A DNA stretch of 64,000 nt from assembly GCF_902170305.1 (NCBI RefSeq), contig NZ_CABHWW010000005.1, positions 62,001-126,000 on the forward strand, given 5' to 3'. How positions within the stretch are numbered: position 1 is the first letter of the stretch; each line of letters starts with the position of its first letter. Below the pieces are notes generated by a model. That model saw nothing but the letters and a program-made list of their open reading frames with translations. It made no database searches and was not told the DNA's origin. Both the position numbers and the translations under genes were made by a program. The DNA comes from Yersinia alsatica. Its GTDB lineage: Bacteria > Pseudomonadota > Gammaproteobacteria > Enterobacterales > Enterobacteriaceae. Below are positions 1 to 64,000 of the stretch, piece by piece.

Positions 1-483
1 GAACCCGAGATCCCGCCGAATACCGGCAATATTATCCGGTTATGTGCCAATACCGGTTGCCAGCTCCACCTGATTAAACCTTTAGGTTTCACTTGGGATG
101 ACAAACGCTTACGCCGTGCGGGTCTTGATTACCATGAGTTTGCTAACATTAAGCATCACCATGATTATCAGGCTTTTCTTGACAGTGAAAACCTCGATGG
201 CGCGCAATCGACCGGCCCACAATCAGCCCGTTTATTTGCACTGACGACCAAAGGGACACCCGCTCACAGCGCCGTCAGCTATCAGGTTAATGACTATCTG
301 CTGTTTGGCCCCGAAACTCGTGGCTTACCGCCCTTTGTGCTAGATGCATTACCGGCTCAACAGAAAATCAGAATTCCAATGCAAGCCGATAGCCGCAGCA
401 TGAATCTGTCAAATGCAGTATCGGTGGTGGTGTATGAAGCTTGGCGACAATTGGGTTATCCGGGTGCGTTACTGAAAGAGTAG
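1..483 (+). CDS. trmL: tRNA (cytidine/uridine-2'-O)-methyltransferase TrmL, 5' end cut by window
   Basis: SPOUT-family enzyme that 2'-O-methylates the wobble base 34 of tRNA-Leu isoacceptors. The frame is open from base 1 and stops with TAG at 481-483, giving 160 visible residues; only about seven N-terminal residues should be missing. Visible motifs are NTGNIIR near the start, FGPETRGLP (SAM-binding knot) and the C-terminal [15 protein letters not shown] motif. Between the SEN and RLFALTT segments it carries about ten residues (around GAQSTGPQ) that I do not remember in the E. coli protein. It converges on cysE, as in E. coli. Identity is clear; exact substrate is by family. Confidence 0.93.
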
Positions 484-512
484 CAAGAAAGCAGCAGCCG
501 GGTTAGGAAGCT

Positions 513-530
513 GCCCATATAAAATATGGG
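513..530. repeat. Perfect palindromic hairpin after trmL
   Basis: The arms CCCATAT and ATATGGG flank AAAA-rich centre bases, just after the trmL stop and directly abutting the dispersed repeat that follows. No T-run follows, so it is not a classical terminator. It may be the left end of that repeat or a 3' stabilising hairpin. Confidence 0.45.
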
Positions 531-647
531 CCAAGTCATTGGAGTTGCAGGTAGGTGGCAAGTGAACCAGTCCCGATGAGCTTACACGAGTAAGTGATTC
601 GGGTGAGCGAACGTAGCCAACCCCTGCGGCTTCAAGGACGAAGGGGT
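524..647. repeat. Dispersed Yersinia-type intergenic repeat, copy A
   Basis: About 124 bp between trmL and the cysE stop. It shares with the copy at 55849-55972 the blocks GGAGTTGC, AGTCCCGATGAG, AGTGATTCGGGTGA and TTCAAG-ACGAAGGGG, and shares 23 identical bases (537-559 with 8192-8214) with copy B. The internal block reading CCCGATGAGC...GTGATTCGGG is dyad-like. I recognise this sequence type as common in Yersinia intergenic gaps; whether it belongs to a named family (ERIC, YPAL) I cannot establish by eye. It ends exactly at the cysE stop codon, so it would form the shared 3' UTR of two convergent genes. Confidence 0.7.
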
Positions 648-1469
648 TCAGATACCATCGCCATATTCAAAACCGTGGCTCATCCCATTGAAATGCTGGT
701 CCATATCCAGCGACGGTTTATCGCTCTCCGGCTTGCCAACAATGCGGGCGGGAACACCGGCGGCAGTCGTGTGAGCAGGTACGGCTTGCAACACTACTGA
801 CCCAGCACCAATTTTGGCACCGCGTCCAACTTCAATGTTCCCCAAGATTTTCGCACCAGCGCCAATCATCACACCTTCGCGGATCTTCGGATGGCGATCA
901 CCACTGGTTTTGCCAGTCCCACCCAAGGTAACGGATTGCAGGATGGAAACATCATTTTCAACCACCGCAGTTTCACCAATCACGATGCCAGTGGCATGGT
1001 CTAGCATGATGCCGCAACCAATAGTTGCCGCAGGGTGAATATCCACTCCAAAAGCGACAGAGACTTGATTTTGCAGGTAAATAGCCAGCGCTTTGCGGTC
1101 TTGCGCCCACAACCAATGACCAATGCGGTAGGCCTGTAAAGCATGGAAGCCCTTCAGGTACAGTAATGGCGTGGAATATTTGTCAACCGCGGGGTCACGC
1201 AACCGTACAGCCAGAATATCGCGCGCAGCAGAGACGATCATCTGTGCATCAGCACGATAGGCATCTTCAACCACTTCACGGATAGCAATAGCGGGCATGA
1301 TGGGATTAGCTAACTTATTCGCCAGAATATAGCTCAGCGCACTGCCTAAATTTTCATGCTTCAATAATGTCGCGTGAAAAAAACTCGCCAGCATCGGTTC
1401 ACACTCTGCCAGTGCTCTAGCTTCTGATTTAATGCTACTCCAGACCAGCTCTAACTCTTCTGACGACAT
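648..1469 (-). CDS. cysE: Serine O-acetyltransferase CysE
   Basis: Transfers acetyl from acetyl-CoA to L-serine, the first committed step of cysteine synthesis; normally feedback-inhibited by cysteine. The start giving 273 residues (the E. coli length) is preceded by AGGAG at a good distance; an upstream in-frame ATG at 1550 would add 27 residues and has no support. The N-terminal helical domain (about 1-140) is followed by a left-handed beta-helix with hexapeptide repeats (DIHPAATIG, MIGAGAKILG, KIGAGSVV). The catalytic His-Asp region is in LDHATG near residue 157 and the CoA/serine site in GGTGKTSGDRHPKI. It is last in the yibN-grxC-secB-gpsA-cysE run, as in E. coli. Confidence 0.97.
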   Translation of the reverse strand: MSSEELELVWSSIKSEARALAECEPMLASFFHATLLKHENLGSALSYILANKLANPIMPAIAIREVVEDAYRADAQMIVSAARDILAVRLRDPAVDKYSTPLLYLKGFHALQAYRIGHWLWAQDRKALAIYLQNQVSVAFGVDIHPAATIGCGIMLDHATGIVIGETAVVENDVSILQSVTLGGTGKTSGDRHPKIREGVMIGAGAKILGNIEVGRGAKIGAGSVVLQAVPAHTTAAGVPARIVGKPESDKPSLDMDQHFNGMSHGFEYGDGI

Positions 1470-1600
1470 TGCATACTCCTGCCCATAAACGAGCCGCTTT
1501 GGGGAACGACCAAAGCAACTCATACCCTCTTCATGGGAGCGGCCCCCCATGACATTGGGTATATCATTATTATTTTATTGCAGCTAACCCGCCCAATCTA

Positions 1601-2620
1601 TCAAATGCCGCTTTTCTCATCTTTTTTGGTCCGACCCAATAAAGTCAGCGCCGCTTCACGGGCATTTTTGTGGCAATACAACACCTGATAAATTTGTTCG
1701 GTTATTGGCATCTCGACACCATGGCGCTGCGCTAATGCCAGAACTTCCTTGGTATTGCGGTAACCTTCAACCACCTGACCAATTTTGTCCTGCGCTTCTT
1801 GTACGCCCAATCCCTGGCCTAGCATGATACCAAACCGGCGATTACGGGATTGATTATCCGTGCAGGTTAGCACCAAATCACCTAATCCTGCCATGCCCAT
1901 AAAAGTGGAGGGATCCGCACCTAATGCCGCACCCAGACGAGACATTTCAGCCAAGCCACGGGTTATCAAGGCAGTACGAGCATTTGCGCCAAAACCAATG
2001 CCATCAGACATCCCGGCACCAATCGCAATCACGTTTTTAACCGCGCCGCCCAGCTGCACCCCGATAAAATCAGGATTACTGTAAACCCGGAAGCTTTTGC
2101 CACAGTGCAATAACTGTTGTAGATCTTCGCTAAATTGCACATCAGTTGATGCCAGCGCAATTGCCGTGGGTAGACCCGCAGCCAGCTCTTTGGCAAATGT
2201 TGGGCCGGAAATCACCGCCAGCGGGATGGTCTCTCCCAGAACTTCTCGCGCCACATCTGCAAGTAAGCGGCCAGTTTCTGCCTCAAGTCCTTTAGTTGCC
2301 CAAACAATGCGCGCATCTGGGCGTAAATGAGGTTTTAACTGGTTTAATACCGCGCCGAAAACATGGCTTGGCACGACCACCAGCACATCACGACTGGCTG
2401 CCAGCGCACGGGTGAGATCAGTTTCCAGTAACAGAGTATCCGGGAAAGGAACATCGGGCAGGAAGGCTTGGTTACAACGGTCTTGTTGTAGAACCTGAAT
2501 GTGCTTAGGGTCATGACCCCATAACACGACTTGATGGCCATTACGCGCCAGCGTAATGGCTAATGCGGTGCCGTAAGATCCGGCACCGATTACAGTCATT
2601 GAAGCATGGGTGGTGTTCAT
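1601..2620 (-). CDS. gpsA: Glycerol-3-phosphate dehydrogenase [NAD(P)+]
   Basis: Reduces dihydroxyacetone phosphate to sn-glycerol 3-phosphate for phospholipid synthesis; cytosolic. 339 residues, the normal size. The N-terminal Rossmann motif [10 protein letters not shown] is at residues 12-21, the mid-protein GPTFAKE motif follows, the catalytic lysine lies in [14 protein letters not shown], and the C-terminal domain carries GLGDLVLTC. Its ATG overlaps the secB stop by one base (TGATG), so the two are translationally coupled. A 131-bp gap separates it from cysE. Confidence 0.97.
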
Positions 2621-3090
2621 CAGGCATCCTGACGTTGTTCAGCACCTTCGCCTTCAGCCTGCTGTTGCAGATAGTTCATGAACAGGGCATCAAAGTTAAC
2701 CGGTGCCAGATTCAGCTGTGGGAAAGTACCGCGAGAAACCAAGCTAGTGATGCATTCGCGCGCATACGGGAACAAAATGTTCGGGCAGTATGCACCTAAG
2801 CAATGCGCCAGTTGGGTGCCTTCGATACCAGCAACAGAGAAGATACCGCCCTGCTGAACTTCACACAGAAATGCAGTTTCTTCGCCCAAAGAAGCCGTTA
2901 CCGTCACACGCAGTACCACTTCATACACATCTTCAGCCAGCTGACTGGAAGCAGTATCAAGATCAAGTTTAACTTCTGGCTGCCAATCCTGCTGGAAAAC
3001 CTGCGGAGCATTAGGTGCTTCGAAGGAGATATCCTTGGTGTAGATACGTTGGATCTGGAAAGCCATCTCGGTGTTGTTTTGTTCTGACAT
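2620..3090 (-). CDS. secB: Protein-export chaperone SecB
   Basis: Cytosolic tetrameric chaperone that keeps preproteins unfolded and hands them to SecA. 156 residues, one more than typical. The N-terminus ([16 protein letters not shown] after a short acidic lead) and the conserved [19 protein letters not shown] segment with [10 protein letters not shown] near the C-terminus are characteristic. It sits between grxC and gpsA and is coupled to gpsA by a one-base overlap. Confidence 0.97.
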
Positions 3091-3180
3091 GTGTATAGAT
3101 ACCCTAAAGTTAGACGTCCTTATTAAACAGCACTGCCGCCGTGGGCTCTGTCCATTAATTTAATGGGACCCACTGGCGAG

Positions 3181-3429
3181 TTAAAGCAGCGGGTCAAGCC
3201 CACCGCGCGCATCCAGGGCATGTAAATCATCACAGCCACCGATATGCTGCCCATCAATAAATATCTGAGGTACCGTCGTCCGTCCGCTACGAGCAATCAT
3301 CTCTTCACGTTTAGCCGGGTCATTATCAATTGCGATTTCATGGAAAGCCGCACCTTTGCTGTTCAACAGTGCTTTAGCACGATGGCAGTATGGGCAGGTT
3401 GCTTTGGTATAAATCTCAATTTTCGCCAT
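3181..3429 (-). CDS. grxC: Glutaredoxin 3
   Basis: Small thiol-disulfide oxidoreductase using glutathione. 82 residues with the dithiol active site CPYC at residues 12-15, the cis-proline motif TVPQIFIDG and the GSH-binding GGCDDL. It lies between yibN and secB on the same strand, the E. coli arrangement, with a 90-bp gap to secB. Confidence 0.96.
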   Translation of the reverse strand: MAKIEIYTKATCPYCHRAKALLNSKGAAFHEIAIDNDPAKREEMIARSGRTTVPQIFIDGQHIGGCDDLHALDARGGLDPLL

Positions 3430-3483
3430 GGGTACACCTCAGTTAAATTTATAATCTATTGATATAGCGAATTATTATAGCAA

Positions 3484-3918
3484 TTACTTACCGCGCGCCA
3501 GTGGCAGATTCTCACCACTCCAACCAGCGATACCCTCTTTCAAGGTAAACACGCGCTCAAAACCGGCTTTATTCAGCAGGTCAGCGGAAGCACGGGAGGT
3601 TGTCCCGGTGGCACAAACTACAATAATAGGCTGTGCTTTGTGCTTTTCCAACTCGCCCAGACTGCCGTTTTTGATATCACTTGGCAGCAAATTGATAGAG
3701 CTGGCGATATGGCCCTTGCGGTAATCATCACGGGTGCGGATATCAACCACAACCGCATCTTCTTTGTTAATCAGACGAGTCGCTTCACCACGGGTAATCT
3801 CTTTCACTTTTGACAGTGTCGTTTTAAAGCTGGTGAAAATTACGGCGACGAACAACGCCACCCAAGCCAAACTCAAAACTGGATGCTGGCTAATGAATTG
3901 CATAATTTCTTGCAACAT
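3484..3918 (-). CDS. yibN: Membrane-anchored rhodanese-like protein YibN
   Basis: One N-terminal membrane helix (about residues 14-31) followed by a single cytosolic rhodanese domain with [18 protein letters not shown] and the C-terminal [12 protein letters not shown]. The active-site loop here is CATGTTSR with the cysteine at residue 102, so sulfur transfer is plausible; the E. coli K-12 protein, as I remember it, lacks that cysteine at this position. It is first in the run ending at cysE and is divergent from gpmM. The physiological substrate is not known from sequence. Confidence 0.9.
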
Positions 3919-4160
3919 GGGGGTAAAAACTCCCGTTAGTTAGGGGATAATATTCAAGGTGACAGAGTATACCTGCGCGTTGCGGCAAATACAGCCAATA
4001 TGCAAGCGCTATTGCAGAAACTGCGAGCAATCTCGGGAAGTTTTATCACCGCTTTGATGATATTTCCCCAAAACCTCACCCCAATGTTGATCTCTTTGGG
4101 CTATTTTTAACCGGTTTTGTAGTAAATTACCGCCTTTCTACATAATAAAAAGGTTATGCA

Positions 4161-5708
4161 ATGTCGAGCACTAAAAAACCACTGGTTCTCACTATCCTGG
4201 ATGGCTATGGCCACCGTGAAGAACAACAGGATAACGCCATTCTGAATGCCAAAACGCCAGTTATGGACCGTTTATGGCAGCAACAGCCTCACACATTGAT
4301 TGCCGCTTCCGGTCTGGATGTGGGTCTGCCTGATGGGCAGATGGGTAACTCTGAAGTGGGCCACGTCAACTTAGGTGCGGGTCGTATTGTTTATCAGGAT
4401 TTGACTCGCCTCGACAAAGAAATCAAAGAGGGTGACTTTTTCACCAACCCAACCCTGACTGCCGCCATTGATAAAGCGGTTAAAGCAGGTAAAGCTGTCC
4501 ATATCATGGGTCTGCTGTCTGCCGGTGGTGTCCACAGCCACGAAGACCACATTCTGGCGATGGTTGAGCTGGCAGCCAAACGCGGTGCAACGGCGATTTA
4601 TCTGCATGCCTTCCTCGATGGACGCGACACACCACCGCGCAGTGCTGAATCATCACTGAAACGATTCACTGAGAAGTTTGCTGAACTGGGTAAAGGCCGC
4701 ATTGCTTCTATCATTGGCCGCTACTATGCCATGGACCGCGATAACCGCTGGGATCGTGTACAGCTGGCTTACGACTTACTGACTCAAGCCAAAGGCGAAT
4801 TCACCACTGATAACGCGGTTACTGGTCTACAAGCCGCCTATGCCCGCAATGAAAATGACGAATTCGTTAGACCAACCGTCATTAAAGCAGCTGGCGACGC
4901 TGATGCTGCCATGAACGATGGTGACGCGTTAATCTTTATGAACTTCCGTGCTGACCGCGCCCGTCAAATCACTCGCACCTTTGTTAATGCTGATTTTGAC
5001 GGTTTCAAACGCGATAAAGTGGTTAACTTCGGCGATTTCGTAATGCTGACTGAATATGCTGCGGATATTAAAGTCGCTTGTGCTTATCCACCAGCATCAC
5101 TGACGAATACTTTTGGCGAATGGTTGATGAAGCATGACAAAACTCAGCTTCGTATTTCTGAAACTGAAAAATATGCTCACGTCACTTTCTTCTATAACGG
5201 CGGCGTTGAAGAGCCATTTAAAGGTGAAGATCGCATTCTGATTAACTCACCGAAAGTGGCAACCTATGACTTGCAACCAGAAATGAGTTCCGCAGAACTG
5301 ACCGAAAAACTGGTCGGTGCTATCGCCAGCGGCAAATATGATGTGATCATTTGTAACTATCCAAATGGCGATATGGTCGGTCATACCGGTGATTATGATG
5401 CTGCGGTAAAAGCAGTAGAAACACTGGATAATTGCATTGAACAAGTGGTTGCCGCAGTGAAGGCCGTTGATGGCCAATTGCTGATAACCGCAGACCACGG
5501 CAACGCTGAGCAGATGCGTGACCCAGCAACTGGCCAGGCACACACCGCCCATACCAGCCTGCCTGTTCCGCTGATTTATGTCGGCAACAAAGAGGTTAAA
5601 GCGGTCGATGGTGGCAAACTTTCAGATATCGCGCCAACCATGTTGTCACTAATGGAAATGGAAATCCCGCAAGAGATGACTGGTAAGCCGCTGTTCATCG
5701 TGGAATAA
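4161..5708 (+). CDS. gpmM: 2,3-bisphosphoglycerate-independent phosphoglycerate mutase
   Basis: Manganese-dependent interconversion of 3- and 2-phosphoglycerate. 515 residues, alkaline-phosphatase fold. The metal-binding LTILDGYG is at the N-terminus, the phospho-acceptor serine lies in [16 protein letters not shown] near residue 63, and the second metal site is in [11 protein letters not shown]. The ATG has a short A-rich, AAGG-containing leader. Only nine bases separate its stop from the envC start, so it probably heads the gpmM-envC-yibQ transcript. Confidence 0.97.
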
Positions 5709-5717
5709 TCCTTCGTT

Positions 5718-7088
5718 ATGAAGGAAAAGGCGTCATTTGCGATATCAATGGTTACGGCAGATAGCATTGCTGGCAATAAAGAGGTCACTTCTATATTGCC
5801 GGCTAAGATAGTGCGTCGTCCGTGGTCAGCACTGTACGCCAGCGTTTTTTGCGCTGGCGTATTGTTGTTGCCATTATCTGGCAATGCCGCTGATGCTCCG
5901 GCAGCCGCTAAAGCGGCAGATAACAAAACCCAGTTGAAGACTATTCAGCAGGATATCGCCGAGAAAGAAAAAAGTGTTCAGCAACAGAAACAGCAACGCA
6001 GTTCATTGCTCGATCAACTGAAGCAGCAGGAAAATACCATAGCCCAGGCCAGCCGTAGCCTGCGTGAAACCCAAGGTACTCTGACTACACTCGATAAAGA
6101 AATCTCCAGCCTTAACGCTTCCATTGCCAAGCTACAAAGCAAACAATCCCAGCAACAAGATCTGTTATCAAAACAACTCGATGCCGCCTTTAAACAAGGC
6201 CAGCATAGCGGTTTGCAGCTTATTTTAAGTGGTGAAGAGAGCCAGCGCAGTGAGCGTATTTTGGCCTATTTCAGTTATCTCAATGAAGCTCGCCAAAAAT
6301 CAATTACCGAGCTGGAACAGACTCGTACCGATTTGTCTGCTGAGAAGAAGACGCTGGAACAAAAGAAAAATCAGCAAAAAACGTTGTTGGATGAGCAAAA
6401 AACTCAACAAGAAAAGCTGGAGCAAGCACGTACTGCACGTAAGAAAACCCTGACTTCGCTGGAAGCCTCGCTGGAAAAAGATCAGCAGGGTCTGGCGGAG
6501 CTAAAACTGAATGAATCACGTCTGCGCGACCAAATTGCCAAAGCTGAGCGGGAAGCCAAAGCCCGAGCAGAGCGGGAAGCAAAAGAAGCGGCTCGCGTAC
6601 GTGAACAAGTGAAAGCCAAAGAACAACAAGCCAAGAAAACCGGCTCCAGCTATAAGCCAAGTGAAAGCGAACGCTCATTAATGGCAAGAACCGGCGGTTT
6701 AGGGCGACCAAGTGCCCAAGCCGTTTGGCCAGTTCGTGGCAATGTGACCCACCGCTTCGGTGAAGCGTTGCAAGGTGAGCTACGCTGGAAAGGCATGGTG
6801 ATTTCCGCGCCAGAAGGCAGCGAAGTCAAAGCGATCGCTGATGGCCGGGTACTACTGGCCGACTGGCTGCAAGGCTATGGCCTGGTGGTGGTGGTTGAGC
6901 ACGGCAAAGGGGATATGAGTTTATATGGCTACAACCAGAGTGCGTTGGTCAATGTTGGTGCGCAAGTGAAAGCAGGCCAGCCAATTGCTCTGGTTGGGAC
7001 CAGTGGCGGTCAGGGTGAGCCCTCACTCTATTTTGAAATCCGCCGTCAGGGACAAGCTGTTAACCCACAACCCTGGTTAGGAAGATAG
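5718..7088 (+). CDS. envC: Murein hydrolase activator EnvC
   Basis: Periplasmic divisome factor that activates the amidases AmiA and AmiB. After an N-terminal hydrophobic signal (about residues 35-58, ending near SGNAADA) comes a long coiled coil rich in Gln, Lys and Glu (about 65-310) and a C-terminal LytM fold. That fold is degenerate: RWKGMVI replaces the metal His motif and SLYFEIRR replaces HxH, as expected for an activator rather than a hydrolase. At 456 residues it is about 35 longer than E. coli EnvC, all at the N-terminus. The ATG at 5718 has no good ribosome site, so the true start may be the ATG at 5748 or a TTG/GTG further in. Confidence 0.93.
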   Translation: MKEKASFAISMVTADSIAGNKEVTSILPAKIVRRPWSALYASVFCAGVLLLPLSGNAADAPAAAKAADNKTQLKTIQQDIAEKEKSVQQQKQQRSSLLDQLKQQENTIAQASRSLRETQGTLTTLDKEISSLNASIAKLQSKQSQQQDLLSKQLDAAFKQGQHSGLQLILSGEESQRSERILAYFSYLNEARQKSITELEQTRTDLSAEKKTLEQKKNQQKTLLDEQKTQQEKLEQARTARKKTLTSLEASLEKDQQGLAELKLNESRLRDQIAKAEREAKARAEREAKEAARVREQVKAKEQQAKKTGSSYKPSESERSLMARTGGLGRPSAQAVWPVRGNVTHRFGEALQGELRWKGMVISAPEGSEVKAIADGRVLLADWLQGYGLVVVVEHGKGDMSLYGYNQSALVNVGAQVKAGQPIALVGTSGGQGEPSLYFEIRRQGQAVNPQPWLGR

Positions 7089-7111
7089 GGAACAACGTTA
7101 GGGAACATGTA

Positions 7112-8125
7112 TTGCGCTATTTCAACACACGTCGGTTTATCATAGTAAGCACCCTGCTCATCGCCAATGCCGCACAGGCGGGCAAACTTTCAATTGTTAT
7201 TGATGACTTTGGTTATCGCCCCCAGAATGAAAACAAGGTATTACAGATGCCGCTACCCATTTCGGTGGCAATCCTGCCTAATGCCCCTTACGCCAAAGAG
7301 ATGGCGGTCAAAGCCCATAATCAAGGGCGTGAAATCCTGATTCACCTGCCGATGGCGCCGCTGAGTAAGCAGCCATTGGAGCGCGATACCTTGCAGCCCT
7401 CCATGAACAGCGAAGAAATCCAGCGTATCATTCGTCAGGCGGTGAATAACGTCCCCTACGCAACCGGTATGAATAATCATATGGGTAGCGCGATGACCTC
7501 CAGCTTGCCCGGTATGCAGAAAGTGATGCAGACACTGGAACATTATCAGCTCTATTTCCTCGACAGTGTGACCATCGGTAATAGTCAGGCCAGCAAGGCA
7601 GCCGAAGGGACTGGCGTCAAAGTGATTAAGCGAAAAGTCTTTTTAGATGACTCGCAAAACGAAGCGGCGATTCGCCAGCAATTTAACCGCGCAGTAGATT
7701 TGGCGCGCCGTAATGGCTCCGCGATTGCTATCGGTCACCCACATCCAGCCACCATTAAAGTGCTGCAACAAATGTTGCCCCAGTTGCCTGCGGATATCGT
7801 ATTAGTCAGGCCTAGCGCACTGCTCAATGAGCCGGTAAGCAATAATAATGGTAGTAGCGGCATCTTACCTGGTAAGACAAAACCGCACTTCCCGGCGAAA
7901 AATGAACGTCTGAAAGCTATCAAGCAATGCAATGCAAAAGCCAGCTATGTACCAGAGAAGATCTACGCCGATAGGATGTTTACTATTATTGGTGAGAGCT
8001 TGATGCAGAACCCGGCAATCGCCTTTGTGCAGCGCTATTGGCAACAATATTTTCCACCCGCGCCGGTAGTGCCTGAAAGTGAAAAAACAGAGCCACCGGC
8101 AAGCAAATCAACACCCCAGAAATAG
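7112..8125 (+). CDS. yibQ: YibQ, divergent polysaccharide deacetylase family protein
   Basis: 337 residues with an N-terminal signal peptide (about 1-24, ending AANAAQAG in style) followed by a NodB-like barrel of the DUF610 type: LSIVIDDFGYR, REILIHLPMAP, NNHMGSAMTS and AIAIGHPHP. These are the metal-ligand positions of that family, but activity is unproven. The start is TTG, preceded by AGGGAA; the ATG just upstream is in another frame and stops quickly. It is third in the gpmM-envC-yibQ run. The C-terminus is Pro/Ser/Glu-rich and probably disordered. Confidence 0.88.
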   Translation: MRYFNTRRFIIVSTLLIANAAQAGKLSIVIDDFGYRPQNENKVLQMPLPISVAILPNAPYAKEMAVKAHNQGREILIHLPMAPLSKQPLERDTLQPSMNSEEIQRIIRQAVNNVPYATGMNNHMGSAMTSSLPGMQKVMQTLEHYQLYFLDSVTIGNSQASKAAEGTGVKVIKRKVFLDDSQNEAAIRQQFNRAVDLARRNGSAIAIGHPHPATIKVLQQMLPQLPADIVLVRPSALLNEPVSNNNGSSGILPGKTKPHFPAKNERLKAIKQCNAKASYVPEKIYADRMFTIIGESLMQNPAIAFVQRYWQQYFPPAPVVPESEKTEPPASKSTPQK

Positions 8126-8133
8126 ATACAACA

Positions 8134-8165
8134 ATGGGGCAGCCATCACTGACTGCCCCATTTTG
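8134..8165 (+). terminator. Terminator after yibQ
   Basis: Stem TGGGGCAG/CTGCCCCA with a 10-base loop, followed by TTTTGC, nine bases past the yibQ stop. It ends the gpmM-envC-yibQ transcript. Confidence 0.75.
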
Positions 8166-8182
8166 CGCTACTTCAGATGACA

Positions 8183-8236
8183 CTCCAAAGCCATTGGAGT
8201 TGCAGGTAGGTGGCGAGCCAACCACCCCAAGTCAGC
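8183..8236. repeat. Dispersed repeat, truncated copy B
   Basis: Contains 23 bases (8192-8214) identical to copy A at 537-559, then diverges. Only the left end of the repeat is present, between the yibQ terminator and the tdh stop. Confidence 0.6.
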
Positions 8237-8245
8237 GGATGGGTG

Positions 8246-9271
8246 TTAATCCCAACTCAATACCACTTTCCCAGATTTACCTGAGCGCATGGCATCAAAC
8301 CCTTGCTGGAATTCATCAATAGAGAAACGGTGAGTGATAATCGGGGTTAAATCCAAACCAGACTGAATCAATGCCGCCATTTTGTACCAGGTTTCAAACA
8401 TCTCGCGGCCATAAATCCCTTTGATAAACAGCCCCTTGAAAATCACCTGATTCCAATCGATAGACATGTCAGACGGCGGTATTCCCAGCATCGCAATACG
8501 CCCACCGTGATTCATTGAGTTTAGTAATGTACGGAATGCAGGTGGCGCACCGGACATTTCCAGCCCCACATCAAACCCTTCAGTCATGCCCAGCTCAGCC
8601 ATAACATCATTTAGATTTTCTTTAGTGACGTTAACCGCGCGGGTCACACCCATTTTGCGCGCCAGATCCAGACGATATTCATTCACATCAGTGATAACGA
8701 CATGGCGGGCACCGACATGCTTACACACCGCAGCGGCCATAATGCCAATCGGACCAGCACCGGAGACCAACACATCTTCCCCAACCAAATCAAAGGATAA
8801 CGCGGTATGTACCGCATTACCGAATGGGTCAAAAATAGCGGCTAGCTCATCAGAGATATTGTCGGGGATTTTGAAAGCATTAAAGGCAGGAATCACCAGA
8901 TATTCGGCAAAAGAGCCCGGGCGATTCACACCGACACCGACAGTATTGCGGCAAAGATGGGTACGACCACCACGGCAGTTACGGCAATGTCCGCAGGTAA
9001 TATGGCCTTCGCCAGACACTCGGTCACCAATATTAAAGCCTTTAACTTCCTGACCAATAGCGACAATTTCACCCACATATTCATGGCCGACCACCATAGG
9101 AACAGGGATAGTTTTTTGTGACCATTCATCCCAGTTATAGATATGCACATCGGTGCCACAAATAGCCGTTTTGCGAATTTTGATCATGATGTCGTTGTGC
9201 CCCAGCTCTGGTTGCGGCACCTCGGTCATCCAAATACCTTCTTCTGCTTTCAACTTGGACAGGGCTTTCAT
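8246..9271 (-). CDS. tdh: L-threonine 3-dehydrogenase
   Basis: Zinc- and NAD-dependent oxidation of threonine to 2-amino-3-ketobutyrate, the substrate of Kbl. 341 residues as in E. coli. Medium-chain dehydrogenase motifs: catalytic zinc Cys in [22 protein letters not shown], the structural zinc cysteines in [15 protein letters not shown], and the NAD motif [12 protein letters not shown]. An ATG 15 bases upstream (9286) has the better AGGA ribosome site, so the protein may begin MKVSS; I give the start conserved in the family. It follows kbl in a two-gene operon. Confidence 0.97.
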
Positions 9272-9296
9272 AGACGAGACTTTCATGAACCATTCC

Positions 9297-10508
9297 TTAC
9301 GCAATAACGTTAAGCTGTTTACCAATACGCACGAAGGCTTCAACAGCCTGCTCAACCTGCTCTGGTGTGTGATCCGCCGACATCTGGGTGCGAATTCGCG
9401 CCTGCCCCTTCGGCACCACCGGATAGAAGAAACCAGTGACGTAAATACCCTCTTTCAACAACGCATTAGCAAACTCTTGTGCCAATGTCGCGTCGCCCAG
9501 CATCACGGGGATGATGGCATGATCGGCACCAGCTAATGTGAAGCCAGCGGCACTCATTTTCTCGCGGAATAAACGGGCATTGGCCCATAAGCGATCGCGC
9601 AGTTCAGCGCCCTCTTCCAATAGCGACAACACTTCAATTGAGGCTGCAACAATTGCTGGGGCCAATGAGTTTGAGAATAAATAGGGCCGTGAGCGCTGGC
9701 GCAACCACTCAACCACTTCTTTACGCCCTGCGGTATAACCACCTGATGCGCCGCCCAGTGCTTTACCCAAGGTGCCAGTAATAATATCGACGCGGCCCAT
9801 CACTTCGCAGTATTCATGAGTACCGCGGCCATTGGCCCCGACAAAACCGACGGCATGGGAGTCATCGACCATCACTAGCGCCTGATACTCATCGGCCAAG
9901 TCACAAACCCCCTTCAAGTTGGCAATCACACCATCCATTGAGAACACACCGTCGGTGGCGATCATAATATGGCGCGCGCCGTCAGCTTTGGCTTGTGCTA
10001 GCTGGGTTCTCAGCTCGCTCATATCGTTGTTGGCATAACGGTAACGTTTCGCTTTACATAACCGTACTCCATCAATGATGGAAGCATGATTCAGTGCATC
10101 AGAAATAATGGCGTCTTCTGGCCCTAATAGCGTTTCAAACAGACCACCGTTCGCATCAAAGCAGGAGGAATAGAGAATGGCATCTTCCATCCCCAGGAAG
10201 CTGGCCAACTTCTGTTCAAGCTCTTTATGGGTATCTTGAGTGCCACAGATAAAACGAACCGAGGCCATACCAAAGCCATGAGTATCCATGCCTTTTTTGG
10301 CGGCCGCGATCAGCCGTGGATGATTTGCCAGCCCCAAATAGTTATTGGCGCAAAAATTGATTACATGGCGGCCATCCGCCACAGCAATATCCGCTTGTTG
10401 GGCGGAAGTAATGATCCGTTCGTTTTTATACAGCCCTTCAGCACGAGTCGTTTTGAGTTGTTGTTCTAATTGCTGATAAAAAGGGTTTCTATCAAAAGAC
10501 AGGGACAT
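9297..10508 (-). CDS. kbl: 2-amino-3-ketobutyrate coenzyme A ligase
   Basis: PLP enzyme that cleaves 2-amino-3-ketobutyrate with CoA to glycine and acetyl-CoA, completing threonine degradation with Tdh. 403 residues from an ATG preceded by GGAG; E. coli Kbl is a few residues shorter at the N-terminus. Alpha-oxoamine synthase signatures: [22 protein letters not shown], and the PLP lysine in [15 protein letters not shown]. Only a short gap separates its stop from tdh. Confidence 0.97.
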
Positions 10509-10750
10509 GCGGTTATCTCCAAGATTGGCAGTTTCACCGTACATTTTACTGCCTGACGGGGGAGCTGACGAGAAACCTTGTCTTATATTATAAAAAATGC
10601 AGCACATATCACGGTGAAGATTCCTAAACCCGCATAGAAACGTTGAGATTAAGCCCTTTCGGCTGTGCGCTATCCTATGAAATGTTATGATAACGACAAA
10701 TTAGCGTGGGACATGGTGTCCGACCAAGAAGATTAGCAAGGGTGAACCTG

Positions 10751-11683
10751 ATGATTATCGTCACTGGCGGCGCCGGTTTTATTGGCAGCAATATCGTTAA
10801 GGCACTGAATAATATCGGCTATAAAGATATTCTGGTTGTAGATAACCTGAAAGACGGCACCAAATTCGTCAATCTGGTTGATCTGGATATCGCTGATTAC
10901 ATGGATAAAGAAGATTTTGTCGCCAGCATTGTTGCCGGTGATGATATGGGTGATATCGATGCAATTTTCCATGAAGGTGCCTGTTCTTCCACCACCGAGT
11001 GGGATGGCAAGTACATGATGGATAACAACTATCAGTATTCTAAAGATATCCTGCATTTCTGTCTGGATCGCGGCATTCCATTCCTGTATGCCTCATCTGC
11101 TGCCACTTATGGCGGGCGTACTGATAACTTCATTGAAGATCGCCAATACGAACAACCACTTAACGTTTATGGTTATTCCAAATTCCTATTTGATCAGTAT
11201 GTGCGCGAGATCCTGCCGCAAGCTGATTCACAGATTTGTGGGTTCCGTTATTTCAACGTTTATGGCCCACGCGAAGGGCACAAAGGCAGCATGGCCAGCG
11301 TTGCCTTCCACCTGAATAACCAGATCAATGCAGGTGAAAATCCTAAGTTGTTCTCCGGCAGCGAAAACTTCAAACGCGATTTCATCTATGTGGGTGATGT
11401 CGCTGACGTTAATCTGTGGTTCTGGCAAAACGGCGTATCGGGCATTTTCAACTGCGGCACGGGTCGCGCTGAATCTTTCCAGGCTGTTGCTGATGCGGTG
11501 GTGGATTTCCACCAAAGCGGGCCGGTGGAATACATTGAATTCCCAGAAAAACTAAAAGGCCGCTATCAGGCATACACGCAAGCTGATCTGACCAATTTGC
11601 GTGCTGCCGGCTATGACAAGCCGTTCAAAACAGTCGCTGAAGGCGTCAAAGAATATCTGGCTTGGCTCAATCGCTCAGTTTAA
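10751..11683 (+). CDS. hldD: ADP-L-glycero-D-manno-heptose 6-epimerase
   Basis: Converts ADP-D,D-heptose to ADP-L,D-heptose, the donor for inner-core LPS. 310 residues, exactly the family length from the ATG at 10751; an in-frame ATG at 10706 would add 15 unsupported residues. Rossmann motif [10 protein letters not shown] is at residues 5-14 and the catalytic Tyr-Lys pair is in [12 protein letters not shown]. It is the first gene of hldD-waaF-waaC and is divergent from kbl. Confidence 0.97.
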
Positions 11684-11713
11684 ATCACTTGCTGCAAGGA
11701 ATTGATAAACGGT

Positions 11714-12778
11714 ATGAAAATACTGGTCATCGGCCCTTCTTGGGTTGGCGATATGATGATGTCGCAAAGTCTGTACCGTACCCTGAAGGCCGAATATCCG
11801 GCAGCAGATATTGATGTGATGGCACCCGCGTGGTGCCGTCCGCTTTTGGCCAGAATGCCCGAAGTACGTCACGCAGTCCCAATGCCATTAGGCCATGGGG
11901 TTTTTGCTTTTGATGAGCGCCGCCGCTTAGGGCTGGCATTACGTGAGACCGGCTATGACCGCGCTTACGTGTTACCTAACTCGTTTAAATCCGCACTAAT
12001 TCCTTATTTTTCAGGAATTAAGCAGCGTATTGGTTGGCGGGGTGAGATGCGCTATTTCTTGCTCAACGATATGCGCATTCTGGATAAACAAGCTTTCCCA
12101 ATGATGGTTCAGCGCTATGTGGCGCTGGCCTATGATAAAGAGCGAATCCACTCAGCCGAAGATTTACCGCAGCCTTTGCTATGGCCACAGTTACAGGTTA
12201 GAGATGAAGAAATTGCCGAAGTTACCGCATCATTCAATCTCACCGATAGTCGGCCTATTATTGGATTCTGCCCCGGCGCAGAATTTGGTCCGGCAAAACG
12301 TTGGCCACATTATCACTATGCTCAATTAGCCCAAAAACTGATTGATGCAGGTTATCGAGTCATCTTATTAGGCTCAGCCAAAGATAATGAAGCCGGTGAA
12401 GAAATTCGTCAGGCACTAGACGAAAGCGCTCGCGAGTATTGCCTCAATTTGGCAGGTCAGACCTCGCTGGATCAAGCGGTTGTCATGATTGCAGCCTGTA
12501 TTGCCGTGGTCAGCAATGACTCTGGTTTGATGCATGTTGCGGCGGCATTAAATAAGCCTTTAGTCGCCTTATATGGCCCAAGCAGCCCTGATTTCACGCC
12601 ACCGCTATCTGACAAAGCCACGGTTATTCGCCTGATTACCGGCTATCACAAAGTGCGTAAAGGCGATAGCGCACAGGGTTATCATCAGAGCTTGATTGAT
12701 ATCCAACCGGAACAAGTGATGGCGGCTCTTGAAGCACAATTAGCCGCACTTAAAAGTACCGTCAGTGAGGCTGATTAA
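11714..12778 (+). CDS. waaF: ADP-heptose:LPS heptosyltransferase II
   Basis: GT9 glycosyltransferase adding the second heptose to the LPS inner core at the inner face of the cytoplasmic membrane. 354 residues. Motifs: N-terminal IGPSWVGDMMMSQSL, C-terminal donor site CPGAEFGPAKRWP and SNDSGLMHVAAAL. Its stop overlaps the waaC ATG by one base (TAATG), indicating coupled translation. Confidence 0.96.
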   Translation: MKILVIGPSWVGDMMMSQSLYRTLKAEYPAADIDVMAPAWCRPLLARMPEVRHAVPMPLGHGVFAFDERRRLGLALRETGYDRAYVLPNSFKSALIPYFSGIKQRIGWRGEMRYFLLNDMRILDKQAFPMMVQRYVALAYDKERIHSAEDLPQPLLWPQLQVRDEEIAEVTASFNLTDSRPIIGFCPGAEFGPAKRWPHYHYAQLAQKLIDAGYRVILLGSAKDNEAGEEIRQALDESAREYCLNLAGQTSLDQAVVMIAACIAVVSNDSGLMHVAAALNKPLVALYGPSSPDFTPPLSDKATVIRLITGYHKVRKGDSAQGYHQSLIDIQPEQVMAALEAQLAALKSTVSEAD

Positions 12779-13743
12779 TGCATGTATTAATCGTTAAAAC
12801 CTCGTCAATGGGCGATGTTTTGCATACGTTGCCCGCACTGACAGATGCAATGAATGCCATTCCCGATATTCGCTTTGATTGGGTGGTAGAAGAAGGATTC
12901 AGCCAGATCCCCAGTTGGCATCCGGCGGTAGATAAAGTTATCCCGGTGGCTATTCGTCGCTGGCGTAAGAATTGGTTTGGTAGTGATACCCGGCAAGAAC
13001 GTTGTGATTTTAAACGCGTTGTGCAGCAGCGCAGTTATGATGTGGTGATTGATGCTCAGGGGCTGATTAAAAGCGCCGCATTGATTACTCGCATCGCCAA
13101 AGGGATTAAACATGGCCCGGATTGCAAAAGCGCCCGTGAGCCATTTGCCAGTTGGTTTTATAACTGCCGCCATGAAATTGATACCAAACTGCATGCCGTC
13201 GAGCGCATACGCCAACTGTTTGCCAAAAGCCTCGGCTATGATAAACCAGAAAGTCACGGCGATTATGCCATCGCGCAACAGTTTTTAAATCAGCTACCTG
13301 CCGATGCCGGTCAGTATCTGGTTTTCCTGCATGCAACAACCCGCGACAGCAAGCATTGGCCTGAAAGCCATTGGTTGAAACTGATTGAGTTGGTCGCGCC
13401 CACGGGTTTAAAAATAAAATTACCCTGGGGTGCGGAACATGAATACCAACGAGCGGTACGATTAGCGGCAGGTTTTCCTTATGTTGAGGTTTTGCCTAAA
13501 CTCAGTCTTCAGCAAGTGGCTGAGGTTCTGGCGGGGGCAAAAGCGGTGGTTTCCGTGGATACCGGCCTGAGTCATCTAACCGCCGCACTGGATCGCCCCA
13601 ATATCACGCTGTTTGGCCCAACCGACCCCGGTTTGATTGGCGGTTATGGGAAAAACCAAGTAGCTGTTATTTCCGAGCAAAAAAGCATGGATACTATTGC
13701 TGCTGAAACCATTATGGCGCGATTGGAAACACTGATTTCATAA
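12778..13743 (+). CDS. waaC: ADP-heptose:LPS heptosyltransferase I
   Basis: GT9 enzyme adding the first heptose to Kdo2-lipid A. 321 residues. N-terminal KTSSMGDVLHTLPAL, the acceptor-side DAQGLIKSAAL, and the C-terminal VSVDTGLSHLTAAL with LFGPTDPG are diagnostic. It is the third gene after hldD and waaF. No waaL or outer-core gene follows, unlike E. coli K-12. Confidence 0.96.
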   Translation: MHVLIVKTSSMGDVLHTLPALTDAMNAIPDIRFDWVVEEGFSQIPSWHPAVDKVIPVAIRRWRKNWFGSDTRQERCDFKRVVQQRSYDVVIDAQGLIKSAALITRIAKGIKHGPDCKSAREPFASWFYNCRHEIDTKLHAVERIRQLFAKSLGYDKPESHGDYAIAQQFLNQLPADAGQYLVFLHATTRDSKHWPESHWLKLIELVAPTGLKIKLPWGAEHEYQRAVRLAAGFPYVEVLPKLSLQQVAEVLAGAKAVVSVDTGLSHLTAALDRPNITLFGPTDPGLIGGYGKNQVAVISEQKSMDTIAAETIMARLETLIS

Positions 13744-14287
13744 GCGGCAATTATTTCTAGCCGGATTATGTGTAGCCAAAAGCTCTGTCAGTTAATATTT
13801 GCGGTGTCATCCCAATCAACTCTGCTCATTAACGGGGTTGATTGGTGCTACCACCCAAATAGTTAAGCTGTGCTAATATATTATTCAAGTTATTAAGAGA
13901 GTCTGTTAATTCACATACAGCGAATAACCGCTCATTGTTTCTTTACCTGCCCAATTAATTACTCACAATAATGTCAATATAGCCAAAGTAATTAGAAGGA
14001 ACGATAACACACTGAGGAACCGGATATTATTAGCTAAAAATGTCACTGTTGAATAAACTGTTGGTATCTATGGCTACCTCATTAATTACATCAACACTTA
14101 ATGACAATCATTCTCACTTTTAAGACAGAAAAATCAATTTTTTGCCCTCTCATTTGTTGAAATTTTATATTCTTTTTTATGAATGGCCTTGCCTTACTTA
14201 GGTTATCAAGCGGCCCCAGTGGAAAAGAGCCTTTCTTGTTCAAATATGATATTATTCTTAATAATCCATATAAATGAAATTGATAGA
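13744..14287. other. 544-bp AT-rich gap between waaC and waaA, no convincing gene
   Basis: Clearly richer in A+T than its neighbours. It holds a hairpin with perfect 9-bp arms CCAATCAAC (13812-13820) and GTTGATTGG (13837-13845), too poor in following T to call a terminator. A possible promoter lies near 14139-14170 (TTGCCC, 17 bases, TTATAT). An open frame at 14183 runs in phase into waaA, but its residues are unlike the family N-terminus. No JUMPstart/ops element was recognised. In E. coli the outer-core cluster lies here. Confidence 0.6.
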
Positions 14288-15565
14288 ATGTTGCTGCGTT
14301 TATATCAGGTATTACTCTACCTTATTCAACCTCTGATTTGGTTGCGGTTGCTGCTGCGTAGCCGTAAAGCCCCCGCTTATCGCAAGCGCTGGGGAGAACG
14401 CTATGGTTTCTGTGCCGGTAAAGTTGTCGCTGGCGGCATTATGCTGCATTCAGTTTCAGTCGGTGAAACACTGGCTGCTATTCCATTAGTCAGAGCATTG
14501 CGTCATCGCTATCCGTCCTTACCCATTACTGTGACCACTATGACCCCCACCGGTTCTGAGCGAGTTCAGTCTGCTTTTGGTAAAGATGTTCACCACGTTT
14601 ATCTTCCCTACGATCTTCCCGGTTCGGTGAATCGTTTTCTTGATCAGGTCAATCCTAAGCTGGTCATTATCATGGAAACAGAACTGTGGCCTAACCTGAT
14701 TAATGCCCTGCATCGTCGCAAAATACCCTTGGTGATTGCTAATGCGCGTCTTTCTGCCCGCTCAGCCGCAGGTTATAAGAAGATCGGTAGTTTTATCCGC
14801 AATATGCTGCAGCGCATCACATTAATTGCTGCACAAAATCAAGAAGATGGCGATCGCTTTATCGAATTGGGCCTCCGTCGCTCACAACTGACCGTAACCG
14901 GCAGTCTGAAATTCGATATTTCAGTCACACCTGAATTAGCCGCCAGAGCAATCACTTTACGCCGCCAATGGGCGCCGCATCGCCCAGTCTGGATTGCTAC
15001 CAGCACCCATGACGGCGAAGAGACCATTTTACTGGAAGCTCACCGGCAATTATTGCAGCGCTTTCCAACATTATTACTGATTCTGGTGCCCCGCCATCCC
15101 GAGCGGTTCCCTAAAGCAGTTGAATTAACACAGAAAGCTGGGCTGAGTTACACATTGCGCAGCAAAGGCGAAATCCCTTCGGCCAGTACACAAGTGGTGA
15201 TCGGCGATACCATGGGTGAATTGATGCTGTTGTACGGCATCGCTGATTTAGCCTTTGTCGGCGGTAGCTTGGTTGAGCGTGGTGGTCATAACCCATTGGA
15301 AGCAGCGGCTCATGCCATCCCCGTGCTGATGGGGCCACATACATTTAACTTTAAAGATATCTGTGCCAAGCTGGAACAAGCCGAGGGGCTGATTACTGTC
15401 ACCGATACTCTCTCGTTGGTAAAAGAAATTACCATGCTGCTTACCGATGAAGATTGCCGCCTCTATTATGGCCGTCACGCAGTTGATGTATTGCATGAAA
15501 ATCAGGGCGCACTACAACGGTTACTACACTTGCTGGAGCCTTATCTGCCGCAACGGAGCCACTAA
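14288..15565 (+). CDS. waaA: 3-deoxy-D-manno-octulosonic acid (Kdo) transferase
   Basis: GT30 enzyme transferring Kdo from CMP-Kdo to lipid IVA. 425 residues from the ATG at 14288, the E. coli length; the frame is open for 35 more codons upstream. An N-terminal membrane anchor (about residues 4-22) precedes MLHSVSVGET, which carries the catalytic glutamate, then METELWPNLI and the donor domain with FVGGSLVERGGHNPLEAAA. Its stop directly abuts the waaE ATG, so waaA-waaE-coaD is one transcript. Confidence 0.96.
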   Translation: MLLRLYQVLLYLIQPLIWLRLLLRSRKAPAYRKRWGERYGFCAGKVVAGGIMLHSVSVGETLAAIPLVRALRHRYPSLPITVTTMTPTGSERVQSAFGKDVHHVYLPYDLPGSVNRFLDQVNPKLVIIMETELWPNLINALHRRKIPLVIANARLSARSAAGYKKIGSFIRNMLQRITLIAAQNQEDGDRFIELGLRRSQLTVTGSLKFDISVTPELAARAITLRRQWAPHRPVWIATSTHDGEETILLEAHRQLLQRFPTLLLILVPRHPERFPKAVELTQKAGLSYTLRSKGEIPSASTQVVIGDTMGELMLLYGIADLAFVGGSLVERGGHNPLEAAAHAIPVLMGPHTFNFKDICAKLEQAEGLITVTDTLSLVKEITMLLTDEDCRLYYGRHAVDVLHENQGALQRLLHLLEPYLPQRSH

Positions 15566-16827
<1,262 letters not shown>

Positions 16828-16840
16828 CAGATAAATAGCG

Positions 16841-17650
16841 TTAATGCTGGCAGTGACGGCAAAAGAATGTGCTGCGCTGCCCATGTTTTGCAATTTCAAT
16901 CAAATGCCCACATTGGCGGCATGGCTCACCTGCCCGCCCATAGACCTGCAACTCTTGAGCAAAATAACCGGGTTTGCCATCTGACTGTAAAAAGTCGCGC
17001 AATGTCGTACCCCCTTGCTCAATAGAGTGCAATAACACCGCTTTTATCGTGGCCACTAACCGTGCAGTTTCTACTTCGGTTAATGAACCTGCAGCACGCT
17101 CTGGCAAGATACCGGCAGCAAATAAAGATTCACTGGCGTAAATATTACCAACCCCCACCACCACTTTGTTATCCATCAACCACTGTTTAACCACAGTGCG
17201 CTTGTTGCGTGATTTATCAAGCAGATACTCAGCCGTGAATTCATCGCTCAAAGGTTCTGGCCCTAGATGCGCGAGTACGTTACTGGTTTCAAGGTCTTTC
17301 GCCCATAGCCAGGCACCAAAGCGGCGTGGGTCGGTATAACGCAGTATTTTACCGTTACTGATCACCAAATCGACGTGATCATGTTTTTCCGGCTCGGTTT
17401 CTTCCGACAAAATGCGCAAGCTACCTGACATCCCCAGATGTACGATAATCCAGCCTGTTTTCAGTTCTAGCAGTAAATATTTTGCCCGACGCTGAACACT
17501 TAATACTGGTTGGTCACTGAGTGCGAGGATTTCATCGGATACCGGCCAGCGTAAGCGAGCATTTCTCACCACTGCATAGAGAATGGTCTGGCCGACAAGA
17601 TAAGGTTCGATCCCGCGTCGGCTGGTTTCAACTTCTGGTAATTCAGGCAT
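16841..17650 (-). CDS. mutM: Formamidopyrimidine-DNA glycosylase (Fpg)
   Basis: Excises 8-oxoguanine and other oxidised purines, with AP-lyase activity. 269 residues. The catalytic N-terminal Pro-Glu is in [10 protein letters not shown], the helix-2-turn-helix region carries [10 protein letters not shown], and the C-terminal zinc finger has CRQC and CRHC pairs. It lies downstream of rpmB-rpmG with a hairpin terminator between, so expression probably depends on partial read-through. Confidence 0.97.
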
Positions 17651-17687
17651 GCAACCCCCCTAAACGTATCTCACTGTACTTTATATA

Positions 17688-17716
17688 ATAAAAAACCCGG
17701 CCGAGGCCGGGTTTTC
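17688..17716 (-). terminator. Terminator after rpmG
   Basis: GC-rich stem AACCCGGCC/GGCCGGGTT with a short loop; on the minus strand it is followed by TTTTTTATTA. It stands between rpmG and mutM and would reduce transcription into mutM. Confidence 0.85.
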
Positions 17717-17736
17717 TTAATCCACCAAAATTAAAA

Positions 17737-17907
<171 letters not shown>

Positions 17908-17915
17908 TCAGTTCC

Positions 17916-18173
<258 letters not shown>

Positions 18174-18218
18174 TCAGCTCGAGCTTCGTATAGGATTTGG
18201 CCGCCTCGTCAGGCTTTA

Positions 18219-18308
18219 GAGCCCATCTCAGCAAATTCACTGAGAAGACTCACTGTCATCAGGTCAGAAACCCCTGTCACCAGGCTATAAACCTGCTGAG
18301 ATAGGCTC
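18219..18308 (-). promoter_or_regulatory. Long-range hairpin in the rpmB-rpmG leader
   Basis: The 15-base segment 18219-18233 (GAGCCCATCTCAGCA) pairs with 18294-18308 (TGCTGAGATAGGCTC) with one mismatch, closing a 60-base interior that holds smaller dyads (CACTGAG/ACTCACTG; ATCAGGT/ACCTG). It lies in the predicted 5' UTR, between the promoter and the rpmB ATG. A role in autogenous control of L28/L33 is an inference. Confidence 0.55.
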
Positions 18309-18342
18309 TTCACGCCAAACCCAAGATTCTCAAAGGTGGCGT

Positions 18343-18371
18343 AGTATACGCTCTGAAGCGTAAGTGCTCAA
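18343..18371 (-). promoter_or_regulatory. Sigma70 promoter for rpmB-rpmG
   Basis: On the minus strand: -35 TTGAGC, a 17-base spacer, -10 TATACT. It would give a leader of roughly 180 bases before rpmB. The match is close to consensus and fits a ribosomal-protein operon. Confidence 0.7.
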
Positions 18372-18385
18372 GTCCCGAACAGCTA

Positions 18386-18404
18386 AAGATCCCGAAAGGA
18401 TCAA
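18386..18404 (-). terminator. Weak terminator-like hairpin after radC
   Basis: GATCC and GGATC arms around a CGAAA-type loop, followed by TTTAG on the minus strand, 12 bases beyond the radC stop. Short stem, so only weak evidence. Confidence 0.3.
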
Positions 18405-18415
18405 TTATTATTTCG

Positions 18416-19084
18416 CTAAAGCCATCCGCGTTCGGCAAATGAGACACATTCACCCCGTCCAACCACCAAATGATCGAGCACCCTAATATCCAATAATGAG
18501 CAGGCTTTTACGACCTGCGTGGTCATCAAACGGTCGGCTTGGCTCGGTTCAGCCTTACCCGAGGGGTGATTATGCGCCAGAATCAGCGCGGCGGCATTAA
18601 CCTTCAGCGCTTCACGCACAATTTCCCTCGGATGGACCTCTACGCTGCTGATGGTACCAGTAAACATCTCCTCATGGCGAATAACACGATGCTGGTTATC
18701 CAAAAACATGACTAAAAAAATTTCACGCTCGCGGTGAGAAAGAATATTTTGCAGAAATTTTTGGGTGATCTCGGGGTTGAGCAGGACACTCTCCTGCATC
18801 AGATGAGTTGAAAAGCAGCGACCGGCCAATTCTGCGATAGCTTGAATCTGACTGTACTTCGAAACACCAATCCCTTTTTTGGTGCATAAAGTGGCGTAAT
18901 CTGCCGATAGTAACTCATGCAGTGAACCAAACTCTTCAATCAGATACTCAGCCATTTTCATTACGTGCATACCCGGAATACCGGTGCGCAGAAAAATAGC
19001 GAGCAATTCGGCGTCAGTCAGCGCTGCTGCACCATATTTCAGTAATTTTTCCCTTGGTGCCACCTGCCCATACCACTCGTCCAT
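18416..19084 (-). CDS. radC: JAMM-domain protein RadC (UPF0758)
   Basis: 222 residues from the ATG at 19084, which has AGGAG upstream; a longer frame from 19165 lacks a ribosome site. An N-terminal helix-hairpin-helix-like part ([23 protein letters not shown]) precedes a JAB1/MPN-like metal domain with [20 protein letters not shown] and [14 protein letters not shown]. Once linked to DNA repair, its true function is unsettled. It sits between rpmB and divergent coaBC as in E. coli. Confidence 0.93.
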
Positions 19085-19277
19085 TCCCTGGCTCCTGTTA
19101 TCCCTAAGCAGCGTGAGCAGCATGCCTGAAGGCTTAGGGGCTGACGAGCCAGTAATTGACAGCATGCGTAGCGTCTCGCAAATTTGATGATTGATGGCAT
19201 CAGGAGATGCCCTGATAGCTAATCTGCCCTGCGGTTATGCTAAAATATCGCCTCTTACGGCTTTCATTCGGACAATC

Positions 19278-20495
19278 ATGATGACGGGACTTTCCGGCAA
19301 ACATATTGTGCTCGGGATTAGCGGGGGCATTGCCGCGTATAAATCTCCAGAGCTGGTACGCCGCTTGCGCGACAGAGGCGCAGAGGTGCGCGTGGTTATG
19401 ACCAGCGCTGCCAAAGCGTTTATTACGCCACTCACGTTGCAGGCAGTCTCGGGTTATCCCGTCTCTGATGATTTACTCGACCCTGCGGCAGAAGCGGCTA
19501 TGGGTCATATTGAACTGGGTAAATGGGCTGACTTGGTGATTATGGCTCCAGCCACCGCTGATTTACTGGCCAGAGTCGCGGCCGGTATGGCAAATGACTT
19601 GCTGACAACAGTTTGTCTGGCAACGCCAGCGCCTATTGCTGCAGTGCCTGCCATGAATCAGCAAATGTACCGGGCAGCTGCCACCCAAGCTAACTTACAG
19701 ACACTCGCCAATCGTGGAATGTTATTGTGGGGGCCAGATAGCGGCAGCCAGGCATGTGGCGATGTCGGCCCAGGTAGAATGCTAGACCCGCTGGAAATTG
19801 TCGCTCTGGCGCAAGATTATTTTTCTGCCAAGCAAGATCTGCAACATTTGAGTGTCATGATTACCGCCGGCCCCACACGCGAAGCTCTTGATCCGGTGCG
19901 CTTTATCAGCAACCAAAGTTCAGGCAAGATGGGCTTCGCGATTGCTCAAGCCGCCGCCGCCCGAGGAGCAAATGTGACTCTGGTTGCCGGGCCGGTGACA
20001 CTGCCAACACCCGCGGGTGTTAAGCGTATTGATGTTGTCAGCGCGCTTGAGATGCAGCAAACAGTCCAGAACTTAATCGCCCAGCAGAATATTTTTATTT
20101 CTTGTGCTGCGGTAGCGGATTACCGCGCCGAGCAGGTTTCTGACGAGAAAATAAAAAAACAAGGCGATGAAATAACGCTTAAGTTGGTGAAAAATCCGGA
20201 CATTGTCGCCGGGGTCGCTGCGATGACTAAAAATCGTCCATTTGTTGTTGGATTTGCTGCCGAAACCCAGAATGTGGAAGAATACGCGCGACAAAAGTTA
20301 GTGCGGAAGAAATTAGACCTTATTTGCGCTAATGATGTATCACTCGCAGAGCATGGTTTTAACAGTGACACTAATGCCTTGCACCTTTTTTGGCCGACGG
20401 GAGAAAAACGCTTACCGCTTAGCGATAAACATCTCCTTAGTCAGCATTTAATAGACGAGATTGTCAGCCGTTATGATGAAAAAAATCGACATTAA
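19278..20495 (+). CDS. coaBC: Bifunctional phosphopantothenoylcysteine decarboxylase / phosphopantothenate-cysteine ligase
   Basis: Two successive steps of CoA synthesis. The N-terminal flavin-dependent CoaC domain (about 1-190) shows [31 protein letters not shown] and the active-site cysteine in [13 protein letters not shown]. The C-terminal CoaB domain shows [26 protein letters not shown] and the lysine motif [10 protein letters not shown]. Start chosen at the ATG matching the family N-terminus (19278; 19281 is equally possible). It overlaps the dut start by 23 bases. Confidence 0.96.
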
Positions 20496-20931
20496 AATTC
20501 TGGACCCACGAGTTGGCAATGAATTTCCTTTACCAACTTATGCCACAGAAGGCTCTGCCGGTCTGGATTTACGTGCCTGTCTAAGCGAGGCCGTTGATTT
20601 ACTCCCGGGGCAAACAACCTTGCTGCCTACCGGCTTGGCAATACATATCGGCGATAGCGCACTGGCTGCTGTTATTTTGCCGCGTTCTGGGCTTGGGCAT
20701 AAGCACGGGGTGGTATTAGGTAATCTGGTCGGGCTTATTGATTCTGATTATCAAGGTCAGTTGATGGTTTCCGTCTGGAACCGTGGTCAACAGCCTTTCA
20801 CTATCGAGCCCGGCGAACGTATTGCACAAATGGTGTTTGTCCCTGTTGTACAAGCAGAATTCAATCTGGTTGAAGATTTTGACCTTAGTGAACGTGGTAC
20901 CGGTGGTTTTGGTCATTCTGGGCGCCAATAA
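20473..20931 (+). CDS. dut: Deoxyuridine 5'-triphosphate nucleotidohydrolase
   Basis: Hydrolyses dUTP to dUMP and pyrophosphate. 152 residues starting [15 protein letters not shown] as in E. coli. Conserved motifs in order: [46 protein letters not shown] and the flexible C-terminal [12 protein letters not shown]. Translation probably couples to coaBC through the overlap. Confidence 0.97.
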
Positions 20932-21051
20932 CCTACCCTAGACCTCGATACCGTAAAAAAGCTATCACATAAGCCGCCGGGGCATGACCTCAGTGCGGCC
21001 GGTATTTGGGTTTTTGTTATTAAGTCATTTTTAGCAAGGGTCTACTCGGAC

Positions 21052-21648
21052 ATGGCAGAAAAAGAAAATACGAAAAGGAACAGGCGCGAGGAAATTTTGC
21101 AGGCTTTAGCGCAAATGCTGGAATCCAGCGATGGCAGCCAACGCATTACTACCGCCAAACTCGCCGCTAATGTGGGTGTTTCTGAAGCAGCGCTTTATCG
21201 GCATTTCCCCAGCAAAACGCGGATGTTTGATAGCCTGATCGAGTTTATTGAAGATAGTCTGATGTCCCGCATTAATTTGATTCTGCAAGATGAAAAAGAG
21301 ACGTTTAACCGTCTTCGGCTAATCTTGCTGCTGATATTAGGCTTTGCAGAACGCAACCCTGGGCTGACCCGTATCATGACTGGGCATGCTCTGATGTTCG
21401 AGCAAGACCGCTTGCAAGGGCGAATTAACCAACTGTTTGAGCGTATTGAAGTGCAATTACGCCAAGTTCTTCGTGAGAAAAAACTGCGCGATGGGCAGGG
21501 TTTTATCCATGATGAAGCCTTACTGGCAACTCAGTTACTGGCGTTTTGTGAAGGGATGCTTTCACGCTTTGTTCGTTCGGAATTCCGCTACCGACCAACA
21601 CAAGAGTTTGATGCCCGCTGGCCTCTGATTGTGGCTCAGTTGCAATAA
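21052..21648 (+). CDS. slmA: Nucleoid occlusion factor SlmA
   Basis: TetR-fold DNA-binding protein that, bound to SlmA sites on the chromosome, blocks FtsZ ring assembly over the nucleoid. 198 residues, the family length. The HTH is in [24 protein letters not shown] (about residues 32-55, with the classical YRHF). It lies 120 bases after dut and ends before a bidirectional terminator shared with pyrE. Confidence 0.97.
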
Positions 21649-21679
21649 ACTTAGTTCAGGGTAGGTTAAAAACTATGTA

Positions 21680-21701
21680 AAAAGGGCCATTTGGCCCTTT
21701 T
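21680..21701. terminator. Bidirectional terminator between slmA and pyrE
   Basis: Perfect 10-bp stem AAAAGGGCCA/TGGCCCTTTT with a TT loop; U-rich on either strand. It sits in the convergent gap between slmA and pyrE. Confidence 0.85.
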
Positions 21702-21723
21702 CGTATTTTGGGTTGAGGAAACC

Positions 21724-22365
21724 TTAGATACCGTATTTTTGGCGATACTGACGCACAGCAGCCAAATGGTCAGCCATTTCGGGTTTTTCTTCCAGGTAAC
21801 TGATGACATCTTTCAGGGTCACAATAGAAATCACTTTGCAGTGATAATCGCGCTCAACTTCCTGAATTGCCGAAATATCGCCGCGGCCACGTTCTTGGCG
21901 ATCCAATGAAATCATCACACCAGCCAGAGTCGCGCCGTGTGCAGTGATAATTTCCATAGATTCACGAATCGCAGTACCTGCGGTTATCACATCATCCACC
22001 AGCATGACGCGACCTTGCAGTGGGCTACCCACCAGGCTGCCGCCTTCACCGTGATCTTTCGCTTCTTTACGGTTAAAGCAGTAAGGCACATCGCGCTCAT
22101 GATGCTCCGCCAAAGCCACAGCCGTGGTAGTCGCAATAGGAATACCTTTATAGGCTGGCCCGAATAAAAGGTCGAACTCAACACCACAATCCATTAATGC
22201 TGCGGCATAAAAGCGCCCGAGTTTTGCCAGATCAAGCCCGGTATTAAACAATCCAGCATTAAAGAAATAGGGGCTAATCCGCCCTGACTTCAGGGTAAAC
22301 TCGCCAAACTTCAACACCTGCTTGTTAAGCGCAAACTCGATAAACTCGCGCTGATAGGCTTTCAT
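21724..22365 (-). CDS. pyrE: Orotate phosphoribosyltransferase
   Basis: Couples orotate and PRPP to OMP in pyrimidine synthesis. 213 residues. PRPP-binding motif [13 protein letters not shown] is near residue 120; [23 protein letters not shown] forms the flexible catalytic loop. It lies 156 bases downstream of rph, behind a transcription attenuator, so expression should respond to UTP supply. Confidence 0.97.
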
Positions 22366-22484
22366 TGGTACTTCTCCTCTCCAGATTGTGACCGCTTTCG
22401 TTAATCACTTTGTTTAGTTATTTGGTACACCACCAACCTGCTCATCACGATGTGTTTATCAAGGTGATAAGCCTTGGGTTAGCA

Positions 22485-22514
22485 GGCAAAAAAAAGGCGA
22501 CTACCAAGTCGCCT
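22485..22514 (-). promoter_or_regulatory. rph-pyrE transcription attenuator
   Basis: On the minus strand, seven bases after the rph stop: stem AGGCGAC/GTCGCCT with a 6-base loop, then eight T. It sits between rph and pyrE exactly where the E. coli pyrE attenuator lies; there, coupling of translation of the rph end to transcription, set by UTP level, decides read-through. The same mechanism is inferred here. Confidence 0.85.
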
Positions 22515-22521
22515 AAATCAA

Positions 22522-23238
22522 TTATTGTGCTAACGCTGCTTTCTGCGCCTGGAAGATAGTTTCTATCCCTCCCCGGGCCAAATCCAGCAACGCCAATAAC
22601 TCTTCATGGCTGAACGGCTCGCCTTCAGCGGTGCCTTGCACCTCAATCATCCGGCCGTCTTCCATCATCACCACATTCATATCCGTTTCTGCTGCAGAGT
22701 CTTCTACGTATTCCAGATCGCAAAGGGCTTCACCTTTAACGATACCGACAGAAACAGCGGCAACTAGCCCTTTCATCGGGTTAGCTTTCAATTTGCCGCT
22801 CGCAACCAATTTATTCAGTGCATCGGCCAATGCCACACAAGCGCCGCTGATTGAAGCTGTACGAGTACCGCCATCGGCCTGCAAAACATCGCAGTCTAAA
22901 GTGATGGTGAACTCACCCAGCTTCTTCAAATCAACCGCTGCACGCAAAGAGCGAGCAATCAGGCGCTGAATTTCTAAAGTACGGCCACCTTGTTTACCTT
23001 TCGCTGCTTCGCGGGCATTACGGCTATGGGTGGAGCGCGGCAACATGCCATATTCAGCTGTTATCCAGCCTTGCCCTTGGCCTTTCAGAAAGCGCGGAAC
23101 ACCCTCTTCGACCGTGGCGGTGCACAATACTTTGGTATCGCCAAATTCAACCAACACTGAACCTTCAGCGTGTTTCGTGTAATTACGGGTCAGGGTCAAT
23201 GGGCGGACTTGTTGTGCTGCTCGGTCTGCTGGACGCAT
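22522..23238 (-). CDS. rph: Ribonuclease PH
   Basis: Phosphorolytic 3'-5' exoribonuclease trimming tRNA precursors. 238 residues, full length, with [20 protein letters not shown], the RNA-binding [14 protein letters not shown], and the catalytic [18 protein letters not shown]. The reading frame is intact to ALAQ, unlike the rph-1 frameshift of E. coli K-12 MG1655, so coupling to the pyrE attenuator should be normal. Divergent from yicC. Confidence 0.97.
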
Positions 23239-23364
23239 GGGCTTTCTCCGGCTTTAAATCGATATTGGTCGCGCATTATACGGCCTTAGTGATGTAATGC
23301 CTATCCTGCCTGCGCCCCGGAGGCTATAATCCCTGCATCTTTTCTTTAAAACGGGTACGCAACA

Positions 23365-24228
23365 ATGATCCGCAGCATGACCGCCTACGCTCGGCGTGAC
23401 ATTAAGGGTGAGTGGGGTAGCGCAGCTTGGGAGCTGCGTTCCGTTAACCAACGCTACTTAGAAACTTATATTCGCTTACCTGAACAGTTCCGTAGTCTGG
23501 AGCCAGTCATCCGCGAACGCATCCGTGGCCGCTTAACCCGCGGTAAAATTGAGTGCAATCTGCGTTTTGAACTGGACGCTAACGCACAAAGTTCGTTGAT
23601 CCTGAATGAAAAACTGGCGAAACAATTAGTTGAAGCCGGTAACTGGGTCAAAATGCAAAGTGATGAAGGCGAAATCAATCCAGTCGATATTCTGCGCTGG
23701 CCGGGAGTTATGGCCGCAGAAGAACAAGATTTAGATGCCATCAGTACCGAGCTGATGCAAGCGCTGGATGTGGTGCTGGATGACTTTATTATTTCCCGCG
23801 AGACCGAAGGTGCAGCCTTGAAAGCCCTTATCGAGCAGCGTCTCGACGGTGTTAGCGCAGAAGTGGTTAAGGTTCGTGCACATATGCCAAACATTTTGCA
23901 ATGGCAACGTGAGCGGCTGCTGAGCAAGCTGGAAGAAGCACAAGTTCAGTTGGAAAATACCCGTCTGGAGCAAGAGTTAGTGCTGATGGCACAGCGTGTA
24001 GATGTGGCTGAAGAGCTGGATCGTCTGGAAGCGCATGTCAAAGAAACACACAATATTCTGAAGAAGAAAGAAGCCGTTGGCCGTCGCCTTGATTTTATGA
24101 TGCAGGAGTTCAACCGCGAGTCGAATACCCTGGCATCAAAATCTATCAACGCAGAAGTCACCAATTCAGCCATCGAGCTGAAAGTGCTTATAGAGCAAAT
24201 GCGCGAGCAGATTCAGAACATCGAGTAA
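23365..24228 (+). CDS. yicC: YicC-family endoribonuclease-like protein
   Basis: 287 residues, the family length, beginning MIRSMTAYARRD. It has the N-terminal YicC domain (GKIECNLRFELD) and the C-terminal DUF1732 (DVAEELDRLEAHV, GRRLDFMMQEFNRESNTLASKS). Members are linked to RNA decay and described as RNases; I rely on family knowledge for that. Conserved position beside divergent rph. Confidence 0.93.
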   Translation: MIRSMTAYARRDIKGEWGSAAWELRSVNQRYLETYIRLPEQFRSLEPVIRERIRGRLTRGKIECNLRFELDANAQSSLILNEKLAKQLVEAGNWVKMQSDEGEINPVDILRWPGVMAAEEQDLDAISTELMQALDVVLDDFIISRETEGAALKALIEQRLDGVSAEVVKVRAHMPNILQWQRERLLSKLEEAQVQLENTRLEQELVLMAQRVDVAEELDRLEAHVKETHNILKKKEAVGRRLDFMMQEFNRESNTLASKSINAEVTNSAIELKVLIEQMREQIQNIE

Positions 24229-24262
24229 TACCTCAAGCAATCTCTAATCGTCCTATCTAGAT

Positions 24263-24295
24263 AAAAAGCCATTATAAATAATGGCTTTTTTGTTT
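24263..24295 (+). terminator. Terminator after yicC
   Basis: 12-bp stem AAAAAGCCATTA/TAATGGCTTTTT with a 4-base loop and a T-run, 35 bases past the yicC stop. It marks the end of the conserved backbone and the left edge of the accessory block. Confidence 0.85.
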
Positions 24296-24473
24296 TAGGC
24301 GGCCCCACTTTGTATCACTAAGACGCGCTCTTTTTGTATACAGCAGTGGGCTAAGATGATTGGCACATATTCTGATCTATCTCTCGCTAAAGTATGGAAG
24401 CAGCCAAAGAGCGAGCAGAATATGCTTGATATACAACCCATTTCATTATGCTGGTTATGATTTTCTGGCCGAC

Positions 24474-24686
24474 TTATTTATACAGCTTAGCGCTCATCAT
24501 CACTTTATTACCCATACGGGCGCTGATGATTTTGTAACCTGATGCATTCATGTCTTTCGCCTTTTTAGCAATCACCGCTTCAACTGAATCCAGGGTACTG
24601 CCTGTAGCAGTCACTGTCTGTGCAGCAGCACCAAAAGCCATCAGGGAAAGAATACTGGCGGAAATAAGAGTGTTAATCGTTTTCAT
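24474..24686 (-). CDS. DUF1471 (YhcN/BhsA-type) small secreted protein
   Basis: 70 residues: signal peptide (1 to about 22, ending FGAAAQT) then a short DUF1471 domain with GSTLDSVEAVIAKKAKDM and GYKIISARMGNKVMMSAKLYK. Family members (YhcN, BhsA, McbA) are periplasmic or outer-membrane stress and biofilm proteins. The start at 24686 is set by AGGA eight bases upstream; ATG at 24692 is too close to it. It is 88 bases after the SRPBCC gene on the same strand and may be cotranscribed. Confidence 0.85.
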   Translation of the reverse strand: MKTINTLISASILSLMAFGAAAQTVTATGSTLDSVEAVIAKKAKDMNASGYKIISARMGNKVMMSAKLYK

Positions 24687-24774
24687 GTTCATAATCCTGT
24701 AGATATTATTTAATATATTCATATGGTTAGAAACGCGCTGGGAGAGTTGGCGCATTCCTATTGATTCGATACTA

Positions 24775-25191
24775 TTAAGCATCAAAGTTATTTTTCAGCG
24801 CTTCTAGGCCGCCACGATAAATGCCGGAGAACAGCGCTTCAGCTTCTGCATCACTGACGTCGACTGGCGTAAAGCTGCCGGTCCATTCCACTCGGGTAAT
24901 ATTGTTGTCGGCAGTGGTGTGAACCGAGATCGTCGACAAATAATCAACTATCGGGAACGGTGCCTGAATAATGGAGTAACTGTAGCTACGCTGACGGTTA
25001 TCAAAGGCTTCCAGACGCTCGATAACGGTGCCGCCGTCAGCGGTGGTTAGAGTGCGTACGCGGCCTCCTTCTGTAACGACACTTTTCGGGATGAACGGCA
25101 GCCAATCAGGCAGGGAGTCAAAGCCGCCCATCAGTTGCCATACCGTGTCGGCAGAAGCAGGGATTTCAATTGATACAGTCGTATTAGTCAT
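24775..25191 (-). CDS. SRPBCC-family (polyketide cyclase/START-like) protein
   Basis: 138 residues with the helix-grip hallmarks: PASADTVWQLMGGFDSLPDWLPFI at the N-terminus, IERLEAFDNRQRSYSYSII in the middle, and a long C-terminal helix ending GIYRGGLEALKNNF. Such proteins bind hydrophobic ligands; the ligand cannot be read from sequence. It lies 29 bases after the SDR gene and belongs to the same operon. Not part of the E. coli backbone. Confidence 0.85.
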   Translation of the reverse strand: MTNTTVSIEIPASADTVWQLMGGFDSLPDWLPFIPKSVVTEGGRVRTLTTADGGTVIERLEAFDNRQRSYSYSIIQAPFPIVDYLSTISVHTTADNNITRVEWTGSFTPVDVSDAEAEALFSGIYRGGLEALKNNFDA

Positions 25192-25220
25192 TTTTTTCTC
25201 TTAATTTCAGTTAGATAAAA

Positions 25221-26018
25221 TTACATTGTCAGGGTGTCAATGACACCGCCGTCGACCCGCAGAGCAGCACCTGTGGTTGCCGAAGAGAGCGGTGAAGCCA
25301 GGTAAACCACGAGGTTTGCCACTTCATCGACATCCGCTGCACGCTGGATGATGGAGCTAGGACGCGCGGTTTTGACGAACTCGTCGGCTTGTTCGCGCGG
25401 GCTGAGGCCCGATAACGCGGTGGCATCCGCCAACATCTCTTGCAGACCTTCAGTAAAGGTTGGGCCAGGTAAAATGGCATTGACTGTCACGCCGGTTCCC
25501 GCCAGGCGTTTTGCCAAGCCGTGCGACACCGCCAGATTGGCGCTTTTGGTAACACCGTAGTTGATCATGTCAGCCGGGATTGCCACACCTGATTCAGATG
25601 AGACAAAAATGATGCGTCCCCAGCCCTGTTCAACCATCCCTTTGGCATAGTGGCGCGACAGCCGTACACCAGAAAGGACGTTGACGTTATAAAAGTGCAT
25701 CCATTCCTCGTCGGGAACGCTAAAGAAGTCTTTATCGTTGAAGATACCGAGATTATTGATAACGATATCGGCCTGCGGCTCCGCGGCGCACAGAGTGGCA
25801 ACCCCTTGCTCGGTGCTAAGATCAGCAACGACGCCACGCAGCGACGCGCCCGGTAGTTTTGTGCTGATCGCAGTAATCGCACTATCAACCCCCTGTTTCT
25901 GGCGGCCGACGATAACCACGGTGGCACCGGCTTGCGCCAGTCCTTTAGCAATGCCAAGCCCGATGCCGGATGTTGAACCACTGACCACAGCGATTTTGTT
26001 GGAAAGATCTAATTTCAT
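25221..26018 (-). CDS. Short-chain dehydrogenase/reductase (SDR)
   Basis: Classical SDR of 265 residues. The cofactor motif is VSGSTSGIGLGIAKGLA near the N-terminus; the catalytic triad is serine in FVSSESG and Tyr-Lys in YGVTK; NAIL-PGPTFTEG and the C-terminal GAALRVDGGVID follow. An ATG four codons upstream (26030) is possible; neither has a clear ribosome site. It lies 43 bases downstream of the aldo/keto reductase gene. The substrate is unknown. Confidence 0.88.
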   Translation of the reverse strand: MKLDLSNKIAVVSGSTSGIGLGIAKGLAQAGATVVIVGRQKQGVDSAITAISTKLPGASLRGVVADLSTEQGVATLCAAEPQADIVINNLGIFNDKDFFSVPDEEWMHFYNVNVLSGVRLSRHYAKGMVEQGWGRIIFVSSESGVAIPADMINYGVTKSANLAVSHGLAKRLAGTGVTVNAILPGPTFTEGLQEMLADATALSGLSPREQADEFVKTARPSSIIQRAADVDEVANLVVYLASPLSSATTGAALRVDGGVIDTLTM

Positions 26019-26061
26019 ATTATTACTCATAGCTTGGAGGGGCCTTCTGACCCCGCAAAAA

Positions 26062-27072
26062 TTAACGAATCGGCAGCGGCGCGTTATCAGCAACCAAATT
26101 CTGACGGCGCATTTCATCCCAGAATTCAGCTGGAATAGAAGCTTGCAGTGCAGCCAGATCTTCTGCCATACGGCCTGGACGACTAGAGCCGGGGATAACC
26201 GCAGCAACTGCTGGGTTAGCCAGCGCGAACTGTAGTGCAGCGGCTTTCACGTCAACGTTAAAGCGGGTCGCAATCGCATTAATTTGTCCAACCTGCTGGT
26301 GAATCTGTGGAGAGGCTTTCTGATATTCGAAGTGGTCACCGCCGGCCAATACGCCAGAGCTATAAGGGCCGCCAACCACGATATCGACATTCTGTTCCAG
26401 CGCTTCTGGCATCAGGCGCTGTAAGGCACGTTTGTGATCCAGCAAGGAGTAACGGCCTGCCAGCAGGAAAGCATCTGGTTTTGGCTCGTCGAGTGCCAAT
26501 GTCAGTTCACATGGCTCAACGCGGTTAACACCCAGCCCCCAAGCCTTAATCACTCCTTCGTCACGTAGACGCGTCAGCGCACGGAAGGCACCGGTACGGG
26601 CGATGTTGAACTGCTCCAGCCAGCTATCACCATAAAAATCCTGAGCCGGGTCGTGGATCCAGACGATATCCAAATGGTCTGTTTTCAGACGCTTTAAGCT
26701 ATCTTCAATAGAACGCAGAGTGCCGTCGGCAGAGTAGTCGTTGAGAATTTTGTTTTTCAGGCCATGCTCAAATAAGCCGCCTTTTTCACCGAAATCGCGA
26801 GTGGCCGGGTCTTCCATTTCATCCAACATGATGCGGCCGACTTTGCTGCTCAAGACGAACTGATCGCGTGGATACTGAGAAAGTGCTTCACCCATCCGGC
26901 TTTCGGAAAGACCCGAACCGTACAGCGGTGCAGTATCGAAGTAGCGAACGCCCAGATCCCATGCTTCGGTGACGGTGGCGTGTGCTTCTTCTTCAGGAAT
27001 AGCGCGGAACATATTGCCCAGCGGCGCGCCGCCTAAACCAATGTTGCCTGGAAGAATATTTTTAATACTCAT
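26062..27072 (-). CDS. Aldo/keto reductase
   Basis: 336 residues, NADPH-dependent TIM-barrel oxidoreductase. Catalytic tetrad positions: Asp in RYFDTAPLYGSG with its Tyr, Lys in SSKVGR, and His in VWIHDPAQD; C-terminal cofactor segment VIPGSSRPGRMAEDLAAL. It resembles the L-fucose/D-threo-aldose and pyridoxal 4-dehydrogenase branch, but the substrate is not assigned. First gene of a minus-strand operon with SDR, SRPBCC and probably the DUF1471 gene, divergent from a LysR regulator. Confidence 0.88.
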   Translation of the reverse strand: MSIKNILPGNIGLGGAPLGNMFRAIPEEEAHATVTEAWDLGVRYFDTAPLYGSGLSESRMGEALSQYPRDQFVLSSKVGRIMLDEMEDPATRDFGEKGGLFEHGLKNKILNDYSADGTLRSIEDSLKRLKTDHLDIVWIHDPAQDFYGDSWLEQFNIARTGAFRALTRLRDEGVIKAWGLGVNRVEPCELTLALDEPKPDAFLLAGRYSLLDHKRALQRLMPEALEQNVDIVVGGPYSSGVLAGGDHFEYQKASPQIHQQVGQINAIATRFNVDVKAAALQFALANPAVAAVIPGSSRPGRMAEDLAALQASIPAEFWDEMRRQNLVADNAPLPIR

Positions 27073-27155
27073 TAAGATGTCCTCAATATTTTTTCCCGTA
27101 TCGGGAGAGTTCAGTTAGGGTGTTTTTGCTGCCTCCCTGTGACGGCGATCACAAT

Positions 27156-27218
27156 ACCTTGCAAGGTTAGGACTTGATAGGACATAATTTGTCTAACTTA
27201 AGTCCTTTGAGGTCTAAC
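27156..27218. promoter_or_regulatory. Dyad-rich operator region between aldo/keto reductase operon and lysR gene
   Basis: Holds a perfect 12-bp palindrome ACCTTGCAAGGT (27156-27167), an inverted pair AGGACTT (27169-27175) / AAGTCCT (27200-27206), and two GTCTAAC copies (27191-27197, 27212-27218). This density of dyads in a 146-bp divergent gap fits LysR-type control of both directions; no binding data are implied. Confidence 0.5.
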
Positions 27219-28106
27219 ATGATTGATTTACGCCAACTGAAATACTTCGTAGTGGTTGCCGAAGAAGAGCACGTCGGTCGCGCCGCCGAGCGCTTACATA
27301 TCTCGCAATCGCCATTGAGCCGCCAGATTGCCCAGCTTGAAGAACGTTTGGGGTTAATGCTGTTCGAGCGCAACCAACAGCGCATTCGCCTGACAGCGGA
27401 CGGGCAGACTTTTCTTGCGGAAACACGTTCATTATTGACCCACGCCAATCGTCTGGAGTCACTGGGCAAGCGCTTAGGGCGAGGGGAAGACGGGGGGTTG
27501 TGTATTGGTTATATCGAAAATGCCATGCACTCAGGTGTGCTCTCTACCGCGCTGCGTACTCTGCGCACCTCGCGCCCAGATGTGCATATTGCACTCTATA
27601 GCCAGCCACCAGCCACACAGATTGAAGGTCTGCGCCAGCGCAGTCTGGATTTCTCACTGGTAGATACAACGCCGCCGGAAGGAGAGCAGGATCTTGAGTA
27701 TATTCAGGTGCTTGATGACCGCATGCTGCTGGCACTGCCGCAAAACCACCCACTGGCGCAGGTGGAAAATATATTACCGAAGCAGTTAGCTGATCAGCAG
27801 TGGATTGCGGTGATTCACAATGATGACGCACACTCGCGCGATGATTTTGTCGCCGCCTGCGTCAGATCTGGCTTTAATCCGGACATTCGTCTGGAAGCGG
27901 GGGAACCATTGACTGCGCTTGGGCTGGTAGCGGCAGGTCTCGGACTGGCGTTAATCCAAAACAGCTTGCGCCACAATGCGCCAGAAGGCGTTGTGCTACG
28001 TGAAATCCCGTGGATGCAATATTCGACCCAGTTGTGGGCAGTGTGGCATAAAGCAAATCAACGACCGCTGGTGATGCATTTTCGCGAAATATTACGGGAG
28101 CAATAA
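27219..28106 (+). CDS. LysR-family transcriptional regulator
   Basis: 295 residues from the ATG at 27219. N-terminal winged HTH: LRQLKYFVVVAEEEHVGRAA, RLHISQSPLSRQIAQLEERLG, LFERNQQRIRLT. The effector domain (about 90-295) includes CIGYIENAMHSG and the later GLVAAGLGLALIQNSL. It is divergent from the aldo/keto reductase-SDR-SRPBCC operon, its likely target. The effector is unknown; the N-terminus resembles the BenM/CatM-like aromatic-responsive branch, only weakly suggestive. Confidence 0.9.
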   Translation: MIDLRQLKYFVVVAEEEHVGRAAERLHISQSPLSRQIAQLEERLGLMLFERNQQRIRLTADGQTFLAETRSLLTHANRLESLGKRLGRGEDGGLCIGYIENAMHSGVLSTALRTLRTSRPDVHIALYSQPPATQIEGLRQRSLDFSLVDTTPPEGEQDLEYIQVLDDRMLLALPQNHPLAQVENILPKQLADQQWIAVIHNDDAHSRDDFVAACVRSGFNPDIRLEAGEPLTALGLVAAGLGLALIQNSLRHNAPEGVVLREIPWMQYSTQLWAVWHKANQRPLVMHFREILREQ

Positions 28107-28166
28107 GTTATTTGGCTAGCTCAACATTGACGAGAGTGAATAGGCAGCGCCAATAAAAACGGGGTT

Positions 28167-28601
28167 TTATTGCTCGGATTGCGCTAAATGAATCAGTGGG
28201 AAAGGTTTCCCTTCGCCATCCAGTTCTGAACGCCCCGTTTTTATAAATCCGCAATGTAGGTAAAAAGCCAATGCAGCTGGATTTTGCTCATTCACATCGA
28301 CACTTAATTTTCCCTTTAAATGTTGAGCATGAGCCAGCAGCGCTTTACCAATTCCTTTGCCGTGATAAGCAGGATACACAAACAACATTTCTACTTTATT
28401 ACCATCAAGGCCAATGAGCCCTACCGCCTCTGCATCCTTTTCAAATAACCAAACCTCCAGTGCAGGTAAATAAATATCCCGTACTTGTGGCAAATAAAAT
28501 TGAATATCCGCCTCAGTTAAAAACAGATGCGTTTTTCTAACCGCACTTTCCCAAACTTCGATTAAACGGGAGGTGTCCGCAGGTATCGCTCGTCTTATCA
28601 T
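28167..28601 (-). CDS. GNAT-family N-acetyltransferase, YjaB-like
   Basis: 144 residues. Acetyl-CoA site in YPAYHGKGIGKALLAHA; the C-terminal VDVNEQNPAALAFYLHCGF and GRSELDGEGKPFPLIHL match the pattern of E. coli YjaB, a predicted peptidyl-lysine acetyltransferase. E. coli yjaB lies elsewhere, so this copy is in a different context. It converges on the lysR gene. Substrate unknown. Confidence 0.87.
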   Translation of the reverse strand: MIRRAIPADTSRLIEVWESAVRKTHLFLTEADIQFYLPQVRDIYLPALEVWLFEKDAEAVGLIGLDGNKVEMLFVYPAYHGKGIGKALLAHAQHLKGKLSVDVNEQNPAALAFYLHCGFIKTGRSELDGEGKPFPLIHLAQSEQ

Positions 28602-28785
28602 TCGTTTTTTACCCTCTCGTGATTGCCAGCTATAGGATAATTATCACTGACTTGTAACGCGTTAAACAAGCCCCGGCGGATATCAAACAACTGAGCACCG
28701 GCACTATTTTCTCCCTATTATCTGGAGTATGTTGAGCAAATAGAATCCATCGCCACGATTTTCCAGTAATTCTTGCGGAGTAATT

Positions 28786-29415
28786 ATGATTGCCACATCC
28801 ACTTTACTGCTGTTTTCTGGTGCTTGTGTTGCACTTGCAGCAACGCCGGGGCCAGATATGCTGCTCATCACTTCACGCAGTATTAGTCAGGGGCGCGCCT
28901 CAGGTTTTGCCTCACTAGCAGGTATCCAACTGGGAACTTATTGCCATACTTTGGCTGCCGCATTAGGGCTTTCACAACTTTTTGTGGTCGTCCCATTGGC
29001 TTATGATGCAGTGCGAATTCTCGGCGCTTGCTATTTACTTTATCTGGCATGGAAAACATTGGCATCTACTCGTCACACGGCAGCGAAAACAGCACCACAG
29101 CCAGCTTCCGCGCATAAGGCATTCCGGCAAGGGCTATTGACCAATCTATTGAATCCTAAAATGGCGCTGTTCGTATTAGCGCTATTCCCACAATTTATCA
29201 CGCCGCAATCTGGCTCAGTTATTGTGCAAATGCTGTTACTGGCAACCATCCTGAATGCAATAGGTCTAGTTATTAATGGCGGCCTGATTTTGCTAGTCAG
29301 TAATATGCGTAATCGCTTTAATACCGGAGCATTCTCAGCGCGCTGGCCTAACTATTTACTTAGCGGCGTTTTTGCCGGATTAGCCTGTAAATTACTTTTC
29401 GATAGCCGAAAATAG
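28786..29415 (+). CDS. LysE/RhtB-family amino-acid exporter
   Basis: 209 residues, about six membrane helices. Family motif near the N-terminus: ACVALAATPGPDMLLITSRSISQGRASG, followed by FRQGLLTNLLNPKMALFVLALFPQF. Likely exports an amino acid or homoserine-lactone-like compound; substrate cannot be read. ATG preceded by GCGGAG. Divergent from the GNAT gene. Confidence 0.9.
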   Translation: MIATSTLLLFSGACVALAATPGPDMLLITSRSISQGRASGFASLAGIQLGTYCHTLAAALGLSQLFVVVPLAYDAVRILGACYLLYLAWKTLASTRHTAAKTAPQPASAHKAFRQGLLTNLLNPKMALFVLALFPQFITPQSGSVIVQMLLLATILNAIGLVINGGLILLVSNMRNRFNTGAFSARWPNYLLSGVFAGLACKLLFDSRK

Positions 29416-29455
29416 TCACGATATTGGAATAACACGAGTAAACAAGGAAAAGGAT

Positions 29456-30289
29456 ATGCAGTTAACAGTACTGGTTGATAACAATACTTTGATAGATAAA
29501 TACCTTATCGCTGAGCCAGGCGTTTGTTACCACCTTCAAGTTGATGGAAAAACATTTCTTTTTGATACCGGTTATTCCGATATTTTTTTACGTAATGCAG
29601 CAATTTTGGGTATTGATATTAGCAACATTGATAGTGTGATTCTCTCTCATGGCCATAATGACCATAGCTGGGGTTTAACCCACCTTGCACAACATCTTGA
29701 CCGGATAAATCACCCTAGTACGAATAAAATAAAGCTTGTGGCCCACCCCAATGCTTTTTTACCTAAATACCATGAAGATAAATCAATAGGTGCCAATTTA
29801 CCGGCTGATAGTTACCCAACATTTTTCGAACGGGTTAATCAGTCAGGCGTCTATTACATTACCGATAATCTGCTTTTTTTAGGTGAAATTGAGCGTGGTA
29901 ACGATTTTGAAGGTCTGCATCCTATTGGGAAAACCGTCAATTGCTGCGGTCATGAGGTTGATGACTTTGTCATCGACGATAGTGCAATGGTTTATACCAG
30001 CCCAACAGGGATTGTGATTATCACTGGTTGTTCCCACTCTGGCATCTGCAATATTGTCGATTATGCTATTAAAATAACGGGTGATAAACGTGTGCGAGCG
30101 GTAATTGGTGGATTCCATCTATTAAATACAGAAACAACTATACTCGACAGAACTTCCGACTATTTCCAACGACTTAATGCTAAAGCACTATATCCTTGTC
30201 ACTGTACTGACCTCAAAGCAAAAATAGCTCTGGGCAGTACGGTTGATATAGAGGAAGTTGGTGTTGGAATGGTACTTAACTTTAAGTAA
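29456..30289 (+). CDS. Metallo-beta-lactamase-fold hydrolase
   Basis: 277 residues. Metal-binding HGHNDH is at residues 65-70 after VILS; later ligands are in ITGCSHSGICNIVDYA and IGGFHLLN. The arrangement resembles the family annotated as 7,8-dihydropterin-6-methyl-4-(beta-D-ribofuranosyl)-aminobenzene-5'-phosphate synthase, a label with little biochemical basis in enterics. It has a strong AGGAAAAGGA ribosome site and lies 40 bases after the exporter gene, so cotranscription is likely. Confidence 0.87.
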   Translation: MQLTVLVDNNTLIDKYLIAEPGVCYHLQVDGKTFLFDTGYSDIFLRNAAILGIDISNIDSVILSHGHNDHSWGLTHLAQHLDRINHPSTNKIKLVAHPNAFLPKYHEDKSIGANLPADSYPTFFERVNQSGVYYITDNLLFLGEIERGNDFEGLHPIGKTVNCCGHEVDDFVIDDSAMVYTSPTGIVIITGCSHSGICNIVDYAIKITGDKRVRAVIGGFHLLNTETTILDRTSDYFQRLNAKALYPCHCTDLKAKIALGSTVDIEEVGVGMVLNFK

Positions 30290-30435
30290 AGGCATTCGCT
30301 AATAAAAGAAAGTACAAGAAATGTCCTATTATTTCATTCCCACAGCATTAGTGAGGGTAAACGTATAGTCAGCCTTTTAAAGCTAATGCATAATCGCTGC
30401 CGGAAATTTAACGTTTAAATAAGAAGGAACTTGTA

Positions 30436-30675
30436 ATGCTTAAGAATGTACTTTTTTTTGATGCACTGCTGACACCAAAAATTCTTACCGGTTTATATTG
30501 GCTTTTACTGGTACTTATCATTATCTCTGGCGTATTTGTAATGGTACAGACTAGTATCATCGCGGGCTTTTTCAGCATCATTGGTGGTGGTCTGACTTCT
30601 CGAATTTGTTTTGAGATGATCATGATTGCCTTTAAAAACAATGAATATTTGAAAAAAATTGCCGAAAAATCCTGA
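30436..30675 (+). CDS. Small membrane protein, DUF4282 family
   Basis: 79 residues with two hydrophobic helices (about 18-39 and 42-70) separated by a few residues. The start LKNVLFFDALLTPKILTGLYW and the later GGLTSRICFEMIMIAF fit DUF4282. AAGAAGGAA precedes the ATG. Function unknown; a 146-bp gap separates it from the metallo-hydrolase gene. Confidence 0.8.
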   Translation: MLKNVLFFDALLTPKILTGLYWLLLVLIIISGVFVMVQTSIIAGFFSIIGGGLTSRICFEMIMIAFKNNEYLKKIAEKS

Positions 30676-30687
30676 TCATGATTTATC

Positions 30688-30725
30688 TTGGGTATTCTAA
30701 TATTCATTTAAAATGGAATACCCAA
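30688..30725. terminator. Hairpin after the DUF4282 gene
   Basis: Perfect 10-bp arms TTGGGTATTC and GAATACCCAA around an 18-base loop, 13 bases past the stop. The T-run is poor, so terminator function is only likely. Confidence 0.5.
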
Positions 30726-31121
30726 ATCGCTTACCACCGGTATGCTTTCATCATTAATCCGTTAAAAAAGACACTTCTCCCTCGTTACCTACATAAGTAA
30801 AAAGTTCATCTTCCTTACCACTCCACTTTTAAGACTTTGCCTAAATGAGCATAACAACATAAAAAATTAGTATTTTTTATTTTTTTCATGCTTAACTTTC
30901 ATCACAATCTGAAAGTAGGAAGAGCATTTAATATGATTATCGCTACTATCTACGATCAGGTATGAAGAAATTACACATATACTTTATTCGTTGAGAGCTC
31001 TCGATAGGGTCATGTTCTAGAGACTAGAATTACCATCATGACTGGGAAAGCTAGGGATAGGCTGTTTAAATTTCTGGCTAAGGTAACTAACAGGTACATA
31101 TACACTTTTAGAGGATCGCAT
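30726..31121. other. 396-bp leader/promoter gap upstream of rpfR with several dyads
   Basis: AT-rich with no gene seen. Contains CTTTCA-N8-TGAAAG near 30896-30915, the palindrome GAGAGCTCTC (30993-31002) and TTCTAG-AGA-CTAGAA (31015-31029). These dyads are close upstream of the PAS-GGDEF-EAL gene and could be regulator sites. An open frame from 31038 joins in phase but its residues do not match the family. Confidence 0.45.
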
Positions 31122-33116
31122 ATGTTCGAAGACCAAGACACATCGATCCTTAACACTTATTTTGGCACCCATAGCCCATTTTGGCGGCTTGCTTTTGATA
31201 GCCAGGCTTTAGAGTTGTCTGCGATTAAAGAAACACCCAATATTGCAATACCTCTGAATTCAGTTCAAACAATGAAAATTCGGAGCTTAACCGGTATTAC
31301 TGCCAGTTTAGATATTGAAATTCAAATTTATGGTCATCCCCTTCATTTACATCTTGTGGGCCGTAAAATTAATGACAAAGAGTGGGGCGGAACAGCTTCC
31401 GCGTACGCTGATACTGAATCTGTCGCCCGTGATTTAGTGATGGGCCTTTCCTTTGCAGAACAGGTAGTTTCTGAAGCTAATTCAGTTATTGTTATTCTTG
31501 ATAAAGATGGTTACGTCCAACGTTTTAATCACCTCAGCGAAGAATATACGGGTAAAAAAGAACAGGACGTCATTGGCAAAAATGTCTATGACTTGTTTAT
31601 GACCGCCAAAGAAGGAGCGTCATCACGCAAAAATATTGAGGGTTTCTTCCAGCGTGGTGCCTCTTATGAGGTTGAGCGTTGGGTTAATACCGTCAAAGGA
31701 AAGCGGCTGTTCTTATTCCGTAATAAATTTGTTCATAGTGGCAGTGGAAAAAACGAACGTTATCTTATCTGTTCCGGCACTGACATTACCAAGGAGAGGC
31801 GCGCTCAAGAGCGTCTCAGGATTCTGGCTAATACCGATATGATTACTGGATTGCCTAACCGCCACGCCATTCATGAACGTATTAATAGCGCAATCCAAAC
31901 CCGTGGTGATACCTCGGTGGGTATTATTTATCTTGATCTCGATAACTTCAAAAAAGTGAATGACCATTATGGTCATATGTTTGGTGATCGATTACTGAAA
32001 GATGTCTCGCTAGCTATATTAAGCTGCTTGGGTGAGAGCGAAATGCTGGCCCGACTTGGCGGTGATGAGTTTATTGTTTTAGTCGAAAATGCCACCATGA
32101 ACTCGCTTGAAACGACAACTCAGCGAATTCTAAACCGCATGAAATTGCCTTTCCGGGTAGGGTTGATTGAAGTATATACCGGATGCTCGATTGGAATAGC
32201 TTTATGCCCAGAGCATGGTGACACACTGGAAAATATTATTCGCAGTGCAGATACCGCCATGTACACAGCAAAAGAACACGGGAAGCAAACCTATTCGATT
32301 TTCTCACAACAGATGAATAAAAAAATCTCAGAATATGTTTGGCTAGATACCAATTTGCGCAAAGGTTTAGAACAACATCAGCTGCAAGTCTATTACCAAC
32401 CTAAAATATCCACAAAAACAGGAAAAGTGCACAGTGTCGAGGCGTTGGTTAGATGGCTATCACCGGAAAGGGGTTTAATTGCTCCGTTGGAGTTTATCTC
32501 ATATGCAGAAGAATCAGGGTTGATCAGACCACTTGGCAAATGGGTTCTACAAACGTCGATGCAACAGGCGGTCGATTGGAAAAAACGCGGGATTAACCTG
32601 CGAGTTGCAGTGAATGTTTCTGCCCGCCAGTTAATTGATGAGGCTATCGTCACCAGCTTTATTGAGTCCCTTGAAGCCAGTAACCTGGAATGCAGTCTGG
32701 TCGATGTTGAATTAACAGAAAGTTGCTTAATTGATGATGAAGATGCTGCCATCAATATCATGAAACAGTTACGGCACTTAGGTGCTCAGGTTCATTTAGA
32801 TGACTTTGGCACGGGTTATTCTTCACTTTCTCAATTAGCACGTATCCCTATTGATGCAATTAAACTAGACCAAAGTTTTGTTCGCCATATTGATAATAAT
32901 CCCATTTCACAATCTCTGGTTCGAGCCATTATTGTTGTCGCCGAGGCACTGAAAATGCGAGTGATTGCCGAAGGGGTGGAGACTCAAGAGGAAGAAGCAT
33001 TTCTCGACTCCATTGGCATTGATGAAAAACAGGGGTTTCTTTACGCCAAACCAATGCCCGCAGATGAACTGGAGCATTGGCTGGTAACACAACACCCTCA
33101 CCTTTTATTGGATTAG
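31122..33116 (+). CDS. rpfR: PAS-GGDEF-EAL c-di-GMP enzyme, RpfR/PdeR type
   Basis: 664 residues from an ATG with AGAGG upstream; it matches E. coli PdeR (YciR/Gmr) from the first residue (MFEDQDTS). Domains: N-terminal region of about 95 residues corresponding to the RpfF-interaction domain of RpfR; PAS (about 105-225); GGDEF intact at 313-317; EAL at 440-442 (EALVRW); PDE loop DDFGTGYSS at 560-568. RpfR proteins bind the fatty acid signal BDSF in the PAS domain, raising c-di-GMP hydrolysis. The convergent neighbour is an RpfF-type synthase, which is why I prefer RpfR over PdeR. Ligand response is inferred. Confidence 0.88.
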   Translation: MFEDQDTSILNTYFGTHSPFWRLAFDSQALELSAIKETPNIAIPLNSVQTMKIRSLTGITASLDIEIQIYGHPLHLHLVGRKINDKEWGGTASAYADTESVARDLVMGLSFAEQVVSEANSVIVILDKDGYVQRFNHLSEEYTGKKEQDVIGKNVYDLFMTAKEGASSRKNIEGFFQRGASYEVERWVNTVKGKRLFLFRNKFVHSGSGKNERYLICSGTDITKERRAQERLRILANTDMITGLPNRHAIHERINSAIQTRGDTSVGIIYLDLDNFKKVNDHYGHMFGDRLLKDVSLAILSCLGESEMLARLGGDEFIVLVENATMNSLETTTQRILNRMKLPFRVGLIEVYTGCSIGIALCPEHGDTLENIIRSADTAMYTAKEHGKQTYSIFSQQMNKKISEYVWLDTNLRKGLEQHQLQVYYQPKISTKTGKVHSVEALVRWLSPERGLIAPLEFISYAEESGLIRPLGKWVLQTSMQQAVDWKKRGINLRVAVNVSARQLIDEAIVTSFIESLEASNLECSLVDVELTESCLIDDEDAAINIMKQLRHLGAQVHLDDFGTGYSSLSQLARIPIDAIKLDQSFVRHIDNNPISQSLVRAIIVVAEALKMRVIAEGVETQEEEAFLDSIGIDEKQGFLYAKPMPADELEHWLVTQHPHLLLD

Positions 33117-33126
33117 GTGTACAGCA

Positions 33127-33993
33127 CTATATTGCTTTTGGCATTGCCGAAGTATGCCGGTCTTGCAACATGACTAACCGCTCGATATAAGCGATATCTT
33201 TTGGTTCAATAGAAAATGCCGAATCTACCCAGTCTTCAGTAATATCCATTAACTCAGAACGTGTTAATTGCAAAACACGCTGACGAACTCGAATCATCGC
33301 CCTCATACCATTTAGCTTAGGCCTGATCGTGTCTATAAAGGTGCGAGTTGCAAGATAAGCATCACCTGGCTGAAATAACTTATCAACTAATCCACGGCTC
33401 TCATACCATTCCGCAGCATGGGGTTCACCAGTCCAAATCAATTGTTCCGCGACCCTCATACCTGCCTTTCTGGCAACAAGTGAATACCCCCCCATACCCG
33501 GAAATAGATTAAAAGCTATCTCTGGAAAACCCATTCTGGCTGTGGTTTGCGCCAACACAAAATGATGAGCCAATGCCGCCTCAAACCCTCCACCTAAAGC
33601 ACTACCTTCAATCATCGCGATAGATATCGCCCCAGTATCAAAGCCACGCGCAGCGGCATGGACACAATCGACACACGCGCGAGCATATGCCATGAGTGCT
33701 TCGCGTTTGCGACTTTTGATCATTTGTGCAAAAAAGCTTAAATCCCCTCCCACATTAAACATATTGGGCACCACTGAGCCAGTTACCCAAAAATCGATGG
33801 GTAATTTTGACTCTTTAGCCGCCTGTACTAGCGTCATAATATTTTCAATTAACTCTAGATTAAAACAAGGGCGCGGATGAGCTCGTAGTAACATCCACAT
33901 GGTATTACGGCCTTCTTCATAATAAGCCGATATTTGAGATAAATGGCCGGCTTCAGTAAAAGGGCGGCAACTAGGCAGATTAATCATATTCAT
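33127..33993 (-). CDS. rpfF: RpfF-type DSF synthase (crotonase superfamily)
   Basis: 288 residues, close to Xanthomonas RpfF. The crotonase core carries the RpfF-specific pattern: PRPCFNLELIENI, FNVGGDLSFF (80-88), then ALGGGFEAAL with Glu138 and MGFPEIAFNLFPGMG with Glu158. The 20-residue spacing matches the two catalytic glutamates of RpfF (141 and 161 in Xanthomonas). RpfF acts as acyl-ACP dehydratase and thioesterase to release cis-2 unsaturated fatty acids. Start 33993 or 33987 (GGATGGA upstream fits both). Its stop is 10 bases from that of rpfR. Family call is strong; the acyl chain made is unknown. Confidence 0.87.
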   Translation of the reverse strand: MNMINLPSCRPFTEAGHLSQISAYYEEGRNTMWMLLRAHPRPCFNLELIENIMTLVQAAKESKLPIDFWVTGSVVPNMFNVGGDLSFFAQMIKSRKREALMAYARACVDCVHAAARGFDTGAISIAMIEGSALGGGFEAALAHHFVLAQTTARMGFPEIAFNLFPGMGGYSLVARKAGMRVAEQLIWTGEPHAAEWYESRGLVDKLFQPGDAYLATRTFIDTIRPKLNGMRAMIRVRQRVLQLTRSELMDITEDWVDSAFSIEPKDIAYIERLVMLQDRHTSAMPKAI

Positions 33994-34280
33994 ATTCCAT
34001 CCAATGAGTGAGTTGAACACAGATAGTGCTATCGCCTTATCCTCCTTGAGGAAACGCTACATTTGCCTTAATGACGGCAACTTAAGCTGGCAGATAAATA
34101 GTGAGTCACCCAATGGATAAATGACGGGGAATGCAGTAAAAATTTAAACAAGCGGGATGTTTAGGAGACAATTAAAGAATGGGTAGAATATATATGTTCA
34201 AGAAGGTTGAATTTCAGATGAAAAAAACCTGCCATTATGGATAAAATGCTGACTGAATTTTTATCCCTAACGGATTTCTT

Positions 34281-35495
34281 ATGCTACAAATTCTCCATTT
34301 TCTCTTAGCGCTGATTGCTATTGCGGTCTTGGCTTTACTCGCAAGTCATGATCGTAAAAACATCAAACTGCGCTATATTTTTCAGTTACTAATTATAGAA
34401 ATTGCCTTGGCATATTTCTTTTTACACTCAGAAAGTGGCTTGGGCGCGATAAAATACTTTGCTGGACTATTCGAATCTTTGATGAAATTTGCCGCAATAG
34501 GCACCAGTTTTGTTTTTGGTAACATGAATGAGCAAGGATTAGCATTTATATTCCTCAATGTCCTTTGCCCAATCATTTTTGTGTCCGCATTGATTGGTAT
34601 TTTACAGCATTTCCGTATCTTGCCGCTCATCATCCGGGTCGTCGGCACATTGCTATCCAAAGTAAATGGCATGGGAAAACTGGAATCTTTTAATGCCGTA
34701 AGTACCTTAATTTTAGGGCAATCAGAAAATTTCATTGCCTATAAAGGCATTATTGCTGATATATCGCCACGCAGAATGTACACCATGGCCGCCACGGCAA
34801 TGTCGACAGTATCCATGTCAATTGTAAGTGCTTACATGACCATGCTCGATCCAAAATTTGTGGTTACAGCACTCATACTGAATATGTTTAGTACTTTTAT
34901 TGTTCTTTCTATTATTAACCCATACCCAGTCACAGAAGAACCTGAATTAAAACTGAATAAGCTTCATGAAGACCAAAGTTTTTTTGAAATGCTCGGGGAA
35001 TATATTCTGGCCGGTTTTAAAATCGCCATGATTATAGCTGCCATGTTAATCGGGTTTATTGCTATCATTTCTGCTATTAATGCTTTATTTAGCACTTTAT
35101 TCAATATCAGTTTCCAAGGCGTGCTGGGATATCTATTTTATCCACTCGCACTACTGATTGGCATCCCAGCTCAAGATGCTTTACAGGCTGGCAGTATTAT
35201 GGCGACCAAATTAGTAGCAAATGAGTTCGTAGCCATGATTGAGCTGAAAAAGGTTGCAGCCGAAATGTCACCGCGTGGTTTGGGTATTCTCTCGGTCTTT
35301 TTAGTCTCTTTTGCTAACTTCGCCTCAATTGGCATTGTTGCTGGTGCCATTAAAGGGTTGAATGAGCAGCAAGGCAATGTGGTCTCACGATTTGGATTAA
35401 AGCTAGTGTATGGTTCATACTTTGGTCAGTTTACTTTCTGCCGCGATTGCCGGCCTTGTCTTGTGAGCCAAACTTACTCTAGCCGTACAGAATAA
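34281..35495 (+). CDS. Nucleoside transporter, NupC/CNT family, frameshifted near the C-terminus
   Basis: Concentrative nucleoside permease with many membrane helices. Family motifs: [58 protein letters not shown] and [20 protein letters not shown]. After KLVYGS (about 35417) the frame reads [10 protein letters not shown] and a foreign tail to 35495. Dropping one base near 35417 restores [15 protein letters not shown] with a TGA stop at 35464-35466, the normal family ending (394 residues). So there is a +1 (or -2) slip in nature or in the assembly. Only the last helix is changed; activity is uncertain. Close to E. coli PsuT/NupC. Confidence 0.88.
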
Positions 35496-35504
35496 ATAAT
35501 AAGT

Positions 35505-35543
35505 CGGCCTTTTACCTCTCGTTATTTCGAAGGTAGAAGGCCG
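35505..35543. terminator. Bidirectional hairpin between the nucleoside transporter and DUF3574 genes
   Basis: Arms CGGCCTTTTACCT and AGGTAGAAGGCCG pair over 13 positions with one wobble. It sits in a convergent gap. Confidence 0.6.
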
Positions 35544-35566
35544 GAATTCAGACTCAAAATTTACGC

Positions 35567-36031
35567 TTAGAAATCAACGCAGACAGCCGCATCAACTCGC
35601 ATAACGGATTCTTGCGCAAACTGCTGTTTATAACGGGAACGCAGAGTTTCAATCGCATTTTCTTTGTCATCGTTATGAATAAGCACCAACGCCCTGCTGC
35701 TTTCTTTGGCGACCTTGCCATCATTCCCCAACCATTGCCCTTTAGCCTCAATAACTGTCAGACCATCTTTAAAACGGCTGGTGACATCATTATCGACGAA
35801 AGACTGCCATTCAGTCGATGAAATGGCGGGGCCATGAGGGCGGTTCAAGCCAAAATAGAGTGTCGTTTGTGTCATTGGTTCACCTTTAACACAAACCGGA
35901 GCTACAACCTTCACCACTGATTTATTTGCATGGCTAGTGCTATCAATACAACCCGTTAGTAATGCTCCAACGGTAACCACACTCGCTAAAAGTACAGCCC
36001 GATATTGGAACGGATTAACCCACTTATCCAT
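35567..36031 (-). CDS. DUF3574 lipoprotein
   Basis: 154 residues starting at the ATG at 36031, with GGGA upstream; a TTG two codons earlier is also open. N-terminal signal with lipobox LLTGC (Cys near residue 28), then the DUF3574 core: TTLYFGLNRPHGPAISSTEW, FVDNDVTSRFKDGLTV, ALVLIHND and SVMRVDAAVCVDF. Role unknown; probably periplasm-facing. Right-most gene of the accessory block. Confidence 0.85.
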   Translation of the reverse strand: MDKWVNPFQYRAVLLASVVTVGALLTGCIDSTSHANKSVVKVVAPVCVKGEPMTQTTLYFGLNRPHGPAISSTEWQSFVDNDVTSRFKDGLTVIEAKGQWLGNDGKVAKESSRALVLIHNDDKENAIETLRSRYKQQFAQESVMRVDAAVCVDF

Positions 36032-36037
36032 GAACAA

Positions 36038-36348
36038 ATCCCACTGAAATAAAAGATAAAATAGAAATAAAAGCTATCATCCGACGAATAACTCTGCAAT
36101 AAGACGAGATAATCATAAAAGCGCTCAATAGTGTTACCACCCCTCTTCAATAGAGTGGTTTTTCACCTAGAATTATTAATGAATAATTATCACATCATTC
36201 ATTTTTTATGAATATATATTAATAAGATAGCTAATATTTTGATTAGATTAAGTAATCCTAAATGCATGGCTTAGAAAATCTCAGTCGCATCGTTATCTCT
36301 TAGTGACTACTCTGCGGCCTTTGCAGCCACTAAGAAATTTAATTCATT
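36038..36348. other. 311-bp AT-rich divergent gap
   Basis: Between the DUF3574 gene and yicG, with no gene recognised. Strongly AT-rich stretches (36165-36240), presumably promoters in both directions. It marks the right junction of the accessory block with the backbone. Confidence 0.5.
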
Positions 36349-36966
36349 ATGCTACTCAGTGTTCTTTATATTATTGGTATCACAGCTGAAGCCATGACCG
36401 GAGCACTGGCTGCGGGCCGCCGTCAAATGGATATGTTTGGCGTCATTATTATTGCCTCTGCAACCGCCATTGGCGGGGGTTCGGTCAGAGACATGCTACT
36501 AGGCCATTATCCACTTGGCTGGGTTAAACATCCGGAATACATTGTCATTGTCGCCATTGCCGCGATAGTCACAACTTGGATGGCGCCATTAATGAAGCAT
36601 TTGCGGCATTTATTTCTAGTGCTTGATGCTATTGGCCTTATTGTTTTTTCCATTATTGGTGCACAAATTGCTCTCGACATGGGCCACAGTACGATCATTG
36701 CGGCGATTGCAGCCGTGATTACCGGTGTCTTTGGTGGTGTTCTGCGCGATATGTTCTGTAACTGTATCCCGTTAGTATTTCAGAAAGAAATCTATGCCGG
36801 TATCTCATTTGCCGCCGCTTGGATCTATATTGCTCTGCAATACACTCCGCTGTCTCATAACTGGGTTGTTATCATTACACTCGTCACAGGGCTGAGCGCA
36901 CGATTACTGGCATTGAGATTCCGTCTTGGTCTGCCAGTATTCAAATATGAGCACTCTGAGCATTAA
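36349..36966 (+). CDS. yicG: TRIC/UPF0126-family membrane protein YicG
   Basis: 205 residues, about seven membrane helices in two repeated halves, each with the signature glycine motif: [13 protein letters not shown] (about 43-55) and [13 protein letters not shown] (about 128-140). Bacterial relatives of trimeric intracellular cation channels; the transported ion is unproven. It is followed by convergent ligB, the E. coli order. Confidence 0.92.
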
Positions 36967-36983
36967 GCTAAGCCCGCAGAGGA

Positions 36984-38934
<1,951 letters not shown>

Positions 38935-39062
38935 TATACACCCAACATAATTGGCGTTGCAGATAGGCTGTAAGCGAGCAAATCACGGATTCCTGATAAC
39001 ATCAGCGACTCTGGCGAGAAAACCCCGCGAGCCCCACTGTAACTTCAACTAATAAGGGTATA
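38935..39062. repeat. Dispersed repeat, diverged copy C
   Basis: About 128 bp with TATACACCC at the left end and GGGTATA at the right, an imperfect terminal inverted repeat. The interior retains TTGGCGTTGCAGATAGGC, AAGCGAGCAAATC and ACTTCAACT, diverged versions of copy A blocks. It ends 27 bases before the gmk ATG, so it forms the gmk 5' UTR. Confidence 0.6.
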
Positions 39063-39079
39063 TCAACCTAATCAACTGA

Positions 39080-39712
<633 letters not shown>

Positions 39713-39766
39713 ACAGAGTTTCAGTATCATGCCCAGTCATTTCGTCACCTGTGGAGTAGCAGAATT

Positions 39767-40042
39767 ATGGCACGCGTAACTGTTCAAGACGCTGTAGAGA
39801 AAATTGGTAACCGTTTTGACCTGGTGTTGGTCGCTGCTCGTCGGGCACGTCAAATCCAGTCCGGCGGTAAAGACGCTCTGGTTCCAGAAGAAAACGATAA
39901 AGTTACTGTGATTGCGCTGCGCGAAATCGAAGAAGGCCTGATTACTAATCAGATTCTTGATGTGCGTGAACGCCAAGAACAGCAAGAGCAGGAAGCCGCA
40001 GAGATCCAAGCGGTAACCGCAATTGCTGAAGGTCGTCGTTAA
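39767..40042 (+). CDS. rpoZ: RNA polymerase omega subunit
   Basis: 91 residues beginning [20 protein letters not shown], with [13 protein letters not shown] and the Glu/Gln-rich tail, as in E. coli. Omega helps fold beta' and forms ppGpp site 1 with it; its gene next to spoT is the enteric arrangement. Confidence 0.98.
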
Positions 40043-40060
40043 TTAGACAGCGAGTCTGCT

Positions 40061-42166
40061 TTGTACCTGTTTGAAAGCCTGAATCTGCTGATTCAACGTT
40101 ACCTGCCAGAGGAGCAGATTAAGCGCCTCAAACAGGCATATCTTGTCGCACGTGATGCTCACGAGGGTCAGACACGCTCCAGTGGTGAGCCTTATATCAC
40201 TCACCCGGTTGCTGTGGCCTGTATTCTCGCGGAGATGCGGCTCGATTACGAAACCTTAATGGCGGCATTGTTGCATGACGTCATCGAGGATACCCCTGCT
40301 ACATATCAAGATATGGAGCAATTGTTTGGGAAGAGCGTAGCCGAGTTGGTCGAGGGTGTCTCTAAACTCGACAAACTGAACTTCCGTGACAAGAAAGAAG
40401 CCCAGGCGGAAAACTTCCGCAAAATGATCATGGCGATGGTGCAAGATATCCGCGTCATTTTGATCAAGCTGGCTGACCGCACCCATAACATGCGAACTTT
40501 GGGCTCGTTACGCCCGGATAAACGCCGTCGAATTGCTCGTGAAACCCTTGAAATATATAGCCCTCTGGCCCATCGGCTAGGTATTCACCATTTAAAAACC
40601 GAGCTGGAAGAGCTGGGTTTTGAAGCGCTCTACCCTAATCGCTACCGCGTCATTAAAGAAGTGGTAAAAGCGGCTCGCGGTAACCGCAAAGAGATGATTC
40701 AGAAAATCTTGGCGGAGATTGAAGGGCGTCTGACCGAGGCGGGGATCCCTTGCCGTGTCAGTGGTCGTGAAAAGCATCTCTATTCCATCTATTGCAAGAT
40801 GAACCTGAAGGAGCAGCGTTTTCACTCCATCATGGATATCTATGCTTTTCGGGTTATCGTTAAAGAAGTCGATACTTGCTACCGTGTTCTGGGTCAGGCT
40901 CACAGCCTGTATAAACCCCGTCCGGGCCGCGTAAAAGACTACATCGCCATCCCTAAGGCTAACGGCTATCAATCATTGCATACCTCATTAATCGGCCCTC
41001 ATGGGGTTCCGGTAGAGGTGCAAATACGTACTGAAGATATGGATCAGATGGCCGAAATGGGGGTTGCGGCACACTGGGCTTATAAAGAGCAAGGTGAGTC
41101 CGGCACCACCGCACAGATCCGCGCTCAGCGCTGGATGCAAAGCTTGCTGGAGCTCCAGCAAAGTGCGGGCAGCTCATTTGAATTTATTGAAAGTGTAAAA
41201 TCTGATCTTTTCCCTGATGAGATTTACGTTTTCACCCCGGAAGGACGCATTGTTGAATTACCTGCTGGCGCAACACCGGTCGACTTTGCTTATGCTGTGC
41301 ATACCGATATCGGTCATGCTTGTGTGGGCGCTCGTGTTGACCGCCAGCCATACCCGCTTTCTCAGTCACTGAGCAGTGGTCAAACCGTTGAAATCATTAC
41401 CGCTCCGGGTGCACGGCCAAATGCGGCCTGGCTGAATTTTGTCGTCAGTTCGAAAGCACGCGCTAAAATTCGCCAATTACTGAAAAACCTTAAACGTGAT
41501 GAGTCGGTCAGCCTTGGCCGTCGGTTACTGAATCATGCATTGGGGAATGGGCGGAAACTCTCTGATATTTCAGAAGAAAATATCAAGCGCGAGTTGGACC
41601 GCATGAAGCTGGCTACGCTGGATGATTTACTGGCGGAAATTGGCTTGGGTAATGCAATGAGTGTCGTGGTGGCTAAAAACCTCTTAGGTGACCCATCAAC
41701 ACTGGCAACCTCCGGAGGTACCCGCAATTTGGCAATTAAAGGTGCTGATGGTGTTCTGATTACCTTTGCCAAGTGCTGCCGTCCAATTCCGGGTGACCCG
41801 ATTATCGCCCATATTAGCCCAGGTAAAGGTTTGGTTATCCATCACGAATCCTGCCGTAATATTCGTGGTTACCAAAAAGAGCCTGAGAAATTTATGGCGG
41901 TTGAATGGGATAAAGAGACTGAGCAAGAGTTTATTGCTGAAATCAAAGTCGACATGTTCAATCAACAAGGTGCTTTGGCGAATCTGACGGCGGCAATTAA
42001 TGCTGCTGAATCTAATATTCAGAGTCTGAATACTGAAGAGAAAGATGGCCGGGTATACAGCGCCTTTATTCGCCTGACTACTCGTGACCGAGTCCATCTG
42101 GCTAACATTATGCGTAAGATTCGTATCATGCCAGATGTGGTTAAAGTCAGCCGTAATCGTAATTAA
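40061..42166 (+). CDS. spoT: Bifunctional (p)ppGpp synthetase/hydrolase SpoT
   Basis: 701 residues from a TTG start, as in E. coli; it begins 18 bases after the rpoZ stop. Domains: HD hydrolase with His72-Asp73 in LLHDVIEDT; weak synthetase domain (GRVKDYIAIPKANGYQSLH); TGS (FPDEIYVFTPEGRIVELPAGATPVDFA region); helical/zinc-finger-like middle; C-terminal ACT. Main hydrolase of the alarmone, responding to carbon, iron and fatty acid starvation. Confidence 0.98.
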   Translation: MYLFESLNLLIQRYLPEEQIKRLKQAYLVARDAHEGQTRSSGEPYITHPVAVACILAEMRLDYETLMAALLHDVIEDTPATYQDMEQLFGKSVAELVEGVSKLDKLNFRDKKEAQAENFRKMIMAMVQDIRVILIKLADRTHNMRTLGSLRPDKRRRIARETLEIYSPLAHRLGIHHLKTELEELGFEALYPNRYRVIKEVVKAARGNRKEMIQKILAEIEGRLTEAGIPCRVSGREKHLYSIYCKMNLKEQRFHSIMDIYAFRVIVKEVDTCYRVLGQAHSLYKPRPGRVKDYIAIPKANGYQSLHTSLIGPHGVPVEVQIRTEDMDQMAEMGVAAHWAYKEQGESGTTAQIRAQRWMQSLLELQQSAGSSFEFIESVKSDLFPDEIYVFTPEGRIVELPAGATPVDFAYAVHTDIGHACVGARVDRQPYPLSQSLSSGQTVEIITAPGARPNAAWLNFVVSSKARAKIRQLLKNLKRDESVSLGRRLLNHALGNGRKLSDISEENIKRELDRMKLATLDDLLAEIGLGNAMSVVVAKNLLGDPSTLATSGGTRNLAIKGADGVLITFAKCCRPIPGDPIIAHISPGKGLVIHHESCRNIRGYQKEPEKFMAVEWDKETEQEFIAEIKVDMFNQQGALANLTAAINAAESNIQSLNTEEKDGRVYSAFIRLTTRDRVHLANIMRKIRIMPDVVKVSRNRN

Positions 42167-42171
42167 CGCCT

Positions 42172-42864
42172 ATGAATCCTCAACGCTATGCGCGGATTTG
42201 TGAAATGCTTGCCACCAGGCAGCCGGATCTAACGGTCTGTCTGGAGCAAGTCCATAAACCCCATAATGTGTCGGCGATTATTCGTACTGCTGATGCCGTC
42301 GGTATTCATCAAGTACATGCCATTTGGCCAACTACCCAAATGTACACGCGACTTTCTTCTGCCGCAGGAAGCAACAGTTGGGTTCAGGTCAAAACACATT
42401 CTCATATTGCTGATGCTATTACCCATCTGAAATCGCAGGGTATGCAAATACTGGCGACTCATCTATCTGATAAGGCTGTCGATTTTCGTGAAATCGACTA
42501 CACCCGCCCTACCTGTATTTTAATGGGGCAGGAAAAAACCGGCATATCTCAAGAAGCACTGGCACTGGCCGATCAGGACATCATTATTCCGATGATCGGA
42601 ATGGTGCAATCACTGAATGTCTCGGTCGCCTCTGCGTTGATTTTATATGAAGCGCAGCGACAGCGGCAAAATGCAGGTATGTATCAGCGGGCGCAGAGTG
42701 TTTTGCCACAAGAAGAGCAGCAGCGACTCTTGTTTGAAGGTGGATACCCGGTATTGGCGCAAGTAGCCAAACGTAAAGGGCTTCCCCAGCCTTATATCGA
42801 TGACCAAGGCCAGGTTATTGCCGATGCGCAATGGTGGTCAGCCATGCAATCCACGGAGTCTTAA
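42172..42864 (+). CDS. trmH: tRNA (guanosine-18-2'-O)-methyltransferase
   Basis: SPOUT enzyme methylating G18 in the D-loop. 230 residues. HNVSAIIRTADAVG (motif 1), LMGQEKTGIS (motif 2) and MVQSLNVSVASALILYEAQRQR (motif 3) are intact. Starts six bases after spoT and its stop abuts recG. Confidence 0.97.
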   Translation: MNPQRYARICEMLATRQPDLTVCLEQVHKPHNVSAIIRTADAVGIHQVHAIWPTTQMYTRLSSAAGSNSWVQVKTHSHIADAITHLKSQGMQILATHLSDKAVDFREIDYTRPTCILMGQEKTGISQEALALADQDIIIPMIGMVQSLNVSVASALILYEAQRQRQNAGMYQRAQSVLPQEEQQRLLFEGGYPVLAQVAKRKGLPQPYIDDQGQVIADAQWWSAMQSTES

Positions 42865-44946
42865 ATGAAAGGCCGCCTGCTGGATGCCGTACCCCTCAGT
42901 ACACTTTCCGGTGTTGGCGCAAGTCAGGCTGGGAAACTGGCGAAAATGGGTCTGGAGACGATTCAAGACCTGTTGCTTCACCTGCCACTACGTTATGAGG
43001 ACCGCACCCGGCTCTATCGTATTGGTGATCTGCTGCCCGGCCTTTCAGTGACGGTTGAGGGCGAAGTCATTCGTTCCGACATTAGTTTTGGTCGGCGGCG
43101 GATGATGACCTGCCAAATCACCGACGGAAGCGGTGTCCTTACCCTGCGTTTTTTCAACTTCAATGCTGCAATGAAAAACAGCCTGTCTCCGGGCAAGCAT
43201 GTTATTGCCTATGGTGAAGCCAAACGGGGTAATACTGGGCCGGAAATCATTCACCCTGAATATCGGGTACATGGCGAGAATATTGGTGTTGAATTGCAGG
43301 AATCATTGACGCCAGTGTATCCCACCACTGAGGGGATTCGTCAGGCCACCCTGCGAAAACTTATCGATCAAGCGCTGGCAATGCTGGATTCCAGTGTTAT
43401 TGCTGAGTTATTACCGATAGAACTAAGCCGCTCTCTGATTAGCCTGCCAGAAGCTATTCATACCCTGCATCGCCCACCAGCTGACATTCAACTGGCCGAT
43501 TTAGAGCAAGGCAAGCACCCTGCCCAGCGGCGGTTGATCATGGAAGAGTTATTGGCCCATAACCTCAGCATGTTGGCGGTCAGAGCGGGAGCGCAAAGTT
43601 ATCGGGCGCTGCCGCTGCTGGCTGAAGAGCAACTTAAACCACGTTTTCTGGCGGCACTACCTTTCACGCCAACCCGTGCTCAACAGCGGGTGGTGGCGGA
43701 AATTGAGCAAGATATGACCCATAACTTCCCCATGATGCGGTTGATCCAAGGGGATGTGGGATCAGGGAAAACATTGGTTGCCGCACTGGCGGCCCTGCGT
43801 GCTATTGCCCATGGCAAGCAGGTTGCGCTAATGGCTCCCACTGAATTATTGGCCGAGCAACACGCGAATACTTTCCGTCAATGGCTTGAACCATTAGGTC
43901 TAGAGGTCGGCTGGCTGGCTGGGAAACAAAAAGGCAAAGCCCGGTTGGCACAACAAGAAGCGGTTGCCAGTGGCCAAGTTTCCATGGTTGTCGGCACCCA
44001 CGCCATGTTTCAGGAGCAAGTACAATTTTCTGGACTGGCGCTGGTGATTATTGATGAACAGCATCGCTTTGGTGTTCATCAGCGGCTCGCTTTATGGGAA
44101 AAGGGCGAGGAGCAAGGCTTCCATCCGCACCAGTTAATTATGACCGCGACGCCGATTCCACGAACTTTGGCGATGACCGCCTATGCTGACCTTGATACCT
44201 CGGTAATTGACGAACTGCCCCCAGGTAGAACCCCCGTCACGACAGTGGCAATTCCTGATACTCGCCGCAGCGATGTTATCCAGCGAGTCAAAAATGCCTG
44301 TTTGGAAGAGGGGCGACAAGCCTATTGGGTTTGCACCTTGATTGAAGAGTCTGAATTGTTGGAGGCTCAGGCCGCCGAAGTCACCTGCGAAGAATTAAAA
44401 ATTGCGCTGCCAGAAATCAAAGTTGGTTTGGTTCATGGGCGCATGAAAGGCCCAGAAAAACAGGCCGTTATGCAAGCCTTTAAACAGGGCGAATTGCAGT
44501 TATTGGTTGCCACCACAGTGATAGAGGTCGGGGTTGATGTCCCCAATGCCAGTCTGATGATCATCGATAACCCAGAGCGCCTGGGTTTAGCGCAATTACA
44601 CCAATTACGTGGCCGTGTTGGCCGCGGAGCTGTGGCTTCGCATTGTGTGCTGCTCTACAAAACGCCACTGAGCAAAACCGCCCAGATGCGCTTGCAAGTA
44701 TTACGTGATAGCAATGATGGCTTTGTTATTGCTCAGCGAGACTTGGAAATTCGTGGTCCTGGCGAATTATTGGGGACACGCCAGACAGGGAGCGCCGAGT
44801 TTAAAGTGGCTGATTTGCTGCGTGATCAGGCAATGATCCCTGAAGTACAGCGGGTCTCCCGCCACCTGCATCAGCAATATCCTGAACATGCTCGGGCATT
44901 AATAGAGCGCTGGCTACCTGAGCGAACGCGCTATACCAATGCTTAA
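42865..44946 (+). CDS. recG: ATP-dependent DNA helicase RecG
   Basis: 693 residues. N-terminal wedge/OB domain (about 1-200), then SF2 helicase motor: Walker A GDVGSGKTLVAAL, motif II DEQHRFG, motif III TATPIPRTLAM, and motif VI QLRGRVGRG. C-terminal TRG part includes ELLGTRQTGSAEF. It reverses stalled forks and processes Holliday junctions and R-loops. ATG directly follows the trmH stop. Confidence 0.98.
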   Translation: MKGRLLDAVPLSTLSGVGASQAGKLAKMGLETIQDLLLHLPLRYEDRTRLYRIGDLLPGLSVTVEGEVIRSDISFGRRRMMTCQITDGSGVLTLRFFNFNAAMKNSLSPGKHVIAYGEAKRGNTGPEIIHPEYRVHGENIGVELQESLTPVYPTTEGIRQATLRKLIDQALAMLDSSVIAELLPIELSRSLISLPEAIHTLHRPPADIQLADLEQGKHPAQRRLIMEELLAHNLSMLAVRAGAQSYRALPLLAEEQLKPRFLAALPFTPTRAQQRVVAEIEQDMTHNFPMMRLIQGDVGSGKTLVAALAALRAIAHGKQVALMAPTELLAEQHANTFRQWLEPLGLEVGWLAGKQKGKARLAQQEAVASGQVSMVVGTHAMFQEQVQFSGLALVIIDEQHRFGVHQRLALWEKGEEQGFHPHQLIMTATPIPRTLAMTAYADLDTSVIDELPPGRTPVTTVAIPDTRRSDVIQRVKNACLEEGRQAYWVCTLIEESELLEAQAAEVTCEELKIALPEIKVGLVHGRMKGPEKQAVMQAFKQGELQLLVATTVIEVGVDVPNASLMIIDNPERLGLAQLHQLRGRVGRGAVASHCVLLYKTPLSKTAQMRLQVLRDSNDGFVIAQRDLEIRGPGELLGTRQTGSAEFKVADLLRDQAMIPEVQRVSRHLHQQYPEHARALIERWLPERTRYTNA

Positions 44947-44966
44947 GTATTTATCTATTGATGTTG

Positions 44967-44996
44967 AGGGCTGGCCTATAAACCAGCCCTTAATTT
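44967..44996 (+). terminator. Terminator after recG
   Basis: Stem AGGGCTGG/CCAGCCCT with an 8-base loop then TTAATTT, in the convergent recG/gltS gap. Confidence 0.65.
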
Positions 44997-44999
44997 CAA

Positions 45000-46214
45000 T
45001 TACCCTGCGACTGCAGGGAAGATTGGCAGCAACAGATAAAGCTTAATGACGATCACGTTGACGATATCAATGAAGAACGCGCCAACCATAGGTACTACCA
45101 AGAAGGCTAAATGTGACGGGCCAAAACGGTCAGTAATCGCCTGCATATTCGCAATAGCGGTCGGCGTCGCACCTAAACCAAAGCCACAGTGCCCTGCCGC
45201 CAGTACTGCCGCATCATAGTTTTTGCCCATCACCCGGTAAGTGACAAAAATAGCGTACAGCGCCATCGCCAATGCCTGGACCGACAGAATAACCAACATT
45301 GGTAATGCCAGCGATGCCAACTCCCACAGTTTCAGGCTCATCAGGGCCATCGCCAGGAACAATGACAAACTGACGTTACCCAATACTGATACTGCGCGAT
45401 CAAAGACTTTGTAGAAACCTATCGCCGACAGTGTATTACTGAGGATAACCCCGATGAATAACACACACACAAAGGTCGGCAGTTCAAACATTGTGCCCTG
45501 CAGCCAACCCGAAATAACTTGGCCCGCCATCAGGCAAATAGCAATCATGGCGATGGTTTCGACCAAGACCAATGAAGTAATCATACGGCCGGCAGAGGGC
45601 TTTTCAAAAGCGGAAGGCACTTCGCTGTCCTCTGGCGTACCGTCTGGCGTGGAAGAGTGCTTGACCAGATAACGAGCGACTGGCCCGCCAATCAACCCAC
45701 CCAGTACTAAGCCAAAGGTCGCACAGGCCATGGCAACTTCAGTTGCATTTTCAAAGCCATAGCGCTCAACAAATACTTTACTCCATGCAGCGCCAGTACC
45801 GTGCCCACCAGAGAGCGTGATAGAGCCCGCGAGTAGTCCCATCAATGGGTCTAGCCCCATTAATTTCGCGAGCGCAATGCCAATCGCGTTCTGCACCAGT
45901 AGCAAACCGACGACGACAAACACGAAAACACTCAGAGCCTTGCCACCAGCACGTAAACTGGCCAAATTGGCATTCAGACCGATAGTGGCAAAGAATGCCA
46001 TCATCAACGGGTCTTTTAGTGACATATCAAAACTGATTTCCCAACCAAGGGTCTTTTGCATCAGTAGCAACATCAAAGCCACCAATAACCCACCAGCTAC
46101 AGGCTCAGGTATGGTGTACTTTTTGAGAAAAGGGACAGTTTTTACCAGCTTTCGGCCTAACAATAAAACCAGACAGGCCGCGACTAGCGTGCCATAGGTA
46201 TCGAGATGAAACAT
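45000..46214 (-). CDS. gltS: Sodium/glutamate symporter
   Basis: 404 residues from the ATG beginning MFHLDTYGTLVAACLVLLLG, matching the E. coli N-terminus; the frame is open 23 codons further. Inverted-repeat membrane protein with the two GSITLSGGHGTGAAW and AGHCGFGLGATPTAIANMQ re-entrant loops that define the family. Imports L- and D-glutamate with sodium. Divergent from xanP. Confidence 0.97.
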   Translation of the reverse strand: MFHLDTYGTLVAACLVLLLGRKLVKTVPFLKKYTIPEPVAGGLLVALMLLLMQKTLGWEISFDMSLKDPLMMAFFATIGLNANLASLRAGGKALSVFVFVVVGLLLVQNAIGIALAKLMGLDPLMGLLAGSITLSGGHGTGAAWSKVFVERYGFENATEVAMACATFGLVLGGLIGGPVARYLVKHSSTPDGTPEDSEVPSAFEKPSAGRMITSLVLVETIAMIAICLMAGQVISGWLQGTMFELPTFVCVLFIGVILSNTLSAIGFYKVFDRAVSVLGNVSLSLFLAMALMSLKLWELASLALPMLVILSVQALAMALYAIFVTYRVMGKNYDAAVLAAGHCGFGLGATPTAIANMQAITDRFGPSHLAFLVVPMVGAFFIDIVNVIVIKLYLLLPIFPAVAG

Positions 46215-46452
46215 CTTGGTACTCCATGCGATTAAAATATCGAGTAAAAATATGACGTTAGACATTTCCTTAATAAACGCCAAAGCAGTTAGAGGGGGAT
46301 TAGAAAAAAAAATGCCGCTAATTACAAGGTTAGTGATAGAAAAACATGAATGAGCGCCCGATAAGAATATTTAAAAAAATACGGCGCAACCGATTGCTTT
46401 TGTGAAGCGGATCATTAAAATGCCCTCTTTGCCGATCCGGGAATGCCACTCC

Positions 46453-47838
46453 ATGTCTACGCAATCCGCCGAACTTGATGCCCCACAGCAGGCAACAACT
46501 CGCCCCAGCGAACTCATTTATCGTTTAGAAGACCGCCCACCCATCGCCCAAACACTATTTGCTGCATGCCAACACTTACTGGCCATGTTTGTTGCGGTAA
46601 TAACCCCTGGCCTGTTGATTTGTCAGGCACTGGGATTACCGGCGGAAGATACCCAACGCATTATTAGCATGTCGCTGTTTGCATCTGGTTTGGCATCACT
46701 GCTGCAAATTAAAACGTGGGGGCCGGTCGGCTCCGGCCTGTTATCAATTCAGGGCACCAGTTTTAACTTTGTTTCTCCACTGATTATGGGTGGACTGGCG
46801 CTGAAGAATGGTGGGGCGGATATCCCTACCATGATGGCGGCACTGTTCGGTACCTTGATGGTTGCATCCTGTACTGAAATCATACTTTCCCGCTTCCTAC
46901 ATCTGGCGCGCCGCATTATCACACCACTGGTGTCCGGTATTGTGGTGATGATTATCGGGCTATCATTGATTCAGGTTGGGCTGACATCTATTGGCGGTGG
47001 TTATGGCGCAATGAGCGACCATACCTTTGGCTCACCGAAAAACCTGTTATTAGCCGGTTCAGTACTGTTGGTTATTATTTTACTCAACCGCCAGCGCAAC
47101 CCCTATCTGCGCGTCGCGTCTTTGGTTATCGCCATGGCTGTGGGTTACTTGCTGGCTTGGACGCTCGGCATGCTGCCGGAAAGCCGCCCAGTCGTCGATA
47201 CCGCCCTGATTACTATTCCAACGCCGCTTTACTATGGTTTGTCTTTTGACTGGAATCTGCTGGTGCCGTTGATGCTTATCTTTATGGTCACTTCGCTTGA
47301 AACCATTGGCGATATCACGGCAACTTCAGATGTATCAGAACAGCCCGTTCATGGCCCACTGTACATGAAACGCCTAAAGGGCGGCGTGTTGGCGAATGGC
47401 TTGAACTCAATGTTATCAGCGGTGTTCAACACCTTCCCTAACTCTTGTTTCGGTCAGAACAATGGCGTAATCCAGTTGACCGGAGTTGCCAGCCGTTATG
47501 TCGGTTTTGTTGTGGCGCTGATGCTAATTGTTCTGGGTCTGTTCCCAGCGGTGGCTGGATTCGTGCAACACATCCCTGAACCGGTTCTAGGTGGGGCAAC
47601 CCTCGTGATGTTCGGCACCATTGCTGCCTCCGGCGTGCGTATCGTGTCACGTGAAACTCTCAATCGCCGCGCAATTATGATTATGGCTTTATCATTGGCA
47701 GTCGGCATGGGTGTGGCGCAGCAGCCATTGATTCTGCAATTTGCACCTGATTGGGTGAAAACGTTACTTTCTTCTGGGATTGCAGCCGGTGGTATTACAG
47801 CCATCGTACTTAACCTCCTCTTCCCACAAGAAAAATAA
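46453..47838 (+). CDS. xanP: Xanthine permease XanP
   Basis: NCS2/NAT family proton symporter for xanthine. 461 residues from the ATG that matches E. coli XanP; in-frame ATGs at 46402 and 46420 lie upstream. Motifs: [27 protein letters not shown], and the NAT signature [15 protein letters not shown]. Divergent from gltS with a 238-bp shared promoter region. Confidence 0.96.
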
Positions 47839-47858
47839 TCTTTTCGCTAACACGTCAC

Positions 47859-47897
47859 AAAAATGGCCGGTCGTAAACGATACCGGCCATTTTTTTA
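47859..47897 (+). terminator. Terminator after xanP
   Basis: Stem AAAAATGGCCGGT/ACCGGCCATTTTT with a short loop and following T-run, 20 bases past the stop. Confidence 0.88.
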
Positions 47898-47984
47898 TGC
47901 TCCGATAACTGATTGTCTATTGAGCTAAGGGACAATTTGCGGCATAAACAGGGTTCCGTATACCGATAGGCGTGGAAAAACCGG

Positions 47985-49694
47985 ATGAAATTTCTCGGGA
48001 AAGTGCTGCTAACGTTATTATTGCTGCTGGTGCTGTCTGTAGTGCTGTGCTACGTATTGCTTCAGACCAGTTGGGCTGCCGGCTGGTTAAGCCGTTGGGT
48101 CAGTGATAACAGCGAATATCGCCTCTCTCTGGGGAAAATAGATCACTCATGGTCACAGCCCGGGCAAATCAGCTTTACTGATGTCACTCTGGGCCGCGCC
48201 AATCAGCCGCCATTTCTTATCGCCCAGCAGGCGCTGTTTGGTCTAAGTTGGCGGCAACTGACAGAGCCGCGCCATCTTCTCAGCCTAACGCTGCAAAATG
48301 GTAACTTAACCCTCAACAACAGCACTTCGCCATTACCTTTGCAGGCCGATACCTTACAGCTAACCAATATGGCGCTGAATACGACGATTGAGCCCAAAAG
48401 TACCGCGGGTCAGTGGAAAGTTACCGGTCAGCAAGTCAATGGTGGCTTGGTCCCTTGGCAGCCATTGCCGGGCAATAGTCTGGGTGAAAATGCCCAATTT
48501 CAGTTTAGTGCAGGTTCGTTGACCATTAATGGCATCACTGCCCAGAAACTTTATCTGCAAGGCTCAATACAGAAAAATGCACTGACGCTGAATAATTTCG
48601 GTGCTGATATCGCGCAAGGTGAACTCACGGGTAATGCCAGTCAATCCGCTGACGGCAGTTGGTTAGTTGACCGCATGCGCTTGAGTAATATTCGCCTGCA
48701 AACACCAGCAACACTAGAAGATGTCTGGAATACCTTTTTGCAGCTTCCCCCTATTACATTGAAACGCTTTGATTTAATTGATGCGCGTGTTGAAGGGAAA
48801 AACTGGGCCTTTAATGATTTAGATCTGACACTAAGAAATATCACGTTTAAGCAAGGTGACTGGCAAAGTGATGACGGGGAATTGTCCTTCAATGCTGGCG
48901 ATATTATTAAAGGTAATATTCATCTTATCGATCCGATCGCGACATTCACCTTATCGCCCACAGGCGTTGCCATTAGCCAGTTTTCAACTCGTTGGCAAGA
49001 TGGCCTATTAAGAACTCAAGGCAACTGGGCGCGCGATACTGGTCGTTTACAACTGGATGAGCTGACTCTGGTGGCGCTGGTTTATACCTTACCTGCCGAT
49101 TGGAAACAGCAATGGCAACAAACACTGCCTCACTGGTTGTCAGAAGTGTATGTCGGCAAGTTAAATGCGAACCGCAACTTGCTGATTGATATTAGCCCAG
49201 ACTTTCCATTCCAGATTACGTCGCTGGATGCCGCAGGGACTAACTTACTGCTGGCAAAAAATCATCAGTGGGGAGTGTGGTCTGGCTCATTAATGTTGAA
49301 TGCCGGTAATGCGACCTTTAATAAAAATGATGTTCGTCGCCCATCGCTCGCTCTGAGTGCTAATGAGCAACAAATTACATTTAGTGATTTAAGTGCTTTT
49401 ACTAAAGAGGGGTTATTGGAGGCCACCGCCAGCATTGACCAAACACCCGCTCGGGCCTTATCTCTGGCTCTGACCGGCCGCTCTGTTGATCTCAATCTCT
49501 TACAAAACTGGGGCTGGCCAGCATTACCCTTGCAAGGATTGGGTAACCTGAAATTACAGATAAAAGGCAGCCTGGCAGCAGATACCGCATTAAAATCTAC
49601 CGTTAGCGGCTCTCTGCAAGCAACTGACAGCCACGGGCAGCAAGTTAACCAAACTATGCAGCATGGTGAGGTGCACGGCGTTACGGGGCAATAA
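47985..49694 (+). CDS. yicH: AsmA-family protein YicH
   Basis: 569 residues, equal to E. coli YicH. One N-terminal membrane helix (about 7-29) followed by a beta-rich periplasmic region with an AsmA-like opening (RWVSDNSEYRLSLGKIDHSW) and repetitive short beta segments. AsmA-like proteins are implicated in inter-membrane phospholipid traffic; a role for YicH itself is inferred. Confidence 0.92.
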   Translation: MKFLGKVLLTLLLLLVLSVVLCYVLLQTSWAAGWLSRWVSDNSEYRLSLGKIDHSWSQPGQISFTDVTLGRANQPPFLIAQQALFGLSWRQLTEPRHLLSLTLQNGNLTLNNSTSPLPLQADTLQLTNMALNTTIEPKSTAGQWKVTGQQVNGGLVPWQPLPGNSLGENAQFQFSAGSLTINGITAQKLYLQGSIQKNALTLNNFGADIAQGELTGNASQSADGSWLVDRMRLSNIRLQTPATLEDVWNTFLQLPPITLKRFDLIDARVEGKNWAFNDLDLTLRNITFKQGDWQSDDGELSFNAGDIIKGNIHLIDPIATFTLSPTGVAISQFSTRWQDGLLRTQGNWARDTGRLQLDELTLVALVYTLPADWKQQWQQTLPHWLSEVYVGKLNANRNLLIDISPDFPFQITSLDAAGTNLLLAKNHQWGVWSGSLMLNAGNATFNKNDVRRPSLALSANEQQITFSDLSAFTKEGLLEATASIDQTPARALSLALTGRSVDLNLLQNWGWPALPLQGLGNLKLQIKGSLAADTALKSTVSGSLQATDSHGQQVNQTMQHGEVHGVTGQ

Positions 49695-49748
49695 AGAGGC
49701 TTACAGAGTCTCTGTTTGACTGATTTCTACATTGGATTGAATAAAGCC

Positions 49749-49780
49749 GCCGATTACGGGAAATAGCGAACGTAATCGGC
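49749..49780. terminator. Hairpin between yicH and the LuxR island
   Basis: Perfect 10-bp arms GCCGATTACG and CGTAATCGGC with a 12-base loop in a convergent gap. Little T-run on either strand, so terminator function is moderate. Confidence 0.5.
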
Positions 49781-49790
49781 ATAAAAGATT

Positions 49791-50477
49791 CTACATAAGT
49801 GGAAAAGACCCTGAGTATTCAAAGAAGCTTTGAGGAACATAGTTATCGATTTTGTTTTCATAGCAATACTCTACGGCTTGCCGCCTGTTCGTCACGCCAG
49901 CTTTACTGTAGATCTTTTGGATAACATTGTTCACAGTCCCCAATGATAATTGGAGCCTTTTAGCAATCTCACCGCTTGAAAATGCATGCAAAATATAAAA
50001 AAGCACCTCCCACTCTCTTTTGGTAAATAAATCAGATGGTGGAGTAAACATGAGGGATGTGGGAACTTTTATTTTATTTAAACGAGATAATATTGTCTCT
50101 GTCACAGGGCTACCATGCCAAATAACGCCTTGACATACACCGTTTTCATCTATTAATGGAAATTTATCACAGAAATAAGGTGTGAAATATGAAACTCCAT
50201 CATATAACTGTATATCAACGGATGTGACGCGATCTTGCAGTAACACTACTTTACTATCTTGCCTCTGAAATTCCTCCTGAAATTCAGCCGCAGGTGTGGG
50301 GACTTCACCATCGAGTCTCCCCTCTAAATTATATTTATCTGATAAATTAAATAATTTATTCACTCGGAGATTCGCATAAACAAATCTTGATTGACGATCT
50401 TTTACAGCCCAAGGCTCTGAACTACGCTCCCAAAATGGTATTAATAATCTTAGTGATTTGAATAGTGTTTTATCCAT
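49791..50477 (-). CDS. PAS-LuxR transcriptional regulator, paralogue 1
   Basis: 228 residues from the ATG at 50477 (GAGG eight bases upstream; an ATG two codons earlier is too close to it). N-terminal PAS-like fold (about 10-140) opening ERSSEPWAVKDRQSRFVYAN, the hinge IKVPTSLMFTPPSDLFTKREWEVLFYILHAF, then a LuxR HTH (GEIAKRLQLSLGTVNNVIQKIY). The C-terminus ends FFEYSGSFPLM, shared with the two neighbours. Third and last of a tandem set; the most diverged at the 3' end. Ligand and targets unknown. Confidence 0.85.
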   Translation of the reverse strand: MDKTLFKSLRLLIPFWERSSEPWAVKDRQSRFVYANLRVNKLFNLSDKYNLEGRLDGEVPTPAAEFQEEFQRQDSKVVLLQDRVTSVDIQLYDGVSYFTPYFCDKFPLIDENGVCQGVIWHGSPVTETILSRLNKIKVPTSLMFTPPSDLFTKREWEVLFYILHAFSSGEIAKRLQLSLGTVNNVIQKIYSKAGVTNRRQAVEYCYENKIDNYVPQSFFEYSGSFPLM

Positions 50478-50511
50478 CACCATTTCCTCTTTATTTTAAT
50501 TAATCCTTATC

Positions 50512-51198
50512 TTACATCAGTGGAAAAGACCCAGAATAGTCAAAGAAACTCTGTGGTACATAATTATGGATCTTGTTTTCATAGCAATATTCTATAACCT
50601 GTTTTTTGCTGGTAACACCAGATTTTCTATATATATTCTGGATGACATTATTCACCGTTCGTCGTGATAGATGAAGTTTTTCAGCAATTTCATTACTTGA
50701 AAATGCATGTAAAATATAAAATAGTATCTCCCACTCTCTTTTGGTGAACAAATCAGATGGTGGGGTGAAAATCAGTGATGTTGGCACTTTTATTTTATTC
50801 AAATGCGTCAATATTATATCGTCTACTGGTCTAACATGAAAAATCGTACCTTGAGATATACCCTCTTCATCTATTAATGGATATTTGTCACAAAAGTTGG
50901 GTTTAAAATATGAAAGGCCGTCCCACTCATGTATCTCAACGGATGTGATACGATCCTGTAATAATTCAACTTTACGGTCGTGTTCCTGAAACTCCACCTC
51001 AAATTCAGATATTGGTGTAGGAAGCTCACCATCTGAGCGTCCCTCGACATTATATTTATCAGGCAAGTCTAGCAGTTTATTGAATCTATTATTAGCATAG
51101 ATAAACTTTGATTTATTATCTTTTATCCCCCAAGGTTCAGAGCTATGCTCCCAAAATCGTATTAATACATCAAATGAATCTATAGTTATTTTTCCCAT
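50512..51198 (-). CDS. PAS-LuxR transcriptional regulator, paralogue 2
   Basis: 228 residues in register with its neighbours (an ATG one codon upstream is possible). Same plan: PAS opening EHSSEPWGIKDNKSKFIYAN, hinge KIKVPTSLIFTPPSDLFTK, HTH NEIAEKLHLSRRTVNNVIQ, and the terminal FFDYSGSFPLM. Its last 51 bases, stop included, are identical to those of paralogue 3. Middle gene of the island. DNA target unknown. Confidence 0.85.
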   Translation of the reverse strand: MGKITIDSFDVLIRFWEHSSEPWGIKDNKSKFIYANNRFNKLLDLPDKYNVEGRSDGELPTPISEFEVEFQEHDRKVELLQDRITSVEIHEWDGLSYFKPNFCDKYPLIDEEGISQGTIFHVRPVDDIILTHLNKIKVPTSLIFTPPSDLFTKREWEILFYILHAFSSNEIAEKLHLSRRTVNNVIQNIYRKSGVTSKKQVIEYCYENKIHNYVPQSFFDYSGSFPLM

Positions 51199-51233
51199 CA
51201 TGACGTCCCTTTAAAGTTTACTATTCTTTACGA

Positions 51234-51920
51234 TTACATCAGTGGAAAAGACCCAGAATAGTCAAAGAAACTCTGTGGTACATAGTTATTAATTTTTTTC
51301 TCATAACAATATTCCACGATCTGGCGTTTACTGGTAACTCCAGCTTTACTATATATTTTTTGAGTAATATTACAGACAGTTCGTGATGAAAGATGAAGTT
51401 TCTTAGCAATCTCACTACTTGAGAATGAATGCAAAATATAAAATAGTACTTCCCACTCCCTTTTAGAAAATGACTCAGATGGCGGAGTGAATATCAATGA
51501 TGTTGGCACTTTTATTTTATTTAAATGGGTTAATATTATATCTTGCACTGGTCTGGCATGAAAAATAAGCCCTTGTGCTACGCCATCTTCATCTATTAAT
51601 GGGTATTTATCGCAAAAGTAAGGTTGAAAATAAGAACGTCGTTCAAAGGCATGTATTTCAACCGTTGTGGCTCGCTCTTGTGACAGTATCGCCTGCCGAT
51701 CATGTTCTTGAAACTCAGCCTGAAACTCCGCGGTAGGAGCCGGAAGTTCCCCATCGAATCGCCCTTCTACATTATATTTATCCGGCAAACCTAGTAACTC
51801 ACCAAATCTATCGTTTGCGTAGATAAATATTGATTTGTTATCTTTTACCCCCCAAGCTTCGGAGCTATTTTCCCAAAAGGGGATTAACATTTTAAATGAG
51901 TCTAACAGTGGTTTTTCCAT
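51234..51920 (-). CDS. PAS-LuxR transcriptional regulator, paralogue 3
   Basis: 228 residues with GGAGGG seven bases before the ATG, the best ribosome site of the three. PAS part opens ENSSEAWGVKDNKSIFIYAN; HTH reads SEIAKKLHLSSRTVCNITQKIY, where the recognition helix differs from its neighbours (CNIT instead of NNVI). The C-terminus is FFDYSGSFPLM. It follows the Ner-like gene by 18 bases, so the four genes probably form one transcript. Confidence 0.85.
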   Translation of the reverse strand: MEKPLLDSFKMLIPFWENSSEAWGVKDNKSIFIYANDRFGELLGLPDKYNVEGRFDGELPAPTAEFQAEFQEHDRQAILSQERATTVEIHAFERRSYFQPYFCDKYPLIDEDGVAQGLIFHARPVQDIILTHLNKIKVPTSLIFTPPSESFSKREWEVLFYILHSFSSSEIAKKLHLSSRTVCNITQKIYSKAGVTSKRQIVEYCYEKKINNYVPQSFFDYSGSFPLM

Positions 51921-51938
51921 TATGTTTCCCTCCTGGAT

Positions 51939-52184
51939 TTAGTTTTTCCTTATCCTTCTAATTATGGTACATCCGCTATAATCTATAAATCTGCTGGGCC
52001 ATATCTCTTGAGGGGATATCCCAATAGCTTGCGCAATAATCATTTCTCCTTTTGGCCACGGACGGGTCAGTGCATTAGATAACGTTCCAGGTGAAAGCCC
52101 GCTTTCTCTTGATAAAGCAGAAAGAGAACCTTTTTTCTTCCTTATTTCAGCCAAAATCTCTTGTCTATGCCAGTCTTTGTTCAT
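51939..52184 (-). CDS. Ner/Nlp-family HTH regulator
   Basis: 81 residues: DWHRQEILAEIRKKKGSLSALS, then SGLSPGTLSNALTRPWPKGE and IIAQAIGISPQEIWPSRF, the pattern of phage Mu Ner and the enteric Nlp/SfsB proteins. The tail after the domain (IDYSGCTIIRRIRKN) is shorter than in Nlp. GGAG precedes the ATG. First gene of the island; it could repress the island promoter as Ner does in phage, an inference. Confidence 0.85.
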   Translation of the reverse strand: MNKDWHRQEILAEIRKKKGSLSALSRESGLSPGTLSNALTRPWPKGEMIIAQAIGISPQEIWPSRFIDYSGCTIIRRIRKN

Positions 52185-52717
52185 CTTATTTACTCCTATG
52201 CCTTATAATAGCAATTAATATAATAATCATTAGGTTTTAATAATTAACATCGAGCCGCAATTAACAACGAACATTGCATCATTAAATAACGAACCCACTC
52301 TTACGTCTAGTGTATTATTTACTCTATTTACTCTTTAGACTGTTGTATATGTTATTTTAAAAAGATTAATTGAAAACTTCCCTTATAAAATTAAATAGTG
52401 GAGTTCTTATTGCACGGAAGTTTAAGAAATAAAAAATATCGATTTATTAAACTGTATTCTAATGAAAAACGCGTGGATTCTATGATAGCTATTCTGTTGT
52501 ATAGTCAAAAATTCCCCGTTGTTATGCCCCATTTTATAAAAAATTGCTCGAGTATATTTCTCAATGATTTCGTATTTTTTATTTAGTCTAATACGGAAAA
52601 TAAATATTAGGCTGATATTATACTCAGAGCCCAGACAGAACTCTGTTTAATAGTACAGTGACAGATGGGAACTAAATACCCGCTTATCTGTTATCAGTAA
52701 ACGGGCTTGTATAAAAA
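52185..52717. other. 533-bp AT-rich gap upstream of the Ner-LuxR island
   Basis: Strongly AT-rich. Near the Ner gene it has AATTAACA twice (52242-52249 and 52259-52266, 17 bases apart) and a further AATTAA at 52213, candidate operator repeats. A 62-codon GTG-start frame at 52398-52586 lacks a ribosome site and resembles nothing I know. Otherwise empty. Confidence 0.5.
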
Positions 52718-53641
52718 TCAGTTAACCCCATCATTCCCAGCGTCGACGGGCAGAACCATGTAAGTCCCAGAAAATACAGCACCTGCATCTTCATCACCGA
52801 ATAAATTTACGTCTAATTGCACCCTGGCGCGACGGCCGCGCGCCAACCTGTCCAGATCGCCACTCAGAGAACTTAACTCAGCAACGGCTCTTGGTCGCCC
52901 GGTAACCGGTGCACTATAGCGAATGTGGGCATCAGCAAGGATAATCGTGCCACCAAGATGGCGCTCACGCAGTAACAACCAAATCAGCCCCCAGCCTGTC
53001 AGGGTCGCCAGCGAGAAGAGGCTGCCAGCGAATAAGGTATGATGAGGATTCTGATTACCGGCTTCCGGCATGGTCGTGACAAATCGTTGGCCAGTGTACT
53101 GGCTGATGCGCACTCCCATCTTTTCACTGAGCGGAATATGATCATACCAAGCTTGCTGCAGCTGGCCGCACCAATCGGGGCGATGCAGGATATCATCCAT
53201 GGTCACCACCGGTTTGATCATTAAGAAGTGGCGTACAGGGGTGGTTTGCGGGGCGGTTATTTCTCCCTGACTCACAAAACCCAGCTTGGCAAAGAAGTCG
53301 ACGGCATCTTCACGAGCACTACAGACGACCCGCTTGACGCCTTCTTGACGCGCAACCGACTCTAACGTCATTGCCACCAGCGTCCCTAAGCCTTTAGCGC
53401 GAACTGACGGGTCTACCGCCAGAAAACGAATAGCGGCCTCATTATCAGCATTAATATATAGCCGACCAATAGCCACAGGTTTGCCCTGCTCATCCACGAC
53501 CATTTGATGGTGGGCCATCGCGTCGTAAGCATCTTTTTCAGAACCAACCGGTTGGTGCAACGGCTTGCGTAACATTTCCCAACGGAATTGATAATAATCT
53601 TTGAGTTCTTGTTCTGTTATGGGCACACGCAAGTGATACAT
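52718..53641 (-). CDS. fabY: FabY/YiiD bifunctional GNAT-thioesterase-like protein
   Basis: 307 residues. N-terminal GNAT domain (about 1-150) with [15 protein letters not shown] and [19 protein letters not shown]-terminal hot-dog domain with [30 protein letters not shown]. The E. coli homologue (YiiD, also named MadA/FabY) supports initiation of fatty acid synthesis by providing acetyl-ACP from malonyl-ACP; this is family knowledge. First of fabY-dtd-yihY. Confidence 0.92.
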
Positions 53642-53714
53642 AGGAGCATTCTCTCTTTAAAATTATCAATAAAATCTATGTCATAGCCCTCAATCCTGAG
53701 GCAATATTCGCTAT

Positions 53715-54152
53715 CTAAACTTGCAACCAAAAAGTCACTGGGCCATCGTTCACCAGGCTGACTTTCATATCTGCTGCAAATAACCCCGTTTCAGTTTTTA
53801 CACCACGCTCACGACACTGAGCAACAAAATACTGATAAAGCCGGTCAGCTTCTGCGGGAACTGCCCCACGAGAAAAGCTCGGTCTCATGCCCTTTTGAGT
53901 ATCAGCAACCAATGTAAACTGCGAAACCACCAGCACACTGCCCCCAGCCTGCTGAACGTTGAGATTCATTTTGTCGTTCTCATCACCAAAAATCCGGTAC
54001 CCCAGCACCCGCTCACACAAACGCTGTGCTTTTTGCTCGGTGTCCCCTTGTTCCACACCGAGTAATACCAACAGCCCGGGGCCAATCTCACCCACAACAT
54101 TCCCATCGACCACGACATTGGCGCTAAGCGCCCGTTGAATCAACGCAATCAT
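53715..54152 (-). CDS. dtd: D-aminoacyl-tRNA deacylase
   Basis: Removes D-amino acids and glycine mischarged on tRNA. 145 residues. Conserved [17 protein letters not shown] and the cis-Gly-Pro motif in [12 protein letters not shown] are present. It starts six bases after the yihY stop, indicating one operon. Confidence 0.97.
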
Positions 54153-54158
54153 AATGCC

Positions 54159-55040
54159 TTACATCTCCTGACTCTGGTTTTCCTCGGTGCTGGCGATATG
54201 GCGCTGCGCACGATATTCACCCAAGGTGACCGTAATTTCTGCCCCCAGTAAAACAATGCACCAACTCCAGTAAACCCAGAGGAATAAAATGGGGATAACG
54301 GCCAGCACCCCATAAATCAACTGATAAGAGGGAAACAGCGTGATATACATCGTGAATCCTTTCTTACCTAACTCAAAAAGCAGTGCAGCGACCAGCGCAC
54401 CGATGACGGCATCTCTGGCTGGCACCCTTACCGTTGGCACCACACTGTACAGTAACCAAAATGAAACCCAGGAAATCAGTAACGGAAATAGCCGTAATAC
54501 CTCATCAATCATGCTATCTACTTGGGCATTTGCCAGCCACTGTAGCGACAGCAGATATGAGCTGATAACCATACTGGCCCCCACCAGAATGGGGCCAAGG
54601 GTGAGAACCATCCAATAAACCGCAAATGAAAATACCAGTGAACGCTGGGTTTTACTGCGCCAAATAATGTTGAGCACACTATCTACGGAGTAAATCAGCA
54701 AGAGCGCCGTGACAATCAAACCGCAGGTGCCCACCACGGTCATCCGGTTTGAGTTTGCGACAAACTGCTCCAGATAGTTTTGGATAATGTCGCCGGTAGC
54801 TGGCATAAAATTGGCAAATATGAAGGCTTTCAATTTTATGCTGATGTCCGCGAACATCGGAAATGCAGCAAACAGAGCAAAAATCACCGTGATCAATGGC
54901 ACCAGAGACAGCAATGATACATAGGCCAAATGCCCGGCCAGCATTGTTAACCCATCTTTATCAATCCGGGTATAGAGCATGCGCCCAAAGGTGACGCAGG
55001 GTTTAAACGGTGGAGATCGCAGAAAACTCGCCATGTTCAT
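54159..55040 (-). CDS. yihY: YihY/BrkB-family inner membrane protein
   Basis: 293 residues, about six membrane helices. Conserved [41 protein letters not shown] and the end [21 protein letters not shown] define the BrkB/YihY family (once mislabelled RNase BN). Function unknown. ATG at 55040 or 55034. Operon with dtd. Confidence 0.93.
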
Positions 55041-55134
55041 CTCTCAGTCAACACAGTTAGGCACAATTTTAAGGCCAGTGTGATAAGGGTTAGCAACTTA
55101 AGGCTAACCCATTAATGATTAGAGTAAGAACTTA

Positions 55135-55722
55135 TCAGGAAAAATAAGCAGGGATAACCTTTCGGTCAGTGACATGGATTGCAGTAATGCCTTCGATTCT
55201 GGCCGCGACAATGTTTGCTTCAACATCATCAAAGAACACAGCTTGTTCCGCCGGAATATTTTCTGCACTCAGCACATGTTGATAAATTCGGGCCTCTGGC
55301 TTGCGCATTCCCAAGTCCTGAGACAAATACATATGGTCAGCAGCAGCGGCAACTTCAGGATAGTGCTGTGGCCAATGATTGCAGTGCAGCCGATTAGTAT
55401 TGGATAGCACCACCACCCGATGCCCTTCCTGACGCAACCTTTGCATTATCGCAATCACTTCTGGGCGTAAAGCGACAAACACGGCCTGCCAACCCTCGGC
55501 GAACTGTTCAAAACTTAAAGACAGCCCCATCTCATCACTGAGTTGGCGAGCAAAGTCTTCATCGCTGATTTCGCCGCGCTCATGCTGCTGGAAGACCTCT
55601 CCCATCGTAAAACGCTCACTCAGTGTAGCCAAAGGTACACTGCTTAATTTACTCCAGACGCCCAACACACGTTTGAAGTCGATATCAACAATCACATTCC
55701 CTAGATCAAAGATATACAGCAT
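55135..55722 (-). CDS. yihX: HAD phosphatase YihX (alpha-D-glucose-1-phosphate phosphatase)
   Basis: 195 residues. HAD motif I FDLGNVIVDID is at residues 5-15, motif II VVVLSNTN, motif III lysine in RKPEARIYQHVL and motif IV FFDDVEANI. E. coli YihX releases glucose from glucose-1-phosphate; same activity inferred. GGAGAG precedes the ATG. It lies 95 bases upstream of yihY on the same strand. Confidence 0.93.
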   Translation of the reverse strand: MLYIFDLGNVIVDIDFKRVLGVWSKLSSVPLATLSERFTMGEVFQQHERGEISDEDFARQLSDEMGLSLSFEQFAEGWQAVFVALRPEVIAIMQRLRQEGHRVVVLSNTNRLHCNHWPQHYPEVAAAADHMYLSQDLGMRKPEARIYQHVLSAENIPAEQAVFFDDVEANIVAARIEGITAIHVTDRKVIPAYFS

Positions 55723-55848
55723 GGCGCTCTCCCAATTAGATGGTGAGTTTCACTGTAACGGGAAAAGAGAAAACTGAACAGAGAGAGGAAGAAAAAGGAG
55801 GGGTCAGTCAGAAAAAATAATTTTTTACCCTGATGAAAAAAAGAAAGT

Positions 55849-55972
55849 ATCCCCAAAGACATGGGAGTTGCGACAAGGCAGCAAGGAAGGAGTCCCGATG
55901 AGAGCACTCAGGTCAGTGATTCGGGTGATTGAACACCGCTAATACAGCAGCAATTTCAAGAACGAAGGGGAT
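55849..55972. repeat. Dispersed repeat, copy D with terminal inverted repeats
   Basis: About 124 bp bounded by ATCCCC (55849-55854) and GGGGAT (55967-55972). Shares GGAGTTGC, AGTCCCGATGAG, AGTGATTCGGGTGA and TTCAAG-ACGAAGGGG with copy A. It lies between the bipA and yihX genes, in a 302-bp gap that otherwise holds no gene (a purine-rich stretch lies at 55770-55850). Confidence 0.68.
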
Positions 55973-56024
55973 AAAGAACTCAGGGCGCGGCAAGCGCCCT
56001 AAGTATCAGCAGAACAAAGAAGAA

Positions 56025-57848
56025 TTAAGCTTCTTTAGGACCACGACCTGCACGCTTACGATCGTTTTCCGTCAAATGACGTTTACGGATACGAATCGAC
56101 AGCGGGGTAACTTCTACCAATTCATCGTCATCGATGAATTCCAGAGCCTGTTCCAGAGTTTTCTTCAGGAAAGGAACCAGAGTGGTAGCTTCGTCAGTAC
56201 CCGATGCACGCATGTTGGTCAGCTGCTTACCCGTCAAGCAGTTTACAGTCAGGTCGTTAGAACGTGAGTGAATACCGATAATCTGGCCTTCATACACTTC
56301 AGTACCATGACCGATGAACAGCTTGCCGCGGTCTTGCAGTTTGAACAATGCGAACGCAACAGCTTTACCCTGACCGTTAGAGATCAGTACGCCGTTTTGA
56401 CGTTGGCCGATATCGCCTGGACGCACATCATCATAGTGACTGAATGTGGAGTACAGCAGGCCAGTACCAGAAGTCATGGTCATGAATTCAGTACGGAAGC
56501 CAATCAAGCCACGGCTTGGGATCATATAATCCAGACGAATACGACCTTTGCCGTCTGGAACCATGTCCTTCACGTCACCTTTACGTTCACCCATGGCTTG
56601 CATTACTGCGCCCTGGTGCTGCTCTTCGATATCCAAAGTTACGCTTTCAAATGGTTCTTGATTGCGACCGTCGATAACACGGTTGATAACTTTAGGACGA
56701 GATACAGCCAGCTCGAAACCTTCGCGACGCATGTTTTCGATCAGAACCGACAGGTGAAGCTCACCACGGCCTGAAACACGGAAGGCATCAGAATCTTCAG
56801 TTTCTTCAACACGCAATGCTACGTTATGAACCAACTCTTTGTTCAGACGGTCAAGAATCTGACGTGAAGTCACATACTTACCTTCTTTACCACAGAACGG
56901 AGAGGTGTTAACGCAGAAATACATGGTCACGGTTGGTTCATCAACAGACAGTGCTGGCAGCGCTTCAACAGCGTTCACGTCACACACAGTGTCAGAGATA
57001 TTCAACTCACCCAAACCGGTGATTGCAACGATATCGCCAGCTTCAGCAACAGTGGCTTCGATACGCTCCAGACCCATATGAGTCAGAACTTTACCGACTT
57101 TACCGTTACGCGTTTTTCCTTCGCTATCAATGATAGTCACTTGCTGGTTTGGCTTAACTTTACCGCGCTTGATACGACCGATGCCGATAACACCAACATA
57201 GTTGTTGTAATCCAGCTGAGAGATCTGCATCTGGAATGGTGCTTCAAGCTCAACTTGTGGCGCAGACACGTGGTCAACGATAGCTTGATACAGCGGAGTC
57301 ATGTCTTCCGCCATATTGTTGTGGTCTTCACCGGCAATACCCAACAATGCAGAAGCATAAATGATTGGGAAGTCCAGTTGTTCATCAGTTGCATCCAGAT
57401 TGACGAACAGGTCGAATACCTGATCCACAACCCAGTCAGGACGTGCGCCCGGACGGTCAACTTTGTTGATTACCACGATTGGTTTCAGACCATTAGCAAA
57501 AGCTTTTTTGGTCACGAAACGGGTCTGCGGCATCGGGCCATCCATTGCATCGACGACTAGCAGCACAGAGTCAACCATAGACATTACACGCTCAACCTCA
57601 CCGCCGAAATCGGCGTGTCCTGGGGTATCCACGATGTTGATGCGGTAGTCTTTCCAATTAATGGCGGTATTTTTTGCGAGGATGGTTATCCCACGCTCTT
57701 TCTCCAAATCGTTGGAGTCCATTACACGTTCAGTTGCTTCAGTACGTTCACCGAAAGTACCAGATTGTTGTAGCAACTTATCAACCAGGGTAGTTTTCCC
57801 ATGGTCAACGTGCGCAATAATGGCGATGTTACGCAGATTCTCGATCAC
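56025..57848 (-). CDS. bipA: Ribosome-associated GTPase BipA/TypA
   Basis: 607 residues from a GTG start; translation factor GTPase with a role in 50S assembly, cold adaptation and stress. G-motifs: [15 protein letters not shown] (switch I), DTPGHADF, and NKVDRPGA; then EF-G-like domains and the BipA-specific C-terminus ([20 protein letters not shown]). Divergent from glnA as in E. coli. Confidence 0.97.
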
Positions 57849-57916
57849 AGCTTTTTTGCCTCAGGCATTTAGAAATAGCGCGCTATTGTACACGTATTAA
57901 GCGAGGGACTAAACAA

Positions 57917-57965
57917 GATCACAAACTTCTCTTATAAACAACCTAACGGCGGTTAGTTTGTGATC
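57917..57965. promoter_or_regulatory. 11-bp inverted repeat upstream of bipA
   Basis: GATCACAAACT (57917-57927) and AGTTTGTGATC (57955-57965) are perfect inverted repeats 27 bases apart, about 70 bases before the bipA start. Each arm carries a TGTGA-like half-site, but spaced too widely for one CRP dimer. It could be a bipA 5' UTR hairpin. Confidence 0.45.
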
Positions 57966-58002
57966 CCTTTCACGGTGCAAAAATAGCCTCTCGGCCCCTT
58001 TC

Positions 58003-58018
58003 TGCACCAATACAGTGC
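58003..58018 (+). promoter_or_regulatory. NtrC enhancer site 1 of glnA
   Basis: TGCACCAATACAGTGC resembles the NtrC consensus (TGCACC-N5-GGTGCA). Its centre is about 141 bases before the transcription start predicted from the sigma54 promoter, the position of E. coli glnA site 1. Confidence 0.82.
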
Positions 58019-58035
58019 CCAACGGCGCAAATGAA

Positions 58036-58050
58036 GCACCAAAATAGTGC
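58036..58050 (+). promoter_or_regulatory. NtrC enhancer site 2 of glnA
   Basis: GCACCAAAATAGTGC, centred about 108 bases before the predicted start and 32-33 bases (three helical turns) from site 1, the E. coli spacing for cooperative binding. A weaker half-site (CTGGTGCA, 58063-58070) lies downstream. Confidence 0.8.
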
Positions 58051-58123
58051 AATATGACTATCCTGGTGCATACTGAATATCAGCAGACCCCTATGATATG
58101 GCATAACCGGGGGATTTGGAAAG

Positions 58124-58140
58124 TTGGCATAGATTTCGCA
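58124..58140 (+). promoter_or_regulatory. Sigma54 promoter of glnA (glnAp2)
   Basis: TTGGCATAGATTTCGCA: GG at -24 and GC at -12 are exactly 12 bases apart; very like the E. coli glnAp2. With the upstream NtrC sites this makes glnA induction under nitrogen limitation almost certain. Confidence 0.88.
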
Positions 58141-58364
58141 ATGTATTTTAGCATGAATAGCCAGCACGAATAACAGTCCGAAATAAAAAGTCACAAGTTT
58201 GCTGTTTTGAGTGGCGCATCCTTGCAGGTAAAAAGGTTTTTTGCAGTTACAGGTTATTGAAATAAGAAATTTTTACCGGCAAAAATGCCAGAACACCATA
58301 AACCTTAGTAATACACGGTAATCGTTCCACGACGACGACTATGACAAATCCGGGAGATATAAGT

Positions 58365-59774
58365 ATGTCCGCTGAACATGTTTTGACGATGCTGAATGAG
58401 CACGAAGTAAAATTCGTTGATTTGCGCTTCACCGATACTAAAGGGAAAGAACAGCACATCACTATCCCAGCTCATCAGGTCAACGCTGACTTCTTCGAAG
58501 AAGGCAAAATGTTTGATGGCTCCTCGATTGGTGGCTGGAAAGGCATTAACGAATCCGACATGGTACTGATGCCAGATGCCAGCACCGCTGTTATGGATCC
58601 GTTCTTCGAAGATTCCACACTGATTATCCGTTGTGACATCCTTGAGCCAGGCACCATGCAAGGCTATGACCGCGACCCGCGTTCTATCTCCAAACGTGCG
58701 GAAGACTTCCTGAAATCTTCTGGCATCGCGGATACCGTCCTGTTCGGGCCAGAGCCAGAATTCTTCCTGTTCGACGACGTTCGTTTTGGTAGCAGCATTC
58801 GTGGCTCCCACGTCTCTATCGATGATATCGAAGGCGCATGGAACTCCAGCACCAAATACGAAGGCGGCAACAAAGGCCACCGTCCAGCAGTAAAAGGCGG
58901 TTACTTCCCAGTTCCTCCGGTCGATTCTTCACAGGATCTGCGTTCTACCATGTGTCTGACCATGGAAGAAATGGGCTTGGTAGTTGAAGCGCATCACCAT
59001 GAAGTTGCTACCGCGGGTCAGAACGAAGTGGCAACTCGCTTCAATACCATGACCAAGAAAGCTGACGAAATTCAGATTTACAAATATGTGGTGCACAACG
59101 TGGCACACGCATTTGGTAAAACTGCGACCTTTATGCCAAAACCAATGTTTGGTGACAACGGCTCAGGCATGCACTGCCATATGTCCTTGTCCAAAAATGG
59201 TACCAACCTGTTCGCAGGCGACAAATACGCTGGCCTGTCTGAAATGGCGCTGTTCTACATCGGCGGTATCATCAAACACGCTAAAGCAATTAATGCCTTG
59301 GCTAACCCAACGACTAACTCCTACAAGCGTTTGGTCCCAGGCTACGAAGCCCCGGTCATGCTGGCTTACTCAGCCCGTAACCGTTCAGCTTCAATCCGTA
59401 TCCCAGTGGTTGCCAGCCCGAAAGCCCGTCGTATCGAAGCGCGCTTCCCAGATCCAGCGGCTAACCCATACCTGTGCTTCGCAGCACTGCTGATGGCTGG
59501 CCTTGATGGCATCATCAACAAGATTCACCCTGGTGATGCGATGGATAAAAACCTGTATGACCTGCCACCGGAAGAAGAAGCTGAAATTCCAAAAGTTGCA
59601 GGCTCCCTGGACGAAGCACTGGTTGCACTGAGCGAAGACCGCGAGTTCTTGACCCGTGGTGGCGTGTTCACTGATGACGCTATCGATGCTTACATCGACC
59701 TGCGTAAAGAAGAGATGGACCGCGTACGCATGACTCCGCACCCAGTCGAGTTTGAACTGTATTACAGCGTTTAA
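58365..59774 (+). CDS. glnA: Glutamine synthetase, type I
   Basis: Ligates ammonia to glutamate using ATP; dodecamer. 469 residues from the ATG at 58365, the E. coli length; an in-frame ATG at 58341 is unsupported. Signatures: [16 protein letters not shown], the ATP site [12 protein letters not shown], the metal region [18 protein letters not shown], and the adenylylation tyrosine in NLYDLPPEE near residue 398. First of glnA-glnL-glnG. Confidence 0.98.
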
Positions 59775-59814
59775 TTTTAATTAGTCGTTTTTTTTGTTGC
59801 CGTGGAAACTTTTG

Positions 59815-59838
59815 GCCCATCTCACGATGGGCTTTTTT
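59815..59838 (+). terminator. Terminator after glnA
   Basis: Stem GCCCATC/GATGGGC with a TCAC loop and a six-T tail. It separates the heavily expressed glnA from glnL-glnG; read-through would be partial. Confidence 0.85.
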
Positions 59839-59919
59839 CTCCACCTTTCATTTTTTGTCACAATTCCTCTGGCTCAACTGAGGTTGAATCAATAGGATGT
59901 ACCCATCTATGGGTATAAA

Positions 59920-59936
59920 TGCACCAAGAGTGTGCA
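59920..59936 (+). promoter_or_regulatory. NtrC operator in front of glnL
   Basis: TGCACCAAGAGTGTGCA, a near-perfect NtrC site whose last base is the first base of the glnL ribosome site AGGAG. In E. coli NtrC represses the internal glnL promoter from such a site; the same is likely here. Confidence 0.72.
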
Positions 59937-59948
59937 GGAGTCTGCATG

Positions 59949-60998
59949 ATGGCAACAGGCACGCTGCCCGATGCTGGGCAGATCCTCAATTCTCTCATTA
60001 ATAGCATTCTGCTATTGGATGACTCACTGGCTATTCATTATGCCAATCCCGCAGCCCAGCAACTTCTGGCGCAAAGCTCGCGTAAACTTTTTGGTACACC
60101 CTTACCTGAATTATTAGGCTATTTCTCCCTTAATATTGCTCTTATGAGGGAAAGTCTGGAATCGGGGCAAGGTTTCACCGATAACGAAGTGACATTAGTG
60201 GTTGATGGTCGGGCGCATATTTTATCGCTGACCGCGCAGTCACTACCGGAAGGTTTTATTTTGCTGGAAATGGCACCGATGGATAACCAACGTCGGCTCA
60301 GCCAAGAGCAATTGCAGCATGCACAACAAGTTGCCGCTCGTGATTTGGTACGAGGATTAGCGCATGAGATTAAGAACCCGCTGGGTGGCTTGCGCGGCGC
60401 TGCACAATTATTGTCGAAAGCCTTGCCCGATCCTGCCTTGCTGGAATATACCAAAGTGATTATTGAGCAAGCTGACCGCTTACGTAATTTGGTTGACCGT
60501 TTATTAGGCCCACAGCGGCCCGGTCAGCATGTTACACAAAGCATCCATCAGGTTGCTGAACGCGTTTGCCAGCTAGTCTCTCTGGAAAAACCGGATAACG
60601 TGACGTTAATCCGTGACTATGACCCAAGCTTACCTGAGCTGGCTCATGACCCAGACCAAATTGAACAAGTGCTGCTGAATATCACCCGCAATGCATTACA
60701 AGCCTTGGGTGAGGCCGGTGGCACTATCACGCTTCGTACCCGTACGGCATTTCAGATAACACTGCATGGCATGCGCTATCGTTTGGCGGCCCGAATTGAT
60801 ATTCAAGATGATGGCCCAGGCGTGCCAACGCAATTACAAGATACCCTGTTCTATCCGATGGTAAGTGGCCGTGAGGGTGGTACTGGGCTTGGCTTATCTA
60901 TTGCCCGCAATCTTATCGATCAGCATTCGGGTAAAATTGAATTTAACAGTTGGCCGGGACATACCGAATTCTCGGTTTACCTGCCTATTCGCCAGTGA
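59949..60998 (+). CDS. glnL: Nitrogen sensor histidine kinase/phosphatase NtrB
   Basis: 349 residues, starting at the second of two adjacent ATGs as in E. coli. PAS domain (about 10-110), then the H-box with phospho-His139 in [12 protein letters not shown], and the ATP-binding domain with [19 protein letters not shown] and [14 protein letters not shown]. Soluble kinase controlled by PII (GlnB). Its stop is seven bases before the glnG ATG. Confidence 0.97.
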
Positions 60999-61005
60999 GG
61001 TTTCT

Positions 61006-62418
61006 ATGCAACGAGGGATAGTCTGGATCGTCGATGACGATAGCTCCATCCGCTGGGTGCTTGAGCGCGCGCTGACTGGAGCAGGTCTAAACTGTGCGAC
61101 ATTCGATTCAGGTAATCAGGTGTTGGATGCTTTAGCGACGCAAACCCCGGATGTGTTGTTATCAGATATCCGCATGCCTGGCATGGATGGATTGGCCCTG
61201 CTGAAACAGATTAAGCAGCGCCACCCAATGCTTCCGGTCATCATAATGACCGCGCATTCTGATTTAGACGCCGCAGTTAGCGCCTATCAGCAAGGGGCAT
61301 TTGATTATCTGCCAAAACCTTTTGATATTGATGAGGCCGTAGCGCTGGTTGAACGGGCTATCAGTCATTATCAAGAACAGCAACAACCTGCGCGTACTCA
61401 ACCCGCCAGTGGCCCGACCGCCGATATCATCGGTGAGGCTCCGGCGATGCAGGATGTATTCCGCATCATTGGCCGCTTGTCGCGCTCCTCTATCAGTGTG
61501 CTGATTAATGGTGAATCCGGTACCGGTAAAGAGCTGGTCGCCCATGCCTTACACCGCCATAGCCCTCGCGCTAAAGCGCCTTTCATTGCGCTGAATATGG
61601 CGGCAATCCCAAAAGACTTAATTGAGTCAGAACTGTTCGGCCACGAAAAAGGGGCTTTTACCGGTGCCAATCAGGTGCGTCAGGGCCGCTTTGAACAAGC
61701 CGATGGTGGCACTCTGTTTTTAGATGAAATCGGCGATATGCCGCTGGATGTGCAAACCCGCCTGTTGCGCGTGTTGGCTGATGGCCAGTTTTATCGAGTT
61801 GGGGGCTATGCTCCAGTTAAAGTGGATGTGCGCATCATTGCGGCGACCCATCAGAATCTAGAGCAGCGCGTTCAGGAAGGTAAATTCCGTGAGGATTTAT
61901 TCCACCGACTCAATGTGATTCGGGTCCATTTACCTCCCCTGCGCGAACGTCGTGAAGATATTCCGCGTCTAGCCCGCTACTTCCTGCAAGTGGCGGCGAA
62001 AGAACTGGGGGTGGAAGCCAAAAATCTGCATCCTGAAACTGAAGTCGCGCTGACTCGCCTACCTTGGCAAGGTAACGTGCGCCAACTGGAAAATACCTGT
62101 CGCTGGCTGACAGTGATGGCTGCCGGGCAGGAAGTACTGGTTCAGGATTTACCTTCTGAGTTATTTGAAACCAGTACGCCAGATGCTTCTGGTCAGCGGA
62201 TGCCAGATAACTGGTCAACGTTGCTGGCACAATGGGCTGATCGTGCGCTACGTTCTGGCCATCAGGATTTGTTGTCAGAGGCACAACCGGAGATGGAACG
62301 CACGCTGTTAACCACCGCATTACGCCACACTCAAGGGCACAAGCAGGAAGCTGCGCGCCTATTGGGCTGGGGCCGCAATACATTAACGCGTAAGTTGAAA
62401 GAGTTGGGAATGGAGTAG
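61006..62418 (+). CDS. glnG: Nitrogen response regulator NtrC
   Basis: 470 residues from the ATG at 61006. Receiver with phospho-acceptor Asp54 in [16 protein letters not shown]+ sigma54-activator domain with Walker A GESGTGKE, the sigma54-contacting loop GAFTGA, and [16 protein letters not shown]-terminal Fis-type HTH ([21 protein letters not shown]). Acts on the glnA enhancer sites described upstream. Confidence 0.98.
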
Positions 62419-62452
62419 CTGAGAATCGCACGGCTCTGACTTTAGATGCCCC

Positions 62453-62499
62453 TCAGCGGCGATACCTGCATCTTGAAAGATGGCGGGTATCGCTGCTGA
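62453..62499. terminator. Long hairpin between glnG and hemN
   Basis: TCAGCGGCGATACC at the left pairs with GGTATCGCTGCTGA at the right, and the stem continues inward to a two-base loop with one bulge, about 20 pairs in all. It occupies nearly the whole convergent gap and could terminate both genes, although a T-run is missing. Confidence 0.6.
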
Positions 62500-62505
62500 A
62501 CATCA

Positions 62506-63879
62506 TTAGATCACGCGGGAGAACTGCTGCCGGCGTGCCTGTTTACGTAAATAAATATCGAAACACATACAAATATTACGAATGAGTAAGCGCCCACGCG
62601 GTGTCACGCGAATACCTTTGTCATCTCGCTCCACCAGCCCATCTTGTTCAAACGGCGCTAGCAGCTCAAAATCTTCGGCAAAATAATCCGCAAAACCAAT
62701 ACCATAATGCTGTTCAATCGGCTGATAACTAATTTGGAAATTACAAATCAGTGTTTTAATCACGTCACGACGCAAGCAGTCATCCTCGGTCATGGTCAGG
62801 CCACGCCATAATGCATTGCCACGCTGCTCGACCACCGAATAGTAGGTTTTTAAATCTTTTTCATTCTGAGCATAACTGTCACCCAGCATACTGATGGCTG
62901 AGACGCCCAACCCGAGTAAGTCGCTCTCACCTTGGGTGGTATAGCCCTGGAAATTACGATGCAATTTACCGTCACGCTGAGCAACCGCTAATTCATCATC
63001 TGGCCGGGCAAAGTGATCCATGCCAATAAACTGATAGCCGGACTCAGTTAAGAAGCTGATAGTGTGCTGCAAAATATCCAGCCGCTGTTCGGCACTGGGT
63101 AAATCAGCATCTTTAATTTTACGCTGCGCGGCAAACAGGCTCGGCAAATGGGCATAATTGAAAACACTCAGACGATCAGGGCTGAGTTCGGCCACCCGTT
63201 TGAGGGTAAAAGCAAAGCTTTCAGGTGTCTGCTTTGGCAAACCATAAATCAAATCAATATTGGTGGAGTTAAAACCTAAGGCTTTGGCGCGGGCAATGAG
63301 CGCAAAGATAAAGTCTTCATCTTGCTCACGATTGACCAGCCGTTGCACCTCTTTATTGAAATCCTGCACCCCCATGCTCAGGCGGTTAAAGCCTTCAGCA
63401 CGAAGATGGTCAAGGACATCCAACTCAATTTCCCGTGGGTCGACTTCAATTGACTGCTCCGCACCGGGCAGAAAATCAAAGTTTTCACGCAACAGATTCA
63501 TCAAATGAGTGATTTGCGTTTTATTCAGATAGGTTGGCGTGCCGCCGCCCCAATGCATCTGGCTAACCTGACGCCCGGCGAACAGAGCTGCCCGCTGGCG
63601 GATCTCTTTTTCCAAGACCGCCAGATATTCATCAGCTTTATGTTGCTGGCGCGTCACTAGCTTATTGCAACCACAGAAGTAACAAAGCTTATGGCAAAAC
63701 GGGATATGCACGTACAGCGACAAAGGGCGCTGCGGGTAACGTTTCACCGCCTGCTGAAAAGCAGATTCATTGTAATCTTCACTAAACTCAAGCGCAGTGG
63801 GGTACGAAGTGTAACGCGGCCCTGAATAATTATATTTTTGAATCAGGGACAGATCCCAAACTATAGCGTGTTCAGACAT
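62506..63879 (-). CDS. hemN: Oxygen-independent coproporphyrinogen III dehydrogenase
   Basis: Radical-SAM enzyme making protoporphyrinogen IX anaerobically. 457 residues from the ATG at 63879 (AGGA correctly placed; the ATG at 63885 is too close). The 4Fe-4S cysteines are Cys62, Cys66 and Cys69 in FCHKLCYFCGC; SAM-binding WGGGTPTYL and EVDPRE follow. The C-terminal RNICMCFD is conserved. Convergent with glnG as in E. coli. Confidence 0.97.
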   Translation of the reverse strand: MSEHAIVWDLSLIQKYNYSGPRYTSYPTALEFSEDYNESAFQQAVKRYPQRPLSLYVHIPFCHKLCYFCGCNKLVTRQQHKADEYLAVLEKEIRQRAALFAGRQVSQMHWGGGTPTYLNKTQITHLMNLLRENFDFLPGAEQSIEVDPREIELDVLDHLRAEGFNRLSMGVQDFNKEVQRLVNREQDEDFIFALIARAKALGFNSTNIDLIYGLPKQTPESFAFTLKRVAELSPDRLSVFNYAHLPSLFAAQRKIKDADLPSAEQRLDILQHTISFLTESGYQFIGMDHFARPDDELAVAQRDGKLHRNFQGYTTQGESDLLGLGVSAISMLGDSYAQNEKDLKTYYSVVEQRGNALWRGLTMTEDDCLRRDVIKTLICNFQISYQPIEQHYGIGFADYFAEDFELLAPFEQDGLVERDDKGIRVTPRGRLLIRNICMCFDIYLRKQARRQQFSRVI

Positions 63880-64000
63880 GTTCATTCCTTCCGATATTTT
63901 CGCTTACCGGGCCGGTTAGGGGGCAGATGTTTTCGTTGTCTGGCCGCAGTAGCGCTGCGCAATCGTGATCTACGTTGCGACAGCCGCCATAGTTTACCCA
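63880..64000. other. Upstream region of hemN to window edge
   Basis: No gene recognised in 121 bases. The minus strand keeps one Arg/Lys-rich open frame (about 39 codons ending at TGA 63882-63884) that runs off the window. It does not look like the end of YihI, the expected neighbour, and is probably chance. Confidence 0.3.

Follow-up and report, generated by a model that had tools for sequence, protein, structure and literature searches.

A putative RpfF/RpfR fatty-acid signalling module in Yersinia and altered signal-pocket residues in receptors that lack the synthase

A convergent gene pair in the genome of a Yersinia near Y. frederiksenii very probably constitutes a complete RpfF/RpfR (BDSF-type) module, as judged by sequence comparison, and the ligand contacts of its receptor are conserved among receptors paired with a synthase and frequently altered among orphans. 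The window (the whole stretch of DNA analysed, 64,000 nucleotides) comes from a 5.0 Mb Yersinia genome. The RpfF/RpfR system is already known, Yersinia included, because the genus has been named as a carrier in the literature: for RpfF/RpfR in PMC4698668 and PMC4504480 (between them a review of 2015 and a study of 2016), for RpfF in PMC12838280 and, in the case of Y. enterocolitica, for RpfR in PMC6361424. Titles and abstract openings among the open-access papers listed yielded no experimental RpfF/RpfR study in Yersinia. The pairs of Cronobacter turicensis (PMC4698668) and Burkholderia cenocepacia (PMC6361424) share with the window pair the same proteins, domain order and contact residues, and rpfF and rpfR are likewise convergent in Burkholderia species (PMC4504480). 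The putative Yersinia module differs from the Cronobacter and Burkholderia pairs in its genome location, which lies between yicC and yicG.

A reading-frame check of the window returned rpfR (664 aa) and rpfF (288 aa) as a convergent pair, both frames being those that an earlier sequence-only reading had described as a 664-residue PAS-GGDEF-EAL protein with an adjacent 288-residue crotonase. Its proposal of a complete DSF-type RpfF/RpfR pair was borne out, as far as structure matches, domains and the RpfF tree can indicate. The predicted features are as follows.

31122..33116, + strand: rpfR (pdeR-type), putative FI-PAS-GGDEF-EAL c-di-GMP phosphodiesterase and BDSF receptor (PRK10060, Pfam and PDB 6dga/6dgg matches)
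31122..31406, + strand: FI (RpfF-interaction) domain, residues 1-95 (phmmer to RpfR 6dga, residues 2-94, E 9.9e-20)
31461..31790, + strand: PAS domain, residues 114-223, with the contact set S168, N171, Y182, R186 and N201 (phmmer to RpfR 6dgg, E 2.9e-49)
31827..32288, + strand: GGDEF domain, residues 236-389, intact motif at 313 (Pfam, E 1e-44)
32352..33053, + strand: EAL domain, residues 411-644 (Pfam, E 1.9e-68)
33117..33126, no strand: 10-nt gap separating the stop codons of the convergent rpfR and rpfF
33127..33993, - strand: rpfF, putative crotonase-fold DSF synthase of the Burkholderia/Enterobacterales type (phmmer to 6dgn/5fus, tree, PRK08788)

The block is flanked by yicC (23365-24228) and yicG (36349-36966). 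These gene names, like that of the nupC-like gene and others at the locus, are ones that we take to apply; that of yicG is backed by the Pfam family Gly_transporter, which was found among the window neighbours together with Nucleos_tra2, DUF3574 and DNA_ligase. Elsewhere in the window, 49791-51920 (-) holds three tandem similar frames of 228-230 aa with the look, by eye, of LuxR-type regulators.

Comparison of the window synthase with solved structures by phmmer identified 6dgn (RpfF, E 1.2e-133) and 5fus (4.2e-133) as its best relatives, over residues 4-284; 5fus is the RpfF of B. cenocepacia (PMC6361424). These were followed by the RpfF 3m6m (3.8e-44) and by 7zq7 (6.7e-44), which is titled crotonase/enoyl-CoA hydratase family protein, and the first chain below the RpfF-like structures lay at E 4.1e-16. 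Through 3m6m, which we take to be of Xanthomonas origin, the synthase of the Xanthomonas RpfF/RpfC/RpfG system is seen to be homologous to that of the window. In Xanthomonas, by contrast, the receptor is not RpfR but a hybrid kinase paired with a distinct HD-GYP regulator (PMC4504480). Against PRK08788 the window RpfF scored 409 bits (cut-off 177). It also matched Pfam ECH_1 and ECH_2, and its close NCBIfam group bears only the name crotonase/enoyl-CoA hydratase family protein, features of the crotonase family that would also suit an ordinary enoyl-CoA hydratase lying by chance beside a PdeR-type phosphodiesterase. We consider this explanation highly improbable. In a tree of 60 crotonases, including ten hydratase/FadB-type sequences (one hydratase locus, L320, gave no match and was dropped), the window crotonase fell inside a clade of Enterobacterales and Burkholderiales RpfF adjoining another RpfF-like group, and the RpfF groups were split from the ten FadB-type and other hydratases with a support of 0.996. 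The distance between the RpfF and RpfF-like structures and the next chain argues against a hydratase as well, as does the FI-bearing receptor found in every genome with RpfF (see below). The sequence-only reading had itself proposed such a tree; the crotonase grouped with RpfF rather than with hydratases, and by phylogenetic placement it is identified as RpfF. As to horizontal exchange between Burkholderia and Enterobacterales, the tree shows no recent acquisition by Yersinia, which it groups with Serratia, with Paraburkholderia set apart. Among the matches listed, the closest named RpfF proteins were those of Y. frederiksenii ATCC 33641 and Y. aleksiciae (both 98%), and the best named RpfR match among the loci listed was from Y. 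frederiksenii (L039).

Two candidate markers of RpfF were rejected. Glu138 and Glu158, which had been noted as the catalytic glutamates of RpfF, are indeed present in the window protein; their supposed specificity did not hold, since all ten ordinary hydratase/FadB-type sequences in the alignment behind the tree have Glu138 and nine of them have Glu158. The NCBIfam RpfF equivalog NF053515 gave 185.6 bits for the window protein against a cut-off of 550, and five further members of its group (from Burkholderia, Paraburkholderia, Achromobacter, Serratia and Pantoea) all gave 177-189 bits, so this model fits another RpfF group and its cut-off is no test for that of the window. To our knowledge, none of these five members is an assayed protein. 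None of 229 genomes of the class passed the NF053515 cut-off.

Analysis of the receptor gave 1173 bits against NCBIfam PRK10060 (cyclic di-GMP phosphodiesterase; cut-off 782), and Pfam found PAS, GGDEF and EAL domains, with PAS matches beginning at residue 114 or 123. The RpfR chains 6dga and 6dgg were among its PDB matches. The N-terminal 95 residues, likened by the sequence-only reading to those preceding the PAS domain in RpfR, match the solved domain 6dga over residues 2-94. Eleven EAL matches occur in the whole genome and the FI domain in one of them, the window rpfR being the sole FI match at E<=0.1. The GGDEF motif (residue 313) and the EAL motif (residue 440) are both intact, as had been read, and the EAL domain has EAL, ELTES, DDFGTGYSS, KLDQSF and EGVET, which we take to be the relevant motif set. 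No RxxD site, presumably the inhibitory site of GGDEF domains, lies ahead of the GGDEF motif in the window RpfR. In C. turicensis RpfR the fatty acid is contacted by S169, N172, Y183, R187 and N202 (Waldron et al. 2019, PMC6361424), and four contacts were mutated in B. cenocepacia, S168, N171, R186 and N201 (PMC6361424). The window RpfR has all five of these residues (S168, N171, Y182, R186 and N201), and by the sequence features tested it is identified as RpfR.

To the gene identities, intact domains, catalytic and contact residues, convergence, co-occurrence and placement observed here, a mechanism may be added by analogy. RpfF would dehydrate 3-hydroxyacyl-ACP to cis-2-enoyl-ACP and then free the cis-2 fatty acid, with cis-2-dodecenoic acid as the likeliest product. 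Binding of this product to the PAS domain of RpfR would raise the phosphodiesterase activity of the EAL domain, so that c-di-GMP would fall, and the FI domain of RpfR would bind RpfF and restrain signal synthesis. Published work on B. cenocepacia and C. turicensis describes RpfF as the source of the cis-2 acid and RpfR as the protein that binds this acid and breaks down c-di-GMP, with the FI domain restraining RpfF (PMC6361424; PMC4698668). For Yersinia, we infer the reaction, the ligand identity, the FI inhibition and the c-di-GMP output from these homologues with published experiments. The signal could instead be another cis-2 acid, as chain length is not readable from the sequence. This seems unlikely to us, since the PAS contacts match those of BDSF receptors and the tunnel residues Phe44 and Phe88 are present in the window RpfF, although several ordinary hydratases have these two as well.

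Among 25 genomes of Yersinia species, rpfF was uninterrupted in 22 and split in one (G005); G006, whose flanks lie near contig ends, and G013, which was read in part, gave no rpfF match, and neither absence is proven. Matches to rpfR were obtained in 23 of the 25, with the gene split in G011 and interrupted by a stop in G022, and the same rpfR states recur in the named loci of Y. massiliensis (L049) and Y. pekkanenii (L047), respectively. Both genes are uninterrupted in 20 of the 25. Some genomes carry broken copies (G005, G011 and G022), and the circuit is therefore not indispensable in the genus; in G005, the RpfR beside the split rpfF still keeps all five ligand contacts. The sequence-only reading had placed the pair in an accessory block. 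The gene content between yicC and yicG does differ between Yersinia species, and this part of the claim stands; rpfF and rpfR themselves, each whole or in pieces, occur in 23 of the 25 species and do not fit it. In 11 named Yersinia loci, which were fetched through rpfF and reach just 6 kb from it, nupC-like and DUF3574 genes were present in nine and LysE, GNAT and MBL genes in fewer. The variable spot spans 24229-36348, where SDR, aldo-keto reductase, LysR, GNAT, LysE, MBL, nupC-like and DUF3574 genes vary by species. The nupC-like nucleoside transporter gene beside rpfF (34281-35495, +) has an unusual-looking C-terminal end: the match of most relatives ends after residue 379 of 404, and L045, L046 and L024 align to the end with gaps.

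Beyond Yersinia, we kept 80 named loci, fetched through RpfF, of 324 encoding an RpfF relative. The receptor was adjacent to and convergent with the synthase in all 80, with a full-length receptor frame in 77. In L111 (Pantoea dispersa), rpfF is whole and the match of the rpfR frame starts only at residue 140 of the window RpfR; either its FI domain is damaged or the sequence contains an error. In a family sample of 343 genomes, 84 had RpfF (E<=1e-40) and 121 had the FI domain (E<=1e-5); an FI-bearing receptor accompanied RpfF in 84 of 84, leaving 37 receptor-only and no synthase-only genomes. The two genes are not always neighbours, as five of 15 pairs picked for spacing lie 1.4-6.3 kb apart. 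An even sample of the order (197 genomes) gave six RpfF-type matches without FI, at 36-37% identity, which fall in the other RpfF-like group of the tree. One family genome (G469) has a pair of RpfF-type genes about 280 kb apart, which show 69% and 65% identity to the window RpfF.

For comparison of paired and orphan receptors, 35 of the 37 receptor-only genomes were fetched, G408 and G273 being excluded because they were truncated. Three without a full-length frame (L248, L249 and L250) and one duplicate were dropped, and the 31 genomes remaining together with E. coli K-12 made 32 orphans; the Yersinia G005 (L123), with its split rpfF, was kept out. With 48 further paired regions, one of them incomplete (L299), the paired set came to 103 rows, including seven second copies of the same protein, and 10 outgroup rows brought it to 113. 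None of the 113 rows had a change in the five contacts, compared with 19 of the 32 orphans, in which S168A, N171Y/H/K, R186L or Y182W was found, in eight of ten clades. After clustering at 97%, the contacts were changed in 19 of 29 orphans and in 0 of 83 paired rows (outgroup included). When five other invariant columns of the PAS domain were drawn at random, 3.9 orphans were changed on average and 19 was not reached in any of 5000 draws; with five columns from GGDEF and EAL the average was 1.2. Unchanged in pairs and changed in 19 orphans, the contacts indicate that receptors with a synthase retain an intact pocket. In the FI domain, A29, S27 and D26, invariant in paired rows, change in 28, 16 and 13 of the 32 orphans, and 25% of the orphans retain G71, which is 99% conserved among paired receptors. 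The published FI-RpfF interface includes the beta2-beta3 and beta4-beta5 loops (PMC6361424), and we infer that G71 lies in the latter.

On a tree of the GGDEF and EAL domains (topology by FastTree, with several deep nodes of low support), the 32 orphans fall into about ten clades, which suggests that rpfF was lost about ten times around E. coli, an approximate count that assumes no regain. Since phylogeny confounded a first comparison of divergence, branch lengths on the fixed tree were used instead. Relative to EAL, orphan branches compared with paired ones evolved 1.42 times faster in FI (24 of 25 bootstraps above 1), 1.6 times faster in PAS (25 of 25) and 1.11 times faster in GGDEF (20 of 25). 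Branch lengths thus agree modestly with decay, and PAS changes at least as much as FI. These rates also bear on whether RpfR works mainly as a trigger enzyme, through protein contacts and with the fatty acid as a minor input, a mode that has been proposed for E. coli YciR and for RpfR with BerB. The RpfR-BerB and YciR-YdaM interactions have been described (PMC9684580), and the window RpfR has both its GGDEF and EAL motifs intact; where RpfF is kept, however, FI and PAS evolve more slowly relative to EAL and the contacts are unchanged, which suggests that ligand and synthase are both genuine inputs. We therefore regard a mainly contact-driven receptor as doubtful, though the trigger-enzyme and ligand readings are not exclusive and can both hold.

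E. coli PdeR (YciR, Gmr) has a homologous FI-PAS-GGDEF-EAL architecture, with 65% identity to the window RpfR in EAL (residues 411-600) and 68% in PAS; its FI domain is 38% identical to that of the window, below the 49.5% of Paraburkholderia FI. Unlike the window RpfR, it differs at one contact (R186L, window numbering) and has no synthase beside it: in K-12, pdeR lies between rnb and yciZ/yciT, in agreement with the earlier remark that E. coli keeps the receptor homologue without the synthase. Nine named loci of Pantoea/Erwinia type (one labelled Enterobacter) have the whole pair between rnb and yciH/pyrF. Five further genomes with the pair have rnb or yciT no more than 1.5 kb away from it; the others showed neither at that distance. 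E. coli pdeR thus occupies the place at which Pantoea-type genomes carry both genes, which supports a loss of rpfF in the lineage leading to E. coli. Two receptor-only genomes, G257 and G254, have partial matches to FI or EAL next to a yciT-like gene (L248 and L249), perhaps what is left of a receptor gene at the site of E. coli pdeR.

On balance, we lean slightly towards the view that loss of the synthase was repeatedly followed by decay of the receptor signal pocket and FI domain, such that E. coli-type PdeR would be a former fatty-acid receptor now serving another input, with Yersinia keeping a working circuit elsewhere in its genome. Several observations speak against decay of the pocket or a complete loss of sensing: all 32 orphans retain N201, the contact associated with the cis-2 bond, Y182 is changed in just one, 13 orphans keep all five contacts, and N120, an invariant PAS column outside the five, is changed in nine. 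C12:0 has been raised, as speculation only, as a possible regulator of E. coli PdeR (PMC6361424). Titles and abstract openings among the open-access papers listed yielded no report on pocket loss in orphan PdeR. The RpfF/RpfR module couples a diffusible fatty acid to c-di-GMP and biofilm-related signalling, and its wide presence in Yersinia can readily be tested, while the orphan-receptor pattern offers a direct test of what E. coli PdeR senses today.
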